From Umezawaea endophytica (GTDB taxonomy: Bacteria > Actinomycetota > Actinomycetes > Mycobacteriales > Pseudonocardiaceae): DNA of 64,000 bases. The position numbers and the translations under genes were made by a program. Shown here in pieces: positions 1-64,000 of this stretch; position 1 is the first letter of the stretch; each line of letters begins with the position of its first letter. The DNA lies in assembly GCF_025061645.1 (NCBI RefSeq), contig NZ_JANYMP010000011.1, positions 1 to 64,000 of the forward strand, read 5' to 3'. Below the pieces are notes generated by a model, which worked only from the letters and a program-made list of their open reading frames with translations, ran no database searches and was not told the DNA's origin.

Positions 1-469
1 CTTCCGTGGCGAAGCGTTGTGCGTCCCATCTGTTGTGGGCTTCCAGGAGTTTGCGGCCGATGCGTTTGAGATCGGCGATGTCACGGTCGTTTAGGTGGTC
101 GGAGAACGTGGCGGCCACGGTGTCCCGGTAGACGGCGGCGGTGGTGTTCTCGACCATTCGTCTGCCTTCCTCGGTCAGTACCGCGTGTACCAGCCTGCGG
201 TTGCCCGGTGGCTGTTCGCGGGCCACCCAGCCGCGTTTGACCAGGCGTTCTACCAGGCGGGTCACGCCGCTGGGGCTGACCGCCAGCAGGTCGGACAGGT
301 CGAGCATGCGGAGCCTGCCGCCGTTCATCTTCAGCCGGTAGAGGGCCGAGTGCTCCAGCAGCGAGCAGCCCGCCACGGCTTCCATGCGCTCGCTCATGGC
401 CGCTTGGGACGCCTCGACGCCCTGGTGCGCGTACAGCCAGGCCAGCAGGGCGTCGGTCGGCTCGGTCAT
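1..469 (-). CDS. MarR-family transcriptional regulator (3' end off the window edge)
   Basis: The reverse strand is open from an ATG at 469 to the left edge, giving 156 visible residues. They form a MarR winged helix: a helical N-terminus, a recognition segment at about residues 55-80 (LSDLLAVSPSGVTRLVERL), and a wing near 90-100 with the family-typical GNRRLVHAVLTEEG. The start at 469 is preferred over an in-frame ATG at 478 because AGG then lies 9 nt upstream. MarR proteins are dimeric repressors that usually respond to phenolics or oxidants and often control a divergent gene, here the NmrA-like gene at 528. Operator and ligand are inferred only. The C-terminus is outside the window. Confidence 0.85.
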   Translation of the reverse strand, partial: MTEPTDALLAWLYAHQGVEASQAAMSERMEAVAGCSLLEHSALYRLKMNGGRLRMLDLSDLLAVSPSGVTRLVERLVKRGWVAREQPPGNRRLVHAVLTEEGRRMVENTTAAVYRDTVAATFSDHLNDRDIADLKRIGRKLLEAHNRWDAQRFATE

Positions 470-501
470 GGTGGGCATCCTAGCAATTCGCTTGACTCCG
501 G

Positions 502-538
502 AATGTTTTCACCGTCAATCTTTCCCCATGAAAACATT
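502..538. promoter_or_regulatory. Inverted repeat between the MarR and NmrA-like genes; candidate operator
   Basis: AATGTTTTC (502-510) is matched perfectly by GAAAACATT (530-538). The right arm overlaps the ATG of the NmrA-like gene at 528. The arms are AT-rich in a GC-rich setting and lie in the divergent intergenic region of a MarR gene. The 19-nt spacer is longer than in a standard MarR palindrome, so two half-sites or a translation-blocking hairpin are alternatives. Confidence 0.5.
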
Positions 539-1373
539 GGTCACGGGTGCCACCGGCGCTCAAGGCGGTGCCGTCACCCGCCTGCTCCTCTCCCGAGGTC
601 ACGCTGTTCGCGCGCTCACCCGGAACCCGGCGACCGCGACCCACCTGCGTGACGCCGGAGCCGAGGTGGTCGGCGGTGACTTCGACGATCCCGCGTCGCT
701 CGTGTCCGCCCTGAACGGCGTCGACGCCGTGTTCGCGGTGACCACGCCGTTCGGCACCGATCCCGCAACCGAGGCGCGGCAGGGGATCGCGCTGGTGGAC
801 GCGGCTGCCGACGTCGGCCACGTCGTGTTCACGTCGGCCGCCAACGCCGATCGGGGCACCGGGGTCCCGCACTTCGACAGCAAGCAGCGGATCGAGGAGC
901 ACCTGGCGGGCAGCGGGGTGCCGTGGACCGTGCTCGGGCCTGCCGCGTTCGTGGACGACAAGTTCGGCGACTGGACGTTGAGCGGGTTGCGGAACGGGGT
1001 CCTCGGGCTGCCGATGCCGTCGGACGCGCCGCTGCACCTGGTCGCCGTGGCCGACATCGCGGCTGTCGCGGTGCTGGCGCTGGAGCAGCCGTCGCGCTTC
1101 GCCGGGGTGCGGCTCGACCTGGCAGGCGAGGTGACGACGCCCGTCGCGATGGCGGAGGCGTTGGAGAAGGCCATCGGGTCGCCGATTCGGCACCACCGGC
1201 CGCCGCTCGAGGTGATCGAGCGGCATTCGACGGACCTGGCGTTGATGTTCCGCTACTTCGCCGAGGTGGGGATGGACGTCGACGTGGCCGCCCTGCACGC
1301 GTCGCTGCCGGAGATCACCTGGACGCGGTACGCCGACGTCGTGGCGCTGCAACCGTGGAGCACGCTGCTCTGA
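528..1373 (+). CDS. NmrA-like NAD(P)-binding oxidoreductase
   Basis: This 281-residue protein begins MKTLVTGATGAQGGAV, a Rossmann GxxGxxG motif at residues 7-13, followed by RALTRNP typical of NmrA/HSCARG-like atypical short-chain dehydrogenases. The family binds NAD(P) as a redox sensor or acts as an NAD(P)H:quinone-type reductase. No Tyr-xxx-Lys catalytic pair is obvious, fitting the atypical group. The start at 528 is the first ATG before the glycine motif. An upstream extension to 384 would overlap the MarR gene and is rejected. The gene diverges from MarR across about 60 bp and is probably its target. It ends at a strong hairpin shared with nudC. The substrate is unknown. Confidence 0.85.
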   Translation: MKTLVTGATGAQGGAVTRLLLSRGHAVRALTRNPATATHLRDAGAEVVGGDFDDPASLVSALNGVDAVFAVTTPFGTDPATEARQGIALVDAAADVGHVVFTSAANADRGTGVPHFDSKQRIEEHLAGSGVPWTVLGPAAFVDDKFGDWTLSGLRNGVLGLPMPSDAPLHLVAVADIAAVAVLALEQPSRFAGVRLDLAGEVTTPVAMAEALEKAIGSPIRHHRPPLEVIERHSTDLALMFRYFAEVGMDVDVAALHASLPEITWTRYADVVALQPWSTLL

Positions 1374-1375
1374 GA

Positions 1376-1407
1376 CCGGGTGCGGTGGTCGCGGCCACCG
1401 CACCCGG
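1376..1407. terminator. Bidirectional terminator hairpin between the NmrA-like gene and nudC
   Basis: A perfect 13-bp stem (CCGGGTGCGGTGG at 1376-1388, its complement at 1395-1407) closes a 6-nt loop. It sits between two convergent genes (stops at 1373 and 1414). There is no long T-tract, as is usual for actinobacterial terminators. Confidence 0.8.
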
Positions 1408-1413
1408 ATCAGG

Positions 1414-2382
1414 CTAGGAGGCCTCGGCCCAGGAGGAGATCATCCGGTACGCGATGGACGCGCCGGGGGCCAGCAGGAGGTCTTCCACGCTGCCCGGTTC
1501 GGCCAAGGCCTGCCGGACCTGGGCACGGCTGACCCACTTGGCCTGGGCGATCTCGCCGTCCGCCGGTACCAGTTTCTCCGTGCGGTCCGCGGTGGCGGTG
1601 AAGCCGACCATCAAGGACCGGGGGAACGGCCACGGTTGGCTGCCGAGGTAGCGGATTGACGTGACGTTCACGCCTACCTCTTCTTCGATTTCCCTGGCTA
1701 CGCATGCTTCCAGGGATTCGCCTGCTTCTACGAAGCCCGCCAGGACTGAGTAGCGGCCTTCCGGCCAGCCCGCTCCCCTGGCCAGCAGCACGTTCTCGCC
1801 GTTGACGCCGACGCCGTCGTGGACCAGGCAGATGACGGCGGCGTCGGTGCGTGGGTACTCCTCGTGCGAGCACTTCGTGCACACGCGGGCCCAGCCGGAC
1901 TTGACGGAGTCTGTTGGGGAGCCGCAGCGGGCGCAGAATTTTGCGTTGCGGTGCCACGCGAAGGCCGCCACGGCGGAGGTCAGGAGGCCCGCGCCGGTGT
2001 CGTCCAGCAGTGCGCCCACGGCCCGCAGGTCGAGCCATTGCGGTTCCTCGGTCAACTCCGGGAACTGCCACGCGCGTGCGGCCGTGACCTGCACGTCCGT
2101 CTCGTCGTCCGCGAGCGGAACGCCCCAGTACGCCACGCCGTCCTGCTCACCCAGCAGGACGGCGGTGGCGGGCGGGGCGTCGCCGAAGTCCGGTGCGGGC
2201 TGGTCCACCAAGCGGGAGCCCTTGTCCACCACCAGGGTTCGGCCGCGCTTGTCGATCACCAGCACTCTGGACTTCGGCCACAGTGCGGCCAGGCGTTCGG
2301 TGTCCGCTCGCAGTGGTTCGCGTCGGTCGACGGTGAACCTGGAGAGTGCGGGCGGGCCGAGCAGTTCGAACGGGCCGGTCAC
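1414..2382 (-). CDS. nudC: NAD(+) diphosphatase / NADH pyrophosphatase NudC
   Basis: This 322-residue protein has a zinc ribbon formed by CARC near residue 149 and CTKC near 171, followed by the Nudix box (G-x5-E-x7-RE-x2-EE-x-GV, about 212-234) and the NudC signature SQPWPFPRSLM near 247. The family hydrolyses NAD(H) to NMN(H) and AMP and can remove NAD caps from RNA. Length and domain order are standard. Its ATG overlaps the stop of the upstream M16 gene by 4 bp, so it is the last gene of the minus-strand DUF2207-M16-M16-nudC operon. In M. tuberculosis, nudC (Rv3199c) likewise lies near the K+ channel and adnAB genes. Confidence 0.95.
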   Translation of the reverse strand: MTGPFELLGPPALSRFTVDRREPLRADTERLAALWPKSRVLVIDKRGRTLVVDKGSRLVDQPAPDFGDAPPATAVLLGEQDGVAYWGVPLADDETDVQVTAARAWQFPELTEEPQWLDLRAVGALLDDTGAGLLTSAVAAFAWHRNAKFCARCGSPTDSVKSGWARVCTKCSHEEYPRTDAAVICLVHDGVGVNGENVLLARGAGWPEGRYSVLAGFVEAGESLEACVAREIEEEVGVNVTSIRYLGSQPWPFPRSLMVGFTATADRTEKLVPADGEIAQAKWVSRAQVRQALAEPGSVEDLLLAPGASIAYRMISSWAEAS

Positions 2383-3767
2383 GGCAGCGTCACACCGCCC
2401 AGCGCCTTGAGCTGCGGCGCGAGCTTGTCCGCGTCGCCGACCAGGACGCCGGTGAACGCGGTCGGGGCGAAGAACTCCAGTGCCGCTGCGGCGACTTCCT
2501 CGACGGTGACCTTGGCGAGTCGCTCCGGGTGGGCCACGAACCAGTCCAGGTCGAGGCCCAGGCCTGCGAGGCTCACCAGGAACGACGCCAGGCCGCCCTG
2601 CGACGAGGTGGCGGTCAGGAGGGAGCCGATGGCGTACCGGCGGGCCACGTCCACCTCGTCCGCTGTCGGCGGTACGAGACCGAGGCGGGCCAGTTCGTAG
2701 CGGGTCTCCAGCAGGGCGGCCGCCGTCACGTCGCTCGCGGTGTCCGCGTCGATCATCAGGCTGGCGCCGTGCGGGGTGAACTCCGGGTGCGAGCGGGCGC
2801 TGTAGGTGTAGCCCTTGTCCTCGCGGATGTTCTCCACCAGGCGGGAGGAGAAGAAGCCGCCGTAGACCAGGTTCGCGATCTGGAGCGCCGGGTACTTCGG
2901 GTCGGTCCGCTGGACCGCGCGGGCCGCCAGCCGGATCTGCGACTGCACCGCGCCGGGGCGGTGGATCAGCACGACGTCGCCGGCCGCGACCTGGGGCAGC
3001 GGGCTGATCGTGACGGCTGTGCCCTCGCCGGTCCAGCCGGACAGCACGGACTCGACCGTGCCGATGACCGAGTCCGGGTCGATGTCGCCGACCAGCACGA
3101 GCACGGAACCCCTGGGCAGCACGGCCTTCGCGTGCAGCGCGACGACGTCCTCGCGGGACACCCGCGCGACCTCCTCGGCCTCCGGCATCTCCTTGGCGAA
3201 CGGGTGGTCGCCGTAGAGGTGCTTCTGGAGGGCTTCGCGGGCGATCACGTTCGGCTGCGAGCGGGCCAGCGCGATCCGCTCGACGAGGCGGTCGCGTTCG
3301 CGGTCCACCTCGTCGGCCGGGTAGGTCGCGCCGGTCAGCACGTCGCGGATCACGTCGAGCACGGTGTCCAGGCCGGTGGCCAGGACGCTGCCGGAGATGC
3401 TCAGGCGCTCGGGGTCGACGACCGCGTCCAGCTCCGAGCCGACCAGCGCCAGCTCGGTGTCGATCGCGATGCGGTCGCGGGTCGCGGTGCCGGTGAGGAT
3501 CGTGTTCGCCAGCACCTCGCCCCCCGCCGCGTGCTGCGAGCCGACGCTGGTGGCCGCCGGGTCGGCGAACGGGATCCGCAGGCGCACCTCGACCATCGGC
3601 ACGGACGCGCGGCGGACCGCGATCACCCGCAGGCCGTTGGCGATCGTCGTGTCCACGGTGGACAGGTCGGCGGGCGCGCGCTGCTCGCCCAGTTCCGGAA
3701 GCGGGCGGGGCCCCTGCTCCGTGCGGCCGATCTCCTCGGCGCTGCGGTGCGAAACGGGGACGCTCAC
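2379..3767 (-). CDS. M16-family peptidase subunit lacking the zinc motif (beta-like)
   Basis: This 462-residue protein has the pitrilysin fold (TTIANGLRVIAVRRASVP near residue 40) but no HxxEH zinc motif. It retains the R/Y motif of non-catalytic partner subunits, GGFFSSRLVENIREDKGY, near residues 302-320. In two-subunit M16B enzymes one subunit binds zinc and the other supplies the R/Y motif. The upstream neighbour has HLFEH, so the pair probably forms a heterodimer. The genes overlap by 4 bp, as do this gene and nudC, implying translational coupling. A Pro/Glu-rich extension of about 35 residues precedes the fold. The peptide substrate is unknown. Confidence 0.9.
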   Translation of the reverse strand: MSVPVSHRSAEEIGRTEQGPRPLPELGEQRAPADLSTVDTTIANGLRVIAVRRASVPMVEVRLRIPFADPAATSVGSQHAAGGEVLANTILTGTATRDRIAIDTELALVGSELDAVVDPERLSISGSVLATGLDTVLDVIRDVLTGATYPADEVDRERDRLVERIALARSQPNVIAREALQKHLYGDHPFAKEMPEAEEVARVSREDVVALHAKAVLPRGSVLVLVGDIDPDSVIGTVESVLSGWTGEGTAVTISPLPQVAAGDVVLIHRPGAVQSQIRLAARAVQRTDPKYPALQIANLVYGGFFSSRLVENIREDKGYTYSARSHPEFTPHGASLMIDADTASDVTAAALLETRYELARLGLVPPTADEVDVARRYAIGSLLTATSSQGGLASFLVSLAGLGLDLDWFVAHPERLAKVTVEEVAAAALEFFAPTAFTGVLVGDADKLAPQLKALGGVTLP

Positions 3768-5053
3768 TCGGTACCTCCGGCGGTGGCGGGGTTGACGATC
3801 AGGACGGCGCGCGAGTCGGGACGCAGGGCCTTCGCGGCGGCGGAGACCTCGTCCACGGTCACGGCGGCGATGCGGTCCGGCAGCTCGTGGATCAGTTCGG
3901 CCCGGCCGAACAGCAGCTCCGCGGACCCGAAGGCCAGCGTGCGGTTCGTGAGCCGGTCGTGCTCGCGGTGCATGGTGGACGCCCAGCGGGCCGTCACCTT
4001 GGCCAGCTCCTCGACCGTCGGCGGCTCCTCGGCGAGGAGCTGCAACTCCTCGTCCAGCGCGGCGATGACCCGGTCGACGGGCACGTCCGGCGCGTGGATC
4101 GCGGTGATCGTGAAGCTGTCCGGGTCACGGGCCTCGAGCGGTCCGAACAGGCCGCAGCCCGCGTTGATGTCCGTGACGATGGCGTCGCGGTGCACCAGGC
4201 GCTGCTGGAGGCGGGAGCCGTCGCCGTCGGTCAGCACGCCCGCCAGCACCAGGTAGGCGAGGTAGGCGTCCAGTTCGGTCACCGGGTCCGGGACGCGGTA
4301 GCCGATCGCGACGGCCGGGAACGGCGCGTGCGGGTCGGTCTGCTCGGCGCGGATCTCGCCCTTGGGGGCGTCCTCGGCGAACGACGGGCGCTCCGGCACG
4401 GTCCGCGCGGGGACGTCGCCGAAGTGCTTCTCGACCAGTTCGGTCGCGTTCTCGACGGTGAAGTCGCCCGCCACGGTCAGCACGGCGTTGCCCGGCGCGT
4501 AGTAGGTGTCGAAGAAGGCCGCGCAGTCCTCGACGGTCGCGTTCTCCAGGTCGGTGAAGTCGCCGTAGCCGTTGTGGGCGTTCGGGAACGTCTTGAACAG
4601 CACCGGGGGCAGCAGGATCCAGGGGAAGCCGCCGTACGGCCGGTTCAGCACGTTGAGGCGGATCTCCTCCTTCACCACGTCGATCTGGTTGTTGAGGTTC
4701 TCCTGGGTGATCTTCGGGGCGCGCATGCGGTCCGCTTCGAGGAACAGCGCGCGCTCCAGTGCCGCCGACGGCAGCACCTCGTAGTAGTCGGTGTAGTCGG
4801 GGTGCGTCGATCCGTTGAACGTGCCGCCAGAGGACTGCACGTGCCGGAAGTGCGCGAGCTTCTCCAGGCTCTCGCTGCCCTGGAACATCAGGTGTTCGAA
4901 CAGGTGCGCGAAGCCGGTGCGCCCTTCGGGCTCGGACCGGAAGCCGACGTCGTAGTGCACGCTCACGCCGACCACCGGGGCACTCGTATCGGGGGCGAGC
5001 ACCACCCGCAGTCCGTTGGGAAGCGTGAACCTGTGCAGTTCGGGTAGCGCCAT
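3764..5053 (-). CDS. M16-family zinc metallopeptidase, catalytic subunit
   Basis: This 429-residue protein begins MALPELHRFTLPNGLRVVL. It carries the inverted zinc motif H50-LF-E53-H54 and a downstream acidic segment (DVVKEEIRLN, near 130) that should provide the third zinc ligand. M16 enzymes cut peptides up to a few kilodaltons inside a clamshell chamber. There is no signal peptide, so it is probably cytoplasmic. The ATG lies 9 bp after the stop of the DUF2207 gene. The stop overlaps the start of the zinc-less M16 partner, which would complete the chamber. Confidence 0.92.
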   Translation of the reverse strand: MALPELHRFTLPNGLRVVLAPDTSAPVVGVSVHYDVGFRSEPEGRTGFAHLFEHLMFQGSESLEKLAHFRHVQSSGGTFNGSTHPDYTDYYEVLPSAALERALFLEADRMRAPKITQENLNNQIDVVKEEIRLNVLNRPYGGFPWILLPPVLFKTFPNAHNGYGDFTDLENATVEDCAAFFDTYYAPGNAVLTVAGDFTVENATELVEKHFGDVPARTVPERPSFAEDAPKGEIRAEQTDPHAPFPAVAIGYRVPDPVTELDAYLAYLVLAGVLTDGDGSRLQQRLVHRDAIVTDINAGCGLFGPLEARDPDSFTITAIHAPDVPVDRVIAALDEELQLLAEEPPTVEELAKVTARWASTMHREHDRLTNRTLAFGSAELLFGRAELIHELPDRIAAVTVDEVSAAAKALRPDSRAVLIVNPATAGGTE

Positions 5054-5062
5054 ACGAGCAGC

Positions 5063-6742
5063 CTACGGCTTCTGGCCCCTGAGTGATCGGAGGTGCCCCG
5101 CCTGGGCGAGCACACCGTCGAGCGCGCCGAGGAACGCCGGGAAGTGCCGGGCGAACCGGCCGAGATCCGGGCTGCTCTCGGACTCGCCGAACCAGTACAG
5201 GCCCGGCGTGCCGCCCGTGCCGGACGCCAGCGGGGCGAACGCGCCGAGCCAGCGGTCCGTCGCCCCGAGCACCACGGCGTAGGGCAGGGAGCGGGAGAAG
5301 ACCATCTCGCGGTCGGCTTCGGGGATGTCGCCCGGCGAGACCGCGTGGAGGTAGCCGCGCAGGCCGCGGACGTGCTCCAGCAGGGCGCTGCCGCGCTTGG
5401 TGCGGGCGGGCATCGAGCGGGCGCCGACCGTGAGGGCCAGGCCCGCGACCACGACGACCAGCCCGAGCAGGGCCGCGCCGCCGCTGAACGCGAGGCCGAC
5501 GGTGAGCCCGACCCCGGCCACCGCGAGCACCACCCCGTAGAGCGACCACCGGCCGCGGACGGCGTCCGGGCGGCGGGTGAACCAGTTCTTGTCGACGACG
5601 TCGGTGTAGAGGCGGTCGCGCACCTCGCCGAGGTCGATCTTGCGGCTGCGCAGCTCGGAGACCAGCACGGAGTCGGTGCCGTCCGGCAGCAACGCCGCGA
5701 AGACCGCGCGCTCGTAGCCGGACAGCGAGTCGTCGACCGGGTTGCGCCGGACCAGCGTCCAGTCGAGCACCCCGCCCGCCGACCCGACCTCGGAGATCCA
5801 CAGGTAGTTGCGGACGGCGAGGTCGATGATCGTCGCGGTCACGTCCACCACGTCGACGTGCTCGTCGACGACCGTGCCGACCTGGCCGGGGAGCACCCCG
5901 TCCGGCGAGGCGAACGCGACGCCGCCGCCGGGTCCCGCGACCAGCACGTCGACCGGTCCGACGTCGGCGGCCAGCGCGCGGGCGTCGCGGCCGCGCAGGA
6001 ACCAGATCAGGGCGAACCCGCCGACCAGCACGACCACCAGCACCAGCAGCGCGACGGCGCCCGCCGGGGTGAGGGCGAACGCGGCGGCCAGGCCACCGCT
6101 CTCCACGACCCTGGCGTTCGCGGGCGCGGCCCCGTCCTGGAGGCCGACCGCGATGTCGACCCGGTCGCCGGGCGCCAGGCCGACCTCCTTCGCCCGCACG
6201 CCACGGCCGTCACCGAGTTCGGCGGTCGTGCACGGCGACGACGAGCTCGGCGGACCGGCCAGGCACGTCACCGACCTGGGCGCGTCCGGCGCGATGACCG
6301 ACAGCGAGACCGAGTCGAGGGGGGTGTCCCACCCACTGGCGGGCTGCCAGCGCAACTCCAAGGTGTCACCGATTTGAGCGACTGCGCCGATCAGCACGTA
6401 GTGAATAGTGGAGGTGCCGGAGTTCACCGAGACGGTGAACTCCTCGGCGTTCGCGGACGCCGAGCCAGAGCCCTCGACGGAGGCGTCATTGATCTCGAAC
6501 ACCCGGTCGCGGTTCTCGCCGACGGCGATCCGCAGCGGCACCGTGCGCCGCGCGGTCGTGCCCTCGGGCACCGTGACGACCTCGGTGACGGTGACCTTGC
6601 CGTCGCGTTCCAGCTTGAGCCGGACATCGGTCCCGAAGGCTCCGGGGAGCGGCTGGCCGCTGGTGGGTTGGGCGGACGCGGGCCCCGCGAGACCGCACAG
6701 CGCGACCGCGCCGATCAGCGCCACTCCCCAGTTTTTCAACAC
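5063..6742 (-). CDS. DUF2207 domain membrane protein
   Basis: With a GTG start at 6742 the product is 559 residues and opens with a signal peptide (VLKNWGVALIGAVALCGLAG, then ASAQ). An extracytoplasmic DUF2207-type beta-rich region follows, then a membrane segment (GAVALLVLVVVLVGGFALIW), a cytoplasmic region, and two more membrane segments near residues 400-445. A longer reading to 6937 adds a Pro/Ala-rich stretch before the signal peptide and overlaps the divergent gene, so it is rejected. The neighbouring TTG at 6739 is an alternative start. It is the first gene of the operon with M16, M16 and nudC. Function is unknown, although DUF2207 proteins are often linked to surface or stress functions. 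Confidence 0.8.
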   Translation of the reverse strand: MLKNWGVALIGAVALCGLAGPASAQPTSGQPLPGAFGTDVRLKLERDGKVTVTEVVTVPEGTTARRTVPLRIAVGENRDRVFEINDASVEGSGSASANAEEFTVSVNSGTSTIHYVLIGAVAQIGDTLELRWQPASGWDTPLDSVSLSVIAPDAPRSVTCLAGPPSSSSPCTTAELGDGRGVRAKEVGLAPGDRVDIAVGLQDGAAPANARVVESGGLAAAFALTPAGAVALLVLVVVLVGGFALIWFLRGRDARALAADVGPVDVLVAGPGGGVAFASPDGVLPGQVGTVVDEHVDVVDVTATIIDLAVRNYLWISEVGSAGGVLDWTLVRRNPVDDSLSGYERAVFAALLPDGTDSVLVSELRSRKIDLGEVRDRLYTDVVDKNWFTRRPDAVRGRWSLYGVVLAVAGVGLTVGLAFSGGAALLGLVVVVAGLALTVGARSMPARTKRGSALLEHVRGLRGYLHAVSPGDIPEADREMVFSRSLPYAVVLGATDRWLGAFAPLASGTGGTPGLYWFGESESSPDLGRFARHFPAFLGALDGVLAQAGHLRSLRGQKP

Positions 6743-6775
6743 GGCCGCGGACAATAGCGGAGTCCGCCTATGCTC

Positions 6776-6803
6776 TTGTGCTGATTCGGGTAGAAGCGAT
6801 AAT
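6776..6803 (+). promoter_or_regulatory. Possible promoter for the first zinc metallopeptidase gene
   Basis: TTGTGC (6776-6781) and GATAAT (6798-6803) are spaced by 16 nt in the 77-bp gap between divergent genes. Transcription would start close to 6810, just ahead of the ATG at 6820, giving a very short leader. The match is reasonable but untested. Confidence 0.35.
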
Positions 6804-6819
6804 GGGGGAACCTCAACCA

Positions 6820-8121
6820 ATGACGCAACCACCGCCGCCGGGAGGCTGGCCGCCGCCCCGACCGGTAGGGCCGCCTCCGCTGCCCGCGCCATTGCACCCC
6901 CAGCAGCAGCCGGGTCAGGGGCCCCCGCAGCAGTCACAGTGGCCCGGCCTGCGCCCCCAGCCGCAGCAGGCCCTCCCGCCGCTGCCGCCGCCGCGCCCGG
7001 TCATGCCGCCACCGATGGCCGCGCCGCCGCCCGGCGCGTGGGGCCCGCCGCCGCCCCACCAGACCCAGTTCCAGCAGCGCCCGGTCCCGCCGGGTCCGCC
7101 AGGCCCGCCCGGCTGGGGTCCGCCGCCGCAGTACCCGCCCTACCAGCCTAAGAAGAGCAACGGCCCGGTCCTCGCGGGTGTGCTGTTCGCCGTCGCGATC
7201 CTCGGCATCGCGGTCATCGGCGTGGTCGCCGCCACCGGCACGGCCAGCCGCGCCAGCGACGCCGGGTACGCCGGGTACTCGACGTACAGCTACACGCCCC
7301 CGACGACGACCACGACCACCGCGGCGACGACGAGCGGCGGCCGCGCCAGCACCAGCCGCTCCGCGACCGCGTCGGCCACCTCGTCGAAGCCCGCGGGCCC
7401 GAAGGCGGTGATCAAGCTCGGCGACAACCCGATCCACAAGGCCGGGCTCGGCGCGTTCGACATCGACGGCTGCCCGCTGCCCGGCATGGACTACTCCCCC
7501 GCCGGTCAGGACAGCTTCCTGCGGGCCGCGCTGCCGTGCATCGAGAACATGTGGAAGCCGTCGTTCACCAAGGCCAACCTGCCGTACCAGCCCGTCGAGC
7601 TGGTCATCGTCACGTCCGCCATCACCAACCCGTGCGGCCAGATGGGTCCGGACCGGACCGCGATGTACTGCGACGGGACGATCTACTGGACGGCGAACTA
7701 CTACGCGAGCGAGCAGGGCTCGAACAACCCGAACCACCCCGGCAAGTACCTGGGGCAGCTCGCGCACGAGTACGGTCACCACATCCAGTGGCTGTCCGGG
7801 ATCCTGCGGGCCTCGGGCGAGGCGCAGTACGACAAGGGCGGCTGGGACACCCCGGCAGGCCTGGACCTGAACCGCCGCAAGGAGTTGCAGGCGACCTGCT
7901 TCGGCGGGATGACCCTCGCACCTCTCTCGCACGGTGCCATCCCGAGGGACGTGATCGACGTGGCGCTGCGCGACGCGAGCACCAGGGGCGACTACCCCGT
8001 GTACCCCACCCGCGACCACGGCGCGCCCGAGCGCAACGCCCAGTGGGTCATGGACGGGTTCACCAACAACGAGACGAGCGCCTGCAACACGTGGGTGTCG
8101 GACCCGCAGAGCGTTAGCTGA
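6820..8121 (+). CDS. Neutral zinc metallopeptidase, membrane-anchored, proline-rich N-terminus
   Basis: This 433-residue protein begins at an ATG with GGGGGA about 10 nt upstream (MTQPPPPGGWPPP). Residues 1-113 are extremely Pro/Gln-rich. One membrane helix follows (about 115-140, VLAGVLFAVAILGIAVIGVV), then a Thr/Ser-rich linker and an extracellular catalytic domain. The domain holds the zinc motif HEYGHHIQ near 316-323 and the family segments LNRRKELQATCFGG and NETSACNTW, as in the YpfJ-like neutral zinc metallopeptidases (Zn_peptidase family). The proline-rich cytoplasmic tail resembles actinobacterial tails that bind signalling or septal proteins. It is followed 3 bp later by a paralogue. 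The substrate is unknown. Confidence 0.88.
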   Translation: MTQPPPPGGWPPPRPVGPPPLPAPLHPQQQPGQGPPQQSQWPGLRPQPQQALPPLPPPRPVMPPPMAAPPPGAWGPPPPHQTQFQQRPVPPGPPGPPGWGPPPQYPPYQPKKSNGPVLAGVLFAVAILGIAVIGVVAATGTASRASDAGYAGYSTYSYTPPTTTTTTAATTSGGRASTSRSATASATSSKPAGPKAVIKLGDNPIHKAGLGAFDIDGCPLPGMDYSPAGQDSFLRAALPCIENMWKPSFTKANLPYQPVELVIVTSAITNPCGQMGPDRTAMYCDGTIYWTANYYASEQGSNNPNHPGKYLGQLAHEYGHHIQWLSGILRASGEAQYDKGGWDTPAGLDLNRRKELQATCFGGMTLAPLSHGAIPRDVIDVALRDASTRGDYPVYPTRDHGAPERNAQWVMDGFTNNETSACNTWVSDPQSVS

Positions 8122-8124
8122 CGG

Positions 8125-9819
8125 GTGGGCTACGGGGGCGTGACACCGCCGCGCGAGTCGGCCGGTGCGCGCGTCGTGGATGATGGTGGCCAGGTCAGCA
8201 GCGGTGGCGGGAGCTCATCGACTGGTGGCGCGGGTGGCGGTGGCGTGGTCGAGGGCTTGGTCGAGGGCGACGACGGGGTGGCTGTGCGGTCTGGTTCGGG
8301 AGCGGTCGGGGTGCCGGATGACTCGGCGGCGGTTTCGGCCGTCGAGGAGCAGGAGGCCGGGCGCACGCCGGTGGACGCGACCGCCGCGGTCGAGGAGCCC
8401 GCACCTGCGGAAGCCGTGACTCCGGTGGCTGTGACCCCGGTGGCCGTGACGCCGGCGGCGGCCGAGGACGATCTGCCCGCGAACGACGAGGCCGTCCCAC
8501 CTGCGGCGGCCGATGAGCCCGCCGACGGGCTGGCCACGGTCCCGGCCGCAGAGGAGCCGACGCAGGCCCCCGGCGAGCCGGACACCTTCCTGACCGCCGA
8601 GGCGATGGAGTTCTTCGCGGTCGCGGGCGCCGGGCCCGATCCCACCGCCGCGTCCGCCCCGGCCGCCGAGACCCCGGTCGCCAAGACGTTCGGCGTGCCG
8701 GAGATCTTCCGCGCCTCCGAGCCCACCCAGTTCCTCATGCCCGTCCAGGTCGAGCCCGTCGAGCAGGGCGAGCTGTTCGAACTCCCCAAGGTCGTCCGCG
8801 ACCCCGACGACGTCGACACCGTGGTGTTCACCGGCGTGCTCGACACCGACGACCTGGACGAACCGCGGCCCACCCCGGCCGAACCCCTGGCAGCCGAACC
8901 ACTCGCGGCCGAGCCCCTGGCGGCCGAACGCCCGAAGAACAGCCCGGCCGTGCTGGTCAGCGTCTTCACCATGATCATCTGCTCCGTGCTCGGCCTGGGC
9001 CTGCTCAGCCGCCTCGACGCCCGCGAACCCGTCGCGGGCCGCCCCGTCGCGGCCCCGTACACGGCGGCCATGGCCCCGACCAGCACCGAGCCCGCACGCC
9101 CTCGCGCCGTGCAACGCCTGGAGGACCACCCGCTCCTGGTCAACCCGAAGTCGCTGCCGCAGATCACCTGCGACCTCCCGGTGTTCGGCACCTCGGACCA
9201 GCAGTTGGCCGCCTACTACAAGGCGGGCGTGACCTGCCTGGACAACGCGTGGGGCCCGGTGCTGAAGGAGGCGAACCTGCCCTTCGAACCGCCGTCGCTG
9301 GACGCCGCCCCGGAGCTGTCCAACGGCCCGTGCGGCGCCGCCCCCGCGTCGGAGGACGCCGTCGCCTACTACTGCGGCCGCAACCGGATGATCTACATGC
9401 CCACCGGCAGGCTGCGCGAGAACGGCGGCGGCGACCGCCCGGCGACCCACCTCGCGACGCTGGCGCACGAGTACGGCCACCACGTCCAGGCCATGACCGG
9501 CATGCTCCGCGCGGCGGACCTGAAGATCGTCGGCGCGGGCGAGAAGACCCCGGCGGGCCTGGAGATGTCCCGCCGCATCGAGCTACAGGCGAACTGCTTC
9601 GCGGGCATGTTCCTCGGCGCCGCGGCGGGCCGGGGCTCCATCAGCGCGGAACTGGCCAACCGCGCCGAGGAGGACTTCCAGTACGCGATGGAGGAAGCCC
9701 CCGACAAGAACGCCCACGGCAGCCCGGCCAACCAGGGCGACTGGGCGCTCAGCGGTTTCGAGGCCAACACCACGAACGCCTGCAACACCTACGCGGCTCC
9801 GGCGGCCGAGGTCGGCTGA
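8125..9819 (+). CDS. Neutral zinc metallopeptidase, membrane-anchored, acidic repeat-rich N-terminus
   Basis: As read from GTG 8125 the product is 564 residues. About 270 N-terminal residues are disordered and Ala/Pro/Glu-rich with short repeats (VAVTP three times near 90, AAEPL three times near 253). One membrane helix lies at about 273-297. The extracellular domain matches the preceding gene, with HEYGHHVQ near 447-454, RRIELQANCFAGM and TNACNTY. The gene lies 3 bp after its paralogue, so the pair is an operon and a tandem duplication with diverged N-termini. The start is uncertain: no clear ribosome binding site precedes 8125, and GTGs downstream are possible. The C-terminal domain is certain. 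Confidence 0.85.
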   Translation: MGYGGVTPPRESAGARVVDDGGQVSSGGGSSSTGGAGGGGVVEGLVEGDDGVAVRSGSGAVGVPDDSAAVSAVEEQEAGRTPVDATAAVEEPAPAEAVTPVAVTPVAVTPAAAEDDLPANDEAVPPAAADEPADGLATVPAAEEPTQAPGEPDTFLTAEAMEFFAVAGAGPDPTAASAPAAETPVAKTFGVPEIFRASEPTQFLMPVQVEPVEQGELFELPKVVRDPDDVDTVVFTGVLDTDDLDEPRPTPAEPLAAEPLAAEPLAAERPKNSPAVLVSVFTMIICSVLGLGLLSRLDAREPVAGRPVAAPYTAAMAPTSTEPARPRAVQRLEDHPLLVNPKSLPQITCDLPVFGTSDQQLAAYYKAGVTCLDNAWGPVLKEANLPFEPPSLDAAPELSNGPCGAAPASEDAVAYYCGRNRMIYMPTGRLRENGGGDRPATHLATLAHEYGHHVQAMTGMLRAADLKIVGAGEKTPAGLEMSRRIELQANCFAGMFLGAAAGRGSISAELANRAEEDFQYAMEEAPDKNAHGSPANQGDWALSGFEANTTNACNTYAAPAAEVG

Positions 9820-9831
9820 CCCCCGGCCCGA

Positions 9832-10263
9832 TCACCCCGCCGAGATCAACCGGGGCACCGGCTTGCTGATCAGGTACACGTAGAACCCGCCCGCCAACCC
9901 GCTCAGGCACAGCATCAGCGTCTCCAGGCGCTGCGACAGCGGCGCGGCGTCCGACACCGCCCCCGCCGTCTGCACGGTGAAGTCGCCGGACGTGTCGGCG
10001 GGCAGCAGCACGTCCACCGACTCCCGCTCCCGGTGCCCGCACCCGTCGAGCGGGACCGTCCGGACCTTCCCGTCCACGGTCACCTCGACCTGGTCCAACT
10101 CCTTCTTCCCGCACGACGCGGGCTTCACCACGGTCGCCGTGACCCGGATCCTTTCGCCCGCGCCGGACAGCGGCCACCACACGGCGACCGCTGTGCCCAG
10201 TCCCACCAGTGCGACGACCAGGAGGACCAGCCCCCAGGTCACCGGGCTACGCCTCACCGCCAC
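9832..10263 (-). CDS. Small membrane protein of unknown function
   Basis: This 143-residue protein has an N-terminal membrane helix (GLVLLVVALVGLGTAVAVWW, about 11-30), a soluble region with a Cys pair (PASCGKK and DGCGHR), and a second helix near 115-133 (LMLCLSGLAGGFYVYLI). The region between them is predicted to lie outside the membrane. No family is recognised. It is convergent with the metallopeptidase gene 12 bp away and divergent from the response regulator gene, so it is probably transcribed alone. Confidence 0.65.
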   Translation of the reverse strand: MAVRRSPVTWGLVLLVVALVGLGTAVAVWWPLSGAGERIRVTATVVKPASCGKKELDQVEVTVDGKVRTVPLDGCGHRERESVDVLLPADTSGDFTVQTAGAVSDAAPLSQRLETLMLCLSGLAGGFYVYLISKPVPRLISAG

Positions 10264-10310
10264 GCGGAGGATCGTCGCAGACCGCGCGTTCCCCGGTAAC
10301 CCCGCCCGCG

Positions 10311-10327
10311 CAGTTGATGATCAACTG
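10311..10327. promoter_or_regulatory. 17-bp palindrome upstream of the two-component system
   Basis: CAGTTGAT (10311-10318), one central G, and ATCAACTG (10320-10327) form perfect 8-bp arms 59 bp before the response regulator start and 48 bp before the divergent membrane-protein start. It is AT-richer than its surroundings. It may be an autoregulatory operator, though OmpR-type regulators more often use direct repeats. Confidence 0.45.
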
Positions 10328-10385
10328 AGCGGTACCTGAAGCCGGGCCGCTCCCCGAGCGGGAGTGGGCCGACCGGCAGCAGAAT

Positions 10386-11069
10386 GTGCTGGTGTCTACT
10401 GCCGCGCGGGTACTGGTCATCGAGGACGCCGAGGCGATCGGCGCCGCCGTGGGATCGGCGCTGCGCGACGCCGGGTACCAGGTGCAGTTGCGCCCGGACG
10501 GGCGGGAGCTGGAGAACGACCTGGCGCGGTTCCGGCCGGACCTGGTGGTGCTGGACGTGATGCTGCCGGGGCGGGACGGGTTCGCGCTGCTGGAGGTGGT
10601 GCGGCGGTCCAGCGGAGCGGGCGTGGTGATGCTGACGGCGCGCGACGGGGTGGCGGACCGGCTGCGCGGGCTGGACCGGGGCGCGGACGACTACCTGGTG
10701 AAGCCGTTCGTGCTGGCCGAACTCGTGGCCAGGGTGAGCGCCGTGCTGCGTAGGCTGGGTCGCACGCCGTCGACCGTGCAGGTCGGCGACCTGGTGGTGG
10801 ACGCCGATTCCGGCGTGGTGCTGCGCGGGTCCGAGCCGGTGGAGCTGACGGCGACGGAGTTGCGGCTGCTGCGCTACCTGGCCGCGCAGCGCGGCCGCGT
10901 CGTCGGCAAGACCCAGATCCTCACGGCCGTGTGGGGCTACGAGGACTACGACCCGAACCTGGTCGAGGTGCACGTGAGCGCGTTGCGGCGCAAGCTGGAG
11001 GAGAACGGCCCCAGGCTGCTGCACACCGTCCGCGGCCTCGGGTACGTGCTGCGGGCCGACGAACCGTGA
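10386..11069 (+). CDS. OmpR/PhoB-family response regulator
   Basis: This 227-residue protein has a receiver domain (residues 8-120) with acidic pocket E13-D14, phospho-acceptor D57 in LVVLDVMLPGRDG, and the conserved Lys in YLVKPF near 107. A winged-helix effector domain (about 130-225, ELTATELRLLRYLAAQRGRV) binds DNA. The GTG at 10386 is used; a GTG two codons later is possible. The stop overlaps the GTG of the histidine kinase gene (GTGA), so the pair is translationally coupled. The signal is unknown. The palindrome at 10311 may be its own target. Confidence 0.93.
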   Translation: MLVSTAARVLVIEDAEAIGAAVGSALRDAGYQVQLRPDGRELENDLARFRPDLVVLDVMLPGRDGFALLEVVRRSSGAGVVMLTARDGVADRLRGLDRGADDYLVKPFVLAELVARVSAVLRRLGRTPSTVQVGDLVVDADSGVVLRGSEPVELTATELRLLRYLAAQRGRVVGKTQILTAVWGYEDYDPNLVEVHVSALRRKLEENGPRLLHTVRGLGYVLRADEP

Positions 11070-12385
11070 GCAGGCTGAAGACGGTCTCGCTGCGCCGACG
11101 GGTGACCCTGTCGGTGATGATCGTGCTGTTCGCGGTCATGGTCACGCTGGTGTTCACCGTGGACGCGCTGTTCGCGTCCCAGTCGAGCCGCGACGTCGAG
11201 ACCGTCCTGCTGGACCGGGCGCGCACCGCGCAGCAGTTGGCGAAGACGCAGAAGTACACCGGCAACCAGTTGGTGCACAAGGTCGACGGCATGGGCGTGC
11301 AGGTGCTGCTGACGATGCCGAACGGCATGACCTACGGCACCGCGCCGGACAACGACGAGCGGTTCAAGACCGTGCAGCGCGACCTGCCGGACGGGTCGTC
11401 GATCACGCTGTACGGCGACACGACCGTGCTGTCCGCCGCGCAGATCAGGCTGCGGAACCTGCTGGCCGCCGTCGGTCTCGGCGCGCTGGCGGTCACGGCG
11501 GGCGCGCTGGTCTTCGTCGTGCGGCGGGCGTTGGCGCCGCTGGACACGATGACCACGCTCGCCCGCTCGATCACCGGCGGCCACCGCGGCAGGCGGCTGA
11601 ACCCGTTGCGCACCAACAACGAGCTGGGTCGCACGGCGGCGGCGTTCGACGACATGCTGGACTCGCTGGAGGGCGCGGAGGCGACGGCGCGGGCGTCGGA
11701 GGAGCGGACCAAGCGGTTCGTCGCGGACGCGGCGCACGAGCTGCGCACGCCGATCACGGGCGTGCAGGCCGTGGCCGAGGCGCTGATGCAGACCGGGTTG
11801 GACGAGGCGGGCGCCGAGGAGCGCGACCGGATGAACCTGCTGCTGGTCCGGGAGTCCCGCCGGGCGGGCAGGCTGGTGGACGACCTGCTCGCGCTGGCCA
11901 GGATCGACGCGGGCCTGGAGTTGCAGTTCGAACGGGTGGACCTGCTCGCGCTGGCCGAGGCCGAGGTCTCCCGCAGCACGCTCCTGGCCCCGGACCTGGA
12001 CATCGAGGCCGAGGGCGCCCCGGTGGTCGTCGACGGCGATCCGCAGCGGCTCGCGCAGGTGCTGGTCAACCTGTCCGACAACGCCCGGCAGGCCACCGGT
12101 CCGCAGGGCAAGGTCCGGTTGACCGTCGGCGTGTTCGCGGGCCGTGCGCTGGTGACCGTGAAGGACAACGGGCCGGGCGTCGCGTTCCGGGACAGGGAAC
12201 GGATCTTCGACCGCCTGACCCGCCTCGACGAGGCCCGCGACCGCCGCCACGGCGGCTCCGGCCTCGGTCTGGCCATCGCCCGCGGCGTGGCCCGCGCGCA
12301 CGGCGGCGACCTCACGTGCGCCGTCCCGGACCCCGGCGAGCCGGGCGCGGCGTTCGTCCTGTCGCTGCCGCTCGCGTCGCGTTGA
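11066..12385 (+). CDS. Sensor histidine kinase
   Basis: This 439-residue kinase starts at the GTG overlapping the regulator stop. It has a membrane helix (about 13-35), an extracytoplasmic sensor of roughly 95 residues, a second helix (about 130-155, LLAAVGLGALAVTAGALVFVV), and HAMP (ALAPLDTMTTLARSI). The dimerisation domain has phospho-acceptor His224 in DAAHELRTPI. The ATPase has an N box (NLSDNARQAT, near 335), G1 (DNGPGV) and G2 (GGSGLGLAI). It should autophosphorylate and pass phosphate to D57 of the paired regulator. A reading open from 10931 is only the regulator's other frame. The gene ends at a strong hairpin. Confidence 0.93.
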   Translation: MSRLKTVSLRRRVTLSVMIVLFAVMVTLVFTVDALFASQSSRDVETVLLDRARTAQQLAKTQKYTGNQLVHKVDGMGVQVLLTMPNGMTYGTAPDNDERFKTVQRDLPDGSSITLYGDTTVLSAAQIRLRNLLAAVGLGALAVTAGALVFVVRRALAPLDTMTTLARSITGGHRGRRLNPLRTNNELGRTAAAFDDMLDSLEGAEATARASEERTKRFVADAAHELRTPITGVQAVAEALMQTGLDEAGAEERDRMNLLLVRESRRAGRLVDDLLALARIDAGLELQFERVDLLALAEAEVSRSTLLAPDLDIEAEGAPVVVDGDPQRLAQVLVNLSDNARQATGPQGKVRLTVGVFAGRALVTVKDNGPGVAFRDRERIFDRLTRLDEARDRRHGGSGLGLAIARGVARAHGGDLTCAVPDPGEPGAAFVLSLPLASR

Positions 12386-12410
12386 CGGGCCACCGCTCAC
12401 CGGTGGCCCG
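12386..12410. terminator. Terminator hairpin after the two-component system
   Basis: GGGCCACCG (12387-12395) pairs perfectly with CGGTGGCCC (12401-12409) around a 5-nt loop, with one further C-G pair. It lies between the convergent kinase and K+ channel genes (stops at 12385 and 12414) and could serve both. Confidence 0.75.
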
Positions 12411-12413
12411 CTC

Positions 12414-13481
12414 TCACGACTCGTCCGGCGGGGTCACCTTCTTGATGTACAGCAGCCGGTCCCCGGCCTCGATGGCGTCGGCCGCCGACGCGTCGACGCG
12501 GTACAGCTTCCCGTTCCGCACGACCCCCAGCACGATGTCCGGCAGGTGCCGGGGCGAGCCGCCGATCTCGGACGGCTCCACGTCGCGTTCGGCGATGGCC
12601 AGCCCGGCGTCGGGCGTGAGCAGGTCCTCGACCATGTCCACCACGGACGGCGTCGCCGTGGCCATGCCCAGCAGTCGGCCCGCGGTCTCGCTCGACACGA
12701 CCACGGAGTCCGCGCCGGACTGGCGCAGCAGGTGCTCGTTCTCGCGTTCCCGCACCGACGCGACGATCTGGGCCTTGGGCGCCAGTTCCCGCGCGGTCAA
12801 CGTCACCAGCACCGCCGTGTCGTCCCGGTTCGCGGCCACGACCACGGCCCGCGCGTTCGGCACGCCCGCGACCCGCAGCACGTCGTTGCGCGTGCCGGAG
12901 CCGTGCACGGTCACCAGGCCGATCGAGGACGCGGAGTCCAGCGACTCCTGGACGGTGTCCACGACCACGATGTGGCTGGGTGACACGCCGTCGCCGAGCA
13001 GGGCGCTGACCGCGGAGCGGCCCTTGGTCCCGTACCCGACCACGACCACGTGGTTGCGCACCTTGGTCCTCCACTTCTGAATGCGGAACGCCTGCCGAGA
13101 TCGCTCGGTGAGGACTTCGAGGGTCGTGCCGACCAGGACGATCAGGAACAGCACCCGCAGCGGGGTGATGACCAGGACGTTGACCAGGCGCGCGGACGAA
13201 CTGGCGGGGGCGATGTCGCCGTAGCCGGTGGTGGAGAGGGAGACCGTGGCGTAGTAGACGGCGTCCAGGAAGGACAGGCCGTCGCCGTTCACGTCGCGGT
13301 AGCCGTCGCGGTCGAGGTAGACGATGACCACGGCCATGAACAGGGCGGCGGTGGCGCCGACGACCCGTTTGATGATGGCGCGGGCCGGGCTTTCCGGTGC
13401 GTCGGGCATCCGGATGACGCCGACCAGCGAGTGGTCGGGCCGGTCGGTCAGCCGATCGGCAGGGTTGAGCCGCCGGATCAT
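12414..13481 (-). CDS. Potassium channel with RCK/TrkA-N domain
   Basis: This 355-residue protein has two membrane helices (about 42-57 and 98-120) flanking a pore loop with selectivity filter TTGYGD (84-89), so it is a two-TM K+ channel. A cytoplasmic RCK/TrkA-N Rossmann domain begins at VVVVGYGTKGRSA (about 145-158), followed by a C-terminal TrkA-C-like region. Such channels gate K+ flow by binding nucleotides or Ca2+. M. tuberculosis has a similar protein (Rv3200c) beside adnB; here M20 and two small genes intervene. The ATG overlaps the stop of the M20 peptidase gene by 4 bp, so the two are co-transcribed. Confidence 0.92.
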   Translation of the reverse strand: MIRRLNPADRLTDRPDHSLVGVIRMPDAPESPARAIIKRVVGATAALFMAVVIVYLDRDGYRDVNGDGLSFLDAVYYATVSLSTTGYGDIAPASSSARLVNVLVITPLRVLFLIVLVGTTLEVLTERSRQAFRIQKWRTKVRNHVVVVGYGTKGRSAVSALLGDGVSPSHIVVVDTVQESLDSASSIGLVTVHGSGTRNDVLRVAGVPNARAVVVAANRDDTAVLVTLTARELAPKAQIVASVRERENEHLLRQSGADSVVVSSETAGRLLGMATATPSVVDMVEDLLTPDAGLAIAERDVEPSEIGGSPRHLPDIVLGVVRNGKLYRVDASAADAIEAGDRLLYIKKVTPPDES

Positions 13482-14893
13482 GACAGCCTCTCAGGGAGTG
13501 ATCGCCACAACCGGGCGGCGGCTTCGGCGCCTCGTAGCAGCAGGGGCAGGACTACCCGCTCGTTCGGAGCGTGGATCCGATCATCCGGCAAGGTGGCGCC
13601 GAGGTAGACGACGGGCACGCCGAGCGTGGCGTGCAGGACCGCGGCGGGGCCGGAACCGCCGGTGCGGCTGTACCGGACCGGCTGCTCGAAAGCCCCTTCG
13701 ACGGCGTCGCGCACGGCGACGGCGGCCGGGTGGTCCACGTCGATCGCGTACGGCGGCGTGCCCTCGCCCCGCAGCACCACGGCGGCCGTGACGCCGTGCG
13801 GGGTGTGGGCGGCGACGAACTCCCGCAGCGACTCCGCGATGGCCGCGGGTTCCTGGTCCGGCACGAGCCGGAACGACAGCTTCACCGACGCCTCGCGCGG
13901 CACGACCGTCTTCAGGCCGGGCCCGGTGTACCCGCCGCTGATGCCGTTGACCTCGGCCGTCGGCCGCACCCACACGCGTTCCAAGGTCGACCACCCCTTC
14001 TCCCCCGCCACAGCCTGCGCCCCACCCGCGTTCGCCGCGAGCCAGTCGGCCTCGTCGAACGGCAGGGCGGCGTGGTCGGCGCGCTCGGCGGCGGTCGGCT
14101 CGACCACGTCGGCGTAGAAACCGGGCAGCCTGACCCGGCCGTCGTCGTCGTGCAGGGCGGCGACCAGGCGGGCGAGGGCCGTGGCCGGGTTGGGCACACC
14201 GCCGCCGACCCGACCGGAGTGGACGTCGGACGTGCCGCCGGTGAACGTGACCTCGGCGCCGAGCACGCCGCGCTGGCCGGTGTTCACCGTGGGCGCGTCG
14301 CGCGCGTACAGCGGTGTGTCGGTGAACACCACGAGGTCGCACGCGAGGTCCGCGGTGTGCCGGTCGAGGAGGTCGGCCAGGTGCGGCGACCCGGACTCCT
14401 CCTCGCCCTCGACGAAGAACTTGAGCGTCACGGCCGGAGCGGGCGCCCCGGTCGCAGCGAGGTGGGCGCGGACGCCGAGCAACTGCATCGCGACCTGGCC
14501 CTTGTCGTCGCTGGAGCCGCGCCCGAACAGCTCCTCGCCGACCACGACCCCGGCGAACGGCGGGTGCTCCCACGCCTCCGGCGGGTCGACGGGCTGCACG
14601 TCGTGGTGCCCGTAGACCAGCACGGTCGGGGCGGCCGGGTCCTCGGCGGGCCAGCACGCGTACACGGCGGGCAGCGCGGGCCCGTGGTCCCAGACGGCCA
14701 CCTCCGGCCACCCGTCGGCGCGCAGCGCGTCGGCGAGCCAGTGCGCCGACCTGGCCACGTCGCCGTGGTGCGCCGGGTCCGTGCTGATCGACGGGATGGT
14801 GATCCAGTCCCGCAGGGACGTCAGGAAGTCATCCGCGAGGGCGGCGACGGCCGCGCGCTCGGGCGGTTCGGGATTTACCCGATCAGCGGTCAC
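13478..14893 (-). CDS. M20-family metallopeptidase (dipeptidase)
   Basis: From a GTG at 14893 the product is 471 residues. It has the M20 di-zinc motifs: H97-D98 in YGHHDVQP, the bridging acid region SSDDKG (127-132), and the catalytic pair in EGEEESGS (163-170). The lid dimerisation domain lies near 205-380. The family hydrolyses dipeptides or N-acyl amino acids. The reading remains open to 15637, but that extension lacks M20 similarity and has atypical composition, so it is rejected. The gene is upstream of and 4-bp overlapped with the K+ channel gene. A LexA-like site lies 108 bp upstream. Confidence 0.9.
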   Translation of the reverse strand: MTADRVNPEPPERAAVAALADDFLTSLRDWITIPSISTDPAHHGDVARSAHWLADALRADGWPEVAVWDHGPALPAVYACWPAEDPAAPTVLVYGHHDVQPVDPPEAWEHPPFAGVVVGEELFGRGSSDDKGQVAMQLLGVRAHLAATGAPAPAVTLKFFVEGEEESGSPHLADLLDRHTADLACDLVVFTDTPLYARDAPTVNTGQRGVLGAEVTFTGGTSDVHSGRVGGGVPNPATALARLVAALHDDDGRVRLPGFYADVVEPTAAERADHAALPFDEADWLAANAGGAQAVAGEKGWSTLERVWVRPTAEVNGISGGYTGPGLKTVVPREASVKLSFRLVPDQEPAAIAESLREFVAAHTPHGVTAAVVLRGEGTPPYAIDVDHPAAVAVRDAVEGAFEQPVRYSRTGGSGPAAVLHATLGVPVVYLGATLPDDRIHAPNERVVLPLLLRGAEAAARLWRSLPERLS

Positions 14894-15000
14894 GACGGGG
14901 AAGAGTAAACCGTGAGCCGGGCCGCCGAACGCGAGTCCGCTCCGTTCGGTCCACCGACCCGCGCCTGGGGGACGGTGGTCACACCGGCGTCGCCGACCAG

Positions 15001-15016
15001 TGGAACAGGTGTTCGA
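15001..15016. promoter_or_regulatory. LexA-box-like palindrome
   Basis: TGGAAC-AGGT-GTTCGA differs by one base from the actinobacterial SOS consensus TCGAAC-N4-GTTCGA. It lies in the divergent region between the M20 gene (start 14893) and the small membrane protein (start 15098). Neither is a classic SOS gene, so this may be coincidental. Confidence 0.4.
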
Positions 15017-15097
15017 CAACGGCGAATTCACACGTCCCCCGAACGGTTCACCGGCCCCGTCCGCGCGGCCGGGCGCGGCTCGTGGCAGTGTTGCGGC

Positions 15098-15478
15098 ATG
15101 GAACCTGCCCGTGCCTCTTCGCGGTCGGCGCTCGCGCTGGCCGCACTGCTCGGCGCCGCCGGGGTGACGCACTTCGCCAAGCCCGCGCCGTACGACGCGA
15201 TCGTGCCGCGCGCGCTGCCCGGCGAGCCCCGGACCTGGACTTACGCGTCCGGTGTCGCGGAGTTGGCGGTGGCCGCCGCGGTGGCCGCGCCGAAGACCCG
15301 CAAGCTCGGCGGCTTGGTCGCCGCGGGGTTGTTCGCGGCGGTGTTCCCGGCCAACGTGAAGATGGCGCTGGACTACCGGCACCGGGGCCCGCGGGCCAAG
15401 GCGATCGCGTGGGGCAGGCTGCCCCTCCAGGTCCCGCTGATCATTTGGGCGCTGCGGGTACGCCGTTCGGCGGCATGA
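15098..15478 (+). CDS. DoxX-like small membrane protein
   Basis: The product is 126 residues from the ATG at 15098. It has about three to four hydrophobic segments (ALALAALLGAAGVTHF, VAELAVAAAVAA, LVAAGLFAAVFPANV, LQVPLIIWAL) and the pattern GVTHFAKPAPYDAIVPRALP, typical of small DoxX-like proteins. The longer reading to 14912 adds an uncharacteristic N-terminus. DoxX relatives are linked to redox balance and thiol stress in mycobacteria. The role here is inferred from the family only. It is transcribed away from M20, with the LexA-like site about 82 bp upstream. Confidence 0.75.
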   Translation: MEPARASSRSALALAALLGAAGVTHFAKPAPYDAIVPRALPGEPRTWTYASGVAELAVAAAVAAPKTRKLGGLVAAGLFAAVFPANVKMALDYRHRGPRAKAIAWGRLPLQVPLIIWALRVRRSAA

Positions 15479-15603
15479 GACCGCTGCCACTCGGCACCGC
15501 CGGAACCCCCGCGGGTGTGATCTGATCACACACGGCTGCCGGTAAGGCACCCAGCGCTGTTGACCACTGTCCTTGACCCGGCAACGACCCATAGGATGCC
15601 CGA

Positions 15604-16158
15604 GTGCAACCGCTCCTCCACCAAGCCGCGTCGGCACTTGGTTGGCGCGGCACCGTCGTACCCGACGTGGCCGTGCTCGGCCACCAGGTGTCGGCTGTCG
15701 TGCGGGTGCGCGACGACGTGCACGAGTGGCGCACCGCGAACGGGTGGCCTCCCCAGGCCGACCCGTCCTGGTTCCGCTCCTGGTTCGAGCCCACCGCGCA
15801 CGACCAGCTCCCGGTCTCGGCCGTCGAACTGGTGGGCGTCCTGGTCGGCGAGTCCACGGTGGACCGCGCGCTCCAGTCGTGCGGGACGCTGATGACGCTC
15901 GCCCCGTGCGCGGTCGTCCTGCCCGGACCGCAGGGGCGCGAGTCGTGGCCGCTGATCGAGCTGGACTACTACGGCATCGGTGTCGTGGCCGCCGAGGAGA
16001 CCGGTTCCGGGGAGTCCGGCTACACCGCCGAGCTGCTCGTGCCGCCGGAGGACCGGTCGACCGAGTTCGGCCCGTCGCTGTTCGGCCGCTGGCTGCTCGA
16101 GGTGCTCTACGACCGGGTGCTCAAAGAGGTCCCGGCCTCCTCCCGCGTCAGCTCCTAG
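15604..16158 (+). CDS. Conserved actinobacterial protein of unknown function
   Basis: This 184-residue protein starts at a GTG (MQPLLHQAASALGWRG). It is soluble, with no signal peptide or membrane helix, and is rich in Trp and acidic residues (WPPQADPSWFRSWFEP). The family is not recognised, but regular codon use and a clean start and stop support a real gene. Its stop lies 11 bp inside the 3' end of adnB on the opposite strand, so the two genes overlap tail to tail. Confidence 0.65.
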   Translation: MQPLLHQAASALGWRGTVVPDVAVLGHQVSAVVRVRDDVHEWRTANGWPPQADPSWFRSWFEPTAHDQLPVSAVELVGVLVGESTVDRALQSCGTLMTLAPCAVVLPGPQGRESWPLIELDYYGIGVVAAEETGSGESGYTAELLVPPEDRSTEFGPSLFGRWLLEVLYDRVLKEVPASSRVSS

Positions 16159-19100
16159 ACCCGTCCGGCACCGACCGGATCAGGGTCCGCAGGCCCTCCG
16201 CGTCGAGCAGGTCCGTCGGCCTCAACGTGTGGTCGTGCCGCACGTAGTGGAACGCCGCCCGCACGCTCTCCACCTCGGCCCCCGCCAGCGCGGCCCACGC
16301 GAGCCGGTACGCGGCGAGCTGCACCGACAGCGCGGGCAGCTTGTCGGCGTCCGGCACGGCGCCGGTCTTCCAGTCCACGACGGTCCAGCCGCCGTCCGGG
16401 TCCGCGAACACGGCGTCCATCCGGCCGCGCACGGACATCCCGTCGACCTCGGCTTCGAACGGCACCTCCACGTCGTGCGGCGTCCTGTCCGCCCAGTCGC
16501 TGGCCAGGAACGCCCGCTGGAGCCGATCCAGCTCGGTGTCCGGGGCCGCGCCGTCGTCCGCCGCGCCGGGCAGCTCGTCGATGTCCAGCAGCCTGCTCGC
16601 GCCGAACCGCTTCTCCAGCCACGTGTGGAACGCCGTGCCGCGCCGGGCCATCGGGTTCGGCGGGAACGGCAGCGGACGGCGCAGCCTGCGGGCGAGCTCG
16701 TCCGGGTCGGTGGCCAGTTCCACGAGCTGGCTCACCGACAGGTGCTCGGGCATGGTGACCCGCTCCCGCCGGTTCGCCGCAGCGGCCCGTTCGGCGAGCA
16801 GCACGTCCACGTCCCGCGACCAGCCCTCCGGGTCCAGTTCCTCCTCCTCGTCGAGGGGAGCGGGCTCGTCGAAGTCGTCCCCGACCGGCGCGCTGAAGAC
16901 CGGCCCGACATCGACCGCGGCGGCGGCGACCGGCGACGGCTCACGCCCGACCGGCGGTTCTTCGTGGTCGGCTCCGACAGGCTCGTGGTCGGCTGGCGGC
17001 TCGTCGTGGTCGGGCTCGCCGTCCTGCGGTAGACCGTCGTCGTAGTCGGCGGGCGGCTCGTCGTAATCGGGTTCGTCCTCCGGCGGCGGGCCGTCGTCGT
17101 GGTCGGGCGGCGGCTCGTGGTCGTCCTCGTCCGGTGGCGGCTCGAACTCGGGCGGGGGCTCGGGCAGCGGGGCCTCGTCGTCGGCGGGCGGCACGTAGAG
17201 GTCGCGGCGGGCGGCGTCCCGGCGCTGGTCCAGGGCGGCCAGCACCATCGTGGCGCCGTCCGCGACGGCCGTGCGCCGCTTGCCGAGCGGGTCGGCGGGC
17301 CACAGCGCCGTCTTCTCCTCGCCGGTCAGCGGGTTCGGCTCGTTCTCGGCGGGCGGGTCGGCCCACGCGACGACGTCACCCGGCGGGTGCTCGGCCGTCT
17401 TGAGGACCTCGTGGATCTCCACCAGGAACGGCGACGGCCCCTTCACCTTCTCGCCCGTCTCGCCCCACCAGTGGCCGGACACCAGCAGGCTGTGCTCGGA
17501 CCGGGTCAGCGCGACGTAGAGGAGGCGGCGCTCCTCCACCAGCCGCCGCTCCTCGAACTCGTCCGCGTGCAGGCTGAGGGCCTCCTCCACCTCCTTGCGG
17601 TTGGCGCCGCCGGGGACGCGCAGCTTCGGCAGGTCGGCGGCGTCACCGCGCAGGTCGGCGGGCAGCTCGGCGACGGCCTTGAGCCAGCACGACGTCTTGC
17701 GGCGGCCGGGGAAGACGTCCTTCACGACGTGGGGCACGGCGACGATGTGCCACTCCAGGCCCTTGGCGGAGTGCATGGTCAGGATCTGCACCCGGTTCTC
17801 GGCGACCTCCACCTCACCGGGTTCCAGGCCGTCCTCGGCGTGCTCGGCGGTGTACAGGTAGTCCAGCAGCGACGGCAGCGTCGCCGAAGGGCTGGCGGCG
17901 GCGAAGTCCGAGACCACGTCGGCGAACGCGTCCAGGTGCGCCCGACCGACGCCGCCGGGGCGCGCCATCGCCTCGATGTCCAGCAGCAGCGTGCGCTCCA
18001 CGTCCGCCACCAGTTCGGACAGCGGCTGGTCGAGCCTGCGCCGCAGGGTCGCCAGCTCGCCGCCGAGCCTGCGGATCCGCCGGTAGCCCTCCGGTGAGTA
18101 GGCGGCCGGGTCGCCCGGATCGTCCAGCGCGTCGGCCAGCCCCGCCTGTTCCGCGTGCTCGCCGGGCAGCGCGTCCGCCAGCACCGACAGCGGATCGTCC
18201 ACAACGGACTGGCGGCTGGGCGCACCGGCCAGCTCGCGCGCCCGCTGCCACAGCGCCGCGAGGTCGAAAGCCGCTACGCGCCACCGGGACCCGGTCAGCA
18301 GCCGGGCGGCGGCCGTGCCCGCGAGCGGGTTCACCAGCACCCGCAGCGCGCTCGTCAGGTCGCGCACCTCCGGCTCGTCCAGCAGCCCGCCGAGCCCGAC
18401 CACCTCGACCGGCAGCCCGCGTTCCCGCAGCGCGGCGGCGATGGCGCCCATGTCCGCCCGCCGCCGCACCAGCACGGCGGCCGTGGGCGGGGTGTCCTCG
18501 GCGTCCAGGTACTCCCGCCACTGCGCCGCGACGGTGTCGGCCAGCCAGTCCAGCTCCTGCCGCACGTCCGGCAGGAGCGCCACCCGCACGTCACCCGGCC
18601 CGGCCCCGTCGCGAGCGCGCAGCTCGTCGACCTCCAGCCCCGCCGCGCGCAGCGGTTCGGACGCCGCGTTGGCCAGCGCCAGCACCTCGGGTGGGTTGCG
18701 GAAGCTGGTCAGTAGCCCGTACCGGGTGGCCGGTTTCCCTTGCGCCGCGGGGAAGTCCGTGGTGAAGCGGGGCAGGTTCGCCGCGCTGGCCCCGCGCCAG
18801 CCGTAGATCGCCTGCGCCGGGTCGCCCACCGACGTGACCGGCATCGGCTCGCCCTGCCCGAACAGCGACCGCAGCAGCACCCGCTGCGCGTGCCCGGTGT
18901 CCTGGTACTCGTCCAGCAGCACGGCCCCGTACCGCTCGCGCTCGCCCTGCGCGACCTCCGGGTGTTCGCTCGCGAGCCGGGCGGCGAGGCTCATCTGGTC
19001 GGCGAAGTCCATCGCCGCCTCCCGCCGCTTGCGCGCCTGGTAGGCCTCCAGCAGCGGCAGCAGGTTCACCCGCAGGCGTTGGGCGGCGATGATGTCCCGC

Positions 19101-19759
19101 AGCTTCTCCGGCAGCCCGTCCTTCTGCCGCGCGGTCTTCGGCGCGTTCTCGATCACGCCGATCAGCCACTCGGCGTGCGCCCGCAACGCGTCGGGCTCGA
19201 CCAGGTGCTCCCCCAGCTCACCGGCCAGCGCCAGCAGGTACCCCGTCACGGTCGCCGGGATCTTGTCCGTGTCCAGGTCCTCGGTCCACGTCGACACGAC
19301 GCGGTGCGCGAGCTGCCACGACGACGTCTCGGTCAGCAGCCGCACACCGGGTTCCACCGGCAGCCGCAGCCCGTGCTCGGTCACCAGCCTGCCCGCGTAC
19401 GCGTGGTAGGTCAGCACGACCGGCTCGGCCGTCATCACCGCCGCCCGCCGCTCCCCGCTCGGGTCCAGGTCGTCCAGCAGCTCCGACCCGCCGAGCCGCC
19501 GCAGCCGCAGCCGGATCCGCTCGGCGAGCTGCCGGGCCGCCTTGCGGGTGAACGTCAGCCCCAGCACCTGGTCCGGCGTCACGATCCCGTTCGCCACCAG
19601 CCACACCACGCGGGCGGCCATCGTCTCGGTCTTGCCCGCCCCGGCGCCCGCCACGACCAGCGCGGGTTCGACGGGCGCGGCGACGACGGCCGCCTGCTCG
19701 GCGGTCGGTTTGGGCAGCCCGAGAGCGGCGGCGACCTCGAACGGACTGGCGAAGCTCAT
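16148..19759 (-). CDS. adnB: Helicase-nuclease subunit AdnB
   Basis: This 1203-residue UvrD/RecB-type protein has Walker A GAGAGKT (38-44), motif II DEYQD near 281, further SF1A motifs through about 700, and a C-terminal PD-(D/E)XK nuclease (RGRMDAVFAD near 1106, VVDWKTG near 1126). AdnAB is the actinobacterial counterpart of RecBCD/AddAB and resects double-strand breaks; AdnB is regarded as the main motor. Between helicase and nuclease lies an unusual acidic Pro/Asp/Glu linker (about 850-980, repeats such as DHDEPPADHE), which makes the protein longer than mycobacterial AdnB (about 1100). The start is 32 bp after the adnA stop. Confidence 0.93.
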   Translation of the reverse strand: MSFASPFEVAAALGLPKPTAEQAAVVAAPVEPALVVAGAGAGKTETMAARVVWLVANGIVTPDQVLGLTFTRKAARQLAERIRLRLRRLGGSELLDDLDPSGERRAAVMTAEPVVLTYHAYAGRLVTEHGLRLPVEPGVRLLTETSSWQLAHRVVSTWTEDLDTDKIPATVTGYLLALAGELGEHLVEPDALRAHAEWLIGVIENAPKTARQKDGLPEKLRDIIAAQRLRVNLLPLLEAYQARKRREAAMDFADQMSLAARLASEHPEVAQGERERYGAVLLDEYQDTGHAQRVLLRSLFGQGEPMPVTSVGDPAQAIYGWRGASAANLPRFTTDFPAAQGKPATRYGLLTSFRNPPEVLALANAASEPLRAAGLEVDELRARDGAGPGDVRVALLPDVRQELDWLADTVAAQWREYLDAEDTPPTAAVLVRRRADMGAIAAALRERGLPVEVVGLGGLLDEPEVRDLTSALRVLVNPLAGTAAARLLTGSRWRVAAFDLAALWQRARELAGAPSRQSVVDDPLSVLADALPGEHAEQAGLADALDDPGDPAAYSPEGYRRIRRLGGELATLRRRLDQPLSELVADVERTLLLDIEAMARPGGVGRAHLDAFADVVSDFAAASPSATLPSLLDYLYTAEHAEDGLEPGEVEVAENRVQILTMHSAKGLEWHIVAVPHVVKDVFPGRRKTSCWLKAVAELPADLRGDAADLPKLRVPGGANRKEVEEALSLHADEFEERRLVEERRLLYVALTRSEHSLLVSGHWWGETGEKVKGPSPFLVEIHEVLKTAEHPPGDVVAWADPPAENEPNPLTGEEKTALWPADPLGKRRTAVADGATMVLAALDQRRDAARRDLYVPPADDEAPLPEPPPEFEPPPDEDDHEPPPDHDDGPPPEDEPDYDEPPADYDDGLPQDGEPDHDEPPADHEPVGADHEEPPVGREPSPVAAAAVDVGPVFSAPVGDDFDEPAPLDEEEELDPEGWSRDVDVLLAERAAAANRRERVTMPEHLSVSQLVELATDPDELARRLRRPLPFPPNPMARRGTAFHTWLEKRFGASRLLDIDELPGAADDGAAPDTELDRLQRAFLASDWADRTPHDVEVPFEAEVDGMSVRGRMDAVFADPDGGWTVVDWKTGAVPDADKLPALSVQLAAYRLAWAALAGAEVESVRAAFHYVRHDHTLRPTDLLDAEGLRTLIRSVPDGSRS

Positions 19760-19790
19760 GCCCTGGTCCGGAGGTCGACGTCCACGGACG

Positions 19791-22700
19791 TCACTGTCCC
19801 ACCTGTCTCCCCGACGAGTGCACCGGGCACGCCGTGCGGGCCGGGCAGCGGTCGCAGTCCGCGTTCTCCCTCGCGGTGTAGTCCGGGCCGGTGCTGGAGC
19901 CCGCCGCGTCCTGGACGGCTTCGAGCCAGACGCGCACGCCCTGCTCGTCCAGCGGGGCCTGGGAGCGTTCGACGGCGCCGGTCTTCTTGTCCTCCTTGGC
20001 CACGTACAGCAGGCGCGCGCCGCCGGGCTCGGTGCCGAGGCCGAGGTGGGTGAACCCGCCGAGCGAGGTGGCGAGCTGGTACACCGCGAGCTGCGGGTGG
20101 GCCTGGGCGTCGTCCCGCGACACGGGCTGCTTGCCGGTCTTCAGGTCGACCACGATCGGACGGCCGTCGGCGTCGGTCTCCAGCCGGTCCACCCGGCCGC
20201 GGACCTTGAGCCACGGCCCGCCGGGCTGCTTGGGGACGTCGACGAGCATCTCCTCCTCGACGGCGACCTGCGTGAGCTGGGTGCGGCTGCTCGCGAGCCA
20301 GTCGAGGAACGTGTCCAGCATCTTCTCGACCCGGATCCGCTCCCGCCGGGAGAACCAGGGTGCTCCCGCGTCCACGGCGGTCCACGCCTCGTCCAGCTTG
20401 AGCCGCAGCTCCTTCTCGTCCGCCCCGCTCGCGGCGGCCTGCGCCAGCGCGTGCACCAGGGTGCCGGTGATCGACGCCAGCTCGGCCGGGTCCTGGCCGC
20501 CGTGGCGTTCGACGACCCAGCGGACCGGGCACTTGGCGAGCACCTCCAACGTCGACGGGGACACGCTGACCGTGTGGTCCTCCGTCCACAGCGGATCGCC
20601 GGTCGACACCTCGGGCAGGCCGTACCAGGAGTCCGGGTGCGCGCCGGGAACCCCGGCCTCGGCAAGCCGGGCGAGCTGCACGGCCGCGCGCTGACGGCGG
20701 TCCGGCTCGCTCTCGTCGTCGCACAGCACGCGGCGCAGCTCACCGACCAGCTCGGCCAGCACGAGCCCGCGCTCGGGCGTGAACGTCGGCCGCTCCACGG
20801 CGTCCGTCGTCAGGTCGTCCAGCTCGTCCAGGAACCGCGACGGCTGCTCGTCCTCGCCCCGCACCGCGCTCACCATCAACGTCGTGCGCGCCCGGCTGGC
20901 GGCGACCAGCAGCAGCCTGCGCTCCTCGGCGAGCAGCGGGGCGACGGCGGAGACCTTGTCCGCCGGGTCCATCCCGTGCACGAGGTCGACCATCCGCTCG
21001 ACGCCGAGCAGCGACCCGCGCAGCCGCAGGTCGGGCCAACTCCCCTCCTGCACACCGGGGATCGCCACGACCGTCCACTCGCGACCGGCGGCGGAGTGCG
21101 CCGTCAGCACCGCCACGGCCTCGCCGACGGGCGCGGACGCGGCCAGCGAGTCGCCCGCGATCCGTTGCGCGGCCAGGTAGTCCGCGAAACCCTCCACGGT
21201 GGAGCCGGGCAGCCGGTCCACGTACTTCGCCGCGGCCTCGAACAGGCCCACAATCGCGTCCAGGTCGCGGTCCGCCTGCATGCCCGCCGTCCCCCGCCGC
21301 GAGGACTGGTTGACCCAGCGCGACTCCAACCGGCAGTTCTGCCACAGGTTCCACAGCACGACCTCGACGCTGCGGTGCGCGGCGATGTCCTTGCGCGCCT
21401 CGGTGATCAGCGCCGCGATCCGCCGCGCGGGCACGGCCTCCGCGTCCTCCAGCGCGGCCAGCCGGTCGTTCGACTCGATCACCTCGACCAGCAGCTCACC
21501 ACTGGCCCGGTCACCGCCCGCGGCCATCTCCAGCCGCCGCAGACCGCGGCGCAACCGCCGCAGCGCCAACGGGTCCGCACCACCGAGCGCCGACGACAGC
21601 AGCATCGCCGCCGTGTCCTCGTCCAACGTGCCCGGCACGGCCGCGCAGCGCAGCACGGCCAGCAGCGGCCGGACGGCGGGCTGCTGGGCCAGCGGCAACT
21701 CGTCACCGGGCACCGCCACCGGCACCCCGGCGGCGAGCAGCGCCCGTTGCAGCACCGGCAGCGACCTCGTCGCCGACCGCGCGATCACCGCCATCTCCGA
21801 CCACGGCACCTCGTCGATCAGGTGCGCGCGACGCAACTGGTCCGCCACCCAGCTAGCCTCCTGGGCCGCGGACGCGAGCAACCGCACCTGCACCGTGCCC
21901 TCACCACCGGCGCCCACGACCTCACGGGCGGGCGACCGCCCCGGCAGCCGCGCCGCCAGCCCGTGCACGGCGGCGCGCACCTCCGGCGTCATCCGGTAGC
22001 CCTGGCTCAGCACGACCGTGGACCGCTCCTGCGGGTCGGCGGCGGAGAGCAACTCGGGATCGGCACCCCGGAACGAGAAGATCGCCTGGTCCGGATCGCC
22101 CGCGAGGAGGAACTCGTGCGCCGTCGAACCGATCTGCTTCACCAGCTCGTACTGCTGCGGGTCGAGGTGCTGCGCGTCGTCGACGAACACGTGCCGCACC
22201 CGCCGCCGTTCGGACTCCAACAGCTCGGGATCGGCGTGGAAAGCCAGCAGCGCGCTGTCGACCAACTCCGCGGCGTCCAACGCGGGCGCCAGCGACGGCG
22301 ACGAATCACCACCCATCAGCAGCAACACCTCTTCGTACTGCTGCCCGAACCGCCCAGCGGCAACCCACTCCTCCCGCCCCTGCGCGTACCCCAACTCGAC
22401 CAGGTCCTCCGGCCCCAGCCCACGCTCGGTGGCCCGCAACAACAGATCACGCAACTCGGCGGTGAACCCCGGCAACCCGATCGCGGGCCGCAACCGCTCC
22501 GGCCACTTCAACGCACCGTCCTCGACATCACCGGCCAACAACTCACGCACCAACGCGTCCTGCTCCGGCCCGGACAACAGCCGAGGCGGCGGCTCACCGG
22601 CCAACACCGCCTTCGCCCGCAACACCGCGAACGCGTACGAGTGCACCGTCCTCACCAACGGCTCACGAACCGTCCGCAACACCACTGAGTCAACCTCCGA

Positions 22701-23021
22701 GGAGGAGGTCAACAACCGGGTGATCCGAGCCCGCATCGCCACAGCGGCCTGCCGATTGGCAGTGAGCACCAGCACACTCTCAGGATCAGCCCCACCACTC
22801 AAAACCCGCTCAGCAGCCACCTCAGCCAACAACGTGGTCTTGCCAGTACCAGGCCCCCCCAGAACCCGCAGGAACCCCCCTCCGTGCGCGAACACCCGCC
22901 GACCAGCGGAATCCCACTGCGGACGAGGCCGATCCACCGGCGACCGACGCACCAGCAGAGGCGAGGAATTCACAACCACGGGAGTGATGGAACCACGTTG
23001 CACCGACAAGACGCCGACCAC
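19791..23021 (-). CDS. adnA: Helicase-nuclease subunit AdnA
   Basis: From GTG 23021 the product is 1076 residues. It has Walker A GGPGTGKTT near 52, motif II VDDAQHLD near 274 (Asp-Asp instead of Asp-Glu), and a C-terminal nuclease with VVDLKTGKQ near 953. Cysteines in LAKCPVRW (near 828) and CDRCPARTACP (near 1053-1063) form an AddB-like 4Cys iron-sulfur site. It partners AdnB in break resection. The reading continues to 23084, but that adds a hydrophobic stretch unlike a helicase; TTG 23009 and GTG 23003 are further options. The gene is upstream of adnB with a short gap and divergent from the alkyltransferase-like gene. Confidence 0.92.
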   Translation of the reverse strand: MVGVLSVQRGSITPVVVNSSPLLVRRSPVDRPRPQWDSAGRRVFAHGGGFLRVLGGPGTGKTTLLAEVAAERVLSGGADPESVLVLTANRQAAVAMRARITRLLTSSSEVDSVVLRTVREPLVRTVHSYAFAVLRAKAVLAGEPPPRLLSGPEQDALVRELLAGDVEDGALKWPERLRPAIGLPGFTAELRDLLLRATERGLGPEDLVELGYAQGREEWVAAGRFGQQYEEVLLLMGGDSSPSLAPALDAAELVDSALLAFHADPELLESERRRVRHVFVDDAQHLDPQQYELVKQIGSTAHEFLLAGDPDQAIFSFRGADPELLSAADPQERSTVVLSQGYRMTPEVRAAVHGLAARLPGRSPAREVVGAGGEGTVQVRLLASAAQEASWVADQLRRAHLIDEVPWSEMAVIARSATRSLPVLQRALLAAGVPVAVPGDELPLAQQPAVRPLLAVLRCAAVPGTLDEDTAAMLLSSALGGADPLALRRLRRGLRRLEMAAGGDRASGELLVEVIESNDRLAALEDAEAVPARRIAALITEARKDIAAHRSVEVVLWNLWQNCRLESRWVNQSSRRGTAGMQADRDLDAIVGLFEAAAKYVDRLPGSTVEGFADYLAAQRIAGDSLAASAPVGEAVAVLTAHSAAGREWTVVAIPGVQEGSWPDLRLRGSLLGVERMVDLVHGMDPADKVSAVAPLLAEERRLLLVAASRARTTLMVSAVRGEDEQPSRFLDELDDLTTDAVERPTFTPERGLVLAELVGELRRVLCDDESEPDRRQRAAVQLARLAEAGVPGAHPDSWYGLPEVSTGDPLWTEDHTVSVSPSTLEVLAKCPVRWVVERHGGQDPAELASITGTLVHALAQAAASGADEKELRLKLDEAWTAVDAGAPWFSRRERIRVEKMLDTFLDWLASSRTQLTQVAVEEEMLVDVPKQPGGPWLKVRGRVDRLETDADGRPIVVDLKTGKQPVSRDDAQAHPQLAVYQLATSLGGFTHLGLGTEPGGARLLYVAKEDKKTGAVERSQAPLDEQGVRVWLEAVQDAAGSSTGPDYTARENADCDRCPARTACPVHSSGRQVGQ

Positions 23022-23466
23022 CCGCCGAGTGGCCCAGCGTGGCAACAAAATCACACCCAGTAGGAACCAGAACACAAACCCCAAAACACCACTTGACCTG
23101 CAATTTCACCCACAGCCACCACCACGCGGCCAACTTCCCCCACAGCCACCACCACCCACCCCCGACCACCACCCGGCCTGCGCTCACCCACAAACCGCGC
23201 CACAGCCACGGCCCCACCCACCCACCCACCCACCCACCACCCACAAGCTTCCGCCAGAGAACCCCACCACCCGCTCCCCGCACGCCCCCACCCAACCGTG
23301 GCCGATTTTACTTGGGGTTTTTGGCGCTAAACTCAGTCGGGCGGCAAGCTCTCCACCTGCCGTTTTGGCCCGACCAGCGCCAAAAAGAGGGGCCCCAAGT
23401 CAAATCGGCCACCCCCCGCTGGAACCCGGCCACCCCACCACCTACCCAACTGCCAGAATCACCCCC
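23022..23466. other. Intergenic region with low-complexity direct repeats
   Basis: This 445-bp gap between adnA and the alkyltransferase-like gene contains C/A-rich low complexity. CCCACAGCCACCACCAC occurs at 23109 and again at 23139 (30-bp pitch), a run of ACCC units spans about 23211-23241, and palindromic element copy A lies at 23298-23412. No coding signal is seen. Promoters for both divergent genes should lie here but none is clear. Confidence 0.7.
23298..23412 (+). repeat. Dispersed palindromic element, copy A
   Basis: This 115-bp imperfect palindrome opens GTGGCCGATTTTACTTGGGG and closes CCCCAAGTCAAATCGGCCAC. The inner stem is TTTTTGGCGCT with AGCGCCAAAAA, and GTCGGGC with GCCCGAC. 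The sequence after it (CGCTGGAACCC) is also shared with other copies. This is the most diverged copy and the only one next to a gene start, 55 bp upstream of the alkyltransferase-like gene. The other copies start at 42872, 46140 and 51875. Confidence 0.93.
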
Positions 23467-23796
23467 GTGGACGAAGAACTGCACGAACAAATCCGCGACG
23501 TCGTACGCAAGATCCCCTCAGGCCGAGTAGCGACCTACGGCGACGTAGCAGACCTCTCCCGCGCCCCCTCCCCAAGACTCGTAGGCCAAGTCCTCAACCA
23601 CGACGGCCACGACGTCCCCTGGCACAGAGTCCTCCGCGCCAACGGCACCTGCGCCCCCCACATCGCCGAAGAACAACTCCAACGACTAGCAGCAGAAGGC
23701 GTCCTGTCCAACGACGGCAAAATCAACCTCCACACCTACCGCTGGGAAGACGCCGCCAAGGCAAAATCCGAAGACGACCCACCCTCCCTCTTCTAA
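23467..23796 (+). CDS. Alkyltransferase-like (ATL) DNA-binding protein
   Basis: This 109-residue protein has the MGMT DNA-binding fold (RKIPSGRVATYGDVADL, 14-30; Arg finger in SPRLVGQVL, near 37). The active-site PCHR is replaced by PWHR (51-54), so it cannot accept alkyl groups. ATL proteins bind and flip O6-alkylguanine and pass lesions to nucleotide excision repair. The GTG at 23467 gives a standard ATL length; a longer reading from 22018 is antisense to adnA. M. tuberculosis has the same neighbour (Rv3204) near adnA. The C-terminus is short and Asp/Pro-rich. Confidence 0.92.
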   Translation: MDEELHEQIRDVVRKIPSGRVATYGDVADLSRAPSPRLVGQVLNHDGHDVPWHRVLRANGTCAPHIAEEQLQRLAAEGVLSNDGKINLHTYRWEDAAKAKSEDDPPSLF

Positions 23797-23915
23797 CCCT
23801 CTCCCTCCCCTAGTCTTCCCTCTCCCTCCCCCGCCCCCCAAACAGCCAAATGCCCCCTCCGAGAACTTCCCGAAGAGGGCACCCGCCCCACCCGCACCTA
23901 ACCCCCCAACCGCTC

Positions 23916-24296
23916 CTAAACCCTCACCCTCACCCTCACCCCAACCCGAGCCTCAACCCGCTCCACCTCAGCCACAACCTCCGGATCCCGACTCAAAGCA
24001 GCCGCCAACCGAAGCTCCGGCAACACCTCCCCAGGCCTCCCCTGCCTGCTCAACGTCCTCCCCAACAACAACCGCGCATACCCATCACTAGGGTCAAGAC
24101 CCACCAAAACCCGCAACACCCGCTCAGCGTTACCCAACGACGCGGACTGAAAATGCGCCAACGCCAACTCAGTCAGCACAGCCCGGTCAGCCGGAACAGC
24201 TTCGGCCGCTTCCGCCAGGAAGCGCGCCGCGTTGCTCGGGTCGCCCGCCGCGCGGAATTCGCGGCCGAGACGAACGAGCTCGAACACGTCGGTCAT
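23916..24296 (-). CDS. Small TPR-type protein
   Basis: This 126-residue protein starts at the ATG at 24296, with GAGGAG about 8 nt upstream. It consists of helical repeats with tetratricopeptide character (AARFLAEAAEAVPADRAVLT, then AERVLRVLVGLDPSDGYARL, about 20-80) and ends in a Val/Arg-rich tail (RVGVRVRVRV). TPR modules mediate protein contacts. The upstream reading to 24383 is a read-through of intergenic sequence. It follows the chelatase gene by 65 bp on the same strand and may be the last gene of the nitrate cluster transcript. The partner is unknown. Confidence 0.75.
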   Translation of the reverse strand: MTDVFELVRLGREFRAAGDPSNAARFLAEAAEAVPADRAVLTELALAHFQSASLGNAERVLRVLVGLDPSDGYARLLLGRTLSRQGRPGEVLPELRLAAALSRDPEVVAEVERVEARVGVRVRVRV

Positions 24297-24361
24297 GTCA
24301 GGCTCCTCATCAGCCGTAGGGGTCACACCCCGCACAACCAGTTGACCCGTCAACCTATTCC

Positions 24362-25021
24362 TCAAGCAACCTGGAGGAAGCACCGAGCCTCGTAGTACCG
24401 CAGCAGCACCGCGTCCACCACCCGCAGGTGCGCGCCGATCGGCTCAGCCACCACATCAGCCCCGACGTCGGCCAACCGCTGGTGGAACAGTCCGGGCGCC
24501 AGCAGCCAGGACGCCACCGCGACCCGCCGCCCCCGCGCCTTCAACGCCGCCACGGCCTCCCCCACGGTCGGGGACGCGGTCGCGATGTACCCGACCTCGG
24601 CCCCCAGCACCCCGGCCACGCCGACGACGTCCGCCAACGCCCGCGGGTCCGACGACCCCGCCGCCGCCAGCACCACCGCGTCCCCCGGCCGCGACCCGGC
24701 TTCCCGCAACCGTTCCCGGACGACGGGCAGCAGCGCCGACCCGATCGGCTCGGTCACCACCACGTCACCGTGCCCGCTGGCCGCGATCTGCTCCGGCACG
24801 TCGACCCGCACGTGGTACCCGGCCGCGAGGAACGCGGGCACCACGACCACCGGCCCGTCCACCCCGCCGACCACCGTCGTCACGTCGGGCTGCCGCACGT
24901 CGGCGTAGGCGACCTCCACCCGCACACCGCCGAGCCGGTCCCGCACCAGCGCGGCGACCTCCTCGACCACCACGGCCCCGCGCGGGTCCCGAGTCCCGTG
25001 TGCCACCAGAACCAGCGTCAC
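24362..25021 (-). CDS. Sirohydrochlorin chelatase (CbiX/SirB type)
   Basis: This 219-residue protein has two CbiX-like halves. The first begins TLVLVAHGTRDPRGA with metal-binding His8, and the second begins near 115 with VVLAAAGSSDPRAL and lacks the equivalent His. CbiX/SirB enzymes insert Fe2+ or Co2+ into sirohydrochlorin. In a nitrite reductase cluster, iron insertion to make siroheme for NirB is the likely role. The GTG at 25021 is chosen because it sits at the family N-terminus and follows GAGGGG. It lies 17 bp after the HemD-type gene on the same strand. Confidence 0.88.
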   Translation of the reverse strand: MTLVLVAHGTRDPRGAVVVEEVAALVRDRLGGVRVEVAYADVRQPDVTTVVGGVDGPVVVVPAFLAAGYHVRVDVPEQIAASGHGDVVVTEPIGSALLPVVRERLREAGSRPGDAVVLAAAGSSDPRALADVVGVAGVLGAEVGYIATASPTVGEAVAALKARGRRVAVASWLLAPGLFHQRLADVGADVVAEPIGAHLRVVDAVLLRYYEARCFLQVA

Positions 25022-25038
25022 CGCCGTCCACCCCTCAC

Positions 25039-26163
25039 TCAGACCGCCACGCCGGACGGCTCCATGGCCATCCGGTAGCCCCGCTTCACGACCGTGCACA
25101 CCATCCGCGGTTCGCCCAGCGCCGTCCGCAGCCGTCCGATCGCCGTCTCCACCGCGTGCTCCTCACCACCGCCGGGCAGCGCGGCGAGCAGGTCCTTGCG
25201 CGACACCACCCGGCCCCGCGCCTCGACCAGCGCCCGCAGCACGGCCATCGGCGCGGGCGCGACGGGCCGCAACTCCCCGTCCACCACGACGGCCTGGCCG
25301 CGCATCTCGACCTCCCGCGACGCGATCCGCAGCCGCACGGCGCGTTCCGGCAGCGCCAGCGTCAGTTCCCGTGCCATGGCCCCGATCCGGGCCCGCGCGG
25401 GCTGCACGACGGGGATACCGAGGTCCACCAGCGGTCCCGCGGTGATCGACCCGACGCCGAGCACCAGCACGTCCTTGCGCAGCACGTCCACGAGTGCCGA
25501 GAACCGGTCAGTGTCCCGCGCCACCTGGAGCACGCTCGCGGCGGCCGGGGCGCTGGTGAACGTCAGCGCGTCCACCTGCCTGGCCAGCACGGCGTCCAGC
25601 AACCGGTGCAGCGGGCCGGGGTCCGCGGGCCCGGTCCACCGGTAGACCGGCACCTCCACGACCTCCGCACCCGCTTCGCGCAGCGTGCGGACGAAGTGCG
25701 GCAGCGGTTCCCCGTGCAACTGCACGGCGACTCGCCGACCGTCCACACCGGACCGCAGCAGGTGCTCCAGCAGTTCCGCGTTGCTCTCCGAGTCCGGCGA
25801 CCACGCCTCGGTCAGCCCGGCGGCGCGCACCGCGCCCTTCGCCTTCGGCCCGCGGGCGAGCAGTTCACTGCTGGCCAAGCGATCCAGCAGCCGCGCCCCG
25901 AGACCCCACCCCTCAGCGGCCTCGATCCAGCCGCGGAAGCCGATCCCGGTCGTCGCGACCACGACGTCGACCGGCTCGGTGACCAGCCGCTTGGTCGCGG
26001 CCAACAGCTCGGTGTCGTCGGTCAGCGGCACGATCCGGATCGCGGGCCCCTGGATCACCGTGGCGCCCTTGCGCTCCAGCAGCGCGGCCAACTCGTCGGC
26101 CCGGCGGGCGGCGGTGACGCCGACCGTGTACCCGGCCAGCGGCGCGACGTCGAGGGAGATCAT
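25039..26163 (-). CDS. Uroporphyrinogen-III synthase fused to a winged-helix DNA-binding domain
   Basis: This 374-residue protein has an N-terminal HemD domain (about 8-265: GYTVGVTAARRADELAALL, VVVATTGIGFRGW, ALTFTSAPAA). A C-terminal OmpR-type winged helix follows (about 280-368: MAVLRALVEARGRVVSRKDL, TAIGRLRTALG, TVVKRGYRM). HemD closes hydroxymethylbilane to uroporphyrinogen III, the precursor of siroheme. The fusion is known in actinobacterial nitrite reductase neighbourhoods (M. tuberculosis Rv0260c is similar, from memory) and may let a tetrapyrrole or nitrogen signal control transcription. No receiver domain is present. The ATG overlaps the nirD stop by 4 bp. Confidence 0.9.
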   Translation of the reverse strand: MISLDVAPLAGYTVGVTAARRADELAALLERKGATVIQGPAIRIVPLTDDTELLAATKRLVTEPVDVVVATTGIGFRGWIEAAEGWGLGARLLDRLASSELLARGPKAKGAVRAAGLTEAWSPDSESNAELLEHLLRSGVDGRRVAVQLHGEPLPHFVRTLREAGAEVVEVPVYRWTGPADPGPLHRLLDAVLARQVDALTFTSAPAAASVLQVARDTDRFSALVDVLRKDVLVLGVGSITAGPLVDLGIPVVQPARARIGAMARELTLALPERAVRLRIASREVEMRGQAVVVDGELRPVAPAPMAVLRALVEARGRVVSRKDLLAALPGGGEEHAVETAIGRLRTALGEPRMVCTVVKRGYRMAMEPSGVAV

Positions 26164-26504
26164 GGGGACCCCACCTGCACGATGCCGTCGAGCACCCGCA
26201 CCGGGTGAACCGCGATCGACACGGTCGGGTCGTCCAGGCAGGCACCGGTCCGGAGGTCGAACGCCTGCTTGTAGATCGGCGACGCCACGACGGCCACCCC
26301 ACCGCGATCACCGACGATCCCGCGCGACAGCACCGAGGCACCGCTGAACGGGTCCACGTTCGCGACGGCGTGCAGCGCCCCGTCGAACGTCCGGAACACC
26401 GCCACCTGCGAGGTGTCGGGCAAGAGCACCGCAACCCCGGCCTCCGGCTGGAGCGCGTCCCACGCGCAGACCGATGTCCACGTCAGTTCGACCACTGCGG
26501 TCAT
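26160..26504 (-). CDS. nirD: Nitrite reductase (NADH) small subunit NirD
   Basis: This 114-residue protein has the Rieske-like beta fold of NirD (WTSVCAWDALQPEAGVAVLL, QVAVFRTFDGALHAVANVDP, SPIYKQAFDLRTGACLDDP). The Rieske Cys-His ligands are absent, as is common in NirD. It partners NirB in reducing nitrite to ammonia. Normally it follows nirB directly; here 1.37 kb with a TnpB element separates them. The ATG at 26504 retains its own GGAG about 8 nt upstream. It is coupled to the HemD-type gene by a 4-bp overlap. Because the TnpB gene points the other way, nirD may need a new promoter or read-through. Confidence 0.92.
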   Translation of the reverse strand: MTAVVELTWTSVCAWDALQPEAGVAVLLPDTSQVAVFRTFDGALHAVANVDPFSGASVLSRGIVGDRGGVAVVASPIYKQAFDLRTGACLDDPTVSIAVHPVRVLDGIVQVGSP

Positions 26505-26519
26505 CGAAACTCCAATCGG

Positions 26520-27876
26520 TGGATGTCCCGGCCGTCAAGCCGAGGAGGAGCCGATCCGGGAACAATCGAGTCCAAAATAGACAGGTCGCTCCGGTCCCCA
26601 TCGGTGGACCGGATAGTCTGGGGGACGTGTCGGGGGTGGTGAAGCGCGCGTACCGCTACCGCTTCCACCCCACCGACGAGCAAGCGGTGGAGCTGTCGCG
26701 GACCTTCGGCTGCGTCCGCCTGGTCTACAACCGGGCGTTGGAGGCCCGCACCACCGCGTGGCGCCAGGAGCAGCGCAGAGTCGGCTACGGCGACACCTCG
26801 GCGCTGCTCACTACGTGGAAGCGGACCGACGAACTCGCCTTCCTCAACGAGGTCTCCTCCGTGCCGTTGCAGCAGTGCCTGCGACACCAGCAGAAGGCGT
26901 TCACCAACTTCTTCGACAACCGTGCCGCCTACCCGAGGTTCAAGTCCCGCAAACGGTCGCGAGCATCGGCCGAGTACACCCGGTCCGGGTTCCGATGGCG
27001 CGACGACCATCTCACCCTGGCCAAGATGGACCAGCCGTTGGCGATCGTGTGGTCGCGTCCGCTGCCCGAGGGCGCCGAACCCTCCACGGTGACGGTGTCG
27101 CGGGACCCGGCCGGTCGATGGCACGTGTCGATCCTGGTCGAGACCACCATCAACCACCTCACACCGCTGACGACCGCGATCGGCATCGACGCCGGGCTCA
27201 CGTCGTTGCTGACCCTGTCCACCGGGGAGAAGATCGCCAACCCGAGGCACGAGCACCGCGAGCGGGCGGCGCTGACCCGCGCGCAACGCAACCTGGCCCG
27301 CAAAACCAAAGGCTCCAACAACCGGGACAAAGCCCGCACCAAAGTCGCCCGCGTGCACGCCCGGATCACCGACCGACGACAGGACCTGCTGCACAAGCTG
27401 ACCACTCGACTCGTTCGTGAGAACCAAACGATCGTGATCGAGAACCTGGCCGTCCACAACATGGTCCGCAACCACACCCTGGCCCGCGCCATCAGCGACG
27501 CCTCCTGGTCGAGGTTCCGCTCCATGCTGACCTACAAAGCCGCCTGGTACGGCCGCACGGTCATCACCGTCGACCGCTGGTACCCCTCCAGCAAAACCTG
27601 CTCGTCCTGCGGACACCTGCTCGACACACTCCCGCCGCACCTGCGGGAATGGACCTGCCCCGGCTGCGAGGACATCCACGATCGGGACGTCAACGCCGCA
27701 CGGAACATCCTGGCCGCCGGACGGGCGGCCGCTGCCTGCGGAGACGGAATCAAACCAAACCGGCGCTAGTCGGCGAGGCATCTGTCGGAACCTCCCTTCC
27801 AAGGGGAGAAGAAACAGGAACTGTCCGCCGCGAGGCGAACGGAATCCCCAGTCCTCCGGGACGGGGATGAGGTCAA
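26520..27876 (+). mobile_element. IS200/IS605-type element with tnpB only (IS1341-like), between nirB and nirD
   Basis: The unit contains tnpB and no tnpA. The right end is clear: a subterminal hairpin (ATCCCC and GTCC with GGAC and GGGGAT, 27844-27868) followed by GAGGTCAA, ending in TCAA at 27873-27876, the form of cleavage site known at the IS608 right end. A hairpin near the left end (TCCGGTCC at 26590, GGACCGGA at 26606) precedes tnpB. The exact left border is not visible, so 26520 is an estimate. Without tnpA it is non-autonomous. Confidence 0.75.
26627..27769 (+). CDS. tnpB: TnpB RNA-guided endonuclease (IS605 OrfB family)
   Basis: From GTG 26627 the product is 380 residues. The N-terminal region (VKRAYRYRFHPTDEQAVELS) is typical of TnpB. 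RuvC residues are intact: D188 in GIDAG, E272 in VIENLAV, D354 in DRDVNAARN. The zinc finger uses C325/C328 (CSSC) and C344/C347 (CPGC). TnpB is guided by an RNA from the element's right end to cut target DNA and helps retain the element. GTGs at 26636 and 26639 are alternative starts. It is transcribed against the nirBD operon. All catalytic residues are present, so it may be active. Confidence 0.92.
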   Translation: MSGVVKRAYRYRFHPTDEQAVELSRTFGCVRLVYNRALEARTTAWRQEQRRVGYGDTSALLTTWKRTDELAFLNEVSSVPLQQCLRHQQKAFTNFFDNRAAYPRFKSRKRSRASAEYTRSGFRWRDDHLTLAKMDQPLAIVWSRPLPEGAEPSTVTVSRDPAGRWHVSILVETTINHLTPLTTAIGIDAGLTSLLTLSTGEKIANPRHEHRERAALTRAQRNLARKTKGSNNRDKARTKVARVHARITDRRQDLLHKLTTRLVRENQTIVIENLAVHNMVRNHTLARAISDASWSRFRSMLTYKAAWYGRTVITVDRWYPSSKTCSSCGHLLDTLPPHLREWTCPGCEDIHDRDVNAARNILAAGRAAAACGDGIKPNRR

Positions 27877-27895
27877 CTGCTTGCCACCTCCGGTA
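27740..27895 (+). ncRNA. Putative omega RNA of TnpB
   Basis: TnpB guide RNAs run from the 3' part of tnpB through the right end, with the first bases beyond the element acting as guide. Here the scaffold would include the hairpin at 27844-27868 and end at TCAA (27876). The guide would begin at 27877 (CTGCTTGCCACCTCCGG), which is the 3' coding end of nirB. Boundaries are inferred from the family, not from visible processing signals. Confidence 0.45.
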
Positions 27896-30365
27896 TACCC
27901 AGCGACACCGGTACCCGCTGCCCGCGCTCCTCACGGAAGGAGATCGTCGGGTCGGGGGTGCCCGGTGCGTTGACGAACGAGCTGAAGCGGGAGAGCTTCT
28001 CGGGGTCGTCGAGCACGCCTCGCCACTCGTCGGCGTAGCTCGCGACGTGCACCTCCATCGCGGCTTCGAGGTCCGCGCAGATGCCCAGGCTGTCGTCGAC
28101 GATGACGGCGCGCAGGTGGTCGAGGCCGCCGTCCATCGCCTCGATCCAGGAAGCGGTGCGCTGCAAGCGGTCCGCGGTGCGGACGTAGAACATCAGGTAC
28201 CTGTCGATCAGCTTGACCAGGGTCTCGGTGTCCACGTCGGTCGCGAGCAGGTCGGCGTGCCGCGGGGTGAAGCCGCCGTTGCCGCCGACGTAGAGGTTCC
28301 AGCCGTTCTCGGTGGCGATGACGCCGAAGTCCTTGCTGCGGGCCTCTGCGCACTCGCGCGCGCAGCCGGAGACCGCGGACTTGATCTTGTGCGGGGCGCG
28401 CAGGCCGCGGTAGCGCAGTTCCAGTTCGATGGCGAGTCCGACGGAGTCCTGCACGCCGAAGCGGCACCACGTCGTGCCGACGCACGACTTGATCGTCCGC
28501 AGCGCCTTGCCGTACGCGTGCCCGGACTCGAAACCCGCGTCCACCAAGCGCTTCCAGATCTCCGGGAGCTGGTCGACGGTCGCGCCGAACAGGTCGATCC
28601 GCTGCCCGCCGGTGATCTTCGTGTACAGGCCGTAGTCCCGCGCGACCTCGCCGATGACGATCAGCTTCTCGGCGGTGATCTCCCCGCCGGGGATGCGCGG
28701 GACGACCGAGTACGTGCCGTTGCGCTGGATGTTCGCCAGGAACTTGTCGTTGGTGTCCTGCAACGTCGCCTGCTCGCCGTCGAGCACGTGGCCGCGGTCG
28801 AGCGACGCCAGGATCGACGCGATGGCGGGCTTGCAGATGTCGCAGCCCCGGCCGCGGCCGTGCTTGGCGATGAGCGCGCTGAAAGTCGTGATGCCCGCGG
28901 CGCGGACGATCTCGAACAGGTCGGCGCGCGAGTGGTCGAAGTGCTCGCAGAGCGCACGGGACTGCTCGACGCCGCACTCCTCCAGGAGCTTCTTCAGCAT
29001 AGGCACGCACGACCCGCAGCCCGTGCCCGCCTTGGTGCACGCCTTGAGCGCCGGGACGTCCTTGCACTCGCCGGAGTGGATGACGTCGGTGATGTCCTGC
29101 TTGGTGACCGCGTGGCACGAACACACCTGGGCATCAGCGGGCAGCGCCAGTTCGACGCCGCCGGACGACGGCGCGATCAGCGTCACCGGGTCGCCGGGGA
29201 TGTCCCGCCCGACCAGCGGTCGCAGCAGCGGGTACGCGCCCGCGTCGCCGACGAGGACGCCGCCCAGCAGCGTCTTCGCGTCGTCCGAGACGACGACCTT
29301 CGCGTACGTGCCCGCGACGGCGTCGTTGACCACGACCTCCAGCGCGCCCTCGGTGGCCGCGTGCGCGTCGCCGAAGCTGGCCACGTCGACGCCCATGAGC
29401 TTGAGCTTGGTCGAGGTGTCCGCGCCGGGGAACACCGCGCTGCCACCGAGTAGCCGGTCGGCGACGACGTCGGCCATGGAGTTGCCGGGCGCGATCAGCC
29501 CGTAGACCACGCCGCCGATCGACGCGCACTCGCCGATGGCGTAGATGTTCTCGTCGGACGTGCGGCACGTGTCGTCCACCACGACGCCGCCGCGCGCGCC
29601 GACCTCCAGGCCGAACTCGCGGGCCAGGTCGTCGCGCGGCCGGATGCCCGCGGAGAACACGACCACGTCCAGGTCGAGTTCGAGTCCGTTGGACAGCTTG
29701 GCGAACAGCCGCTCGCCGTCGCGTTCGATGGACGACGCCGAGGTGCCGGTGTGCACGGTCAGGTCGAGCTTCTCGACCAGCCGCTTGAGCAGTCCGGCGC
29801 CGCCCTCGTCGACCTGGAGCGGCATCAGGCGCGGGCCGAGTTCCACGACGTGCGGCGACAAACCCATACCGCGCAACGCGTTCGCGGCTTCCAGGCCGAG
29901 CAGCCCGCCGCCGAGCACCATGCCCGCGCGGCGACCACCGCCGTGCGCCTTGGCGACGGTGGCGCGGATGTCGTCCAGGTCCTCGATGGTGCGGTAGACG
30001 TGGCAGCCGGGCAGGTCGCGGCCGGGGACGGGGGGCACGAAGGGGTACGAGCCCGTCGCGAGCACGAGCGTGTCGTAGGGCTGCACGAGCCCGCTCGCGG
30101 TGGTGACGGTCTTGGCCGCGCGGTCGACGTGCCGCACGGGGTCGCCGAGCCGGAGCTGGACCTCGTCGCCGTGCGGTGCCAGCGCCAGGTCACCCGCGTC
30201 CCACTTGTCCACGTAGGACGACAGCGCGACGCGGTCGTAGGCGGGGCGGTTCTCCTCGGCGAACACGACGATCCGCCACTGGTCGGTGGCGTCCCGGTCG
30301 CGCAGTGCCTGTACCAGGCGGTGTCCGACCATCCCGTGGCCGACCACGACTAGCGTTCGCGTCAT
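27873..30365 (-). CDS. nirB: Nitrite reductase (NADH) large subunit NirB
   Basis: This 830-residue protein starts at the ATG at 30365 with GGAGG upstream. It has an FAD domain (TLVVVGHGMVGHRLVQAL), an NAD domain (GGGLLGLEAANAL), and a BFD-like [2Fe-2S] domain with CSCHAV, CGSC and later CDIC. The siroheme/[4Fe-4S] domains carry CVGTTWC and SGCARECAEA. It reduces nitrite to ammonium with NADH. Its TGA lies on the complement of the TCAA right end of the TnpB element, so the element provides the stop; the native last residues may be altered. A GlnR-like site lies about 70 bp upstream. Confidence 0.95.
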   Translation of the reverse strand: MTRTLVVVGHGMVGHRLVQALRDRDATDQWRIVVFAEENRPAYDRVALSSYVDKWDAGDLALAPHGDEVQLRLGDPVRHVDRAAKTVTTASGLVQPYDTLVLATGSYPFVPPVPGRDLPGCHVYRTIEDLDDIRATVAKAHGGGRRAGMVLGGGLLGLEAANALRGMGLSPHVVELGPRLMPLQVDEGGAGLLKRLVEKLDLTVHTGTSASSIERDGERLFAKLSNGLELDLDVVVFSAGIRPRDDLAREFGLEVGARGGVVVDDTCRTSDENIYAIGECASIGGVVYGLIAPGNSMADVVADRLLGGSAVFPGADTSTKLKLMGVDVASFGDAHAATEGALEVVVNDAVAGTYAKVVVSDDAKTLLGGVLVGDAGAYPLLRPLVGRDIPGDPVTLIAPSSGGVELALPADAQVCSCHAVTKQDITDVIHSGECKDVPALKACTKAGTGCGSCVPMLKKLLEECGVEQSRALCEHFDHSRADLFEIVRAAGITTFSALIAKHGRGRGCDICKPAIASILASLDRGHVLDGEQATLQDTNDKFLANIQRNGTYSVVPRIPGGEITAEKLIVIGEVARDYGLYTKITGGQRIDLFGATVDQLPEIWKRLVDAGFESGHAYGKALRTIKSCVGTTWCRFGVQDSVGLAIELELRYRGLRAPHKIKSAVSGCARECAEARSKDFGVIATENGWNLYVGGNGGFTPRHADLLATDVDTETLVKLIDRYLMFYVRTADRLQRTASWIEAMDGGLDHLRAVIVDDSLGICADLEAAMEVHVASYADEWRGVLDDPEKLSRFSSFVNAPGTPDPTISFREERGQRVPVSLGIPEVASS

Positions 30366-30431
30366 GTGAACCAATCCTCCCTCCGCCCGGCCAATGCTCA
30401 CCGGGAACCGTGTCGTGCCAGGTGCACACGT

Positions 30432-30447
30432 GTTTCGCGGGTGTTAA
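30432..30447 (-). promoter_or_regulatory. GlnR-box-like site upstream of nirB
   Basis: Read on the nirB strand the site is TTAAC, six bases, then GAAAC. That matches nine of ten informative positions or nearly so of the actinobacterial GlnR half-site pair gTnAC-n6-GaAAC. It lies 67-82 bp upstream of the nirB start. GlnR activates nirBD and nitrate assimilation genes in Streptomyces and mycobacteria, so the context supports it. Binding is not shown. Confidence 0.55.
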
Positions 30448-30481
30448 CGCGAACTCACGCCGCACGTCGGAGCGTTGTGCG

Positions 30482-31837
30482 TCACACGCCGGCGTGCGCG
30501 AGGCTGGGCATCCGCACGAAGACCCGGCTGCGCAGGTAGAACCACCACGTCGTGGTCACGCACAGGCCGTAGAACACCAGGATCGCGATCAGGGCCGGGG
30601 TCAGCGTTCCGCTGCCCTCCAGCGAGAACTTGAAGACCAGATTCACCAGCACGCCGCCGAAGGCGCCGATCGCGCCCGCGATGCCGACGACCGCCGCGGC
30701 CTGCCGCTTGGCCGACTTCACGTCGTCGGCCTGGGTGGCGAAGATCGCCGGGATCATCCGGTAGGTCGACCCGTTCCCCATGCCCGCCAGCACGAACAGG
30801 GCCATGAAGGAGCAGAAGAACAGCGGGAAGCTCGCCGTGTCCACGCTCACCATCACGCCGATCGTGCCCAGTGCCAGGCCGACGAACGTGAAGAGCGTGA
30901 TCCGGGCGCCGCCGAAGCGGTCCGCCATCCAGCCGCCGAACGGGCGGGCGACCGAGCCGATCAGCGCGCCGAGGAACGCCAGCGCCACGTAGGACTTGAA
31001 GTCCACGAAGCTGATCTTGATCAGCGACGGGAAGGCGAAGGAGAAGCCGATGAACGAGCCGAACGTGCCGATGTACAGGAAGGACATGACCCAGGTGTGC
31101 TTGTTGGACAGTGCCCGCTGGTAGGAGACGCCGTCCGGCTTGGCCTGCGTGAGGCTGTCCATGAAGAACCAGGCGCAGGCCGTGGCGAGCACGATGAACG
31201 GCATCCAGATCAGCGCCGAGTACGCCAGGTTGATGCCGGTGCCGATGGTGATGACCACCGGCACGATGAGCTGCGTGACGGCGACGCCGAGGTTGCCGCC
31301 CGCCGCGTTGAGGCCGAGCGCCAGGCCCTTCTTGCCCTCCGGGTAGAAGAACGAGATGTTCGCCATCGACGACGAGAAGTTGCCGCCGCCCAGGCCCATC
31401 GCCGCGGCGGTGAGCAGGAAGAACCAGAACGGCGTGCCGTCGTTGACGACGGCGAACGTCAGCATCGCGCACGGGATCAGCAGCAGGCCCGCGCTGATCG
31501 TCGTCCACATCCTGCCGCCGAACCTCGGCACCGCGAACGTGTACGGCACGCGCAGCGCGGCGCCGACCAGGTTGGGCACGATCAGCAGCCAGAACGTCTG
31601 GCCGACGCTGAACGCGTACCCGACGGACCCCAGGCTCACCACCACGATGCTCATCAGCACCCAGACGCTGAAACCCAGGTTCTCCGCCAGGATCGAGAAC
31701 CCGAGGTTCTTGCGGGCGATCTTCTTGCCCGTCCGCTCCCAGAACTCCGGGTCCTCCGGCTCCCACCGGTCGATCCACCGCTTGCCGCGAGGCGCGGACG
31801 CGGGTTCGGCGACCTGGGTCTCCACGACTGTGCTCAT
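30482..31837 (-). CDS. narK: NarK-type nitrate/nitrite MFS transporter
   Basis: This 451-residue protein has about twelve membrane helices and the major facilitator fold. NarK nitrate signatures include GLGGGNFSSSMANISFFYPEGKKG (split around residues 135-160) and GALIGSVARPFGGWMADRFGG near 300. It carries nitrate in and/or exchanges nitrite across the membrane. The ATG at 31837 follows GGAGG. It lies between the nitrate reductase pair and nirB, all on the same strand, 116 bp before nirB. A short palindrome (AACGGTCCGTT) lies about 40 bp upstream of its start. Confidence 0.92.
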   Translation of the reverse strand: MSTVVETQVAEPASAPRGKRWIDRWEPEDPEFWERTGKKIARKNLGFSILAENLGFSVWVLMSIVVVSLGSVGYAFSVGQTFWLLIVPNLVGAALRVPYTFAVPRFGGRMWTTISAGLLLIPCAMLTFAVVNDGTPFWFFLLTAAAMGLGGGNFSSSMANISFFYPEGKKGLALGLNAAGGNLGVAVTQLIVPVVITIGTGINLAYSALIWMPFIVLATACAWFFMDSLTQAKPDGVSYQRALSNKHTWVMSFLYIGTFGSFIGFSFAFPSLIKISFVDFKSYVALAFLGALIGSVARPFGGWMADRFGGARITLFTFVGLALGTIGVMVSVDTASFPLFFCSFMALFVLAGMGNGSTYRMIPAIFATQADDVKSAKRQAAAVVGIAGAIGAFGGVLVNLVFKFSLEGSGTLTPALIAILVFYGLCVTTTWWFYLRSRVFVRMPSLAHAGV

Positions 31838-31977
31838 GCGCTGACCTCCTGGAACGGCGTTGGGGAAGACCGTAGGAACGGTCCGTTACCCCGGTGTTCG
31901 GACAGGTGTCGACAACGGCAACTCCGCCGCACTCGTGGGATTTCAGGCTGTGAGGTCGCGTCGGTAGGTCGGTCGTC

Positions 31978-32020
31978 ATTTCTCCGGTGTCGGCGACGAA
32001 GTCCCCGGCATCGGAGAAAT
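31978..32020 (-). terminator. Hairpin after the nitrate reductase electron-transfer gene
   Basis: ATTTCTCCGGTG (31978-31989) pairs with CATCGGAGAAAT (32009-32020) with one mismatch. An outer pair, TGAGGTCG (31951) with CGACCTCA (32035), can extend it and includes the stop codon of the upstream gene. It separates the nitrate reductase pair from narK and may terminate or attenuate transcription. Confidence 0.55.
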
Positions 32021-32039
32021 CACGGCCGAACTGCCGACC

Positions 32040-33497
32040 TCAGGCGGCCGAACCGACGTCTCCGGAGGAGCGTCCATCAGCACGGTTGAGCCAGTCGACC
32101 AAGCCGCAGACCGCGTCCTTGCAGCCCCCGCACCCGGTGGTGGCCCTGGTGGCTTCCACCAAGGACGACACGGACGTCGCGCCACCGCGGTAGGCCGTGA
32201 CCAACTGGCCCTTGCTGACCGTGTTGCACTTACACATCACGGCGGACGCGGGCAGGTCGGCGGGACTGCTGGCGACCTCGGGCGTCAAAGCCCGCCCCAG
32301 CAACAACGCCAGCCGGTCCGTCGGCGCGGCCAACCCCCGGTCGTACAACTGCGTGATCGCCGCGGCGGCGTCGGGCGCGCCGATCAGGATCGCGCCCATC
32401 ACGAAGTCGTCGCGCAGCACCAGTTTCGCGTACCGGCCGCGCGCGGGGTCCTGGAAGCACAGGACCTCGTGGTCCGGGCAGTCCAGGTCCACGTGCACGT
32501 CGCCCAGCGCGGCCAGGTCGATGTCGCGGGCCTTCAGCCTGGTCACCACGGACGTGCCGCGGTACCGGGCGGCGGGCGCGACACCGGTCAGCCGGTCGGC
32601 GAGCACGGCGGCCTGCTCCCACGCGGGCTGCACGAGACCGGAGACCGTGCCGACGTGCTGGGCGCAGTCGCCGATGGCGTGCACGCGCGGGTCGTCGGTG
32701 CGCAGGGCGTCGTCCACCAGGACGCCCTTGTCCACGGCGATCCCGGCGTCGGAGGCGATCTCCGTCGCGGCCCGGACACCGGCCGACACGACGACCAGCT
32801 CGGCGGGCACCCGGCTGCCGTCGTCGAGCACGAGCCCGTCGCCCGCCACGTACTCCACCGCCAGCGCGCCCAGCCGGAACTCGATCCCCAGCTCCCCCAA
32901 CGACCGCGCCAGCACCCGACCGGCCCCCGCGTCGAGCTGCCGCTCCATCAGGTGCCCGACCGGGTGCACGACGGTGACCAGGCACCCGCGCCCCGCGAGC
33001 CCCCGCGCCGCTTCCAGTCCGAGCAGCCCCCCGCCCAGCACGGCCACGGGCGTGCCGGGCAGCGCGGCGTCGATGATCTGCTCGCAGTCCTCCATCGACC
33101 GGAACGACACCACGCCGGGCGCGAGCGAACCGTCCGGCTTCCGCAGGCCGTCCGTGGGCGGGATCCACGACCGCGCGCCGGTCGCGAGCACCAGCGCGTC
33201 GTACGGGACCTCCTCCTCTCCGTCGATCAGCACGACCCGCCTGGCGCGGTCGATCCCGGTGACCGTCACGCCCAGCCGCAGGTCCACGCCGTGGTCGGCC
33301 GCCCAGTCCTTCCCGTGCAGCCGCACGGAGTCCGCCGTCATCGATCCGGCGACCACGCTCGACAGCAGCACCCGGTTGTAGGCCGGGTGCCGCTCCTCGC
33401 CGAGCACGGTCAGCGCCACCGACGGATCACGGCGCAGCACCTCGTCGGCGAACCTCGCCCCGGCCATGCCGTAGCCGACCACCACGACTCGTCTCAC
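32040..33497 (-). CDS. FAD/NAD(P) oxidoreductase with BFD-like [2Fe-2S] domain, nitrate reductase partner (NasB-like)
   Basis: From GTG 33497 the product is 485 residues. It has a pyridine nucleotide-disulfide oxidoreductase fold (RRVVVVGYGMAGARFADEV, LGGGLLGLEAARGLAGRG, IGDCAQH) and a C-terminal BFD-like domain with CKC near 427 and CGGC near 460. The architecture matches the first half of NirB and NasB-type reductases that deliver NAD(P)H electrons to assimilatory nitrate reductase. The GTG overlaps the TGA of the nitrate reductase gene (4 bp). A reading open to 34808 lies inside that gene and is rejected. Confidence 0.88.
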   Translation of the reverse strand: MRRVVVVGYGMAGARFADEVLRRDPSVALTVLGEERHPAYNRVLLSSVVAGSMTADSVRLHGKDWAADHGVDLRLGVTVTGIDRARRVVLIDGEEEVPYDALVLATGARSWIPPTDGLRKPDGSLAPGVVSFRSMEDCEQIIDAALPGTPVAVLGGGLLGLEAARGLAGRGCLVTVVHPVGHLMERQLDAGAGRVLARSLGELGIEFRLGALAVEYVAGDGLVLDDGSRVPAELVVVSAGVRAATEIASDAGIAVDKGVLVDDALRTDDPRVHAIGDCAQHVGTVSGLVQPAWEQAAVLADRLTGVAPAARYRGTSVVTRLKARDIDLAALGDVHVDLDCPDHEVLCFQDPARGRYAKLVLRDDFVMGAILIGAPDAAAAITQLYDRGLAAPTDRLALLLGRALTPEVASSPADLPASAVMCKCNTVSKGQLVTAYRGGATSVSSLVEATRATTGCGGCKDAVCGLVDWLNRADGRSSGDVGSAA

Positions 33498-35533
33498 GCT
33501 GGCTCCAATCGGACGGCGCACACCTTGAACTCGGGCATCCGGCTGGTCGGGTCCAGCGCCGGGTTGGTCAGCAGGTTCGCCCGGCCGCTGCCCGCGAAGT
33601 GGAACGGCAGGAACAGCAGGTCGATCCGCATCGAGGCCACGCACCGGACGCGCGCCTCCATCCGGCCGCGGCGCGAGACGACGGCGGCGAGCGCGCCCTC
33701 GGCCAGTCCGGCGCGGGCAGCGGTGTCCGGGTGCACCTCGACGTACGCCTCGGGCACGGCGTCGTTCAGCTCCGGCACGTTCCGGGTCTGCGCGCCGGAC
33801 TGGTAGTGCTGGAGCACGCGCCCGGTCGTGAGCTGCACCGGGTACTCGGCGTCCGGCGGTTCGGCCGGGCCTCGGTGGTCGACCGGGATGAACCGGGCCA
33901 GCCCGTCGGGGTGCGCGAACCGGTCGAGGAACATCCGGGGCGAGCTGCCGGGGCCGAGCACCGGCCAGTACAGGGCCTCGCCGCTCGCCAGCCGGTCGTA
34001 GGTGGCCCCGGAGTAGTCGGCCGCGCCTCCCGCCGACGCGCGGCGCAGCTCGGTGAACACGTCCTCCGGCTCGACCGGGAACCGCTCCTCGGGCTGCCCG
34101 AGCCGGATCGCCAGGCCCCGCAGCACGTCCAGGTCGCTCCGCACGCCCTCCGGCGGCTCGACGGCCCGCTGCCGCAGCAGGATCCGGCCTTCGAGGTTGG
34201 TCATGGTGCCGCTCTCCTCGGCCCACTGCGTGACCGGGAACACCACGTCGGCGAGCGCGGCCGTCTCGGACAGCACGAGGTCGGCCACCACCAGCAGGTC
34301 CAGGTCGGCCAGGCGGTCGGCCACGTGGTCGGAGCGCGGGGCGGACACCACGACGTTGCTGCCGAACACCAGCAGCGCCTTCGGGCCCGTCGGCGTGCCG
34401 AGCGCGTCGAGCAGCTCGTACGCGGATCGGCCGGGACCGGGCAGGTCGTCCGGGTCGACGCCCCACACGCCGCCGACGTGCGCGCGGGCCGCCGGGTCGT
34501 CGATCTTGCGGTAGCCGGGGAGCTGGTCGGCCTTCTGCCCGTGCTCCCGCCCGCCTTGGCCGTTGCCCTGGCCGGTCAGGCAGCCGTAGCCGGAGCCGCG
34601 CGTGCCGGGCAGGCCGAGCGAGAGGGCGAGGTTGATCCACGCGGACACGGCGTCCGAGCCGCTGGCGTGCTGCTCGGTGCCGCGCCCGGTGAGGACGTAC
34701 GCGTTCTCGGCGTCGGCCAGCAGTTGGACGGCCACGCGCTGGTCGGCGACGGACACGCCGGTGACGCGCTCGACCCGTTCCGGCCACCACCCCGCGACGA
34801 CCTGCCACGCCTCGTCGAACCCGGTCGTGCGCTCGGCCAGGTAGTCCTTGTCCAGGTGGCCGTCCGCGACCACGACGTGCAGCAGTCCCAGCGCCAGCGC
34901 CAGGTCGGTGCCGGGGGCGGGCTGGAGGTGCAGCGTCGCCAGCTCGGCGGTGGCCGTGCGGCGGGGGTCGACGACGACCAGGTTCGACCGGCGCAGGTGC
35001 TGGACGAACGGCGGCATCGTCTCCGCCGGGTTCGACCCGACCAGCAGGATCGTGTCGGCCTTCCCCAGGTCTTCGACGGGGAACGGCATCCCGCGGTCCA
35101 GCCCGAACGCCCGCGTCCCGCCCGCCGCGGCGCTCGACATGCAGAACCGGCCGTTGTAGTCGACCTGCGAGGTGGCCAGCGCGACCCGCGCGAACTTGCC
35201 CAGCGCGTACGCCTTCTCGTTCGTCAGCCCTCCGCCGCCGAACACGCCGACCGAGTCCGGCCCGTGCTCGGCCCGCAGCTCACCGAGCGTCGTGGCCACC
35301 AGGTCGAGTGCTTCGTCCCAGGTCGCGGGTTCCAGGACGCCGCAGCGGCGGATCAGCGGTGTCGTCAGCCGGGCGGGCGACGTGAGCAGCGCGGCCGACG
35401 TCCAGCCCTTCTGGCACAGGCCGCCGCGGTTCGTCGGGAACTCCCGCGGTGACACCTGGCCGTCCGTCAGCGTCATCGCGCACTGCAAGGCGCAGTACGG
35501 GCAGTGCGTGGCGATTCCGGGGGAGTCAGTCAC
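33494..35533 (-). CDS. Assimilatory nitrate reductase catalytic subunit (molybdopterin)
   Basis: This 679-residue protein of the DMSO reductase superfamily has an N-terminal [4Fe-4S] motif (C11, C14, C18, C40: THCPYCALQC ... GGLCQKG). Mo-bisMGD domains follow (YNGRFCMSSAAAG, GSNPAETMPP, TGRGTEQHASG) and a C-terminal MGD-binding domain (TTGRVLQHYQSGAQTRNVPEL). Cytoplasmic location (no Tat signal), length and cluster support NasA/NarB-type nitrate reduction to nitrite. It is the first gene of the nitrate cluster. Its GTG start follows GGGCG weakly. Upstream, GAAAC and GTTAAC half-sites are present but not at GlnR spacing. Confidence 0.9.
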   Translation of the reverse strand: MTDSPGIATHCPYCALQCAMTLTDGQVSPREFPTNRGGLCQKGWTSAALLTSPARLTTPLIRRCGVLEPATWDEALDLVATTLGELRAEHGPDSVGVFGGGGLTNEKAYALGKFARVALATSQVDYNGRFCMSSAAAGGTRAFGLDRGMPFPVEDLGKADTILLVGSNPAETMPPFVQHLRRSNLVVVDPRRTATAELATLHLQPAPGTDLALALGLLHVVVADGHLDKDYLAERTTGFDEAWQVVAGWWPERVERVTGVSVADQRVAVQLLADAENAYVLTGRGTEQHASGSDAVSAWINLALSLGLPGTRGSGYGCLTGQGNGQGGREHGQKADQLPGYRKIDDPAARAHVGGVWGVDPDDLPGPGRSAYELLDALGTPTGPKALLVFGSNVVVSAPRSDHVADRLADLDLLVVADLVLSETAALADVVFPVTQWAEESGTMTNLEGRILLRQRAVEPPEGVRSDLDVLRGLAIRLGQPEERFPVEPEDVFTELRRASAGGAADYSGATYDRLASGEALYWPVLGPGSSPRMFLDRFAHPDGLARFIPVDHRGPAEPPDAEYPVQLTTGRVLQHYQSGAQTRNVPELNDAVPEAYVEVHPDTAARAGLAEGALAAVVSRRGRMEARVRCVASMRIDLLFLPFHFAGSGRANLLTNPALDPTSRMPEFKVCAVRLEPA

Positions 35534-35634
35534 CCGCCCGACGCTAGGAAGGAGCTGTTAACGCTGGAAGGCAGCGTGTTTCGCCGAGACGAACTTGCCT
35601 GCTCCTACCGGGTCCCGCCGCGGTGAGGTGACGC

Positions 35635-36432
35635 CTAGAGCAGCTCGGACACCAGGTGCACCGCCCGGTCCAGCCCGCCGAGCGACTGACGGCTCGACCT
35701 CGGGTGGAGCGCGTGCACGGCCAGCCGGAACAGGGTCGCCCGCAGCAGCACCTGCGGCCAGTCCGGCAGGTGGCCCCAGCGTTCCACGATGCCCCGGTCC
35801 GCCCCGCCCCACGCCAGCGCGTCGACGACGATCACGGCCGCCGCCCACTCCGCCGGACGCCAGTACGCGGTGAAGTCGATGATCGCGGGCGACCCCGAGC
35901 CGGAGAACAGCACGTTGCCGAACAGGTCACCGTGCACGACCTGCGGTTTCGTCGCCACCGGCTTGCGCGACACCCCCAGCACCTCGAACATCCGGCCGCC
36001 CAGCTCGGGATCGAGGTCGGGCTTCTCCTCGCCCCACGCGCACCGGTCCGCGACCGCGAACAGGTCCGTCCGCGAGCCCAGGAACCGCGGCTTCGGCAGG
36101 TCGGCGGTCGCGTGGTGCAGGCGTTCCGCCACGGCGACCACCTCGTCGTGGCGCGGTTCGGCCCGCCCCGACAGGTACTTCGTCGCCGCCCAGCCGCCGA
36201 CCACGTACCGGCCGTCGGTCGACCGCAGCGGGCGGCCGATCCGCAGGTCCGGAACCGACAGCGCGTCGAGGGTCTTCGCCACCCAGGTGGCTTCGGCCGG
36301 GTTGGTCGCGGGGCGGATCGCCGCTTCTCCGCAGCGCCAGACGGGTCCGCCGTCGATCAACTCCGGCTCGGCGTCTCTCGCGCCGAAGGCCGCACGCACG
36401 TGCGACGGGGGCGGCTCCGGAGTTGGGGTCAC
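35635..36432 (-). CDS. TIGR02569-family protein (phosphotransferase-like)
   Basis: This 265-residue protein resembles the actinobacterial TIGR02569 family, related to aminoglycoside phosphotransferase/kinase folds. It contains a Brenner-like motif VVHGDLFGNVLF near 165 and a metal-binding IIDFTAYWRP near 185. A glycine-rich ATP loop is not evident, so activity is uncertain. In M. tuberculosis a similar gene (Rv3205c, from memory) sits between the ATL gene and moeZ; here the nitrate cluster lies on one side and moeZ further on the other. The ATG at 36432 precedes an Asp/Pro-rich N-terminus. Confidence 0.8.
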   Translation of the reverse strand: MTPTPEPPPSHVRAAFGARDAEPELIDGGPVWRCGEAAIRPATNPAEATWVAKTLDALSVPDLRIGRPLRSTDGRYVVGGWAATKYLSGRAEPRHDEVVAVAERLHHATADLPKPRFLGSRTDLFAVADRCAWGEEKPDLDPELGGRMFEVLGVSRKPVATKPQVVHGDLFGNVLFSGSGSPAIIDFTAYWRPAEWAAAVIVVDALAWGGADRGIVERWGHLPDWPQVLLRATLFRLAVHALHPRSSRQSLGGLDRAVHLVSELL

Positions 36433-36446
36433 GGACCGGCACGCTA

Positions 36447-36478
36447 CCTGCCTCCACCGTTCAGGTGGTGGAGGCAGG
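36447..36478. terminator. Terminator hairpin between a small membrane-protein gene and the TIGR02569 gene
   Basis: CCTGCCTCCACC (36447-36458) and its exact complement (36467-36478) form a 12-bp stem with an 8-nt loop. It lies downstream of the minus-strand gene ending at 36502 and just upstream of the TIGR02569 start at 36432. Confidence 0.75.
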
Positions 36479-36501
36479 GACCGGCCACGGACCGTGCCAC
36501 T

Positions 36502-36816
36502 TCACCAGCGGGTGAACAGCACGGCCATCGCGATGAGCCCGAAGCCGCTCACCGCGCACCACGCCACGAGCGCCACCGGGGACAAGCCGCCGTCCTCGCG
36601 GCTGCGGGCCAGGTCGTCCAGGCGGTCGTTGAAGCGTTCGAGGGGGTAGACCGTCCAGCGCGCGAGCCGGTCGAGCAGCCGTTCGTACGTCGAGCGGAGC
36701 CGCGCGAGGTTGGGTGCCACGCGGAAACCGTAACCCGCGGAACGCCGAATTCCGACCTCCGTGTCCGAATCCTCCGCATCGGCGATTGTCAATCCGCTGA
36801 CGCGGTTAGTGATCAA
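36502..36816 (-). CDS. Small C-tail membrane protein, unknown
   Basis: This 104-residue protein is read from TTG 36816, which has GGAGG 10 nt upstream. It has a soluble, Arg-rich region (LARLRSTYERLLDRLARWTV) and one C-terminal membrane helix (ALVAWCAVSGFGLIAMAVLF). No family is recognised. The in-frame reading to 37314 runs antisense to the snapalysin gene and is rejected. It is divergent from snapalysin and ends at a strong terminator. The TTG start is inferred and moderate in confidence. Confidence 0.6.
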   Translation of the reverse strand: MITNRVSGLTIADAEDSDTEVGIRRSAGYGFRVAPNLARLRSTYERLLDRLARWTVYPLERFNDRLDDLARSREDGGLSPVALVAWCAVSGFGLIAMAVLFTRW

Positions 36817-36924
36817 CTCACCGATTCCTCCTTTTGACGGGTTGCCGTATCTCCCCGGACCCCTATTTTGGAAATTGAGCCTCGCGGCTTCCCTGCGTTT
36901 TCCCTGTTTGCGAGGAGACACCCT

Positions 36925-37503
36925 GTGTTCAAGAAAGCTTTCGTGACAGTCGCCCTGACAGCGGCGGCCGTCCTCACCCCGTTCAGCGCCGTGCAGGCGT
37001 CCGCCCAGCCCGCGCCGATCACCGCGGCCGCGGTCAACGTGTACTACAGCACGGCCAGCGCGCCGACGTTCCGGTCCGTGATCCGCCAGGGCGCGGCCAA
37101 CTGGAACGCCCGCGTCACCAACGTGAAGCTGGTCGAGAACGCCTCGGCCGCCACCCTGACCTACCGCGAGGGCAACGACTCGCGCGGGTCCTACGCCAGC
37201 ACCAACGGCCACGGCCGCGGGTACATCTTCATCGACTTCACCCAGGCCAGGCAGTACAACCCGACCCGCATCGCGGCCCACGAGACGGGCCACGCGCTCG
37301 GCCTGCCGGACCACTACTCCGGCCCCTGCTCCGAACTGATGTCCGGTGGCGGCCCCGGCACGTCCTGCACGGTCGCCGTGCCGAACGCAGCCGAGGTCTC
37401 CAGGGTGAACGCACTGTGGGCCAACGGTCTCGCGTCGACCAAGTCCGACGTCTGGACGACGACGATCTTCGACCCGTCGCTGGCGCTCGCGCTGGCCGGT
37501 TGA
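36925..37503 (+). CDS. Snapalysin-family secreted neutral protease (M7)
   Basis: This 192-residue protein starts at GTG 36925 with GAGGAG 8 nt upstream. A signal peptide ([20 protein letters not shown], cleavage near ASAQ-P) precedes a short propeptide-like stretch and the mature domain. The zinc motif [12 protein letters not shown] (H119, H123, D129) is the HExxHxxGxxD form of M7 snapalysin, with SELMSGG as a Met-turn-like segment. Two Cys (GPCSEL, TSCTVA) probably pair. Snapalysins are small secreted Streptomyces proteases that cut milk proteins. The gene is monocistronic, ending at a 19-bp stem hairpin shared with MerR. Confidence 0.92.
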
Positions 37504-37510
37504 TGACCTG

Positions 37511-37555
37511 AACCGCGTGGCGGGCGACCACCCTGAGGTCGCCCGCCACGCGGTT
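37511..37555. terminator. Strong bidirectional terminator (19-bp perfect stem)
   Basis: AACCGCGTGGCGGGCGACC (37511-37529) is fully complementary to 37537-37555 around a 7-nt loop. It sits between the convergent snapalysin (stop 37503) and MerR (stop 37558) genes. Confidence 0.9.
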
Positions 37556-37557
37556 CG

Positions 37558-38424
37558 CTACCCGGCCCGCAGTGCTTCGGCGACCCAGTCGAGCACCGGC
37601 CGCGCGCTCTCCGGCGCGGCCCAGCCGTTGACCGCCGCCAGCAGCCGCAGGTAGCGCTCGCGGCGGGGGTCGTTCACGGTCTCCACCAGCGCCGCCAGGT
37701 CGCCCGGCCACCGCGCCGACACCTCGGCGACGACGGCCGCGCCCTCCGGTGCGGAGGGAGCGACACCGGCCGCGACCAGTGGCCGGACCCGCTCGTGGAG
37801 CACGGCGACGACGCCAGGACGGGGAACGGCACCCGGCACGGCACCGCTCACGTGGTGTTCGGCCAGGCGTCTCATCAGCATGCGGAAATCCGGGTCGCTG
37901 ATCATTTCCGCCAATTCCACCCAAGCCTCGACTTGTTCCGGTTCGGGGTCGTTCGGCAGTTCCGGTGTCAACGAGCGGGCGATCCCGTCGAATTCACAAT
38001 TGACACCGTCGAATGCGCTGTCGATGAATTCGACGATCAGTCGCTTTCGCTCGGCCTCGGTCAACGTGGCCAACTCCTTCAAGACCTCGACCTCCTCGGG
38101 GTTCGTGCCGCGCCTCGCCACCAGGCCCAGTACCGCCTGGTGCAGCCTGAGGGTGCGGATCCGGGCTTCCAGCGCCTCGACGTGCGCCGCCGCCACGGCG
38201 GCCAGCGTGGCCTCCCGGTCGACCACCCGCCGGATCGCGGGCAGGTCGAGCCCCAGGTCCCTCAGCGTCTTCACCAGTGCGAGCCGAGCCGCAGCGGTGG
38301 CGTCGTAGACGCGGTGGCCCGCCTGGTTGCGGGCGGTCGGCGGGACCAGGCCGGTGTCCGCGTAGAACCTGATGGCCTTCACCGTCAGGCCGGTCCGGTG
38401 GGCCAGGTCGCCGATCGTGTGCAC
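37558..38424 (-). CDS. MerR-family transcriptional regulator
   Basis: This 288-residue protein has an N-terminal MerR winged helix (MHTIGDLAHRTGLTVKAIRF, GLVPPTARNQAGHRVYD), a coiled-coil dimerisation helix (about 80-110) and a large C-terminal domain of about 170 residues, as in the TipAL/BltR type that senses small hydrophobic compounds. No cysteine metal site is visible. The upstream region contains a perfect CTCCCCC/GGGGGAG palindrome between likely -35 and -10 elements, the classic MerR arrangement, so the gene probably autoregulates. It ends at the bidirectional terminator shared with snapalysin. Confidence 0.9.
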   Translation of the reverse strand: MHTIGDLAHRTGLTVKAIRFYADTGLVPPTARNQAGHRVYDATAAARLALVKTLRDLGLDLPAIRRVVDREATLAAVAAAHVEALEARIRTLRLHQAVLGLVARRGTNPEEVEVLKELATLTEAERKRLIVEFIDSAFDGVNCEFDGIARSLTPELPNDPEPEQVEAWVELAEMISDPDFRMLMRRLAEHHVSGAVPGAVPRPGVVAVLHERVRPLVAAGVAPSAPEGAAVVAEVSARWPGDLAALVETVNDPRRERYLRLLAAVNGWAAPESARPVLDWVAEALRAG

Positions 38425-38437
38425 GGCACCAGCCTCA

Positions 38438-38463
38438 CCCCTCCCCCAGGGGGAGGCGCAAGC
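38438..38463 (-). promoter_or_regulatory. MerR-type promoter/operator of the MerR gene
   Basis: On the minus strand TTGCGC is followed by CCTCCCCCTGGGGGAGG (38440-38456) and then TGAGGCT. A perfect 8-bp-arm palindrome thus occupies an over-long spacer between -35-like and -10-like hexamers, the hallmark of MerR promoters. Transcription would start almost at the ATG (38424), so the mRNA may be leaderless. Confidence 0.65.
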
Positions 38464-38465
38464 GC

Positions 38466-38499
38466 GAAGAGGCCGCCCCCGGTCGGGAGCGGCCTCTTC
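38466..38499 (-). terminator. Terminator hairpin after moeZ
   Basis: GAAGAGGCCGC (38466-38476) and GCGGCCTCTTC (38489-38499) form an 11-bp perfect stem 22 bp beyond the moeZ stop on the minus strand, before the MerR promoter. Confidence 0.75.
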
Positions 38500-38520
38500 G
38501 TCGAACGGTCGAGCGGTGAC

Positions 38521-39693
38521 CTAGTAGGTCGGCAGGCTGGGGTCGACCTCGCGCGCCCAGGAGAGCACGCCGCCGCCCACGTGCACGGCGTCGGAGAACC
38601 CGGCCTTGTGCAGCGCGGCCAACGCCTCGGCGGACCGGGCACCCGACTTGCAGTGCAGCACGATCTGCTTGTCCTGCGGCAGCTCGGCGAACGCCTCGCC
38701 GGACAGGATCCGGTCCTTCGGGATCAGGACCGAGCCGGGGATGCGGACGATCTCGAACTCGTGCGGCTCGCGCACGTCCACGAGCAGGAAGTCGTCACCC
38801 GCGTCCTGCTTGTGCTTGAGCTCCAGCGGCGTGATGGTGTTGCCCGCCGCCGCTTCCTGCGCGTCCGTCGACACGACGCCGCAGAACGCGTCGTAGTCGA
38901 TCAGCTCGGTGATCTTCGGGCTCTCCGGGTCCTTCCGGATCTTGATGGTCCGGTAGGTCATGTCGAGCGCGTCGTACACCATGAGCCGCCCGAGCAGCGG
39001 GTCGCCGATGCCGGTGAGCAGCTTGATCGCCTCGGTCACCATGATCGACCCGATGGACGCGCACAGCACGCCCAGCACGCCGCCCTCGGCGCACGACGGG
39101 ACCATGCCCGGCGGTGGCGGCTCGGGGTAGAGGTCGCGGTAGTTCAGGCCCTGACCGCCGGGGGCGTCGTCCCAGAAGACGCTGACCTGGCCCTCGAACC
39201 GGAAGATCGAGCCCCACACGTAGGGCTTGCCGAGCAGCACCGCGGCGTCGTTGACCAGGTACCTGGTGGCGAAGTTGTCCGTGCCGTCCAGGATCAGGTC
39301 GTAGTCGCGGAAGATGTCGAGCGCGTTCTCCGAGTTCAGGTGCACCTGGTGCAGGTTGACCTTCACGAACGGGTTGATCTCGGCCACGGAGTCGCGCGCG
39401 GACTCGGCCTTGGGCTTGCCCACGTCGGACTGACCGTGGATGACCTGGCGCTGCAGGTTCGACTCGTCGACGATGTCGAAGTCGACAACGCCCAACGTGC
39501 CCACACCGGCCGCGGCCAGGTAGAGCAGGGCGGGACTGCCAAGGCCACCCGCGCCGACGACCAGCACCTTCGCGTTCTTCAGGCGCTTCTGCCCGTCCAC
39601 CCCGACATCCGGGATGATCAGGTGCCGGCTGTACCGCGCGACTTCTTCCTTGGTCAGCTCCGCTGCGGGCTCCACGAGCGGCGGAAGCGCCAT
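38521..39693 (-). CDS. moeZ: Adenylyltransferase/sulfurtransferase MoeZ
   Basis: From ATG 39693 (GAGGAGG upstream) the product is 390 residues. It has an E1-like ThiF/MoeB domain (VLVVGAGGLGSPALLYLAAA near 42, DGTDNFATRYLVND near 128) and a C-terminal rhodanese domain (VDVREPHEFEI, active-site Cys in LHCKSGARSAEAL). MoeZ activates sulfur-carrier proteins (MoaD, ThiS, CysO) by adenylation and supplies sulfur. This feeds molybdopterin for the nearby nitrate reductase as well as thiamine and cysteine pathways. M. tuberculosis has the same gene at the equivalent place (Rv3206c). Confidence 0.95.
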   Translation of the reverse strand: MALPPLVEPAAELTKEEVARYSRHLIIPDVGVDGQKRLKNAKVLVVGAGGLGSPALLYLAAAGVGTLGVVDFDIVDESNLQRQVIHGQSDVGKPKAESARDSVAEINPFVKVNLHQVHLNSENALDIFRDYDLILDGTDNFATRYLVNDAAVLLGKPYVWGSIFRFEGQVSVFWDDAPGGQGLNYRDLYPEPPPPGMVPSCAEGGVLGVLCASIGSIMVTEAIKLLTGIGDPLLGRLMVYDALDMTYRTIKIRKDPESPKITELIDYDAFCGVVSTDAQEAAAGNTITPLELKHKQDAGDDFLLVDVREPHEFEIVRIPGSVLIPKDRILSGEAFAELPQDKQIVLHCKSGARSAEALAALHKAGFSDAVHVGGGVLSWAREVDPSLPTY

Positions 39694-39814
39694 CTGTCCT
39701 CCTCGACGAAACATGTCCTCGTAAATCGGACAACACCAGACTGCCCGTTCGTCTTCCCGGATGGGAAGTCGTCCCAACCGGTGGACGTGGCCGCTCGGCC
39801 GGGCTGCTGCTCGG

Positions 39815-40957
39815 CTACTTGGGCGCAACGGGGAACGCGTTCGTCGTGCACGTCTTGCCGTCGGCGGGGACGACGCCCTTGTTGGTCACGTCGACCTCGT
39901 TGAGCTGGGCCACGTAGTCGTTGGACACGCCGAACGTCTGCTGCATCATCACCGGCGCGGGCGCCCCGGCCTCCTGGCACGCCTCGTGGCCGTGGCCGAG
40001 CGCGTGGCCGACCTCGTGGTTGATGGCGTACTGGCGGTACGACGAGATGTCGTTGCTGAACGCCTTCGCGCCGCGCAGCCAGCGGGCGGTGTTGATGATG
40101 ACCCGGTTGATGTTCGGGTCCCAGCACGACGACTCGTACTGGATCTGGAAGCCGCAGATCTGGTGGGTGGTGTTCGTGCTGGTCAGGCTGATGGTGAAGT
40201 CGGCCTTCGTGGTGCCGTCGACCCGTTGCACGCTGACCTCGCCGGTGCCGACCCAGCTCCGGTTGTCCCCCAGGAACGACGCGACGGTCCGCGCGAACGC
40301 GTCCTTGTCGCCGCCGTAGTCGCCAGGTTGGACACCGTCCTCGATGGCGATGGCGTACTTGTAGAGCTTGCCCTGGCCGACCGGGTCGGTCGTGCCGGGG
40401 ATGACCTGCCACGTGCCCGCGCCGTTCTCGGAGTACGGGGGGCCGTCGGGCAGCACGGCGGTCGGGATGTTCAGGTCCAGCTTCGGCGGCGGCGTCTCGG
40501 ACGCGGCGGGCGACTTGACGTTCGCCGACGTCTGCTCGGACCGGGGTTCGGTGCCCCCGCCGGTGCCGCCGCTGGTGCCGTCACCGCCGCCGAGACCCGC
40601 GGCGCCGATCTGGAACGAGGCGGGCACCGCGCTGTCCAGCACGACCAGCAGCGTCAGCACGAGCAGCACGGGGATGGCGTAGACCCGCCAGCCGTAGTTC
40701 GACACCAGGCCCGCGACACCCGTGCGGCGTCGGCGCGGGCGGTACTCCTCGGCTTCGGCCGGGTCGGGTTCCCAGGACGCGGCCAGCGGTTCCGCACTGG
40801 TCCGGCGCGCGCCGCGGCGGTAGCGCTCCTCCGACGGGTGCTGGGCCGACGCCCGAACGTCCGCGGAAGGGTGGCGCCTGCCCGACGGGCCACGGCCTCC
40901 CTCTGTCGTCCGGTTCACCGGGTCAGGGTCCCACATCCCCCGTACGGTGGCCGGCAC
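39815..40957 (-). CDS. DUF3152 membrane-anchored putative metalloprotease
   Basis: This 380-residue protein (GTG 40957; an ATG at 40936 is equally plausible) has an Arg-rich cytoplasmic N-terminus and one membrane helix near 92-110 (AIPVLLVLTLLVVLDSAV). A Gly/Thr/Ser linker leads to the extracellular DUF3152 domain with zinc motif HEVGHALGHGHEAC (about 312-325), an HExxHxxGHxH form. It corresponds to M. tuberculosis Rv3207c, also next to moeZ. Two Cys pairs (ICGFQ/SSCWD) may form disulfides. Proteolysis is predicted from the motif; the substrate is unknown. It ends 121 bp before moeZ and starts 4 bp before the hydrolase stop. Confidence 0.87.
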   Translation of the reverse strand: MPATVRGMWDPDPVNRTTEGGRGPSGRRHPSADVRASAQHPSEERYRRGARRTSAEPLAASWEPDPAEAEEYRPRRRRTGVAGLVSNYGWRVYAIPVLLVLTLLVVLDSAVPASFQIGAAGLGGGDGTSGGTGGGTEPRSEQTSANVKSPAASETPPPKLDLNIPTAVLPDGPPYSENGAGTWQVIPGTTDPVGQGKLYKYAIAIEDGVQPGDYGGDKDAFARTVASFLGDNRSWVGTGEVSVQRVDGTTKADFTISLTSTNTTHQICGFQIQYESSCWDPNINRVIINTARWLRGAKAFSNDISSYRQYAINHEVGHALGHGHEACQEAGAPAPVMMQQTFGVSNDYVAQLNEVDVTNKGVVPADGKTCTTNAFPVAPK

Positions 40958-40961
40958 ACCA

Positions 40962-41945
40962 TCACCACGTCTGCTCCTCCACCGATTCCCACATGCCGAG
41001 CATGGCCCGTGCGACGGAGATGGGCCGCTCCATCTGGGCGACGTGACCGGTTCGGGGGAGCACGAGCAGCCGTCCGCGTGGTAGGAGCCTCGCCGTCCGC
41101 GGCGCCCGGCGGACGCTGATCAACCGGTCCTCCGCCCCCCACACGACCAACGACGGCGCCTTCACCCGCGGTGCCAGCCGCCACATCGACCGCTGCCCCG
41201 ACGTGACCCACATCCGGAACAGCGACAGCGTGCTGCCGTTCAGGGCGGCGTTCACCCACGGCAGCCCACCCATCTCGGCCGCCTCCTCCATGCTCTCCAC
41301 GATCCGGTGCTCGGGGACGACCCCCGGATCGGCGAAGCACAGCCGCATGACCTGCTCGGTCCGCGCCCGCGGCCCGAGCGCGTCCAGCCTGCGCTGCATG
41401 GACGGCCCGATGAACGGCAGCATCGTGAGCGGCAACCTCGGGTCGGACACCCGCCGCAGGCTGGGCCGCAGGTCCGGCATCGCCGGCGACACGAGCGTCA
41501 GCGTGCGCACCAGGTCTGGCCTCAGCACGGCCACGATCAGCGCCACCGTGCCCCCCATGGAGTTCCCGGCGAGGTGCACGGCGCCGCGGTCGAGCGACTC
41601 GACGTAGTCGATCATCGTCCGCGCGTGCGCCACCATGCTGTAGTCGTAACCCGCCTCCGGCTCCGACCGCCCGAACCCCGGCAGGTCCGGCGAGTACCCA
41701 TCCGCGTACCCCGCGAGCTGCGTCGACAGGTCCGTCCAGTTGGTCGACGACCCGCCGAGCCCGTGCACGTAGACCGCCGTCGCCGCCGCGTTGCCCGGCG
41801 TGTGCCGCACGAACAGCCGGTGTTTGCCTGCCACCACCCGCTCGCCGACGTAGGGGCGGACGCTCGTGTCGAGCGGGGGCAGCGGCGAAGCGGACAGCGG
41901 CACACGGGTGAGGGCGGGCCGAGCCGTCTCCAACATGTCGGTCAT
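40962..41945 (-). CDS. Alpha/beta hydrolase
   Basis: This 327-residue protein has an oxyanion loop VHGLGGSSTNW near 76, nucleophile elbow GNSMGG near 148, an Asp in WGAEDRLI near 266 and catalytic His in RTGHVAQME near 296. It has no signal peptide. The longer reading to 41996 is possible, but ATG 41945 starts at the family N-terminus. The substrate is unknown (ester, epoxide or C-C bond). It is upstream of the DUF3152 gene on the same strand, 4 bp apart, and divergent from the TetR gene across 146 bp. Confidence 0.87.
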   Translation of the reverse strand: MTDMLETARPALTRVPLSASPLPPLDTSVRPYVGERVVAGKHRLFVRHTPGNAAATAVYVHGLGGSSTNWTDLSTQLAGYADGYSPDLPGFGRSEPEAGYDYSMVAHARTMIDYVESLDRGAVHLAGNSMGGTVALIVAVLRPDLVRTLTLVSPAMPDLRPSLRRVSDPRLPLTMLPFIGPSMQRRLDALGPRARTEQVMRLCFADPGVVPEHRIVESMEEAAEMGGLPWVNAALNGSTLSLFRMWVTSGQRSMWRLAPRVKAPSLVVWGAEDRLISVRRAPRTARLLPRGRLLVLPRTGHVAQMERPISVARAMLGMWESVEEQTW

Positions 41946-42091
41946 CACTCCAGGATGCCTGGTCAGCCGCCCGCTGGACGAGAACGGGGGAAGCACCGTT
42001 CACGAAAGAGGGCTACCAGCGAGTAAGGTTGCCGTCGGGCGGCGGGGGGCACACTCCTCGCAGGCTCTGCGATGACCTGGCTGGAGGCACG

Positions 42092-42742
42092 ATGACGGAG
42101 ACGGCCCAGACTGCGGTTGGGCACCAGAGCAGCACCCCGGCCGGACGCGGAGTGCGGCTCCCGCGCACCGCGCGCCGGGCGCAACTGCTCGCCGCGGCGC
42201 AGGACGTGTTCGTGAACAACGGCTACCACGCCGCCGCGATGGACGAGATCGCCGAGCGGGCGGGTGTGTCGAAGCCCGTGCTGTACCAGCACTTCCCCGG
42301 GAAGCTGGAGCTGTACATGGCGCTCCTGGAGTCCCATGTGGACGAACTGGTCGCTCGGGTGCGCGGGGCGATCGAGTCCAGCACGGACAACAAGCTGAGG
42401 GTCCACGCCGCCGTGGCCGCGTTCTACGACTTCGTGGACGGGGAGGGGCAGGCGTTCCGGATGGTCTTCGAGTCGGATCTTCGGGGGGAGCCCGCTGTGG
42501 CTCAGGCCGTGGAGAGGGCTACCACCGACAGCGTGGACGCGATCACGGAGACGATCACGGCTGATGCCGGGTTGGATGAGGATCGGGCTCGGTTGTTGGC
42601 CACCGGGTTGGTGGGGTTGAGCCAGGTCACGGCTCGGGCGTGGTTGGCGGATGATCGCAAGGTGCCGAAGGAAGAGGCGGTGAACCTGATCTCGAACCTC
42701 GCTTGGCGGGGGATCGGTGGCGGGTTCCCTTTGCAGCATTGA
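42092..42742 (+). CDS. TetR-family transcriptional regulator
   Basis: This 216-residue protein starts at ATG 42092 with GGAGG upstream. A TetR HTH occupies about residues 25-70 (AAQDVFVNNGYHAAAMDEIA, AGVSKPVLYQHFPGK), followed by an all-helical ligand/dimer domain. It corresponds to M. tuberculosis Rv3208, located beside the Rv3207c-like gene. It probably controls itself and perhaps the divergent hydrolase operon. No clear palindromic operator was found in the 146-bp gap. The ligand is unknown. Confidence 0.92.
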   Translation: MTETAQTAVGHQSSTPAGRGVRLPRTARRAQLLAAAQDVFVNNGYHAAAMDEIAERAGVSKPVLYQHFPGKLELYMALLESHVDELVARVRGAIESSTDNKLRVHAAVAAFYDFVDGEGQAFRMVFESDLRGEPAVAQAVERATTDSVDAITETITADAGLDEDRARLLATGLVGLSQVTARAWLADDRKVPKEEAVNLISNLAWRGIGGGFPLQH

Positions 42743-42871
42743 GGTTGTGGGGGCGGCTGGTTCCGGGTTCCGCCGGGGTCATGTGGGGGTGGCTGCGGGT
42801 TCCAGCAGGGTCGGCGGCTGCGAGTCAAGTCTCAGCGGGGTCACCGGCTGCGGGTCCGGTTCCAGCGTGGT

Positions 42872-42989
42872 GTGGCCGATTTGACTTGGGGCCCCTAGAT
42901 TCGACCCTTCGCCGGGCACTAAGGGCGGAGGGTGAAGCTGCCGCCCGGCGAAAGTTTAAGGGTCGAATCCCCCAAGTAAAATCGGCCAC
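42872..42989 (-). repeat. Dispersed palindromic element, copy B (inverted orientation)
   Basis: This 118-bp copy lies between the convergent TetR and hydrolase genes, opposite in orientation to the other three. Read on the minus strand the inner stems are GATTCGACCC with GGGTCGAATC, and CGCCGGGC with GCCCGGCG. Both differ from copies C and D yet pair fully, so changes are compensated. The GCTGGAACC extension is present on its right side. The flank at 42743-42871 is repetitive (GGCTGCGGGT-type units) with no gene. Confidence 0.95.
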
Positions 42990-43041
42990 GGTTCTAGGGC
43001 GGTGGGTGCCGGCCTCGTAGTGGGCCACCAGGTTTGTGTGG

Positions 43042-43851
43042 TTAGAGGTAGCGCTTGATGCGTGCTGCTACTTCTGTTGCACGTTCCATGGGGAGCATGT
43101 GGCCTGCTCCTGGGTAGATCACGAGTTCTGCTTGTGGTAGTTCGGTTGCGATGGCTCTTGCGTGTCGTGGTGGGGTTAGCAGGTCTGAGCTGCCTGCCAG
43201 GATTGCTGCTGGTATGGATGTTAGTTCTGCCAGTGCTTTTGCGCGGTCGTGGGTTGCTAGTTCGTAGCGGAAGTCGGTGAAGGCGTTGCCTGTGCACCGG
43301 GAGATCATTTTTGAGGTGGCTGCTACGTCTTTCCAGTTTGCTCGTTTGCCGAAGAGCATTGCTCTCAGGCCTAGTGGCATGGTGCGGGCGAAGCCCAGTG
43401 CTGTGCGGCGGGCGAGCCAGCGGCCCAGTAGCTGCTCCATCGCTCGCACTGGTGGTAGGGATCCTGGTGATGTGGCTACGAAGACCGCGCCTTGTACGCG
43501 TTCGTAGACCTGTGGGTGGCGTTCTGCCAGTGCCATCATCGTCATGCCGCCCATGGAGTGGCCTGCTAGCACCAGGTTTTCGTTTGGTGCGTGGGTTTCC
43601 AGGACTTCTGCCAGGTCGTCGGCCAGTTGGTCCAGTGTTCTCACTGTGCCGCCGCCCGAATGTCCGTGGCCTCGGTGGTCGTACCGGAGTACGCGGCCGG
43701 GGAGTGACTCGGCCACCTTGTTCCATGATGTGAGGTCCAAGGTCCAGCCGTGTAGCAGGACCACCGTCACGTCGGACGGTGGTCCGCTGATCACGACGTT
43801 CAGTTCCGTGCCGTCCTTGACCTTCACGGCAGCAGGAACGAGCGTCGCCAT
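43042..43851 (-). CDS. Alpha/beta hydrolase
   Basis: From ATG 43851 the product is 269 residues. It has an oxyanion loop LLHGWTLDLTSW near 34, RYDHRGHGHS near 58, nucleophile elbow GHSMGG near 97, and catalytic His in GAGHMLPMER near 253. It overlaps the upstream diiron oxygenase gene by 28 bp, so the two are co-translated. Codon usage here is somewhat less GC-extreme at third positions than its neighbours (many GCT, TCT, GTT on the coding strand's complement), which hints at a different history. The reading open to 44553 lies inside the oxygenase gene. Confidence 0.88.
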   Translation of the reverse strand: MATLVPAAVKVKDGTELNVVISGPPSDVTVVLLHGWTLDLTSWNKVAESLPGRVLRYDHRGHGHSGGGTVRTLDQLADDLAEVLETHAPNENLVLAGHSMGGMTMMALAERHPQVYERVQGAVFVATSPGSLPPVRAMEQLLGRWLARRTALGFARTMPLGLRAMLFGKRANWKDVAATSKMISRCTGNAFTDFRYELATHDRAKALAELTSIPAAILAGSSDLLTPPRHARAIATELPQAELVIYPGAGHMLPMERATEVAARIKRYL

Positions 43852-44723
43852 GCTCGTGTTCCCGGTTTTCCCACCAAGCCCACCTCGTCCAGGAATTTCA
43901 TGATGCGTTCGCCCGACCAGCGGATCGTCTCCTGCCAGGCCGGGTTTCCCAGTGCGGCGCGGTGTGCCTCGGCGGCGTCCAGGCCTACTGCCTTGTAGGC
44001 CTTCGGGTTGATGATGCTGCGGGTGATGAACATGGCCACGGTGGCCAGCAGCCAGCGTTGGTAGGGCAGTTCTGCCTTCGACACGGTTGCCATGCCGCGA
44101 ACCACCTCCTCGCGGGCGAAGCGCACGTGCCTTGCCTCTTCCAGCACGTGGATGCGGTTCACCATCCGGACCAGCGGTTGCACGGTCTCGTCGGCCATCG
44201 TTTCCCGCTGCAAGCGGTCCAGCACCTCTTCGGCCACCAGGATCGAGCCGTACAGCGCGGGGCCGTAGCCGATCACCGGTAGCAGGCGTCCCAGGCGGTG
44301 TACGTGGGCGGGTGGGCCGTACGGTGGGCAGCCGATCTTGTCGACCATGCGCGCGAACATGGTCGAGTGCCTGCACTCGTCGGCGATCTCGGTCAGCGCG
44401 TACTGGACGTGCATGGTCGTCGGGTCGGAGCGGTAGACCTCCTTGAGGAGCATCTGCATCAGCAGGATCTCGAACCAGAGGCCGACGCTCGCGATGCTGG
44501 CGATCTCGTGCTTGCTCAGCTCGATCCGCTGGTCCTCGCTCATCCGGTCCCACAGCGGCGTGCCGTAGAGGGAGCAGCGGTGCTCCGGCGTGTACCGCAG
44601 GCCGTCGACCAGGGGCGCGGCCCAGTCGATGTCGACCTCGGGGTCGTAGAACTTGTCTGCCGAGGAGTTGAGCAGCCGTTCCGCGGTCTTCTCGCGATCA
44701 GCGACCTTCAAGGGCCTCGTCAT
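43824..44723 (-). CDS. AurF-like diiron oxygenase
   Basis: This 299-residue, mostly helical protein has paired carboxylate/His motifs of ferritin-like diiron oxygenases: ELSKHEIAS near 67, EIADECRHSTMF near 110, AEEVLD near 170 and EEARHVRFAREE near 195. AurF-type enzymes oxidise aryl amines to nitro groups with O2; others act on different amines or lipids. Pairing with an alpha/beta hydrolase and a divergent TetR gene suggests an inducible detoxification or lipid/amine oxidation unit. The ATG at 44723 follows GAGGACC. Substrate unknown. Confidence 0.85.
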   Translation of the reverse strand: MTRPLKVADREKTAERLLNSSADKFYDPEVDIDWAAPLVDGLRYTPEHRCSLYGTPLWDRMSEDQRIELSKHEIASIASVGLWFEILLMQMLLKEVYRSDPTTMHVQYALTEIADECRHSTMFARMVDKIGCPPYGPPAHVHRLGRLLPVIGYGPALYGSILVAEEVLDRLQRETMADETVQPLVRMVNRIHVLEEARHVRFAREEVVRGMATVSKAELPYQRWLLATVAMFITRSIINPKAYKAVGLDAAEAHRAALGNPAWQETIRWSGERIMKFLDEVGLVGKPGTRAWRRSFLLP

Positions 44724-44746
44724 CAGGTCCTCCGCGTGGATTAAGT

Positions 44747-44767
44747 GTTACTTGAGGTAACGGTTAC
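44747..44767. promoter_or_regulatory. TetR-type operator between divergent genes
   Basis: GTTAC (44747), GTAAC (44757) and GTTAC (44763) form overlapping inverted repeats (GTTAC-n5-GTAAC and GTAAC-n-GTTAC) in the 63-bp gap between the diiron oxygenase and TetR genes. The position suits simultaneous control of both. Confidence 0.6.
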
Positions 44768-44786
44768 TTCTGGTAGCGTGCGTCAC

Positions 44787-45512
44787 ATGGCTCGCACTGT
44801 CAAGGGTGGTTCGGACGCACGCCGCGAACGGTGGAAGGGGCACCGGGAGGCCAGGCGCGCGGAGTTCGTGGACGCGACGATCAGAGCGGTCGCCAAGCAC
44901 GGCCCCGACGTCGGCATGGACGAGATCGCCGCCGAAGCGGGCGTCAGCAAGCCCGTCCTCTACCGCCACTTCGCCGACAAGTCGGACCTCTACCTGGCCG
45001 TCGGCAGGCGCGGCACCGACATGCTGATGGACCGCCTCGGCCCCGCCATCGAGAAGGACGGCCCGATCCGCGACCGCATCCGCGGCATCGTCGACGCCTA
45101 CCTCTGCGTCATCGAGGAGAACCCCAACCTCTACCGCTTCGTCGTGCGCGGCAGCTTCACCGACCGCCCGGTCGAACAGGACGTAGTCCACGAGGACAAG
45201 GCCCTGATCGCCGCCAACCTGGCCCGCATCCTCGGCGACTACCTGCGGGCGTTCGACATGGACTCGGGCGGCGCGGAACCGTGGGCGCACGCGCTGGTCG
45301 GCATGGTGCAGAACGCGGGCGACTGGTGGCTGGACCGCCAGTCCATGAGCAGGCAGAGCCTGAGCGAATACCTGGCGACCATCATCTGGCACGCCATCGA
45401 CGGCCTGCTGCGCTCAGCGAACATCACCGTCGACCCGGACGTGCCACTGCCCGGCAGCGTCTTCAAGACCGAACCGACCTTGCGCCTGATCAACTCGTCG
45501 GAGGAAGCATGA
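44787..45512 (+). CDS. TetR-family transcriptional regulator
   Basis: This 241-residue protein starts at ATG 44787. An HTH occupies about residues 25-70 (TIRAVAKHGPDVGMDEIAAE, GVSKPVLYRHFADKSDLYL), followed by a helical ligand domain with DWWLDRQSMSRQSL near 185. It diverges from the diiron oxygenase operon across the GTTAC/GTAAC operator, so it is probably its repressor. Its stop overlaps the ATG of the DUF4873 gene (ATGA). The ligand is unknown; an acyl or aromatic compound would fit. Confidence 0.92.
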   Translation: MARTVKGGSDARRERWKGHREARRAEFVDATIRAVAKHGPDVGMDEIAAEAGVSKPVLYRHFADKSDLYLAVGRRGTDMLMDRLGPAIEKDGPIRDRIRGIVDAYLCVIEENPNLYRFVVRGSFTDRPVEQDVVHEDKALIAANLARILGDYLRAFDMDSGGAEPWAHALVGMVQNAGDWWLDRQSMSRQSLSEYLATIIWHAIDGLLRSANITVDPDVPLPGSVFKTEPTLRLINSSEEA

Positions 45513-45802
45513 GCGACGAAGAGGGCTACCGGGGCGGTGCGGAACTGCTCTTCGACAGCGAGCAAGCACCCGTGCGAGTGGAGGTCGAACTCCGCGGCTT
45601 CTTCCAACCAATCGACGGCCGCTACCACTGGTACGGCCGCGTCACGGCAAACGATCAGGTGTCCACTTTGGTCGAAGCAGGCACCAGAACCGCCCTACTG
45701 CGTACCCCAACAGGCGAAGCACAAGGCACCCTGACAGACCCCGACCCCTGGCACCGCTACCGAGTCAGCGGCACCAGCACACCACCGTTCAAGATCGACT
45801 GA
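45509..45802 (+). CDS. DUF4873 domain protein
   Basis: This 97-residue protein begins MSDEEGYRGGAELLFDSEQA and contains LRGFFQPIDGRYHWYGRV, typical of DUF4873, a small beta-rich domain often fused to or beside flavin monooxygenases. It has no signal peptide or membrane helix. It is translationally coupled to the TetR gene by a 4-bp overlap and so belongs to the regulatory side of the oxygenase unit. Function unknown; ligand binding to bulky hydrophobic substrates is a guess from family context. Confidence 0.8.
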   Translation: MSDEEGYRGGAELLFDSEQAPVRVEVELRGFFQPIDGRYHWYGRVTANDQVSTLVEAGTRTALLRTPTGEAQGTLTDPDPWHRYRVSGTSTPPFKID

Positions 45803-45945
45803 ACACACACCATCAGCAAGTCCGAAATGGACCAGAGGTCACGGGGACGGCCAAACAGCACAGGTGGGCGAATGGGTACGGCGCGAGCGGCTAGGACAGG
45901 TAGAGCGGGTGAGGGCAGGCGGGGCGCGAACGGCGACGTACGCCG

Positions 45946-46029
45946 GGGCTCAGGGCTCAGGGCTCAGGGCTCAGGGCTCAGGGCTCAGGGCTCAGGGCTC
46001 AGGGCTCAGGGCTCAGGGCTCAGGGCTCA
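45946..46029 (+). repeat. Heptanucleotide tandem repeat, 12 copies of GGGCTCA
   Basis: Twelve perfect GGGCTCA units run without interruption in the intergenic region after the DUF4873 gene. Seven-base units shift frame each copy; three units encode GSGLRAQ in one frame. No convincing gene uses it. Perfect copies suggest recent expansion or active slippage. Confidence 0.97.
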
Positions 46030-46139
46030 GGAAATGACAGCCGCCGCATGGCCCCACGGCAAGTCACTCACGCCAACGACCAACCCGCTCTTGCCCTAAA
46101 TCCCCACCAGCACCCCACCTGACCTGGCCCTACGCAACC

Positions 46140-46257
46140 GTGGCCGGTTTTACTTGGGGGATTTGCCCCTTAAACTTGCGTCGGACGGCAGCTTCACCTC
46201 TGCCCTTTATTGTCCGACGAAGGGGCAAATCTAGGGGCCCCAAGTCAAACCGGCCAC
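46140..46257 (+). repeat. Dispersed palindromic element, copy C
   Basis: This 118-bp copy has outer arms GTGGCCGGTTTTACTTGGGG and CCCCAAGTCAAACCGGCCAC. The A-to-G change in the left arm is matched by T-to-C in the right arm compared with copies A, B and D, a compensated pair. Inner stems GATTTGCCCC/GGGGCAAATC and GTCGGAC/GTCCGAC equal copy D. It lies between convergent genes (stops 45802 and 46474). The remainder of 46258-46427 is C/A-rich with no gene. Confidence 0.95.
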
Positions 46258-46427
46258 CCACGCCGGAACCCGCCACCCACCCCCCACCAAACAGCCAGCC
46301 ACCCACCCCGAACCCCCAGAACCACCCCGAACCCCAGCACCACCACAAACCAGAGGTCCCCCAACCGCGAGAACCCCCCGACACACACGCTACGACCAGG
46401 GTCCGACAAAAACCGCCCCACAAAAAC

Positions 46428-46461
46428 CACAAGGGACCACCCGATCAGGTGGTCCCTTGTG
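46428..46461 (-). terminator. Intrinsic terminator after the DUF3107 gene
   Basis: CACAAGGGACCACC (46428-46441) and its exact complement (46448-46461) form a 14-bp stem with a 6-nt loop. On the minus strand it is followed by GGTTTTTG, giving the T-run of a canonical intrinsic terminator, 13 bp past the DUF3107 stop. Confidence 0.88.
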
Positions 46462-46473
46462 TACAGAAAAGCT

Positions 46474-46704
46474 CTAGTCCCCCGAAGTGAACCCAACCCG
46501 ACGCGTGTCGCTGGGCCCGATCTCGACGTAGGAGATGCGCGTCGTGGGCACCACGAACCGGGCGCCCTTCTGGTCCACCAGCACGAGCTGGCCGCTCTGC
46601 TCCTTGAACGCGACGGCGACCAGCGACTCAACCTCGTCAGGGGTGAGACCGCTGGACACGACGAGCTCCCGCGGGCTGTCCGCGATGCCGACCCTGACCT
46701 CCAC
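46474..46704 (-). CDS. DUF3107 small protein (TB9.4-like)
   Basis: From GTG 46704 (GGAGG 6 nt upstream) the product is 76 residues: VEVRVGIADSPRELVVSSGL, then EVESLVAVAFKEQSGQLVLV and TRISYVEIGPSDTRRVGF. It matches DUF3107, known in mycobacteria as TB9.4 (Rv3208A), at the equivalent position. It is small and soluble, and function is unknown. The upstream ATG at 46737 would add 11 residues not typical of the family. A strong terminator follows. Confidence 0.9.
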   Translation of the reverse strand: MEVRVGIADSPRELVVSSGLTPDEVESLVAVAFKEQSGQLVLVDQKGARFVVPTTRISYVEIGPSDTRRVGFTSGD

Positions 46705-46771
46705 GCTGACCTCCGTGCACAAAGATTCGACGCTCAACCGGCGTAACCGGCGACCATGACCGATCTCAACC

Positions 46772-47449
46772 CTAGCCGAGCCCGAGGTTGCCCATGCGCC
46801 GCGTGTGGCTCTGCTGGAGCCGTCGGAACAGGCCGGCGATGCCCGCGAGGTCGCCGGAGCCGCGGATGATCAGTTCGGCGAGCCCGTCGCGTTCGGCCAC
46901 CACGTACTGGGCCTGCGTCAATGCCTCGCCGAGCAACCTGCGGCCCCACAGGGTCAGCCGGTCCTTCAGTTTCGGGTCGGCCGCGCAGGCGGCTCGGACT
47001 TCGCGCTCGGCGAACGCGGAGTGGCCCGTGTCGTCGAGCACGGCGAGCACCAGCGCCTTGGTGCCCTCGTCCAGCCACTCGGCCACCTCGCGGTAGAAGT
47101 CGGCCGCCAGGCCGTCGCCGACGTAGGCCTTGACCAGTGACTCGTGCCACGACCGGGGGGCTGTGGACGAGTGGAAGTTGTCGAAGCCCGCGACGAACGG
47201 GCGCATCACGTCCTCGATCACCACACCGCGCTCGGCGAGGTAGCGCTCGAGCTGCGCGTAGTGGCCGATCTCGGCCGCGGCCATGGCCGAGAGATCGGCC
47301 CGGCCCGCCAGAGTCGGTGCTGTGCGGGCATCTTCCGCCAGTCGGTCGAACGCCGACAGCTCGCCGTACGCGAGCGCGCCGAGCAGGTCGACGACACCTT
47401 CCTCAACGCTTCCGCCCTCGACAACGGGGGCCGCCTCCGCCTCGCTCAT
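46772..47449 (-). CDS. Ferritin-like fold protein (MiaE-like domain)
   Basis: From ATG 47449 the product is 225 residues and all-helical, with ferritin-like features: [20 protein letters not shown] (about 20-40), [20 protein letters not shown] (about 55-75, E/H pair) and [17 protein letters not shown] near 140. It resembles the tRNA-hydroxylase MiaE-like ferritin fold annotated for Rv3210c, its positional equivalent. Some diiron ligands are present but completeness cannot be judged. A reading open to 50548 is antisense to the helicase and PQQ genes. It is divergent from the helicase gene. Confidence 0.82.
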
Positions 47450-47785
47450 GGGTCCGAGCCTAGTCGGGCCCGGTGTTGCGCGGCGGTGACCGGCAGGTCT
47501 CGGTCCATGGTCGAACTCGGCGAGAAACCCCGAATGGCGTACCTGGCAGGTAGACTCGCTCTTTGACGCCCGGCGGTCGACGCTGCGCGGCCAGGTCGGC
47601 ATGCCTGCCGACGGGCTCGCGGCAGTGACGGAGCCGCGGTTGCAGATCACGGCGGCATGGTGCCGCCACGTGAGGGTGCGCGCACAAACCTCGCTGGCCC
47701 TCCCGCTCCACGCCCGGCCACTCCCGATCCGGCCCGCTGGCAGTGGTGCGGTCGAGAGGCCCGTCCAGGGCCCGTGCGCGCTGGT
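47450..47785. other. 336-bp divergent intergenic region upstream of the DEAD-box helicase gene
   Basis: The region separates the ferritin-like and helicase genes. No gene is convincing in it. A TAGACT hexamer at 47551 is a possible -10 for the helicase, implying a 5' leader of about 230 nt, but no matching -35 was seen. Long leaders are common for DEAD-box helicase mRNAs regulated by cold or by the helicase itself. Confidence 0.4.
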
Positions 47786-49510
47786 ATGAGAGAGGCGATC
47801 ACCCTGACCGCTAGCGACGAAGACCTGACCAATCTCGACCCGGTGGCACTGGAGCACAGCGAGGCCGGTGTCCCGGACGAGGACACCTCGCAGCCGCTGA
47901 TGGCCAACGCACCCGTCGAGAACACCGCCCCGACGTTCGCCGAGCTCGGCGTGCGCGAGGAGATCGTGCGCGCGCTCGGCGAGGCCGGCATCGAACGCAC
48001 GTTCGCGATCCAGGAGTTGACCCTGCCGCTCGCGCTGGCGGGTGACGACGTCATCGGCCAGGCCCGCACGGGTACCGGCAAGACGCTGGGCTTCGGGATC
48101 CCGCTGCTCCAGCGCATCGTCTCCCCCGGCGACGGCACGCCGCAGGCGCTCGTGGTGGTCCCGACCCGCGAGCTGTGCCTCCAGGTCACCCGCGACCTGA
48201 CCGAGGCGGCGAAGTACCTCGACATCACCGTCCTGGCGATCTACGGCGGCCGTCCGTACGAGCCCCAGATCGCGGCGCTGCGCAAGGGCGTCGACGTGGT
48301 CGTCGGGACGCCCGGCCGCCTGCTGGACCTCGCCGAGCAGCGCCACCTGGTGCTGGGCAAGGTCAAGAACCTCGTCCTGGACGAGGCGGACGAGATGCTC
48401 GACCTCGGCTTCCTCCCCGACATCGAGCGCGTCCTGCGCATGGTGCCGGACGAACGCCAGACGATGCTGTTCTCGGCGACCATGCCGGGCCCGATCATCA
48501 CGCTCGCGCGCACGTTCCTCACCCAGCCCACGCACATCCGGGCCGAGGAGAACGACGCCAGCGCGATCCACGAGCGCACGGAGCAGTTCGTCTACCGCGC
48601 GCACGCGCTGGACAAGGTGGAGCTGCTGGCCCGCCTGCTCCAGGCGAAGGACCGCGGCCTGTCGATGATCTTCACGCGGACCAAGCGGACCGCGCAGAAG
48701 ATCTCCGACGACCTCGCCGAGCGCGGTTTCGCCGCGGCGGCGGTGCACGGCGACCTCGGCCAGGGCGCCCGTGAGCAGGCGTTGAGGGCGTTCCGCGCGG
48801 GCAAGGTGGACGTGCTGGTCGCGACGGACGTCGCCGCGCGCGGCATCGACGTGGCGGGCGTGACGCACGTCGTCAACTACCAGTGCCCCGAGGACGAGAA
48901 GACCTACGTGCACCGCATCGGCCGCACGGGTCGCGCGGGCCGCACGGGTGTCGCCGTCACGTTCGTCGACTGGGACGAGGAGCCGCGCTGGAAGTCGATC
49001 AGCGACGCGCTGAACCTCGGCAAGCCGGAGCCAGTGGAGACGTACTCGACGTCGGACCACCTGTTCACGGACCTCGACATCCCCCCGAGCTCCACGGGCA
49101 GGTTGCCGCTGGGTCAGCGGACCCGCACCGGTCTGGACTCGGAGCCCGAGGAAGACCTCAAGGGTGACAAGAAGGGCGGCGCGCGCAAGCGGAGCCGCGG
49201 TCGCACGACGCGCGCGGGCGGTTCGGCCGCGGGCGCCGAGCAGCAGCCGACCACGCCGAGCACGCCCGCGACGAAGACCCCCGAACCGGGTGAGGAGGAC
49301 GGCACGCGTCGTCCCCGCAGGCGGCGCAGCCGCGGCGGAGCACCGGTCGCGGGCGAAACCGCAGGTCAGGCTCCTGAGGTGACGGCTGAGGGCGGGTCGA
49401 GCGAGAACGGTGAGCGTCCCGCGAGGCGGCGCAGGCGTCGTCGCTCGGGCGGCGAGTCGGGCGGAAACGCGGAGCCGGCTGCGAACGACACCGTCTCCTC
49501 GGCAGACTGA
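47786..49510 (+). CDS. DEAD-box ATP-dependent RNA helicase (RhlE-type)
   Basis: This 574-residue protein (ATG 47786) has an acidic N-terminus, a Q motif ([20 protein letters not shown] ... [11 protein letters not shown]), Walker A ARTGTGKT near 92, DEADEML near 200 (canonical DEAD), SAT near 230 and the C-terminal helicase motifs [14 protein letters not shown] and [10 protein letters not shown] near 340-385. The last 140 residues are basic and Arg/Gly-rich ([11 protein letters not shown]), suited to RNA binding. It unwinds RNA in ribosome assembly or decay. The positional equivalent is Rv3211 (rhlE). A start at the internal MANAPVENT is possible. Confidence 0.93.
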
Positions 49511-49555
49511 TACCCGACGCGAGCGGTGCACGAACGAACGATCGGGAGCCAGGCA

Positions 49556-50902
49556 GTGGGACAGTCGGAGCAGGTCGAGGAATCCGCACTCCTGGCTCCC
49601 GAGTCGAACGGGCACACAGATCTGCCGGAGGACGTGCTCGCGCCGCCTTCGGCGGACTCCCCGGAACCCCCTCCGGACCTGCCCGAACGGTCCTTCCGCA
49701 CGCGCGGCGACTTCATCGCCGTCGCGCTGCTGGTGGTGGCCGTGCTGGTGACGGCGTCGCTCGTGTACGCGTTCAGCGACGCGCGCGCGACGACGTCCCA
49801 GACGACCTCCGCGCCCGCCCCCGAGCTGCCGGTGGCCGACAGGCTGCCGCCGTCGCTCGCGGAGATCTGGCGCGCGCCCAGCGGCGGCACCCAGGCGCCG
49901 ACGTGGATCGGCACGGTCGTCGTGACCGGTGACGGCGGCGACGTCGTCGGCCGCGACCCGCTGACCGGCGACGTCCGCTGGCGCTACAGCCGCGACCTGC
50001 CGCTGTGCACGATCACCGCTGCCTGGGACAAGGCGCTGGTGTCGTACAGCAAGGGCGAGGGCTGCTCGGAGATCACCTCGCTCGACCCCGTGAGCGGCGC
50101 TCGCGGCCCCCAGCGCAACGGCGACGCCGAACTCGGCTCGCGGCTGCTCACCGAGGGCTCGCACGTCCTCACCACCGGCAAGAAGTACGTCGAGGTCTAC
50201 CGCAAGGACGACCTGGTGCGCTCCATGGAGTACGGCCAGTTGCGCGCCATCGTGAACCCGAACAAGCAGCCCCGCACCGGCTGCGAGTACGGCTCGTTCG
50301 CCGTCACCACCGGCAAGATCGCGCTGATCGAACGCTGCTACGGCAGCGACCCGTCCGACCGGCTCACGGTGCTGAAGCCCAACCCGGAGAAGTCGGACAC
50401 GCCCGAGGTCTTCAGCAGCATCGTCCTCGCCGCCAAGGGCGCGCGGGTGGTCGCCGTGACCAACAACCGCGTGGCCGTCGTCACGCCCGGCAGCCCGGCG
50501 CGGCTGACCGTGTTCGACGCCGACACCGGCGGCCTGATCAACGAGCACCCGCTGGACCTCCCCGAGTCGGACCTCGCGGGCGACGTGCCGAACGGAATCG
50601 TCCCGATCACCGTCAGCACGGCGAACATCTACTGGTACACGGGCTCGCGCACGATCGCCCTGTCGCTGGAGGACCTCAGTCCCAAGTGGACCGTGCAGGG
50701 CGCGATCGGATCCGGCAGCACCCTCGCGGGGCAGGCCCTGATCCCGGTCAAGGACGGCATCAAGGTGCTCGACCAGATGACCGGCACCGAGATCGGCACG
50801 GTCCCGGTGAACCGCAAGGGCTACGAGGGCTCCATCCAGTCCAGCACGATCGGCCCAGTGGTCCTGGAGCAGCGCGGCGACACCCTCGTGGCCCTGCGTT
50901 AG
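49556..50902 (+). CDS. Membrane-anchored PQQ-like beta-propeller protein
   Basis: From GTG 49556 (GGGAG 7 nt upstream) the product is 448 residues. An acidic Pro-rich cytoplasmic segment precedes one membrane helix (about 55-75, [22 protein letters not shown]). The extracellular domain of about 350 residues has PQQ-type propeller strands ([40 protein letters not shown]). It corresponds to Rv3212, downstream of the helicase in M. tuberculosis. Function is unknown; envelope scaffolding is a family-based guess. An upstream GTG at 49526 is less likely. It lies 45 bp after the helicase gene. Confidence 0.85.
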
Positions 50903-50952
50903 CGGTCACACTCCAGCACACCGAAACGCCTGCGTTGCGGCAGACTGAAGCC

Positions 50953-51828
50953 GTGTACTCGCAGATCAGCCCCCACCGCGCCACCAGAATCGACCTACCG
51001 GGCCGCTACGGTCCGGTGGCAGCCCTGCGCGCCACCCCGGTAGGCACCGACCTGGGCGCCACGGCCCTGCTGGTACCCGGCTTCACCGGCTCCAAAGAGG
51101 ACTTTGCGCCGCTGGTGAACCCGCTGTCGGACTCCGGCCTCGAGGTCGTCGCGATCGACCTGCCGGGCCAGTACGAGTCGGCCGGGCCGGTCGCGGAATC
51201 GGACTACCGGCCGTCGGTGCTCGGGGAGGCGTTGGCCGAGTTGGTCGCGAAGCTCGCGGCCGAGGGGCGTCGGGTGCTGCTGCTCGGGCATTCGTTCGGC
51301 GGGTTGGTGGCGAGGGGGGCGGTGTTCGCCGGGGCGCCCATCGCCGGGTTGACGTTGATGTCGTCCGGGCCAGGGGAGTTGCCGGTGGGGGAACGCCGGA
51401 TTGCCCTGGACCACGCTGAGGTGATCATGCGCGAGCAGGGGGTGGAGGCCGCGCAGCGGTTGGCCGAGCAGCGATCGATGCTGAGCCCGAACTGGCAGGC
51501 GTTGCCGGAGAGGTTGAGGGTTTTGTTGCGGGAACGGTTCCTGCACTCGGCGCCGCAGAGCCTGCTGGGGATGGGGGCGGCGATTCGGTTGGAGCCGGAT
51601 TTGGTGGCTAAGCTCGCCAGGACGTTGAGGACCGCGCAGGTGCCTTGTTTGGTGGTGTGCGGGGAAGCGGATGACGCTTGGTCGCCAGCGGGGCAGAGGG
51701 ATATGGCGGAGCGGTTGGACGCGGATTTCGCGGTGTTGGCGGGGGCTGCGCATTCGCCCAATACGGAGACGCCGGAGGCTTTGCTCACGACGTTGCTGCC
51801 TACCTGGAGGGCTTGGTTGACTTCTTGA
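50953..51828 (+). CDS. Alpha/beta hydrolase
   Basis: From GTG 50953 the product is 291 residues. It has an oxyanion loop VPGFTGSKEDF near 43, nucleophile elbow GHSFGG near 112, an Asp in CGEADDAWSPAG near 236 and catalytic His in GAAHSPNTETP near 262. The reading open to 50005 lies in another frame of the PQQ gene. It follows the PQQ gene by 50 bp on the same strand. Cytoplasmic; substrate unknown. GC at third positions falls towards the 3' end, where TTG and GCG/GGG codons are frequent. Confidence 0.88.
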   Translation: MYSQISPHRATRIDLPGRYGPVAALRATPVGTDLGATALLVPGFTGSKEDFAPLVNPLSDSGLEVVAIDLPGQYESAGPVAESDYRPSVLGEALAELVAKLAAEGRRVLLLGHSFGGLVARGAVFAGAPIAGLTLMSSGPGELPVGERRIALDHAEVIMREQGVEAAQRLAEQRSMLSPNWQALPERLRVLLRERFLHSAPQSLLGMGAAIRLEPDLVAKLARTLRTAQVPCLVVCGEADDAWSPAGQRDMAERLDADFAVLAGAAHSPNTETPEALLTTLLPTWRAWLTS

Positions 51829-51874
51829 ATCTTGTTTGATTACCCACTACGAGGCCGGACGCCGTCTACGCAGC

Positions 51875-51993
51875 GTGGCCGATTTTACTTGGGGGATTTG
51901 CCCCTTAAACTTGCGTCGGACGGCGGCTTCACCTTCCCGCCGTTTTGGTCCGACGAAGGGGCAAATCTAGGGGACCCAAGTCAAATCGGCCAC
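51875..51993 (+). repeat. Dispersed palindromic element, copy D
   Basis: This 119-bp copy lies 47 bp after the hydrolase stop. The outer arms are GTGGCCGATTTTACTTGGGG and its near-complement. The inner stems are GATTTGCCCC/GGGGCAAATC, GTCGGAC/GTCCGAC and an apical CGGCGG/CCGCCG. The left arm carries a TTAAACTT bulge against GAA on the right in copies B, C and D. It lies between convergent genes. The next 120 bp to the hairpin at 52118 contain no gene. Confidence 0.95.
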
Positions 51994-52117
51994 ATCCCCG
52001 CTGGGAGTTCGGTACGGGGGTCCAGCGGGGGGGAAACCCAGCTTAAAGCCGCATGAGCACACGGGTACGCCTGAGGTGGTCCTCCCCCAGCCACCCCGCT
52101 TGCGCAATTATCTCGAT

Positions 52118-52171
52118 GTCGCGTTTTCTTTGTCAAGGCGGGAAAGATGCCTTGACAAAGAAAACGCGACA
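52118..52171. repeat. Perfect 23-bp inverted repeat (hairpin)
   Basis: Positions 52118-52140 (TGTCGCGTTTTCTTTGTCAA...) are exactly complementary to 52149-52171 around an 8-nt loop (GGAAAGAT). The stem is AT-richer than its surroundings. It lies in the 576-bp gap between the hydrolase (stop 51828) and a minus-strand membrane-protein gene (stop 52405). It could be a terminator or a mobile hairpin unit. No T-run follows. Confidence 0.95.
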
Positions 52172-52224
52172 CGACGTGCGCTAAAAAGCGGGGCGGCCGG
52201 GGGAGGTGGGTTTAGATTAGTTGC

Positions 52225-52400
52225 AGGCGTCGGCTCTCGGGGCGATGGGTGCGGGTCGCATTGCCGCGTCTGCCGTGCGGAGGGATGCTGTGGGGCGTGG
52301 CTCGTTGGTGAGGGGGCCGGGTCGCATTGCCGCGTTTGCGTACGGAGAGATGCTGCGAGGGCGTGGCTTGTTCGCAGGGGGGGTGGGTCGCATTGCTTTG
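52225..52400. repeat. 66-bp tandem repeat, about 2.5 copies
   Basis: GGGTCGCATTGC starts at 52253, 52319 and 52385, exactly 66 bp apart. The units share GCGTNTGCNNNCGGAGNGATGCTG and GGCGTGGCT(C/T)GTT. Unit length is divisible by three and an open frame crosses on the minus strand, but it shows no sign of being a gene. It abuts the 3' end of the small membrane-protein gene. Confidence 0.85.
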
Positions 52401-52404
52401 TTTC

Positions 52405-52737
52405 CTAAGCCCACCAATAGATCCAGAGGCCGGTGAATCCTACTGTTAGTGCGCCTAGTGAGAAGAGTGCTGCTTTCCAGCCTCTGCGGCGGTCTGCGAA
52501 TATCTGGCAGACCACTGCCAGTGCGGCCATGATCCAGTGGCCTGTTACCACGTCCCAGCCCAGGCCTGGTAGGTCTCGGCCTCCTGCGTACCACTGGACT
52601 GCCACTGTGGCGATGGCCAGCAGTACCAGGCCTACTGTGAACGCCCCGCTGATGCCGCGCCAGGTGCGGGCTGCTAGCTGTTCGCGTTGAGGTCTCGTCT
52701 CAGGCGTGTGGAGTTCAACCGTGATCGGTTCGCTCAT
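52405..52737 (-). CDS. Small three-helix membrane protein, unknown
   Basis: This 110-residue protein starts at ATG 52737 (GAGGCTTC upstream). The N-terminus is polar (SEPITVELHTPETRPQREQL). Three hydrophobic segments follow (AFTVGLVLLAIATVAVQWY, HWIMAALAVVCQIFA, AALFSLGALTVGFTGLWIYW). The family is not recognised. It lies 9 bp after the stop of the RecB-like nuclease gene on the same strand, so the two probably form an operon. Confidence 0.7.
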   Translation of the reverse strand: MSEPITVELHTPETRPQREQLAARTWRGISGAFTVGLVLLAIATVAVQWYAGGRDLPGLGWDVVTGHWIMAALAVVCQIFADRRRGWKAALFSLGALTVGFTGLWIYWWA

Positions 52738-52746
52738 GAAGCCTCC

Positions 52747-53586
52747 TCAGGGTGCGAGCATGGCCCACGGGTCCAGCGGGGGTGCGGCCTGTTGGCCTTC
52801 CGGGCAGCTTCGGCGGAAGTCGCACCAGGTGCACTGTCTGCCTGTTCTTGGTGGGAACAGGATTTCCGGGTTGCCGCCGGCGGACAAGGTATCGGTTGCC
52901 AGGCTCAGTTCGTCCGCGGCTTCCTCTGCCCGCGAGACGTGCCTGTCCAGGCTTTCGTCCGTGTGGTCCCAAGCCGACACCGTTCTGGTCGGTAGGTGGT
53001 GCAGTTCCACTCGGTGGCACGGTTTGCGGAGGGTTCGTCTTGCGGCCAGCGCGTAGAGCGCCAGTGCCAACGAACCACGTGCGTCGTCGACCGTCAACGC
53101 GTGGCGGCCGGTCTTGTAGTCGACGATGACCAGTTCGCCGTCGCGGAGGTCGATGCGGTCGACCCGGCCCTCGGCGACGATCTTCGAGGTGGGGGTGGAG
53201 ACCCAGCGTTCCACGCCTACCGGGTCGATGGAGGTGTCGAGTTCGCTGACGTAGTCGTGCACCCAGCCGTCCGCGCGCTCGCGGTAGACCGATGCCTGTT
53301 CCGCGTCGCGGAAGCCGTCGTTCTTCCACTGGCGGTGGACCAGCGCGACGGCCTGGTCGGGGGTGCGCTTGTTCGCGGGCAGGTCGAACAGGGCCTTCAA
53401 CGCGTTGTGCACCACGGCACCCAGCGTGTTGTGGGCCCACGCGCCGCCGCGCGGCGGGCTGGGCCTGTCCAGGTACGCCATGCGGTACCGGCGTGGGCAG
53501 TCCGCCCAGGTGGCCAGTTTCGACGGCGTCACCCGAACGAGCTTGCGCGGCAAGCTTCCGAAATCGAACCCGAGCTGCTCCTGCAC
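52747..53586 (-). CDS. RecB-family PD-(D/E)XK nuclease with Fe-S cysteines
   Basis: From GTG 53586 the product is 279 residues: VQEQLGFDFGSLPRKLVRVT, then KLATWADCPRRYRMAYLDRP (first Cys near 31), GRVDRIDLRDGELVIVDYKTG (motif D...VDYKTG near 145-160), and CTWCDFRRSCPEG (near 253-264). This is an AddB/Cas4-like nuclease with a four-Cys iron-sulfur site and no helicase domain. M. tuberculosis has a similar stand-alone RecB-like protein. It should cut ssDNA ends; partners are unknown. The reading to 53712 adds an unrelated N-terminus that overlaps the ArsC-like gene start. Confidence 0.87.
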   Translation of the reverse strand: MQEQLGFDFGSLPRKLVRVTPSKLATWADCPRRYRMAYLDRPSPPRGGAWAHNTLGAVVHNALKALFDLPANKRTPDQAVALVHRQWKNDGFRDAEQASVYRERADGWVHDYVSELDTSIDPVGVERWVSTPTSKIVAEGRVDRIDLRDGELVIVDYKTGRHALTVDDARGSLALALYALAARRTLRKPCHRVELHHLPTRTVSAWDHTDESLDRHVSRAEEAADELSLATDTLSAGGNPEILFPPRTGRQCTWCDFRRSCPEGQQAAPPLDPWAMLAP

Positions 53587-53650
53587 CCGTCCAAGGCTAC
53601 GCAAGACCACCGACAGTGCCGTCACGAGCACCCACCGGCAGGATGTCGAC

Positions 53651-53992
53651 ATGGAGATCTGGCACAACCCGCGCTGTTCGAAGTCGCGCGCCGCGAAGCA
53701 GGCGCTCGACACCGCAGGGGTCGAGTACGTGGAACGCCGTTACCTGGACGACGCCCCGACGGTCGCCGAGCTGGCGGCCGTGCTGGACAAAATGGGCGCT
53801 GAGCCGTGGGACATCACGCGGTTGGGCGAGGCGCGGGCGAAGGAGTTGGGGTTGGCCGCGTTGCCCCGTGACCGGGAGGTGTGGCTGGAGGTGCTGGCCG
53901 CCAACCCGGTGCTCGTCGAGCGGCCGATCATCGTGACGGGCACGACGGCGTTCGTGGCCAGGACCGAGGAGGCGGTCAGGTCGTTGGGGTGA
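53651..53992 (+). CDS. ArsC-family thioredoxin-fold protein (arsenate reductase-like)
   Basis: This 113-residue protein starts at ATG 53651. It begins MEIWHNPRCSKSRAAKQALD with catalytic Cys9 in the ArsC CxS motif, and has REVWLEVLAANPVLVERPII with the conserved Arg-Pro arsenate site near 90. It matches glutaredoxin-dependent ArsC or Spx/YffB relatives; the ERPIIV segment favours ArsC. No arsR or arsB genes are nearby. It diverges from the nuclease gene across 64 bp. Confidence 0.85.
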   Translation: MEIWHNPRCSKSRAAKQALDTAGVEYVERRYLDDAPTVAELAAVLDKMGAEPWDITRLGEARAKELGLAALPRDREVWLEVLAANPVLVERPIIVTGTTAFVARTEEAVRSLG

Positions 53993-54225
53993 CCCGAGCG
54001 CCCGGATGGCGACGTTGGCCCAGTCGTCGTTCGCCGTGGGTGACAGCGGGGCGGGTGGGTGCGTCCGTGCGTGGCGTCCAGGTGATCGCGGCGACGTCGG
54101 CCTGCCGGGGCACGGTGGGGAGCCGTGTCGGGGTGGTGGTGATGGGCCATGTGGCGTGCCGGCGGTTCGCTTGCGCGGCCGTGGTGACGCACGGTGGTTG
54201 ACGGGTCGACCGCGGTGCGTTCGGC

Positions 54226-55083
54226 CTAGCCGACGAGGATCTTGCTGCCCGTCGCGCGGTCGGCCAGGGCGTCCAGCATCTCCGGCGCGGTGGTCTCCGC
54301 GCCGAGCTTCACGGTCTTGTTGGTGCCGTGGTAGTCGCTGGAGCCGGTCACGACCAGGCCCAGGTCGCCCGCGAGGGAGCGCAGCCGGTCGCGGGTCGAC
54401 CGGTCGTGGTCCGGGTGGTCCACCTCGACACCGGTCAGGCCCTTGGCGGCCAGGTCCGCGACGACCTGGTCGGTCACGATCGGTCCGCGCGACACCGCGA
54501 ACGGGTGGGCCAGCACCGTGACGCCGCCCGCGTCGGTGATCATCTCGATGGCCGTCTCGACCGGTGTGTCGGTCTTCGGCACGTAGTAGCGGCCGCCGGT
54601 CAGGTACTTGGCGAACGCCTCGTTCACGCTCTCCACGACGCCCGCCCGCATCAACGCCATCGCGAGGTGCGGCCTGCCCGCCGGGGCGTCCTCCGGCAAC
54701 GCCGCCATCAGCTCGGCGGGGTCGATCGGGAAGCCGTCCTCGACCATGCGGGCCGCCATCACGCGGACGCGGTGTCTGCGTTCGGACCGCAGTCTCAACT
54801 GCTCCTCGACGATCGCCACCGACGTGGGGTCGTAGAGGTAGGCCAGCAGGTGGACGGTGATCAGCCTGCCCAAGCCGTCCGTCGAGGCGCACGACAGCTC
54901 GGCGCCGCGGACCAACCGCAGACCGGGCGGCAGCGCGGCGGCTGCTTCCTGCCACCCCGCTGACGTGTCGTGGTCGGTGATCGCGACCGCGTGGAGGCCG
55001 GTGGCCGCCGCGGCGGCCACCAGTTCCGCGGGCGTGTCGGTGCCGTCGGACTGGCTTGAGTGGGCGTGCAGGTCGATGCGCAC
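54226..55083 (-). CDS. PHP-domain phosphoesterase
   Basis: From GTG 55083 the product is 285 residues. PHP motifs are MRIDLHAHSSQSDG (H6, H8), ITDHDTSAGW near 36, GAELSC near 62, LAHPFAV near 190 and SSDYHG near 248. It resembles YciV/RNase AM-type 3',5'-nucleotide bisphosphate phosphatases with a three-metal site. The reading to 55449 extends into the PH-domain gene in another frame. It follows that gene by 35 bp on the same strand. Confidence 0.9.
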   Translation of the reverse strand: MRIDLHAHSSQSDGTDTPAELVAAAAATGLHAVAITDHDTSAGWQEAAAALPPGLRLVRGAELSCASTDGLGRLITVHLLAYLYDPTSVAIVEEQLRLRSERRHRVRVMAARMVEDGFPIDPAELMAALPEDAPAGRPHLAMALMRAGVVESVNEAFAKYLTGGRYYVPKTDTPVETAIEMITDAGGVTVLAHPFAVSRGPIVTDQVVADLAAKGLTGVEVDHPDHDRSTRDRLRSLAGDLGLVVTGSSDYHGTNKTVKLGAETTAPEMLDALADRATGSKILVG

Positions 55084-55118
55084 CCGTGCAGTGTGGCCGA
55101 CGGCCTCGACCACCTTTC

Positions 55119-55679
55119 CTACGGCACCATCTTCTTGCCCCGCGCGACCCGTTGAGCCTTGATCATCGAGAAGCGGTCGGCCTGCGCCTTCTTGTCGCCG
55201 AAGGTCAGTTCCGAGATGGCGTCGTACACCTGCTCGGGGTTCGGCAGGAACTCGATCCGGTTCAGCGCCTGGATCTGCCCCGCCGACTCCACGACCAGGG
55301 TGCCGTAGCCGAACATCCGGCCCAGCACCGTCCGCTCGTAGGTGAGGTCGGTGACCTTCGTGATCGGCATCATCGCCACCTTGGTCTCGAAGACCCCGGA
55401 GGAGATCATGAACCGCTTGTCGGTCACCACGATCCGCTCGACCCACCACTCCATCACGAAGTAGGCCAGCCTGAGCAGCACGAACAGCGCGGCGTACCAG
55501 AGGATGTTCTGGACGATCCCCGCGTTGTCGGGCAGCAGGTACGAGATCATCATCGCGCCGGCCAGCAGAGCGGCCGCCTCGAGGATGTCCCAGAGGAGGC
55601 TGCTCCAGTGCCTGCGCACCCTGATGACCCGACGCTCTGTACCCAGCAGGTACTCATCGGGGTCTCTCGGAGCGAACAC
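55119..55679 (-). CDS. Bacterial PH-domain (DUF304) membrane protein
   Basis: This 186-residue protein starts at GTG 55679 (MFAPRDPDEYLLGTERRVIR). Two membrane helices lie at about 28-48 and 55-75 (LEAAALLAGAMMISYLL, ILWYAALFVLLRLAYFV). A bacterial PH domain follows (ERIVVTDKRFMISSGVFETK, LGRMFGYGTLVVESAGQI). Relatives such as YdbS act in membrane stress or lipid functions. It follows a 52-residue membrane-protein gene by 38 bp on the same strand and precedes the PHP gene. Confidence 0.88.
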   Translation of the reverse strand: MFAPRDPDEYLLGTERRVIRVRRHWSSLLWDILEAAALLAGAMMISYLLPDNAGIVQNILWYAALFVLLRLAYFVMEWWVERIVVTDKRFMISSGVFETKVAMMPITKVTDLTYERTVLGRMFGYGTLVVESAGQIQALNRIEFLPNPEQVYDAISELTFGDKKAQADRFSMIKAQRVARGKKMVP

Positions 55680-55717
55680 GGCCTACCGCCTCTCGCCGTC
55701 GGAGGGAGCCGGGCGAC

Positions 55718-55876
55718 TCAGAACAATTGTTTCACGAAGGTGATGAGCGCCTCAGCTGCTCCTCGGAGCGTGGCCAGGATGTTCTGCACCAGCTGAGCCG
55801 CTTGCTGTGGCTCGGCGATGAGGAAGAACAACACCAAGCCGACCCCTGCGAAGGTGAGAATCTTCTTCAGATTCAC
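55718..55876 (-). CDS. 52-residue single-helix membrane protein
   Basis: A short frame from GTG 55876 (GGGG about 9 nt upstream) to a TGA ending at 55718 encodes MNLKKILTFAGVGLVLFFLI followed by an Ala/Gln-rich amphipathic helix ending FVKQLF. Basic residues, then one membrane helix, then a cytoplasmic or surface helix, suggest a real small membrane protein. Similar small proteins precede PH-domain genes in other actinomycetes (recollection). It is co-directional with the PH-domain gene 38 bp away. Confidence 0.7.
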   Translation of the reverse strand: MNLKKILTFAGVGLVLFFLIAEPQQAAQLVQNILATLRGAAEALITFVKQLF

Positions 55877-55927
55877 GGTGATCAACCCCATCCGCTACCC
55901 GCACCCTGTTGGCGCCAGTGAAAACCG

Positions 55928-55969
55928 TTGTACCGCACTCGGCGACACGTTGGCTGATTTGTACCGCAC
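55928..55969. repeat. 11-bp direct repeat TTGTACCGCAC with 31-bp pitch
   Basis: TTGTACCGCAC occurs at 55928 and 55959, about three helical turns apart, in the 143-bp gap between the divergent 52-residue membrane-protein and Nudix genes. The arrangement resembles tandem regulator half-sites. No regulator is assigned. Confidence 0.6.
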
Positions 55970-56019
55970 ATGGGTCAGCGCGGTGCACCACCGATCCGGT
56001 ACGGCTACTTTGTGTCATC

Positions 56020-56445
56020 GTGACGCGGAGCGTTCAGCCAAGGATCCGGTGCGTTGGCGGGATCGTGTTTGACACCAACGGGCGACTACTACTCGTGCGA
56101 CGACTGAATCCCCCAGGTGAGGGACTGTGGTCGGTCCCAGGTGGCCGCGTCGAGCCCGGCGAGGCCGATGACGAGGCGGTCCGGCGCGAACTGGCCGAGG
56201 AGACGGGACTCTCCGTCACCGTCGACCGGTGGGTCGGCACCGTCACCCGTCCGGCTACCAGCGGCGTCTACGAGATCCACGACTACCTCTGCCAGGTCGA
56301 ATCCGGTGTGCTCCGAGCGGGGGACGACGCATCGGATGCACGGTGGTGCTCGACTGCGATCTTGACCACACTTCGGGAGGCCGGTCAGCTCACCGAGGGG
56401 CTCTACACCGCCCTTGACGAGTGGGGACAGCTCCCGCGGAGCTGA
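56020..56445 (+). CDS. Nudix hydrolase
   Basis: From GTG 56020 the product is 141 residues: VTRSVQPRIRCVGGIVFDTN, then a Nudix box at about 41-63 (G-x5-E-x7-RE-x2-EE-x-GL, beginning GGRVEPGE). MutT-like enzymes hydrolyse nucleoside diphosphate derivatives; WSVPGGRVEPGE fits that group, but the substrate is open. An AT-rich TACTTT lies about 12 nt upstream, consistent with a leaderless mRNA. Readings to 55909 include the direct repeat region and are less likely. It is convergent with the DUF2332 gene. Confidence 0.88.
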   Translation: MTRSVQPRIRCVGGIVFDTNGRLLLVRRLNPPGEGLWSVPGGRVEPGEADDEAVRRELAEETGLSVTVDRWVGTVTRPATSGVYEIHDYLCQVESGVLRAGDDASDARWCSTAILTTLREAGQLTEGLYTALDEWGQLPRS

Positions 56446-56473
56446 TCGACTTCGCCCGATCGGGTTCGGGTTC

Positions 56474-56490
56474 CTCCCAGCATGTGGGAG
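56474..56490. terminator. Weak hairpin between the Nudix and DUF2332 genes
   Basis: CTCCCA and TGGGAG pair around GCATG between convergent stops (56445 and 56495). A CCCGATCGGG palindrome lies just upstream. Either could terminate transcription; neither is strong. Confidence 0.35.
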
Positions 56491-56494
56491 CGCA

Positions 56495-57604
56495 TCACGC
56501 CAGCCAGACGAGCCGCTGGCCGTGCAGCCCGGTCTTCGCCAGCACGGACACGGCGGGCGGGGCTCCGGTGCCGTCCCAGTGCGCCGTGCCGAGCACGCCG
56601 AACGCCGGTTCGCCCTCCCCCGGCACCAGGTCGTCGCGCCCCGGCAGCACGTGCGCGAGCCCGGCGGCGTACGCCTCGTGGCTGACCCACCACACCGGGC
56701 GGCCGAGCGCGCCGAGCGCGGCCACGAACTCCTCGCGCCTGGCCTCCGGCAGGTACGGCATGAGGGTGCTGGTGATCACCACGAGCGGCAGCTCCGCGGG
56801 CACGAGCGCGGCGGCCTTGGCGAGGTCGTCCACGGCGTCGCCCTCGACGAACACCGGCGGCGACTTGCGCTGGACGGTGGCGGCGACGCCGAAGTACCGC
56901 AGCCGCTCGGGCTGGTCGGCCCAGACGCAGGCCTCCAGCCACGCGTAGGCGTCCTCGTCGGTCAGGTCGACGGGCGCGCGGTCCAGACCGACCTTCGCGG
57001 CCACCTTGACCGTCTTGGGCAGCTTCGGCAGCTCCACGCCGGGAGCGGCCTCCAGCGCGCAGTGCAGCCCGAGCAGCGCCTTGGGCGGTCCGCTCACGAG
57101 CTGCCCGGCCTGCTGGGTCTGGTAGCGGTAGCCGTACTGGTCGAGCCCGAGCAGCAGCCCGGCGCTCGTGCCGACCTCCAGCAGGCCCAGCGGCGACCCG
57201 GCCCGCTTCGCCACGGCGGCCACCGCCGGGAACAGCAGCGCCGCCCGGCGGACCTCGTTGGTCTGGGTGGTGCGGGTCGTGACGATCGCGCGCACCTTGT
57301 CCGCGCGCTGGAGCACGAAGTCGCGGAACAGCGGCCACGTGCGCTCGTCCGCGCCGTACGTGCCGCCCAGCGACGGGTAGTAGTTCGACAGCTCGTGGAA
57401 CGGTTCGGCCTGCAACAGCCGGTGGGCCGCCGCGAGGAGGAGCGTCGGGTGCCCGAACTCCTCCGGCGCGGCGGCCAGGAGTCCGGCGACCTCCGGATCA
57501 TCGGCGGCCTTGAGCGCCAAGTGCTCGTAGAGGGGGGAGACGCCCGCGGCCTCCACCTCCGCGAACCGCAGCAGGCTGCTCCGCACCAGTTCCAGAGAGG
57601 TCAC
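56495..57604 (-). CDS. DUF2332 family protein (copy 1)
   Basis: This 369-residue protein has the DUF2332 pattern: FHELSNYYPSLGGTYGADER near 70, TQTNEVRRAALLFPAVAAVA, LLEVGTSAGLLLGLDQYGYR near 141 (methyltransferase-like loop), WADQPERL near 228 and VVITSTLMPYLP near 278. A Rossmann-like fold is likely but no confirmed reaction is known. It starts 1 bp from the stop of the MaoC gene and is probably co-transcribed with it. A paralogue lies at 59654-60736. Confidence 0.85.
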   Translation of the reverse strand: MTSLELVRSSLLRFAEVEAAGVSPLYEHLALKAADDPEVAGLLAAAPEEFGHPTLLLAAAHRLLQAEPFHELSNYYPSLGGTYGADERTWPLFRDFVLQRADKVRAIVTTRTTQTNEVRRAALLFPAVAAVAKRAGSPLGLLEVGTSAGLLLGLDQYGYRYQTQQAGQLVSGPPKALLGLHCALEAAPGVELPKLPKTVKVAAKVGLDRAPVDLTDEDAYAWLEACVWADQPERLRYFGVAATVQRKSPPVFVEGDAVDDLAKAAALVPAELPLVVITSTLMPYLPEARREEFVAALGALGRPVWWVSHEAYAAGLAHVLPGRDDLVPGEGEPAFGVLGTAHWDGTGAPPAVSVLAKTGLHGQRLVWLA

Positions 57605-57605
57605 G

Positions 57606-58109
57606 TCACTCCTTCGGTTCAGGCCTACCGGGCTGCTCGCCGCCGCGGCTCACGCCGTAGGACTCCTTCGGCACCATGACCTTGCGCCGGAACACGCAGA
57701 CGACCGTGCCGTCCTGCTTGTACCCGCGGGTCTCCACGTGCACGATGCCCCGGTCGTCCTTCGACTTCGACGGAGTCTTGTCGAGCACCTCGGTCTCACC
57801 GTAGATGGTGTCGCCGTGGAAGGTCGGCTTGATGTGCTTGAGCGACTCGACCTCCAGGTTCGCGATGGCCTTGCCCGAAACGTCCGGTACGGACATGCCG
57901 AGCAGCAGCGAGTACACGTAGTTGCCGACCACGACGTTCTTGCCGAAGTCGGTCGTCTCCGCCGCGTAGTGCGCGTCCATGTGCAGCGGGTGGTGGTTCA
58001 TCGTGAGCAGGCAGAACAGGTGGTCGTCGTACTCCGTCACCGTCTTGCCAGGCCAGTGCTTGTAGACCGCGCCGACCTCGAACTCCTCGTAGTAACGACC
58101 GAACTGCAC
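57606..58109 (-). CDS. MaoC-family (R)-hydratase-like protein
   Basis: From GTG 58109 with GGAGG 6 nt upstream the product is 167 residues: FGRYYEEFEVGAVYKHWPGK, then TEYDDHLFCLLTMNHHPLHM with the hot-dog catalytic Asp/His (D-x4-H, N-H-H-P-x-H), and NYVYSLLLGMSV. It belongs to the MaoC hydratase family acting on enoyl-CoA or mesaconyl-CoA esters. The upstream reading to 58172 lacks the family N-terminus. It is upstream of DUF2332 copy 1 and divergent from the corA leader. Confidence 0.9.
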   Translation of the reverse strand: MQFGRYYEEFEVGAVYKHWPGKTVTEYDDHLFCLLTMNHHPLHMDAHYAAETTDFGKNVVVGNYVYSLLLGMSVPDVSGKAIANLEVESLKHIKPTFHGDTIYGETEVLDKTPSKSKDDRGIVHVETRGYKQDGTVVCVFRRKVMVPKESYGVSRGGEQPGRPEPKE

Positions 58110-58249
58110 CGCACGCCTCCGTTGGTGTGTGATCCGAGAACCAGATGACCGGGGGGACAGTAGAAACACCAAGGGAGTACCCTCGGCAACTGGTCTGTGA
58201 GCGAATCCACCGCTCGTGGCCGCCGACCCGAGGAGGTGAGTACGCGCTC

Positions 58250-58312
58250 ATGAGCAAAGACCCCCATCCTGCGAGTACCACCCGCGTCCTCATCGGTTGG
58301 GTCCACCCCTAG
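58250..58312 (+). CDS. Short leader ORF upstream of corA (corL-like)
   Basis: ATG 58250 opens a 20-codon frame ending in TAG at 58310-58312, translating as MSKDPHPASTTRVLIGWVHP. GAGGAG lies 14-19 nt upstream, and GTG 58236 with a 5-codon frame overlaps it. The Asp-Pro-x-Pro start and Pro-Stop end resemble Mg2+-responsive proline-rich leaders (mgtL and corL of enterobacteria) that sense low Mg2+ through unstable ribosomes. No sequence homology is claimed; the role is inferred from position and composition. It ends 115 bp before corA. Confidence 0.5.
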   Translation: MSKDPHPASTTRVLIGWVHP

Positions 58313-58340
58313 CGGTCGGCCCTGCGGTACCGATCGGGAC

Positions 58341-58386
58341 GCTCCGGTGTCGGAGCCCCCTTTCCCGGCAAGTCAGCGAGGCTCCG
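58341..58386 (+). promoter_or_regulatory. Alternative hairpins in the corA leader
   Basis: GCTCCG (58341-58346) can pair with CGGAGC (58351-58356) over a GTGT loop, followed by CCCCCTTT. The same CGGAGCC (58351-58357) can instead pair with GGCTCCG (58380-58386). The two structures exclude each other, as in attenuators. They sit between the leader ORF and the corA ribosome binding site (GGAGGA, 58419). Confidence 0.5.
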
Positions 58387-58427
58387 GCGCGTCGTCAGCT
58401 CGTTCACGACGTGTGCCTGGAGGACCA

Positions 58428-59513
58428 ATGCGCAACCTGCCCTCGTTGGGTGGCCTGAGAGGCCGCGCGCCCCGGCGTGCCCCCGCTCCCCTGATCCCGA
58501 TCCCCGTCCCGCTGTCGGCGTACGTCGTGGACTGCGCGGTCTACGTCGACGGCAAGCGCTTGCCGGGGCGCTGGACGCACACCGCCGCCGTCGAGGAGGT
58601 CCGCGCGCGCGGTGACGGCTTCGTGTGGATCGGCCTGCACGAGCCGGACGAGGAGCAGATCCAGGGCGTCGCCGAGACCTTCGGGCTGCACGAGCTGGCA
58701 GTGGAGGACGCGGTGCACGCGCACCAGCGGCCGAAGCTGGAGCGGTACGACAACACGCTGTTCATGGTGCTCAAGACCGTGAAGTACGTGCAGAACGCGT
58801 CGCCGGACACCGCGAACGAGATCGTCGAGAGCGGCGAGATCATGGTGTTCCTCGGGCGCGACTTCGTCGTGACGGTGCGGCACGGCAACCACTCGGGCCT
58901 CAGCGTCGTCCGGCAGGACCTGGAGAACGACGCCGAGAAGCTCAGGGTCGGCCCGGCCGCGGTGCTGTACTCGATCTCGGACCACGTCGTGGACAACTAC
59001 CTCGACGTGACGTCCCGGATCGAGGACGACATCGACCAGATGGAGGCGATGGTGTTCGCGCCGCGCAGCCGGGTCAGCGCGGACCAGATCTACCTGATGA
59101 AGCGCGAGGTGCTCGAACTGCGGCGCGCGGTCATGCCGCTCGCGATCCCGTTGCGGCGCTTGGCGGAGGGCTACACGCCGCTGATCCCGGAGCAGGTGCG
59201 GTCGTACTTCCGCGACGTGGACGACCACCTCATCGAGGTGTCCGAGCGGGTCACCAACTTCGACGAGCTGCTCACCACGCTCGTCGACGCGACGCTGGCG
59301 AAGATCACCCTCCAGCAGAACTCGGACATGCGGAAGATCTCCGCGTGGGTCGCGATCATCTCGGTGCCGACCATGGTGGTCGGCGTCTACGGGATGAACT
59401 TCGAGAACATGCCCGAGCTCAAGTGGAAGTACGGCTACCCGCTGGTGATCTCCGCGGTCATCGTGGCGTGCCTCATCCTCTACCGAATATTTCGTCGGAA
59501 CCGCTGGCTCTAG
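58428..59513 (+). CDS. corA: CorA-type magnesium/cobalt transporter
   Basis: This 361-residue protein starts at ATG 58428 with GGAGGA 4 nt upstream. A cytoplasmic alpha/beta domain and long helix (MEAMVFAPRSRVSADQIYLM) precede two C-terminal membrane helices. The signature YGMNF (near 320) sits at the end of the first, and the C-terminus is the usual short basic tail (RRNRWL). CorA pentamers import Mg2+ down the gradient. Family length is normal. The start at 58347 would add an untypical N-terminus. A leader ORF and alternative hairpins precede it. Confidence 0.93.
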   Translation: MRNLPSLGGLRGRAPRRAPAPLIPIPVPLSAYVVDCAVYVDGKRLPGRWTHTAAVEEVRARGDGFVWIGLHEPDEEQIQGVAETFGLHELAVEDAVHAHQRPKLERYDNTLFMVLKTVKYVQNASPDTANEIVESGEIMVFLGRDFVVTVRHGNHSGLSVVRQDLENDAEKLRVGPAAVLYSISDHVVDNYLDVTSRIEDDIDQMEAMVFAPRSRVSADQIYLMKREVLELRRAVMPLAIPLRRLAEGYTPLIPEQVRSYFRDVDDHLIEVSERVTNFDELLTTLVDATLAKITLQQNSDMRKISAWVAIISVPTMVVGVYGMNFENMPELKWKYGYPLVISAVIVACLILYRIFRRNRWL

Positions 59514-59551
59514 TCCCCCAGTCCGCTCCCGACCCGACGGGATGTCCCACC

Positions 59552-59647
59552 ATGACCAGGATCCTCTCGAACCCCCGCTTCTGGGTGCTCGCCTTCCTCA
59601 TGGCCTGGCTGACGATGATCACCACGATCATCGCGCAGCAGCCCTGA
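59552..59647 (+). CDS. 31-residue hydrophobic small protein
   Basis: ATG 59552 to TGA 59647 encodes MTRILSNPRFWVLAFLMAWL, then TMITTIIAQQP: one membrane helix with a short basic N-terminus. GGGA lies about 10 nt upstream. It is 38 bp after corA on the same strand, so it may be a small subunit or a regulator of the transporter. No family is recognised. Coding is plausible but unproven. Confidence 0.55.
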   Translation: MTRILSNPRFWVLAFLMAWLTMITTIIAQQP

Positions 59648-59653
59648 TCTCTT

Positions 59654-60736
59654 CTACAACCACTCCTGCTGTTCCCAGGTGAACGGGATGCCGTGCCCGC
59701 TGCCACTGCCCAGGCGCAGTGACACCCCGGCGGGCCAGGTCTTCAGCAGCAGGTGGAACTCGTAGCCGGTGTGCGTGCGTCGGGGCTCGTACACCAGCAG
59801 CGCCAGCGGGGCTCCGGGGGTCGCGCGCGCGACGGCGTCAGCCAGGATCGCGCGGCCCTCGGCCCGGTCGGCGGGCGAGACGTACTGCCACACCACGGAG
59901 TGCCAGACCACGGTCAGCACGTCCGGCGCGCGGTCGGCCAACCGCTCCGCGAGCCAGTGCGGCCCGGTCGTGCGCCGCACCGGTGCCGGGTGCAGCGCGG
60001 CCAGTTCCAGCGCGGACCGCAGGCGCTCCCAGCGGTCGAGCTGATCGGCCCACACGAACGACGACAGCGCCAGCCGTCCGTCCTCCGTGGACACGTCGAC
60101 CGGGTTGAGGTCGCAGCCCTCGCGCTCGACGATCCGCAGCGGCCGGGTCAGGTCAGCGGAGGGCCGCCCGGTCCACCGGGGGTCGAGACCGAACGGGCTG
60201 GCCGGGTCGCCGACGACCTCGTCGGCGCCGAGCCGGTACGCGATGCGGTCCGGGTGCAGGTTCAGGCCCGCGCTGGCGCCGATCTCCAGCAGCCGCACGG
60301 GGAACGGCGTCGACCGGCCCGCGGCCTCCGCGGCGGCGTGCGCGGCGACCTGGAGGCCGCCGAACAGCGGCGCGCTGCGGCCCGGCTCGTTGGTCTGCAC
60401 GACCGACGCGCCGATCCGCGCCCGCAGCTCGTCGGCGTGCTCGTGCAGCACCGGGAGCACGGCGTCCCACAGCGTCGGCAGGTGCGGGCTGCCGCCGACC
60501 GTCGGGTAGTGCTTGGCCAGGCCGGGAGCCCGACCCTCCAGCACCAGCCGGTGCAGCGCGCTGGCGAACCGCAGTGCGGGCATCGTGCCCTTGCGGTCGC
60601 GCTCGTGGCCCGCCATCACGCGGGTGGTCACGCCACCGGCCCTCAGGTCGGCCGCGGCTTCCAGGAGCAGGGCTTCGGTGAGGGGGCTTGACCCCTCGCA
60701 GCTCTTGGCCGCGTCGATGAACAACTGGGCGAGCAC
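59654..60736 (-). CDS. DUF2332 family protein (copy 2)
   Basis: This 360-residue protein has the same pattern as 56495-57604: LAKHYPTVGGSPHLPTLWDA near 75, VQTNEPGRSAPLFGGLQVAA, LLEIGASAGLNLHPDRIAYR near 148, SSFVWADQLDRW near 222 and VLTVVWHSVVWQYV near 272. It starts at GTG 60736. The two DUF2332 genes flank MaoC and corA about 2 kb apart but differ considerably in sequence, so this is not a recent duplication. It is convergent with corA and the 31-residue gene. Function unknown. Confidence 0.85.
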   Translation of the reverse strand: MLAQLFIDAAKSCEGSSPLTEALLLEAAADLRAGGVTTRVMAGHERDRKGTMPALRFASALHRLVLEGRAPGLAKHYPTVGGSPHLPTLWDAVLPVLHEHADELRARIGASVVQTNEPGRSAPLFGGLQVAAHAAAEAAGRSTPFPVRLLEIGASAGLNLHPDRIAYRLGADEVVGDPASPFGLDPRWTGRPSADLTRPLRIVEREGCDLNPVDVSTEDGRLALSSFVWADQLDRWERLRSALELAALHPAPVRRTTGPHWLAERLADRAPDVLTVVWHSVVWQYVSPADRAEGRAILADAVARATPGAPLALLVYEPRRTHTGYEFHLLLKTWPAGVSLRLGSGSGHGIPFTWEQQEWL

Positions 60737-60787
60737 CAGCAGACGCTAACCCCGTTCGCCCCGCTCCGAACGCCGGGAGCCGCTATT

Positions 60788-61588
60788 TCACCCTTCTCGG
60801 CGCAACGGGGCCAGCAGTCGTCGCACGGCGTTGCGGACGTCCTCGCGGGCCAACGGGTTCGCGCTGACCCACTCGCCGTCCTGCGACACCTTGTAGCGCC
60901 CGCGCGGGGTGTCCAGCCAGGACAGCTCGGCGCCGAAGCGCACGTCCTCGCGGTCCTCGCCGTGCAGCCCGTTCGGCTTGCTCGCGCCGAGCTGGCCCTG
61001 GCCGAGCACGGGTTGCAGGTGCGCGATCATCCGGCGCAGCACGCGCTCGTCAACGCCGTTGTGCTCCAGCAGGTCCGGCAGTTCGGCCTCGCGGAACGCC
61101 TCGCCGTCCTCGATCCGCCTCGCCATCTCGGCCTCGGCGGCCCGCAACGCCCGCAGGGGCACGCTGATCGGGCTCGACCCGGCCTGCTCCACGTCCGGGA
61201 CGAGCCGGACGAGCGCGTCCACCGCGCGGTCGATCGGCATCGACCGCAGCCGGACGACCTCGTCCTCCTCATCGGAGCGCTGGACGGCCAGCAGCGCCGT
61301 GTGCCCGTCGACCATGGCGACGGCACGGGTGGTCGACTTCTCGTCCACGACGACGACGTCCAGTGCGCCGCCCCGGTCGCGCAGCAGCCGCACGAACTCC
61401 TCGGCCAGCCCGAGCGGGCCGCCCTCGTTCGCCAGGCCGCGGGCTTCGAGGGTCTGCAAAGCCGCCTGGAACACCACCGACCGCTCCACGTCGGTCGTGC
61501 CGCTGGACGGGACCTCCAGCGGGAACGGCGGTTCGACCTCCGCGTACGTGCAGAGGAGGTCGACCTCGTAGGGGTGCAGCTCGCTCAC
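60788..61588 (-). CDS. EspG-family ESX chaperone-like protein
   Basis: This 266-residue protein begins MSELHPYEVDLLCTYAEVEP. It has the EspG-like pattern AVAMVDGHTALLAVQRSDEE and ends DTPRGRYKVSQDGEWVSANP. EspG proteins bind PE/PPE-type type VII substrates before secretion. Its start overlaps the stop of the small helical protein gene by 4 bp, and the substrate-like gene lies just upstream, so all three form an operon. No ESX core genes (eccA-eccE, mycP) are in this window. Confidence 0.82.
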   Translation of the reverse strand: MSELHPYEVDLLCTYAEVEPPFPLEVPSSGTTDVERSVVFQAALQTLEARGLANEGGPLGLAEEFVRLLRDRGGALDVVVVDEKSTTRAVAMVDGHTALLAVQRSDEEDEVVRLRSMPIDRAVDALVRLVPDVEQAGSSPISVPLRALRAAEAEMARRIEDGEAFREAELPDLLEHNGVDERVLRRMIAHLQPVLGQGQLGASKPNGLHGEDREDVRFGAELSWLDTPRGRYKVSQDGEWVSANPLAREDVRNAVRRLLAPLRREG

Positions 61589-61929
61589 GTCGTGCGCAGC
61601 GAGTGAGCGGCGTTGGCGTCGTCGGCGCGGTAGCGGGCGACGGTCTGCTCGGCGCTGTCCACGAACTCGTCCATCCGCTTGAGCGCCACGCCGAGCTGGT
61701 CGAGCAGGCCGTCCGACCCGGCGAGCCGGTCGGTGAACTTGTCCGACAGCGCGCTGCCGACCGGGCTGGTGCCCATGTGCGGGCTGTTGGCCGGGTGCAT
61801 CAGCTCCTCGGCGTCGCGGCGCATCGCCTCGAAGTGGGCGCGCACCTCCGCGACGGCGAGGGCGAACTCCTTGACCTGCTCCGGTTCGACCTGCCAGCCG
61901 CCCGCGGAACTCGACTCCTGGGTGTACAC
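61585..61929 (-). CDS. Small helical type VII-associated protein (EspC/WXG-like)
   Basis: This 114-residue protein is all-helical: VEPEQVKEFALAVAEVRAHF, a loop with NSPHMGTSPVGSAL, then DGLLDQLGVALKRMDEFVDS and EQTVARYRADDANAA. The helix-turn-helix length resembles EspC/PE-like partners of ESX substrates; no WXG motif is present, but a C-terminal YxxxD/E-like signal (YRADD) is. It overlaps the EspG-like gene by 4 bp and follows the WXG/PPE-like gene by 21 bp. It probably pairs with the latter. Confidence 0.75.
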   Translation of the reverse strand: MYTQESSSAGGWQVEPEQVKEFALAVAEVRAHFEAMRRDAEELMHPANSPHMGTSPVGSALSDKFTDRLAGSDGLLDQLGVALKRMDEFVDSAEQTVARYRADDANAAHSLRTT

Positions 61930-61950
61930 GATCGTTGCTCCTCTACCGGA

Positions 61951-63189
61951 CTACAGGCCGATGACCGGCGGTGCGGCCTTCTCGTCGCTGCTGAACAGGT
62001 CTTCCTCCAACGGGAAGCGCCGGTCGTACTCGACGTCCTCGTCGCCCTGGCCGCGGCCCGCCATCGGACCACCGGCCATGCCCGCGCCGCCGGCACCGAA
62101 CCGACCGCCCGCGCCGAACCGGTTGCCGCCGCGCAGCATGTCCCGCGCGCCCGCGCCGACCCCGGCACCGCCGCGACCGGGCGGCAACGCGCCCAGCAGG
62201 CCGCCGGGACCGCCGAACGGGCCGCCGAGGCCGAACTTGCCCGCGCCACCGAGACCACCCGCGCCACCGCCGCGCCCGAGGGCGTCAGCACCGAGCGCGT
62301 TCGGACCACCGGTCAACACGGACCAGCGCGGGTCGTGCCCGCCGCCCGCGAAGCTGGGGATCGTGGTGCCGCGACCGCCGGACGTGTCGGTGTCACCGCC
62401 GGGCACCCCGCCGCTGCCGGGGAGCTGCGGCCGGTCACCGGGGAGCGTGCCCACACCACCGCCGCCACCGCCGGGCGGGAGCCCGCCGCCACCACCGCCG
62501 GTGCCGTCCGCGGGGCCCATGAACGACGGCGTGGTGCCGTCGACCTCCATCGCCGCGTTCTCGAACCTCTGCATCGTCTGCACGGCCCGCCGCTTGAGCT
62601 TCTTCTTCTTGCTGGACCCGCCGAAGACCGAGCCGATGCCGCCGATCATCGCGCCGATGCCCGCGCCGATCGGACCGCCGATCGCGAACCCGGCCGCCGC
62701 GCCGCCGCCGAGCGACGACCAGCTAAAACCTCCGGGAGGGGCGGGCATCTGCTGCTGCGCCGAGCGCAGCGCGCCCGCCGCGCTGTCGATGGGGATCGAC
62801 ATCTTCGCCGCGGTGTCGCCGAGGTCCGAGAGCCAGTTCACGTTGCTCTTGACGGTCGCGCTCGCCTGGTCGGCGGCGCTGCCTCCCCAGAACTGCATGA
62901 GCTTGTCGAGGGACCGCTGGAGCTCGTCCGAGCGGTTCGCGATGCTCTCGCCCTGGCGGCTCCACGTGTCGGCCAGCCGTTCGACGTTGACCGGGTCGGC
63001 GTTCTCCCACACCATCTTGAACAGGCTCTTGTGGCTGAACCCGTCCCAGTGCGTTCCGCCGACCACGTACCTGTCGTCCTCACGGCCCTGCGCCCGCGAC
63101 TCGGAGAACTCCCGCGCCGCCTGCGTCACGAAGGTGAACAGGCCCTGGAACAGTCCACCGCTTTGCACCACGTCCGTCTCCCCCGGCAT
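61951..63189 (-). CDS. WXG/PPE-like type VII secretion substrate
   Basis: This 412-residue protein has a helical N-terminal domain of about 150 residues, with the WXG-type turn in LMQFWGGSAADQASATVKSN (near 98). A Gly/Ala-rich hydrophobic stretch follows (GGGAAAGFAIGGPIGAGIGA, near 160), then a basic patch KKKKLKRR near 193, and a C-terminal Gly/Pro-rich disordered tail (residues 225-412) ending in an acidic motif. This resembles actinobacterial ESX substrates. The operon with the EspC-like and EspG-like genes supports it. Confidence 0.8.
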   Translation of the reverse strand: MPGETDVVQSGGLFQGLFTFVTQAAREFSESRAQGREDDRYVVGGTHWDGFSHKSLFKMVWENADPVNVERLADTWSRQGESIANRSDELQRSLDKLMQFWGGSAADQASATVKSNVNWLSDLGDTAAKMSIPIDSAAGALRSAQQQMPAPPGGFSWSSLGGGAAAGFAIGGPIGAGIGAMIGGIGSVFGGSSKKKKLKRRAVQTMQRFENAAMEVDGTTPSFMGPADGTGGGGGGLPPGGGGGGVGTLPGDRPQLPGSGGVPGGDTDTSGGRGTTIPSFAGGGHDPRWSVLTGGPNALGADALGRGGGAGGLGGAGKFGLGGPFGGPGGLLGALPPGRGGAGVGAGARDMLRGGNRFGAGGRFGAGGAGMAGGPMAGRGQGDEDVEYDRRFPLEEDLFSSDEKAAPPVIGL

Positions 63190-63197
63190 AGATGTCC

Positions 63198-63209
63198 AGC
63201 TTGCAAGCT
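63198..63209. promoter_or_regulatory. 12-bp palindrome before the ESX-like operon
   Basis: AGCTTGCAAGCT is a perfect palindrome 9 bp upstream of the ATG at 63189 and 61 bp from the divergent phosphoesterase start. It overlaps the expected ribosome binding region, so it may hide it by hairpin or bind a regulator. Confidence 0.35.
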
Positions 63210-63270
63210 AGCGGATCGGACGCGGCGCACGACAGGTCAGTTCCGCCGAATCCGAACTACCCTCGGTGGA

Positions 63271-63951
63271 ATGCCGAAGGTTCTCGCCGTGGCCGATGAA
63301 GTGGTCGAACAGCTCTGGACCGACCAGGTCCGCACGCACGACGTCGACCTCATCGTCGCGGCGGGGGACCTGCCGTTCGACTACCTGGAGTACCTGTCGT
63401 CCGCGCTGGACAAGCCGTGCGTGTTCGTGCCCGGCAACCACGACGCTGACCTGACCGGCTACGCGAACGTGCGCGGCCTCTGGACCAGGGCCGGGATCCC
63501 CTCCCGCTGGCCGGGCCCGGACGGCGGGATGAACGCCGACCAGCGCGTCGTCGACGTCGCGGGCCTGCGGATCGCCGGGCTCGGCGGGTCGATCCGGTAC
63601 AACGAGGGCCCCAACCAGTGGACCGAGCGCCAGCAGGCCAGGCGGTCGCGCCGGGTGGTCCGCCAGGCGGGCTGGCGGAAGCTGCGCGACGGCCGCGGCG
63701 TCGACGTGCTGCTCACCCACTCCCCGCCGCGCGACTGCGGCGACGAGCAGGACGCCCCGCACCGCGGGTTCGCGTGCCTGCACTCCGCCGTGCGCAGGCT
63801 CCGGCCGCCGCTCATGCTGCACGGGCACATCCACCCCCACGGCGAGCGGAAACCGGACCGCCACCTCGGTGGCACGCGCGTGGTGAACGTCGTGGGCTAC
63901 AAGGTGCTGGACATCCCCTCGACGACTTCGGAGGCCCGCGATGCGCGGTGA
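63271..63951 (+). CDS. Calcineurin-like metallophosphoesterase
   Basis: From ATG 63271 the product is 226 residues with the metallophosphoesterase motifs in order: LAVADEV (5-11, Asp but no DxH), LIVAAGDLPFDY near 32, FVPGNHDADL near 53, LLTHSPPRDCG near 152 and LHGHIHPHGE near 180. The incomplete first motif may weaken one metal site. Substrate unknown (nucleotides or protein). Longer readings to 61363 lie antisense to the ESX genes. It diverges from the ESX operon. Confidence 0.88.
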   Translation: MPKVLAVADEVVEQLWTDQVRTHDVDLIVAAGDLPFDYLEYLSSALDKPCVFVPGNHDADLTGYANVRGLWTRAGIPSRWPGPDGGMNADQRVVDVAGLRIAGLGGSIRYNEGPNQWTERQQARRSRRVVRQAGWRKLRDGRGVDVLLTHSPPRDCGDEQDAPHRGFACLHSAVRRLRPPLMLHGHIHPHGERKPDRHLGGTRVVNVVGYKVLDIPSTTSEARDAR

Positions 63952-64000
63952 CACCGGGTTCCCGGTAGCCGACGCGGAGAACGACTTCACCAGGATGCGG
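63941..64000 (+). CDS. Start of a gene running off the right edge (ParB-like?)
   Basis: ATG 63941 with GGAGG 6 nt upstream overlaps the phosphoesterase 3' end by 11 bp. The 20 visible residues read MRGDTGFPVADAENDFTRMR. I recall similar N-termini in actinobacterial ParB-like or nuclease-domain proteins, but this fragment cannot decide it. Translational coupling to the phosphoesterase is likely. Confidence 0.6.
   Translation, partial: MRGDTGFPVADAENDFTRMR

Follow-up and report, generated by a model that had tools for sequence, protein, structure and literature searches.

The window, a 64,000-nucleotide stretch of DNA from the soil bacterium Umezawaea endophytica, contains four copies of a long imperfect palindrome (115–119 bp), referred to here as copies A to D; all four were found at the places and on the strands that an earlier note on this DNA had given. 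Copy D, the element under study (51875–51993, + strand, 119 bp), begins 46 bp after the end of a + strand gene, and its neighbor on the other side is a − strand gene that faces it. Copy A (23298–23412, + strand, 115 bp) belongs to a TTTTTGGCGCT subfamily; from a reading of the sequence, a + strand frame near 23466 that the gene caller did not report possibly begins downstream of it. Copy B (42872–42989, − strand, 118 bp) belongs to a GATTCGACCC subfamily. Copy C (46140–46257, + strand, 118 bp) has exchanged A-T for G-C in both outer arms, a swap that the earlier note had singled out and that is real.

The outer arms consist of 19 paired positions and a constant T.C mismatch of position 12 with position 108, both of which are present in the window copies as had been described. 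Further inward, a 7-nt bulge separates the 12 pairs of the inner stem from the 8 pairs of the middle stem, beyond which the apex varies. The inner stems of the four copies differ in sequence and keep their pairing, again in agreement with the first description, while the apical stem fails, with 67% of cells paired among 13 distinct copies. In copy D, the left outer arm (51875–51894, + strand) is GTGGCCGATTTTACTTGGGG, the left strand of the inner stem (51895–51906) has its partner in the right strand (51956–51967), and the right outer arm (51974–51993) has one mismatch of its own, an A in place of C at 51974. The sequences on either side of copy D (51840–51874 and 51994–52018) are weakly conserved among copies. 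Folding compared with shuffles gave z values from −6.95 to −9.68 in six folds, which covered the four copies and, for two of these, both strands, and in each of the six none of 200 shuffles folded as well as the real copy.

The earlier count of four copies was far too low, as the host genome (G000, 11.0 Mb) holds 83 complete copies of 114–119 bp (plus two partial model matches and one arm at a contig end), of which 13 are letter-identical and dispersed. An exact two-arm pattern found 82 copies in the host, 113 in U. tangerina DSM 44720 (G001), and 61 in a third Umezawaea genome (G002); it found none in seven other genomes searched, and the reversed control also gave none. The copies examined below, after removal of repeat entries for one and the same site, are the 83 of the host, 90 from U. 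tangerina and 15 from the third genome (in both cases a subset of that genome's copies), and 17 from Lentzea. The covariance-model search that the earlier note had proposed, using a model built on 13 host sequences, recovered many copies in the host and in related genomes: with at most 14 candidates scored per genome, matches at E ≤ 1e-4 came from at least 28 of the family's 249 searched genomes, representing at least 9 of 46 genera. Solo copies of Lentzea sp. NBRC 105346 differ from the outer arm of the relative G009 at 1 of 20 positions. A BLAST search of the palindrome against phages and plasmids gave no match at E 1e-5.

Other repeats are found close to the window copies. A second hairpin (TGTCGCGTTTTCTTTGTCAAGGC...GCCTTGACAAAGAAAACGCGACA, 52117–52171) lies in the gap of copy D; its core, TTGTCAAG[AG]C..G[CT]CTTGACAA, occurs 15 times in the fetched host loci, once in 30 loci of U. 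tangerina, and five times in a further set of 8-kb loci. The gap after copy D also has three imperfect repeats at a spacing of 66 bp (52227–52403), each containing GGGTCGCATTGC. About 100 bp ahead of copy C, the 7-nt unit GGGCTCA is repeated in tandem in many copies (45932–46043), and neither congener showed this tandem repeat in its syntenic gap.

DUF222-HNH genes beside the palindrome

In three relatives (G162, G009, and G253) the model matches occur as inverted pairs 1.2–2.3 kb apart, and the gene between them is a DUF222-HNH gene, broken in some of the G162 units. Three bracketed proteins match the Pfam DUF222 model at E 2e-20 to 2.5e-38, and the HNH domain exceeds the Pfam cut-off in two of them but falls short of it in the third, from G162. 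When 150 candidates were scored in each genome, all 17 listed matches in G009 and 10 of 12 in G162 (27 of 29 together, in two genera other than Umezawaea) lay no more than 1.5 kb from a DUF222 hit, compared with chance expectations of 0.14 and 0.04, respectively. All 27 follow one rule of orientation, with the gene to the left of '+' copies and to the right of '−' copies. Among the matches listed, 14 of 23 DUF222 hits were touched in G009 and 7 of 11 in G162, some hits being pieces of one gene. G162 has five complete palindrome pairs, and in those of its palindromes that were printed, CGATTTTACTTGGGG/CCCCAAGTCAAATCG occurs together with the T.C mismatch known from the window copies. In G009, the matches listed put palindromes on both sides of 3 DUF222 genes and on one side of the others that were touched; a closer search of seven G009 DUF222 loci placed them on both sides in 5 (two of these weak) and on one side in 2 near contig starts.

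In most units the inverted repetition is longer than the palindrome. Self-comparison of nine units gave terminal inverted repeats of 213–364 bp at 81–94% identity, and further units had repeats of 200 bp, 207 bp, 113 bp (L296), and 130 bp (L295, a unit of G047). A DUF222-HNH gene between inverted palindromes was found in G162, G009, G253, and G047 (L295), and not at the window copies. In G047, none of the 10 listed model matches was near a DUF222 hit, while a closer search found the palindrome beside 3 of 7 DUF222 loci; the solo copy L180 and the DUF222-adjacent copy L295 of this genome have a 24-nt outer arm in common. A different palindrome of about 131 nt (CTCAACCTCG...CGAGGTTGAG) occupies a fixed spot downstream of the DUF222 match at 5 of the 7 G047 loci (L274, 2528–2659; L279, 2528–2659; L283, 2541–2672; L287, 2519–2650; L291, 2526–2657) and, by eye, also shows paired changes between copies. 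Five inverted pairs of the palindrome studied here, 70–141 bp apart, were seen in the host (L066, L067, L068, L069, and L011); these run '−' then '+', as in the DUF222 units, and are possibly units with an internal deletion.

DUF222 itself had no match in the host at E ≤ 0.001 (43 candidates scored) and none in U. tangerina. The third Umezawaea genome has seven DUF222 loci and G205 has two, none of the nine with a match to the palindrome model. Genes of the DUF222-HNH type are widespread among actinobacteria, occurring in 45 of the 61 genomes searched within the order. A sample of 27 loci from the order was taken (best matches, one per genome), 24 of them judgeable and 3 not. By a loose, uncontrolled criterion, a long hairpin was present within 400 bp of the gene at 7 of the 24, which does not imply a relation to this palindrome, and absent at 17; a general pairing of palindrome and DUF222 across the order is therefore unsupported. 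No relatives of DUF222 were confirmed in viral contigs, and PADLOC returned no match for three DUF222 proteins.

It is about an even call, in our judgment, that the copies in the window represent MITE-like solo termini, lacking the gene, of a DUF222-HNH element, with arms kept complementary at the DNA level. The full form of such an element would be a DUF222-HNH gene flanked by two inverted palindromes within terminal inverted repeats, mostly of 200–360 bp, and the solo termini would have multiplied in Umezawaea either after the gene or without it. The strongest alternative, which we consider rather unlikely, is that the palindrome is itself mobile through some host or mobile-element enzyme, and that the DUF222-HNH gene is a passenger or homing gene caught between two palindromes, much as cargo lies between two insertion sequences. 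Palindromes are abundant, and include identical copies, in the host and U. tangerina despite the lack of a DUF222 match in either; moreover, two DUF222 lineages that are only 23% identical adjoin this one palindrome family, and at most of the loci sampled across the order (17 of 24) the gene has no hairpin nearby. All three observations would fit a passenger gene; the single orientation rule, kept by all 27 gene-adjacent matches in two genomes, and inverted repeats that in most units reach past the palindrome argue against it.

Insertion sites and gene context

Comparison of the Umezawaea genomes shows that congeners differ in which sites have a copy. The palindrome was not found at the syntenic places of copies B and C in U. 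tangerina or the third genome; in U. tangerina the gap of copy D is occupied by a copy that is inverted and whose core differs, and in the third genome no palindrome was found there. A further host copy, L032, has the same core as L002 and L003 and sits between convergent genes, and at this site the congeners have no palindrome, the aligned parts of the genes being 17 nt apart in U. tangerina and 89 nt apart in the third genome. With these differences in presence and its identical dispersed copies, this is a mobile-looking family. Sites with the same genes on both sides in two species numbered 13 pairs, 8 in the same orientation and 5 inverted (two-element loci were counted in both orientation lists); since 5 of the 13 are inverted, shared sites are possibly independent insertions, and they were given no weight as evidence of concerted evolution.

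The junctions of 188 copies gave no target-site duplication above that of shuffled partners: direct repeats had length 0 in 131 copies, 2 in 25, and 3 in 32, compared with 128.4, 19.7, and 39.7 for the shuffled partners. Alignment of the congener loci compared also yielded no exact empty site. The flanks within approximately 35–60 bp are C-rich and weakly conserved between copies, which would fit either a carried-along piece of a larger unit or a target preference.

These results bear on whether the family is a classical MITE derived from a DDE insertion sequence, the autonomous partner having disappeared or been overlooked, a possibility that we regard as improbable. Such a MITE would have terminal inverted arms (2235 of 2260 ungapped cells of the outer 19 pairs are Watson-Crick among 119 distinct sequences), high copy number, and identical dispersed copies, and the closely spaced inverted pairs of the host would also suit it. 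It would be expected to leave target-site duplications, however, and these did not exceed the shuffled level; in addition, the inner stems covary as the ends do, and the bracketed genes examined were DUF222-HNH genes. The earlier suggestion of a REP/MITE-like element was broadly right, given the dispersal, identical copies, and presence/absence differences; the structured RNA that the note named as another candidate is not favored.

Gene context was taken from a simple codon-usage gene caller that missed some genes. None of the 83 host copies is inside a called gene. For the 67 host copies with both neighbors called, the gaps are convergent in 19 cases, tandem in 44, and divergent in 4; the corresponding figures for 54 copies of U. 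tangerina and the third genome are 28, 25, and 1. By comparison, window gaps of at least 100 bp comprise 5 convergent, 10 tandem, and 9 divergent gaps, the divergent ones making up 22% of gap bases, and the element-free gaps in the host loci comprise 1, 8, and 7. Because divergent gaps are rarer among the copies than among these comparison gaps, the palindromes appear to avoid promoter-only gaps. They are found in both orientations relative to genes. In U. tangerina and the third genome, some gaps also contain short units that resemble hairpins and are arranged in arrays, GCATCCGGCGCGAAGCGCC being an example (reverse complement of L299, about 4825–5090 and 8050–8310; reverse complement of L300, about 7660–8200), and these units occupy the same kind of gap as the palindromes and are apparently a separate repeat family.

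Covariation of the paired arms

The excess of paired changes that the earlier note had noticed is real. When 13 distinct copies were compared, two-sided changes affected 10 of the 43 pairs, against a mean of 1.8 in shuffles, and 0 of 500 shuffles reached 10; sliding the partner by 1–3 columns left 0–2 two-sided pairs, and there were no one-sided changes giving a standard pair. Of five covariation measures, four exceeded all 500 shuffles and one shuffle reached the fifth, and all five were above the values for slid partners.

The earlier note took such double changes as a sign of selection on a folded RNA or DNA hairpin; selection on a folded RNA does not follow from them. An RNA read from one strand is expected to accept G-U more readily than A-C. 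In the outer arms of the 119 distinct sequences (12 of them from Lentzea), the cells that are not Watson-Crick comprise 5 G-U, 6 A-C, and 14 others, with one gap. As G-U and A-C are equally rare here, the covariation does not favor a structured RNA. All of these counts come from one automatic alignment in which the inner columns of some rows are misaligned, so the argument drawn from them is confined to the outer arms; with that misalignment, G-U and A-C numbered 17 and 6 in the inner helix, 3 and 22 in the middle helix, and 17 and 56 in the apical helix.

A stronger argument for the DNA level than these counts is the decoupling of ends and cores. Nine cores in the host and eight in U. tangerina occur with more than one type of 9-nt end, and six and seven of them, respectively, with at least two end types that are each self-complementary, on cores that are letter-identical over 97–101 nt. 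Complementarity between the two ends of one copy is seen in 75 of 83 cases in the host, 86 of 90 in U. tangerina, 13 of 15 in the third genome, and 17 of 17 in Lentzea. The mismatched position itself differs between species, 12/108 being T.C in 82 of 83 host copies and G-C in 74 of 90 U. tangerina copies. Template switching or conversion accounts for such concerted ends more easily than slow compensation does, and template switching is argued to be a source of compensatory changes in the available text of a published study (PMC8794818).

A structured RNA or 3' UTR element (a terminator, stabilizer, or RNA guide) selected for its fold is therefore a reading to which we assign little probability. 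The strong fold and the covariation would suit it, as would the excess of G-U over A-C in the partly misaligned inner helix, the location of 63 of 67 host copies and 53 of 54 copies of the two congeners (both neighbors called) in convergent or tandem gaps, and an HNH domain that in two of the three bracketed proteins is weakly IscB-like, far below the cut-off of the IscB model. These points are countered by the outer-arm counts, by the deficit of G-U in the middle and apical helices (again with columns partly misaligned), by the presence of the palindromes in either orientation relative to genes, and by the differences between congeners in which copies are present. A scan of the window with Rfam gave no match at gathering score, and the T-rich tract of an intrinsic terminator followed the hairpin in 0 of 188 copies on the + strand and 19 of 188 on the − strand.

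An REP/REPIN-type element of a RAYT (Y1) transposase, which would likewise be palindromic, intergenic, numerous, and at times arranged in inverted pairs, is largely refuted and can be given almost no weight, since the palindromes, at about 119 bp, are far above REP length and the Y1 transposase model PF01797 matches nothing at E ≤ 0.01 in any of the three Umezawaea genomes (G009 has three matches). The transposase sharing the termini that the earlier note had proposed to look for thus did not appear as a RAYT; the partner that did appear, in relatives only, is the DUF222-HNH gene.

Proposed mechanism and comparison with known systems

If the palindromes are indeed the termini of a DUF222-HNH element, the HNH nuclease of a full-length relative may cut palindromic termini or target sites, and repair would then copy the palindrome to new sites without target-site duplication. 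Copies would last mainly in gaps downstream of genes. The complementarity of the arms would be upheld by template switching or hairpin correction, together with conversion among copies, rather than by selection on a transcribed RNA. We infer the role of the nuclease as mover of the palindromes, and it calls for caution because the host and U. tangerina have no DUF222 match and because there are DUF222 genes without palindromes.

A broader and more tentative proposal, which we hold to be possible and on balance unlikely, is that DUF222-HNH genes in some actinobacteria drive a class of mobile DNA not described before, with long-palindrome termini, combining attack on palindromic or cruciform DNA, copying by repair, solo spread, and rewriting of both arms. 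If true, this would explain the concerted changes of the ends and might bear on the gene-conversion hotspots at REP13E12. The oriented pairing in some genera, together with the abundant gene-less palindromes, provides a concrete and assayable mobile-element hypothesis for DUF222-HNH. The family is also a warning case, in that many two-sided compensatory changes can be of DNA-level origin and do not require a structured RNA.

The literature search, as far as the available text of the sources goes, returned no established function for DUF222-HNH. In the literature found, which is mostly outside subscription journals and was available in part, palindromic termini or solo palindromes are undescribed for DUF222, REP13E12, and 13E12. 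One candidate source for DUF222 (PMC10123090) was set aside, its available text being concerned with DUF2220. One of the closest known systems is the REP13E12/13E12 repeat family of actinobacteria (DUF222-HNH genes), to which Pfam assigns the bracketed gene; a plasmid relative carries the annotation '13E12 repeat family protein'. REP13E12 regions are reported, in the available part of a preprint, as frequent sites of gene conversion with no defined function (PMC13061034). The 13E12 family differs from the present one in that, in the text available, palindromic termini and solo palindromes are not described for it; the host of the window has no DUF222 match, and 17 of the 24 judged DUF222 loci of the order are without a long hairpin nearby.

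REP/REPIN elements with RAYT, as presented in the accessible parts of two studies (PMC2817692, PMC3116915), are likewise short intergenic palindromes in many copies that form inverted pairs. The present palindromes are much longer, lack a Y1 match, and have another partner gene; REP palindromes are given as 20–40 bp in the available text of a further study (PMC3733652), a size that the 114–119 bp of the host copies exceed. Bacterial MITEs, as far as the text consulted describes them (PMC10969869), are also non-autonomous and dispersed, with ends common to a gene-bearing element, whereas here there is no target-site duplication, the palindrome takes up most of the length, and the partner is a nuclease.

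There is also a likeness in organization to KolobokP (PMC9587614), which according to the available text has terminal units with inverted repeats of their own, plentiful solo units, and an internal His-Me finger (HNH-type) nuclease; for its composite-like transposons, nuclease-induced recombination has been proposed in the same text. KolobokP differs, so far as described there, in being eukaryotic, in having direct terminal units, and in encoding a DDD/E transposase. The bracketing of a poorly understood nuclease gene by these palindromes in some related genera suggests that the solo copies are termini, lacking the gene, of a mobile element not yet described.
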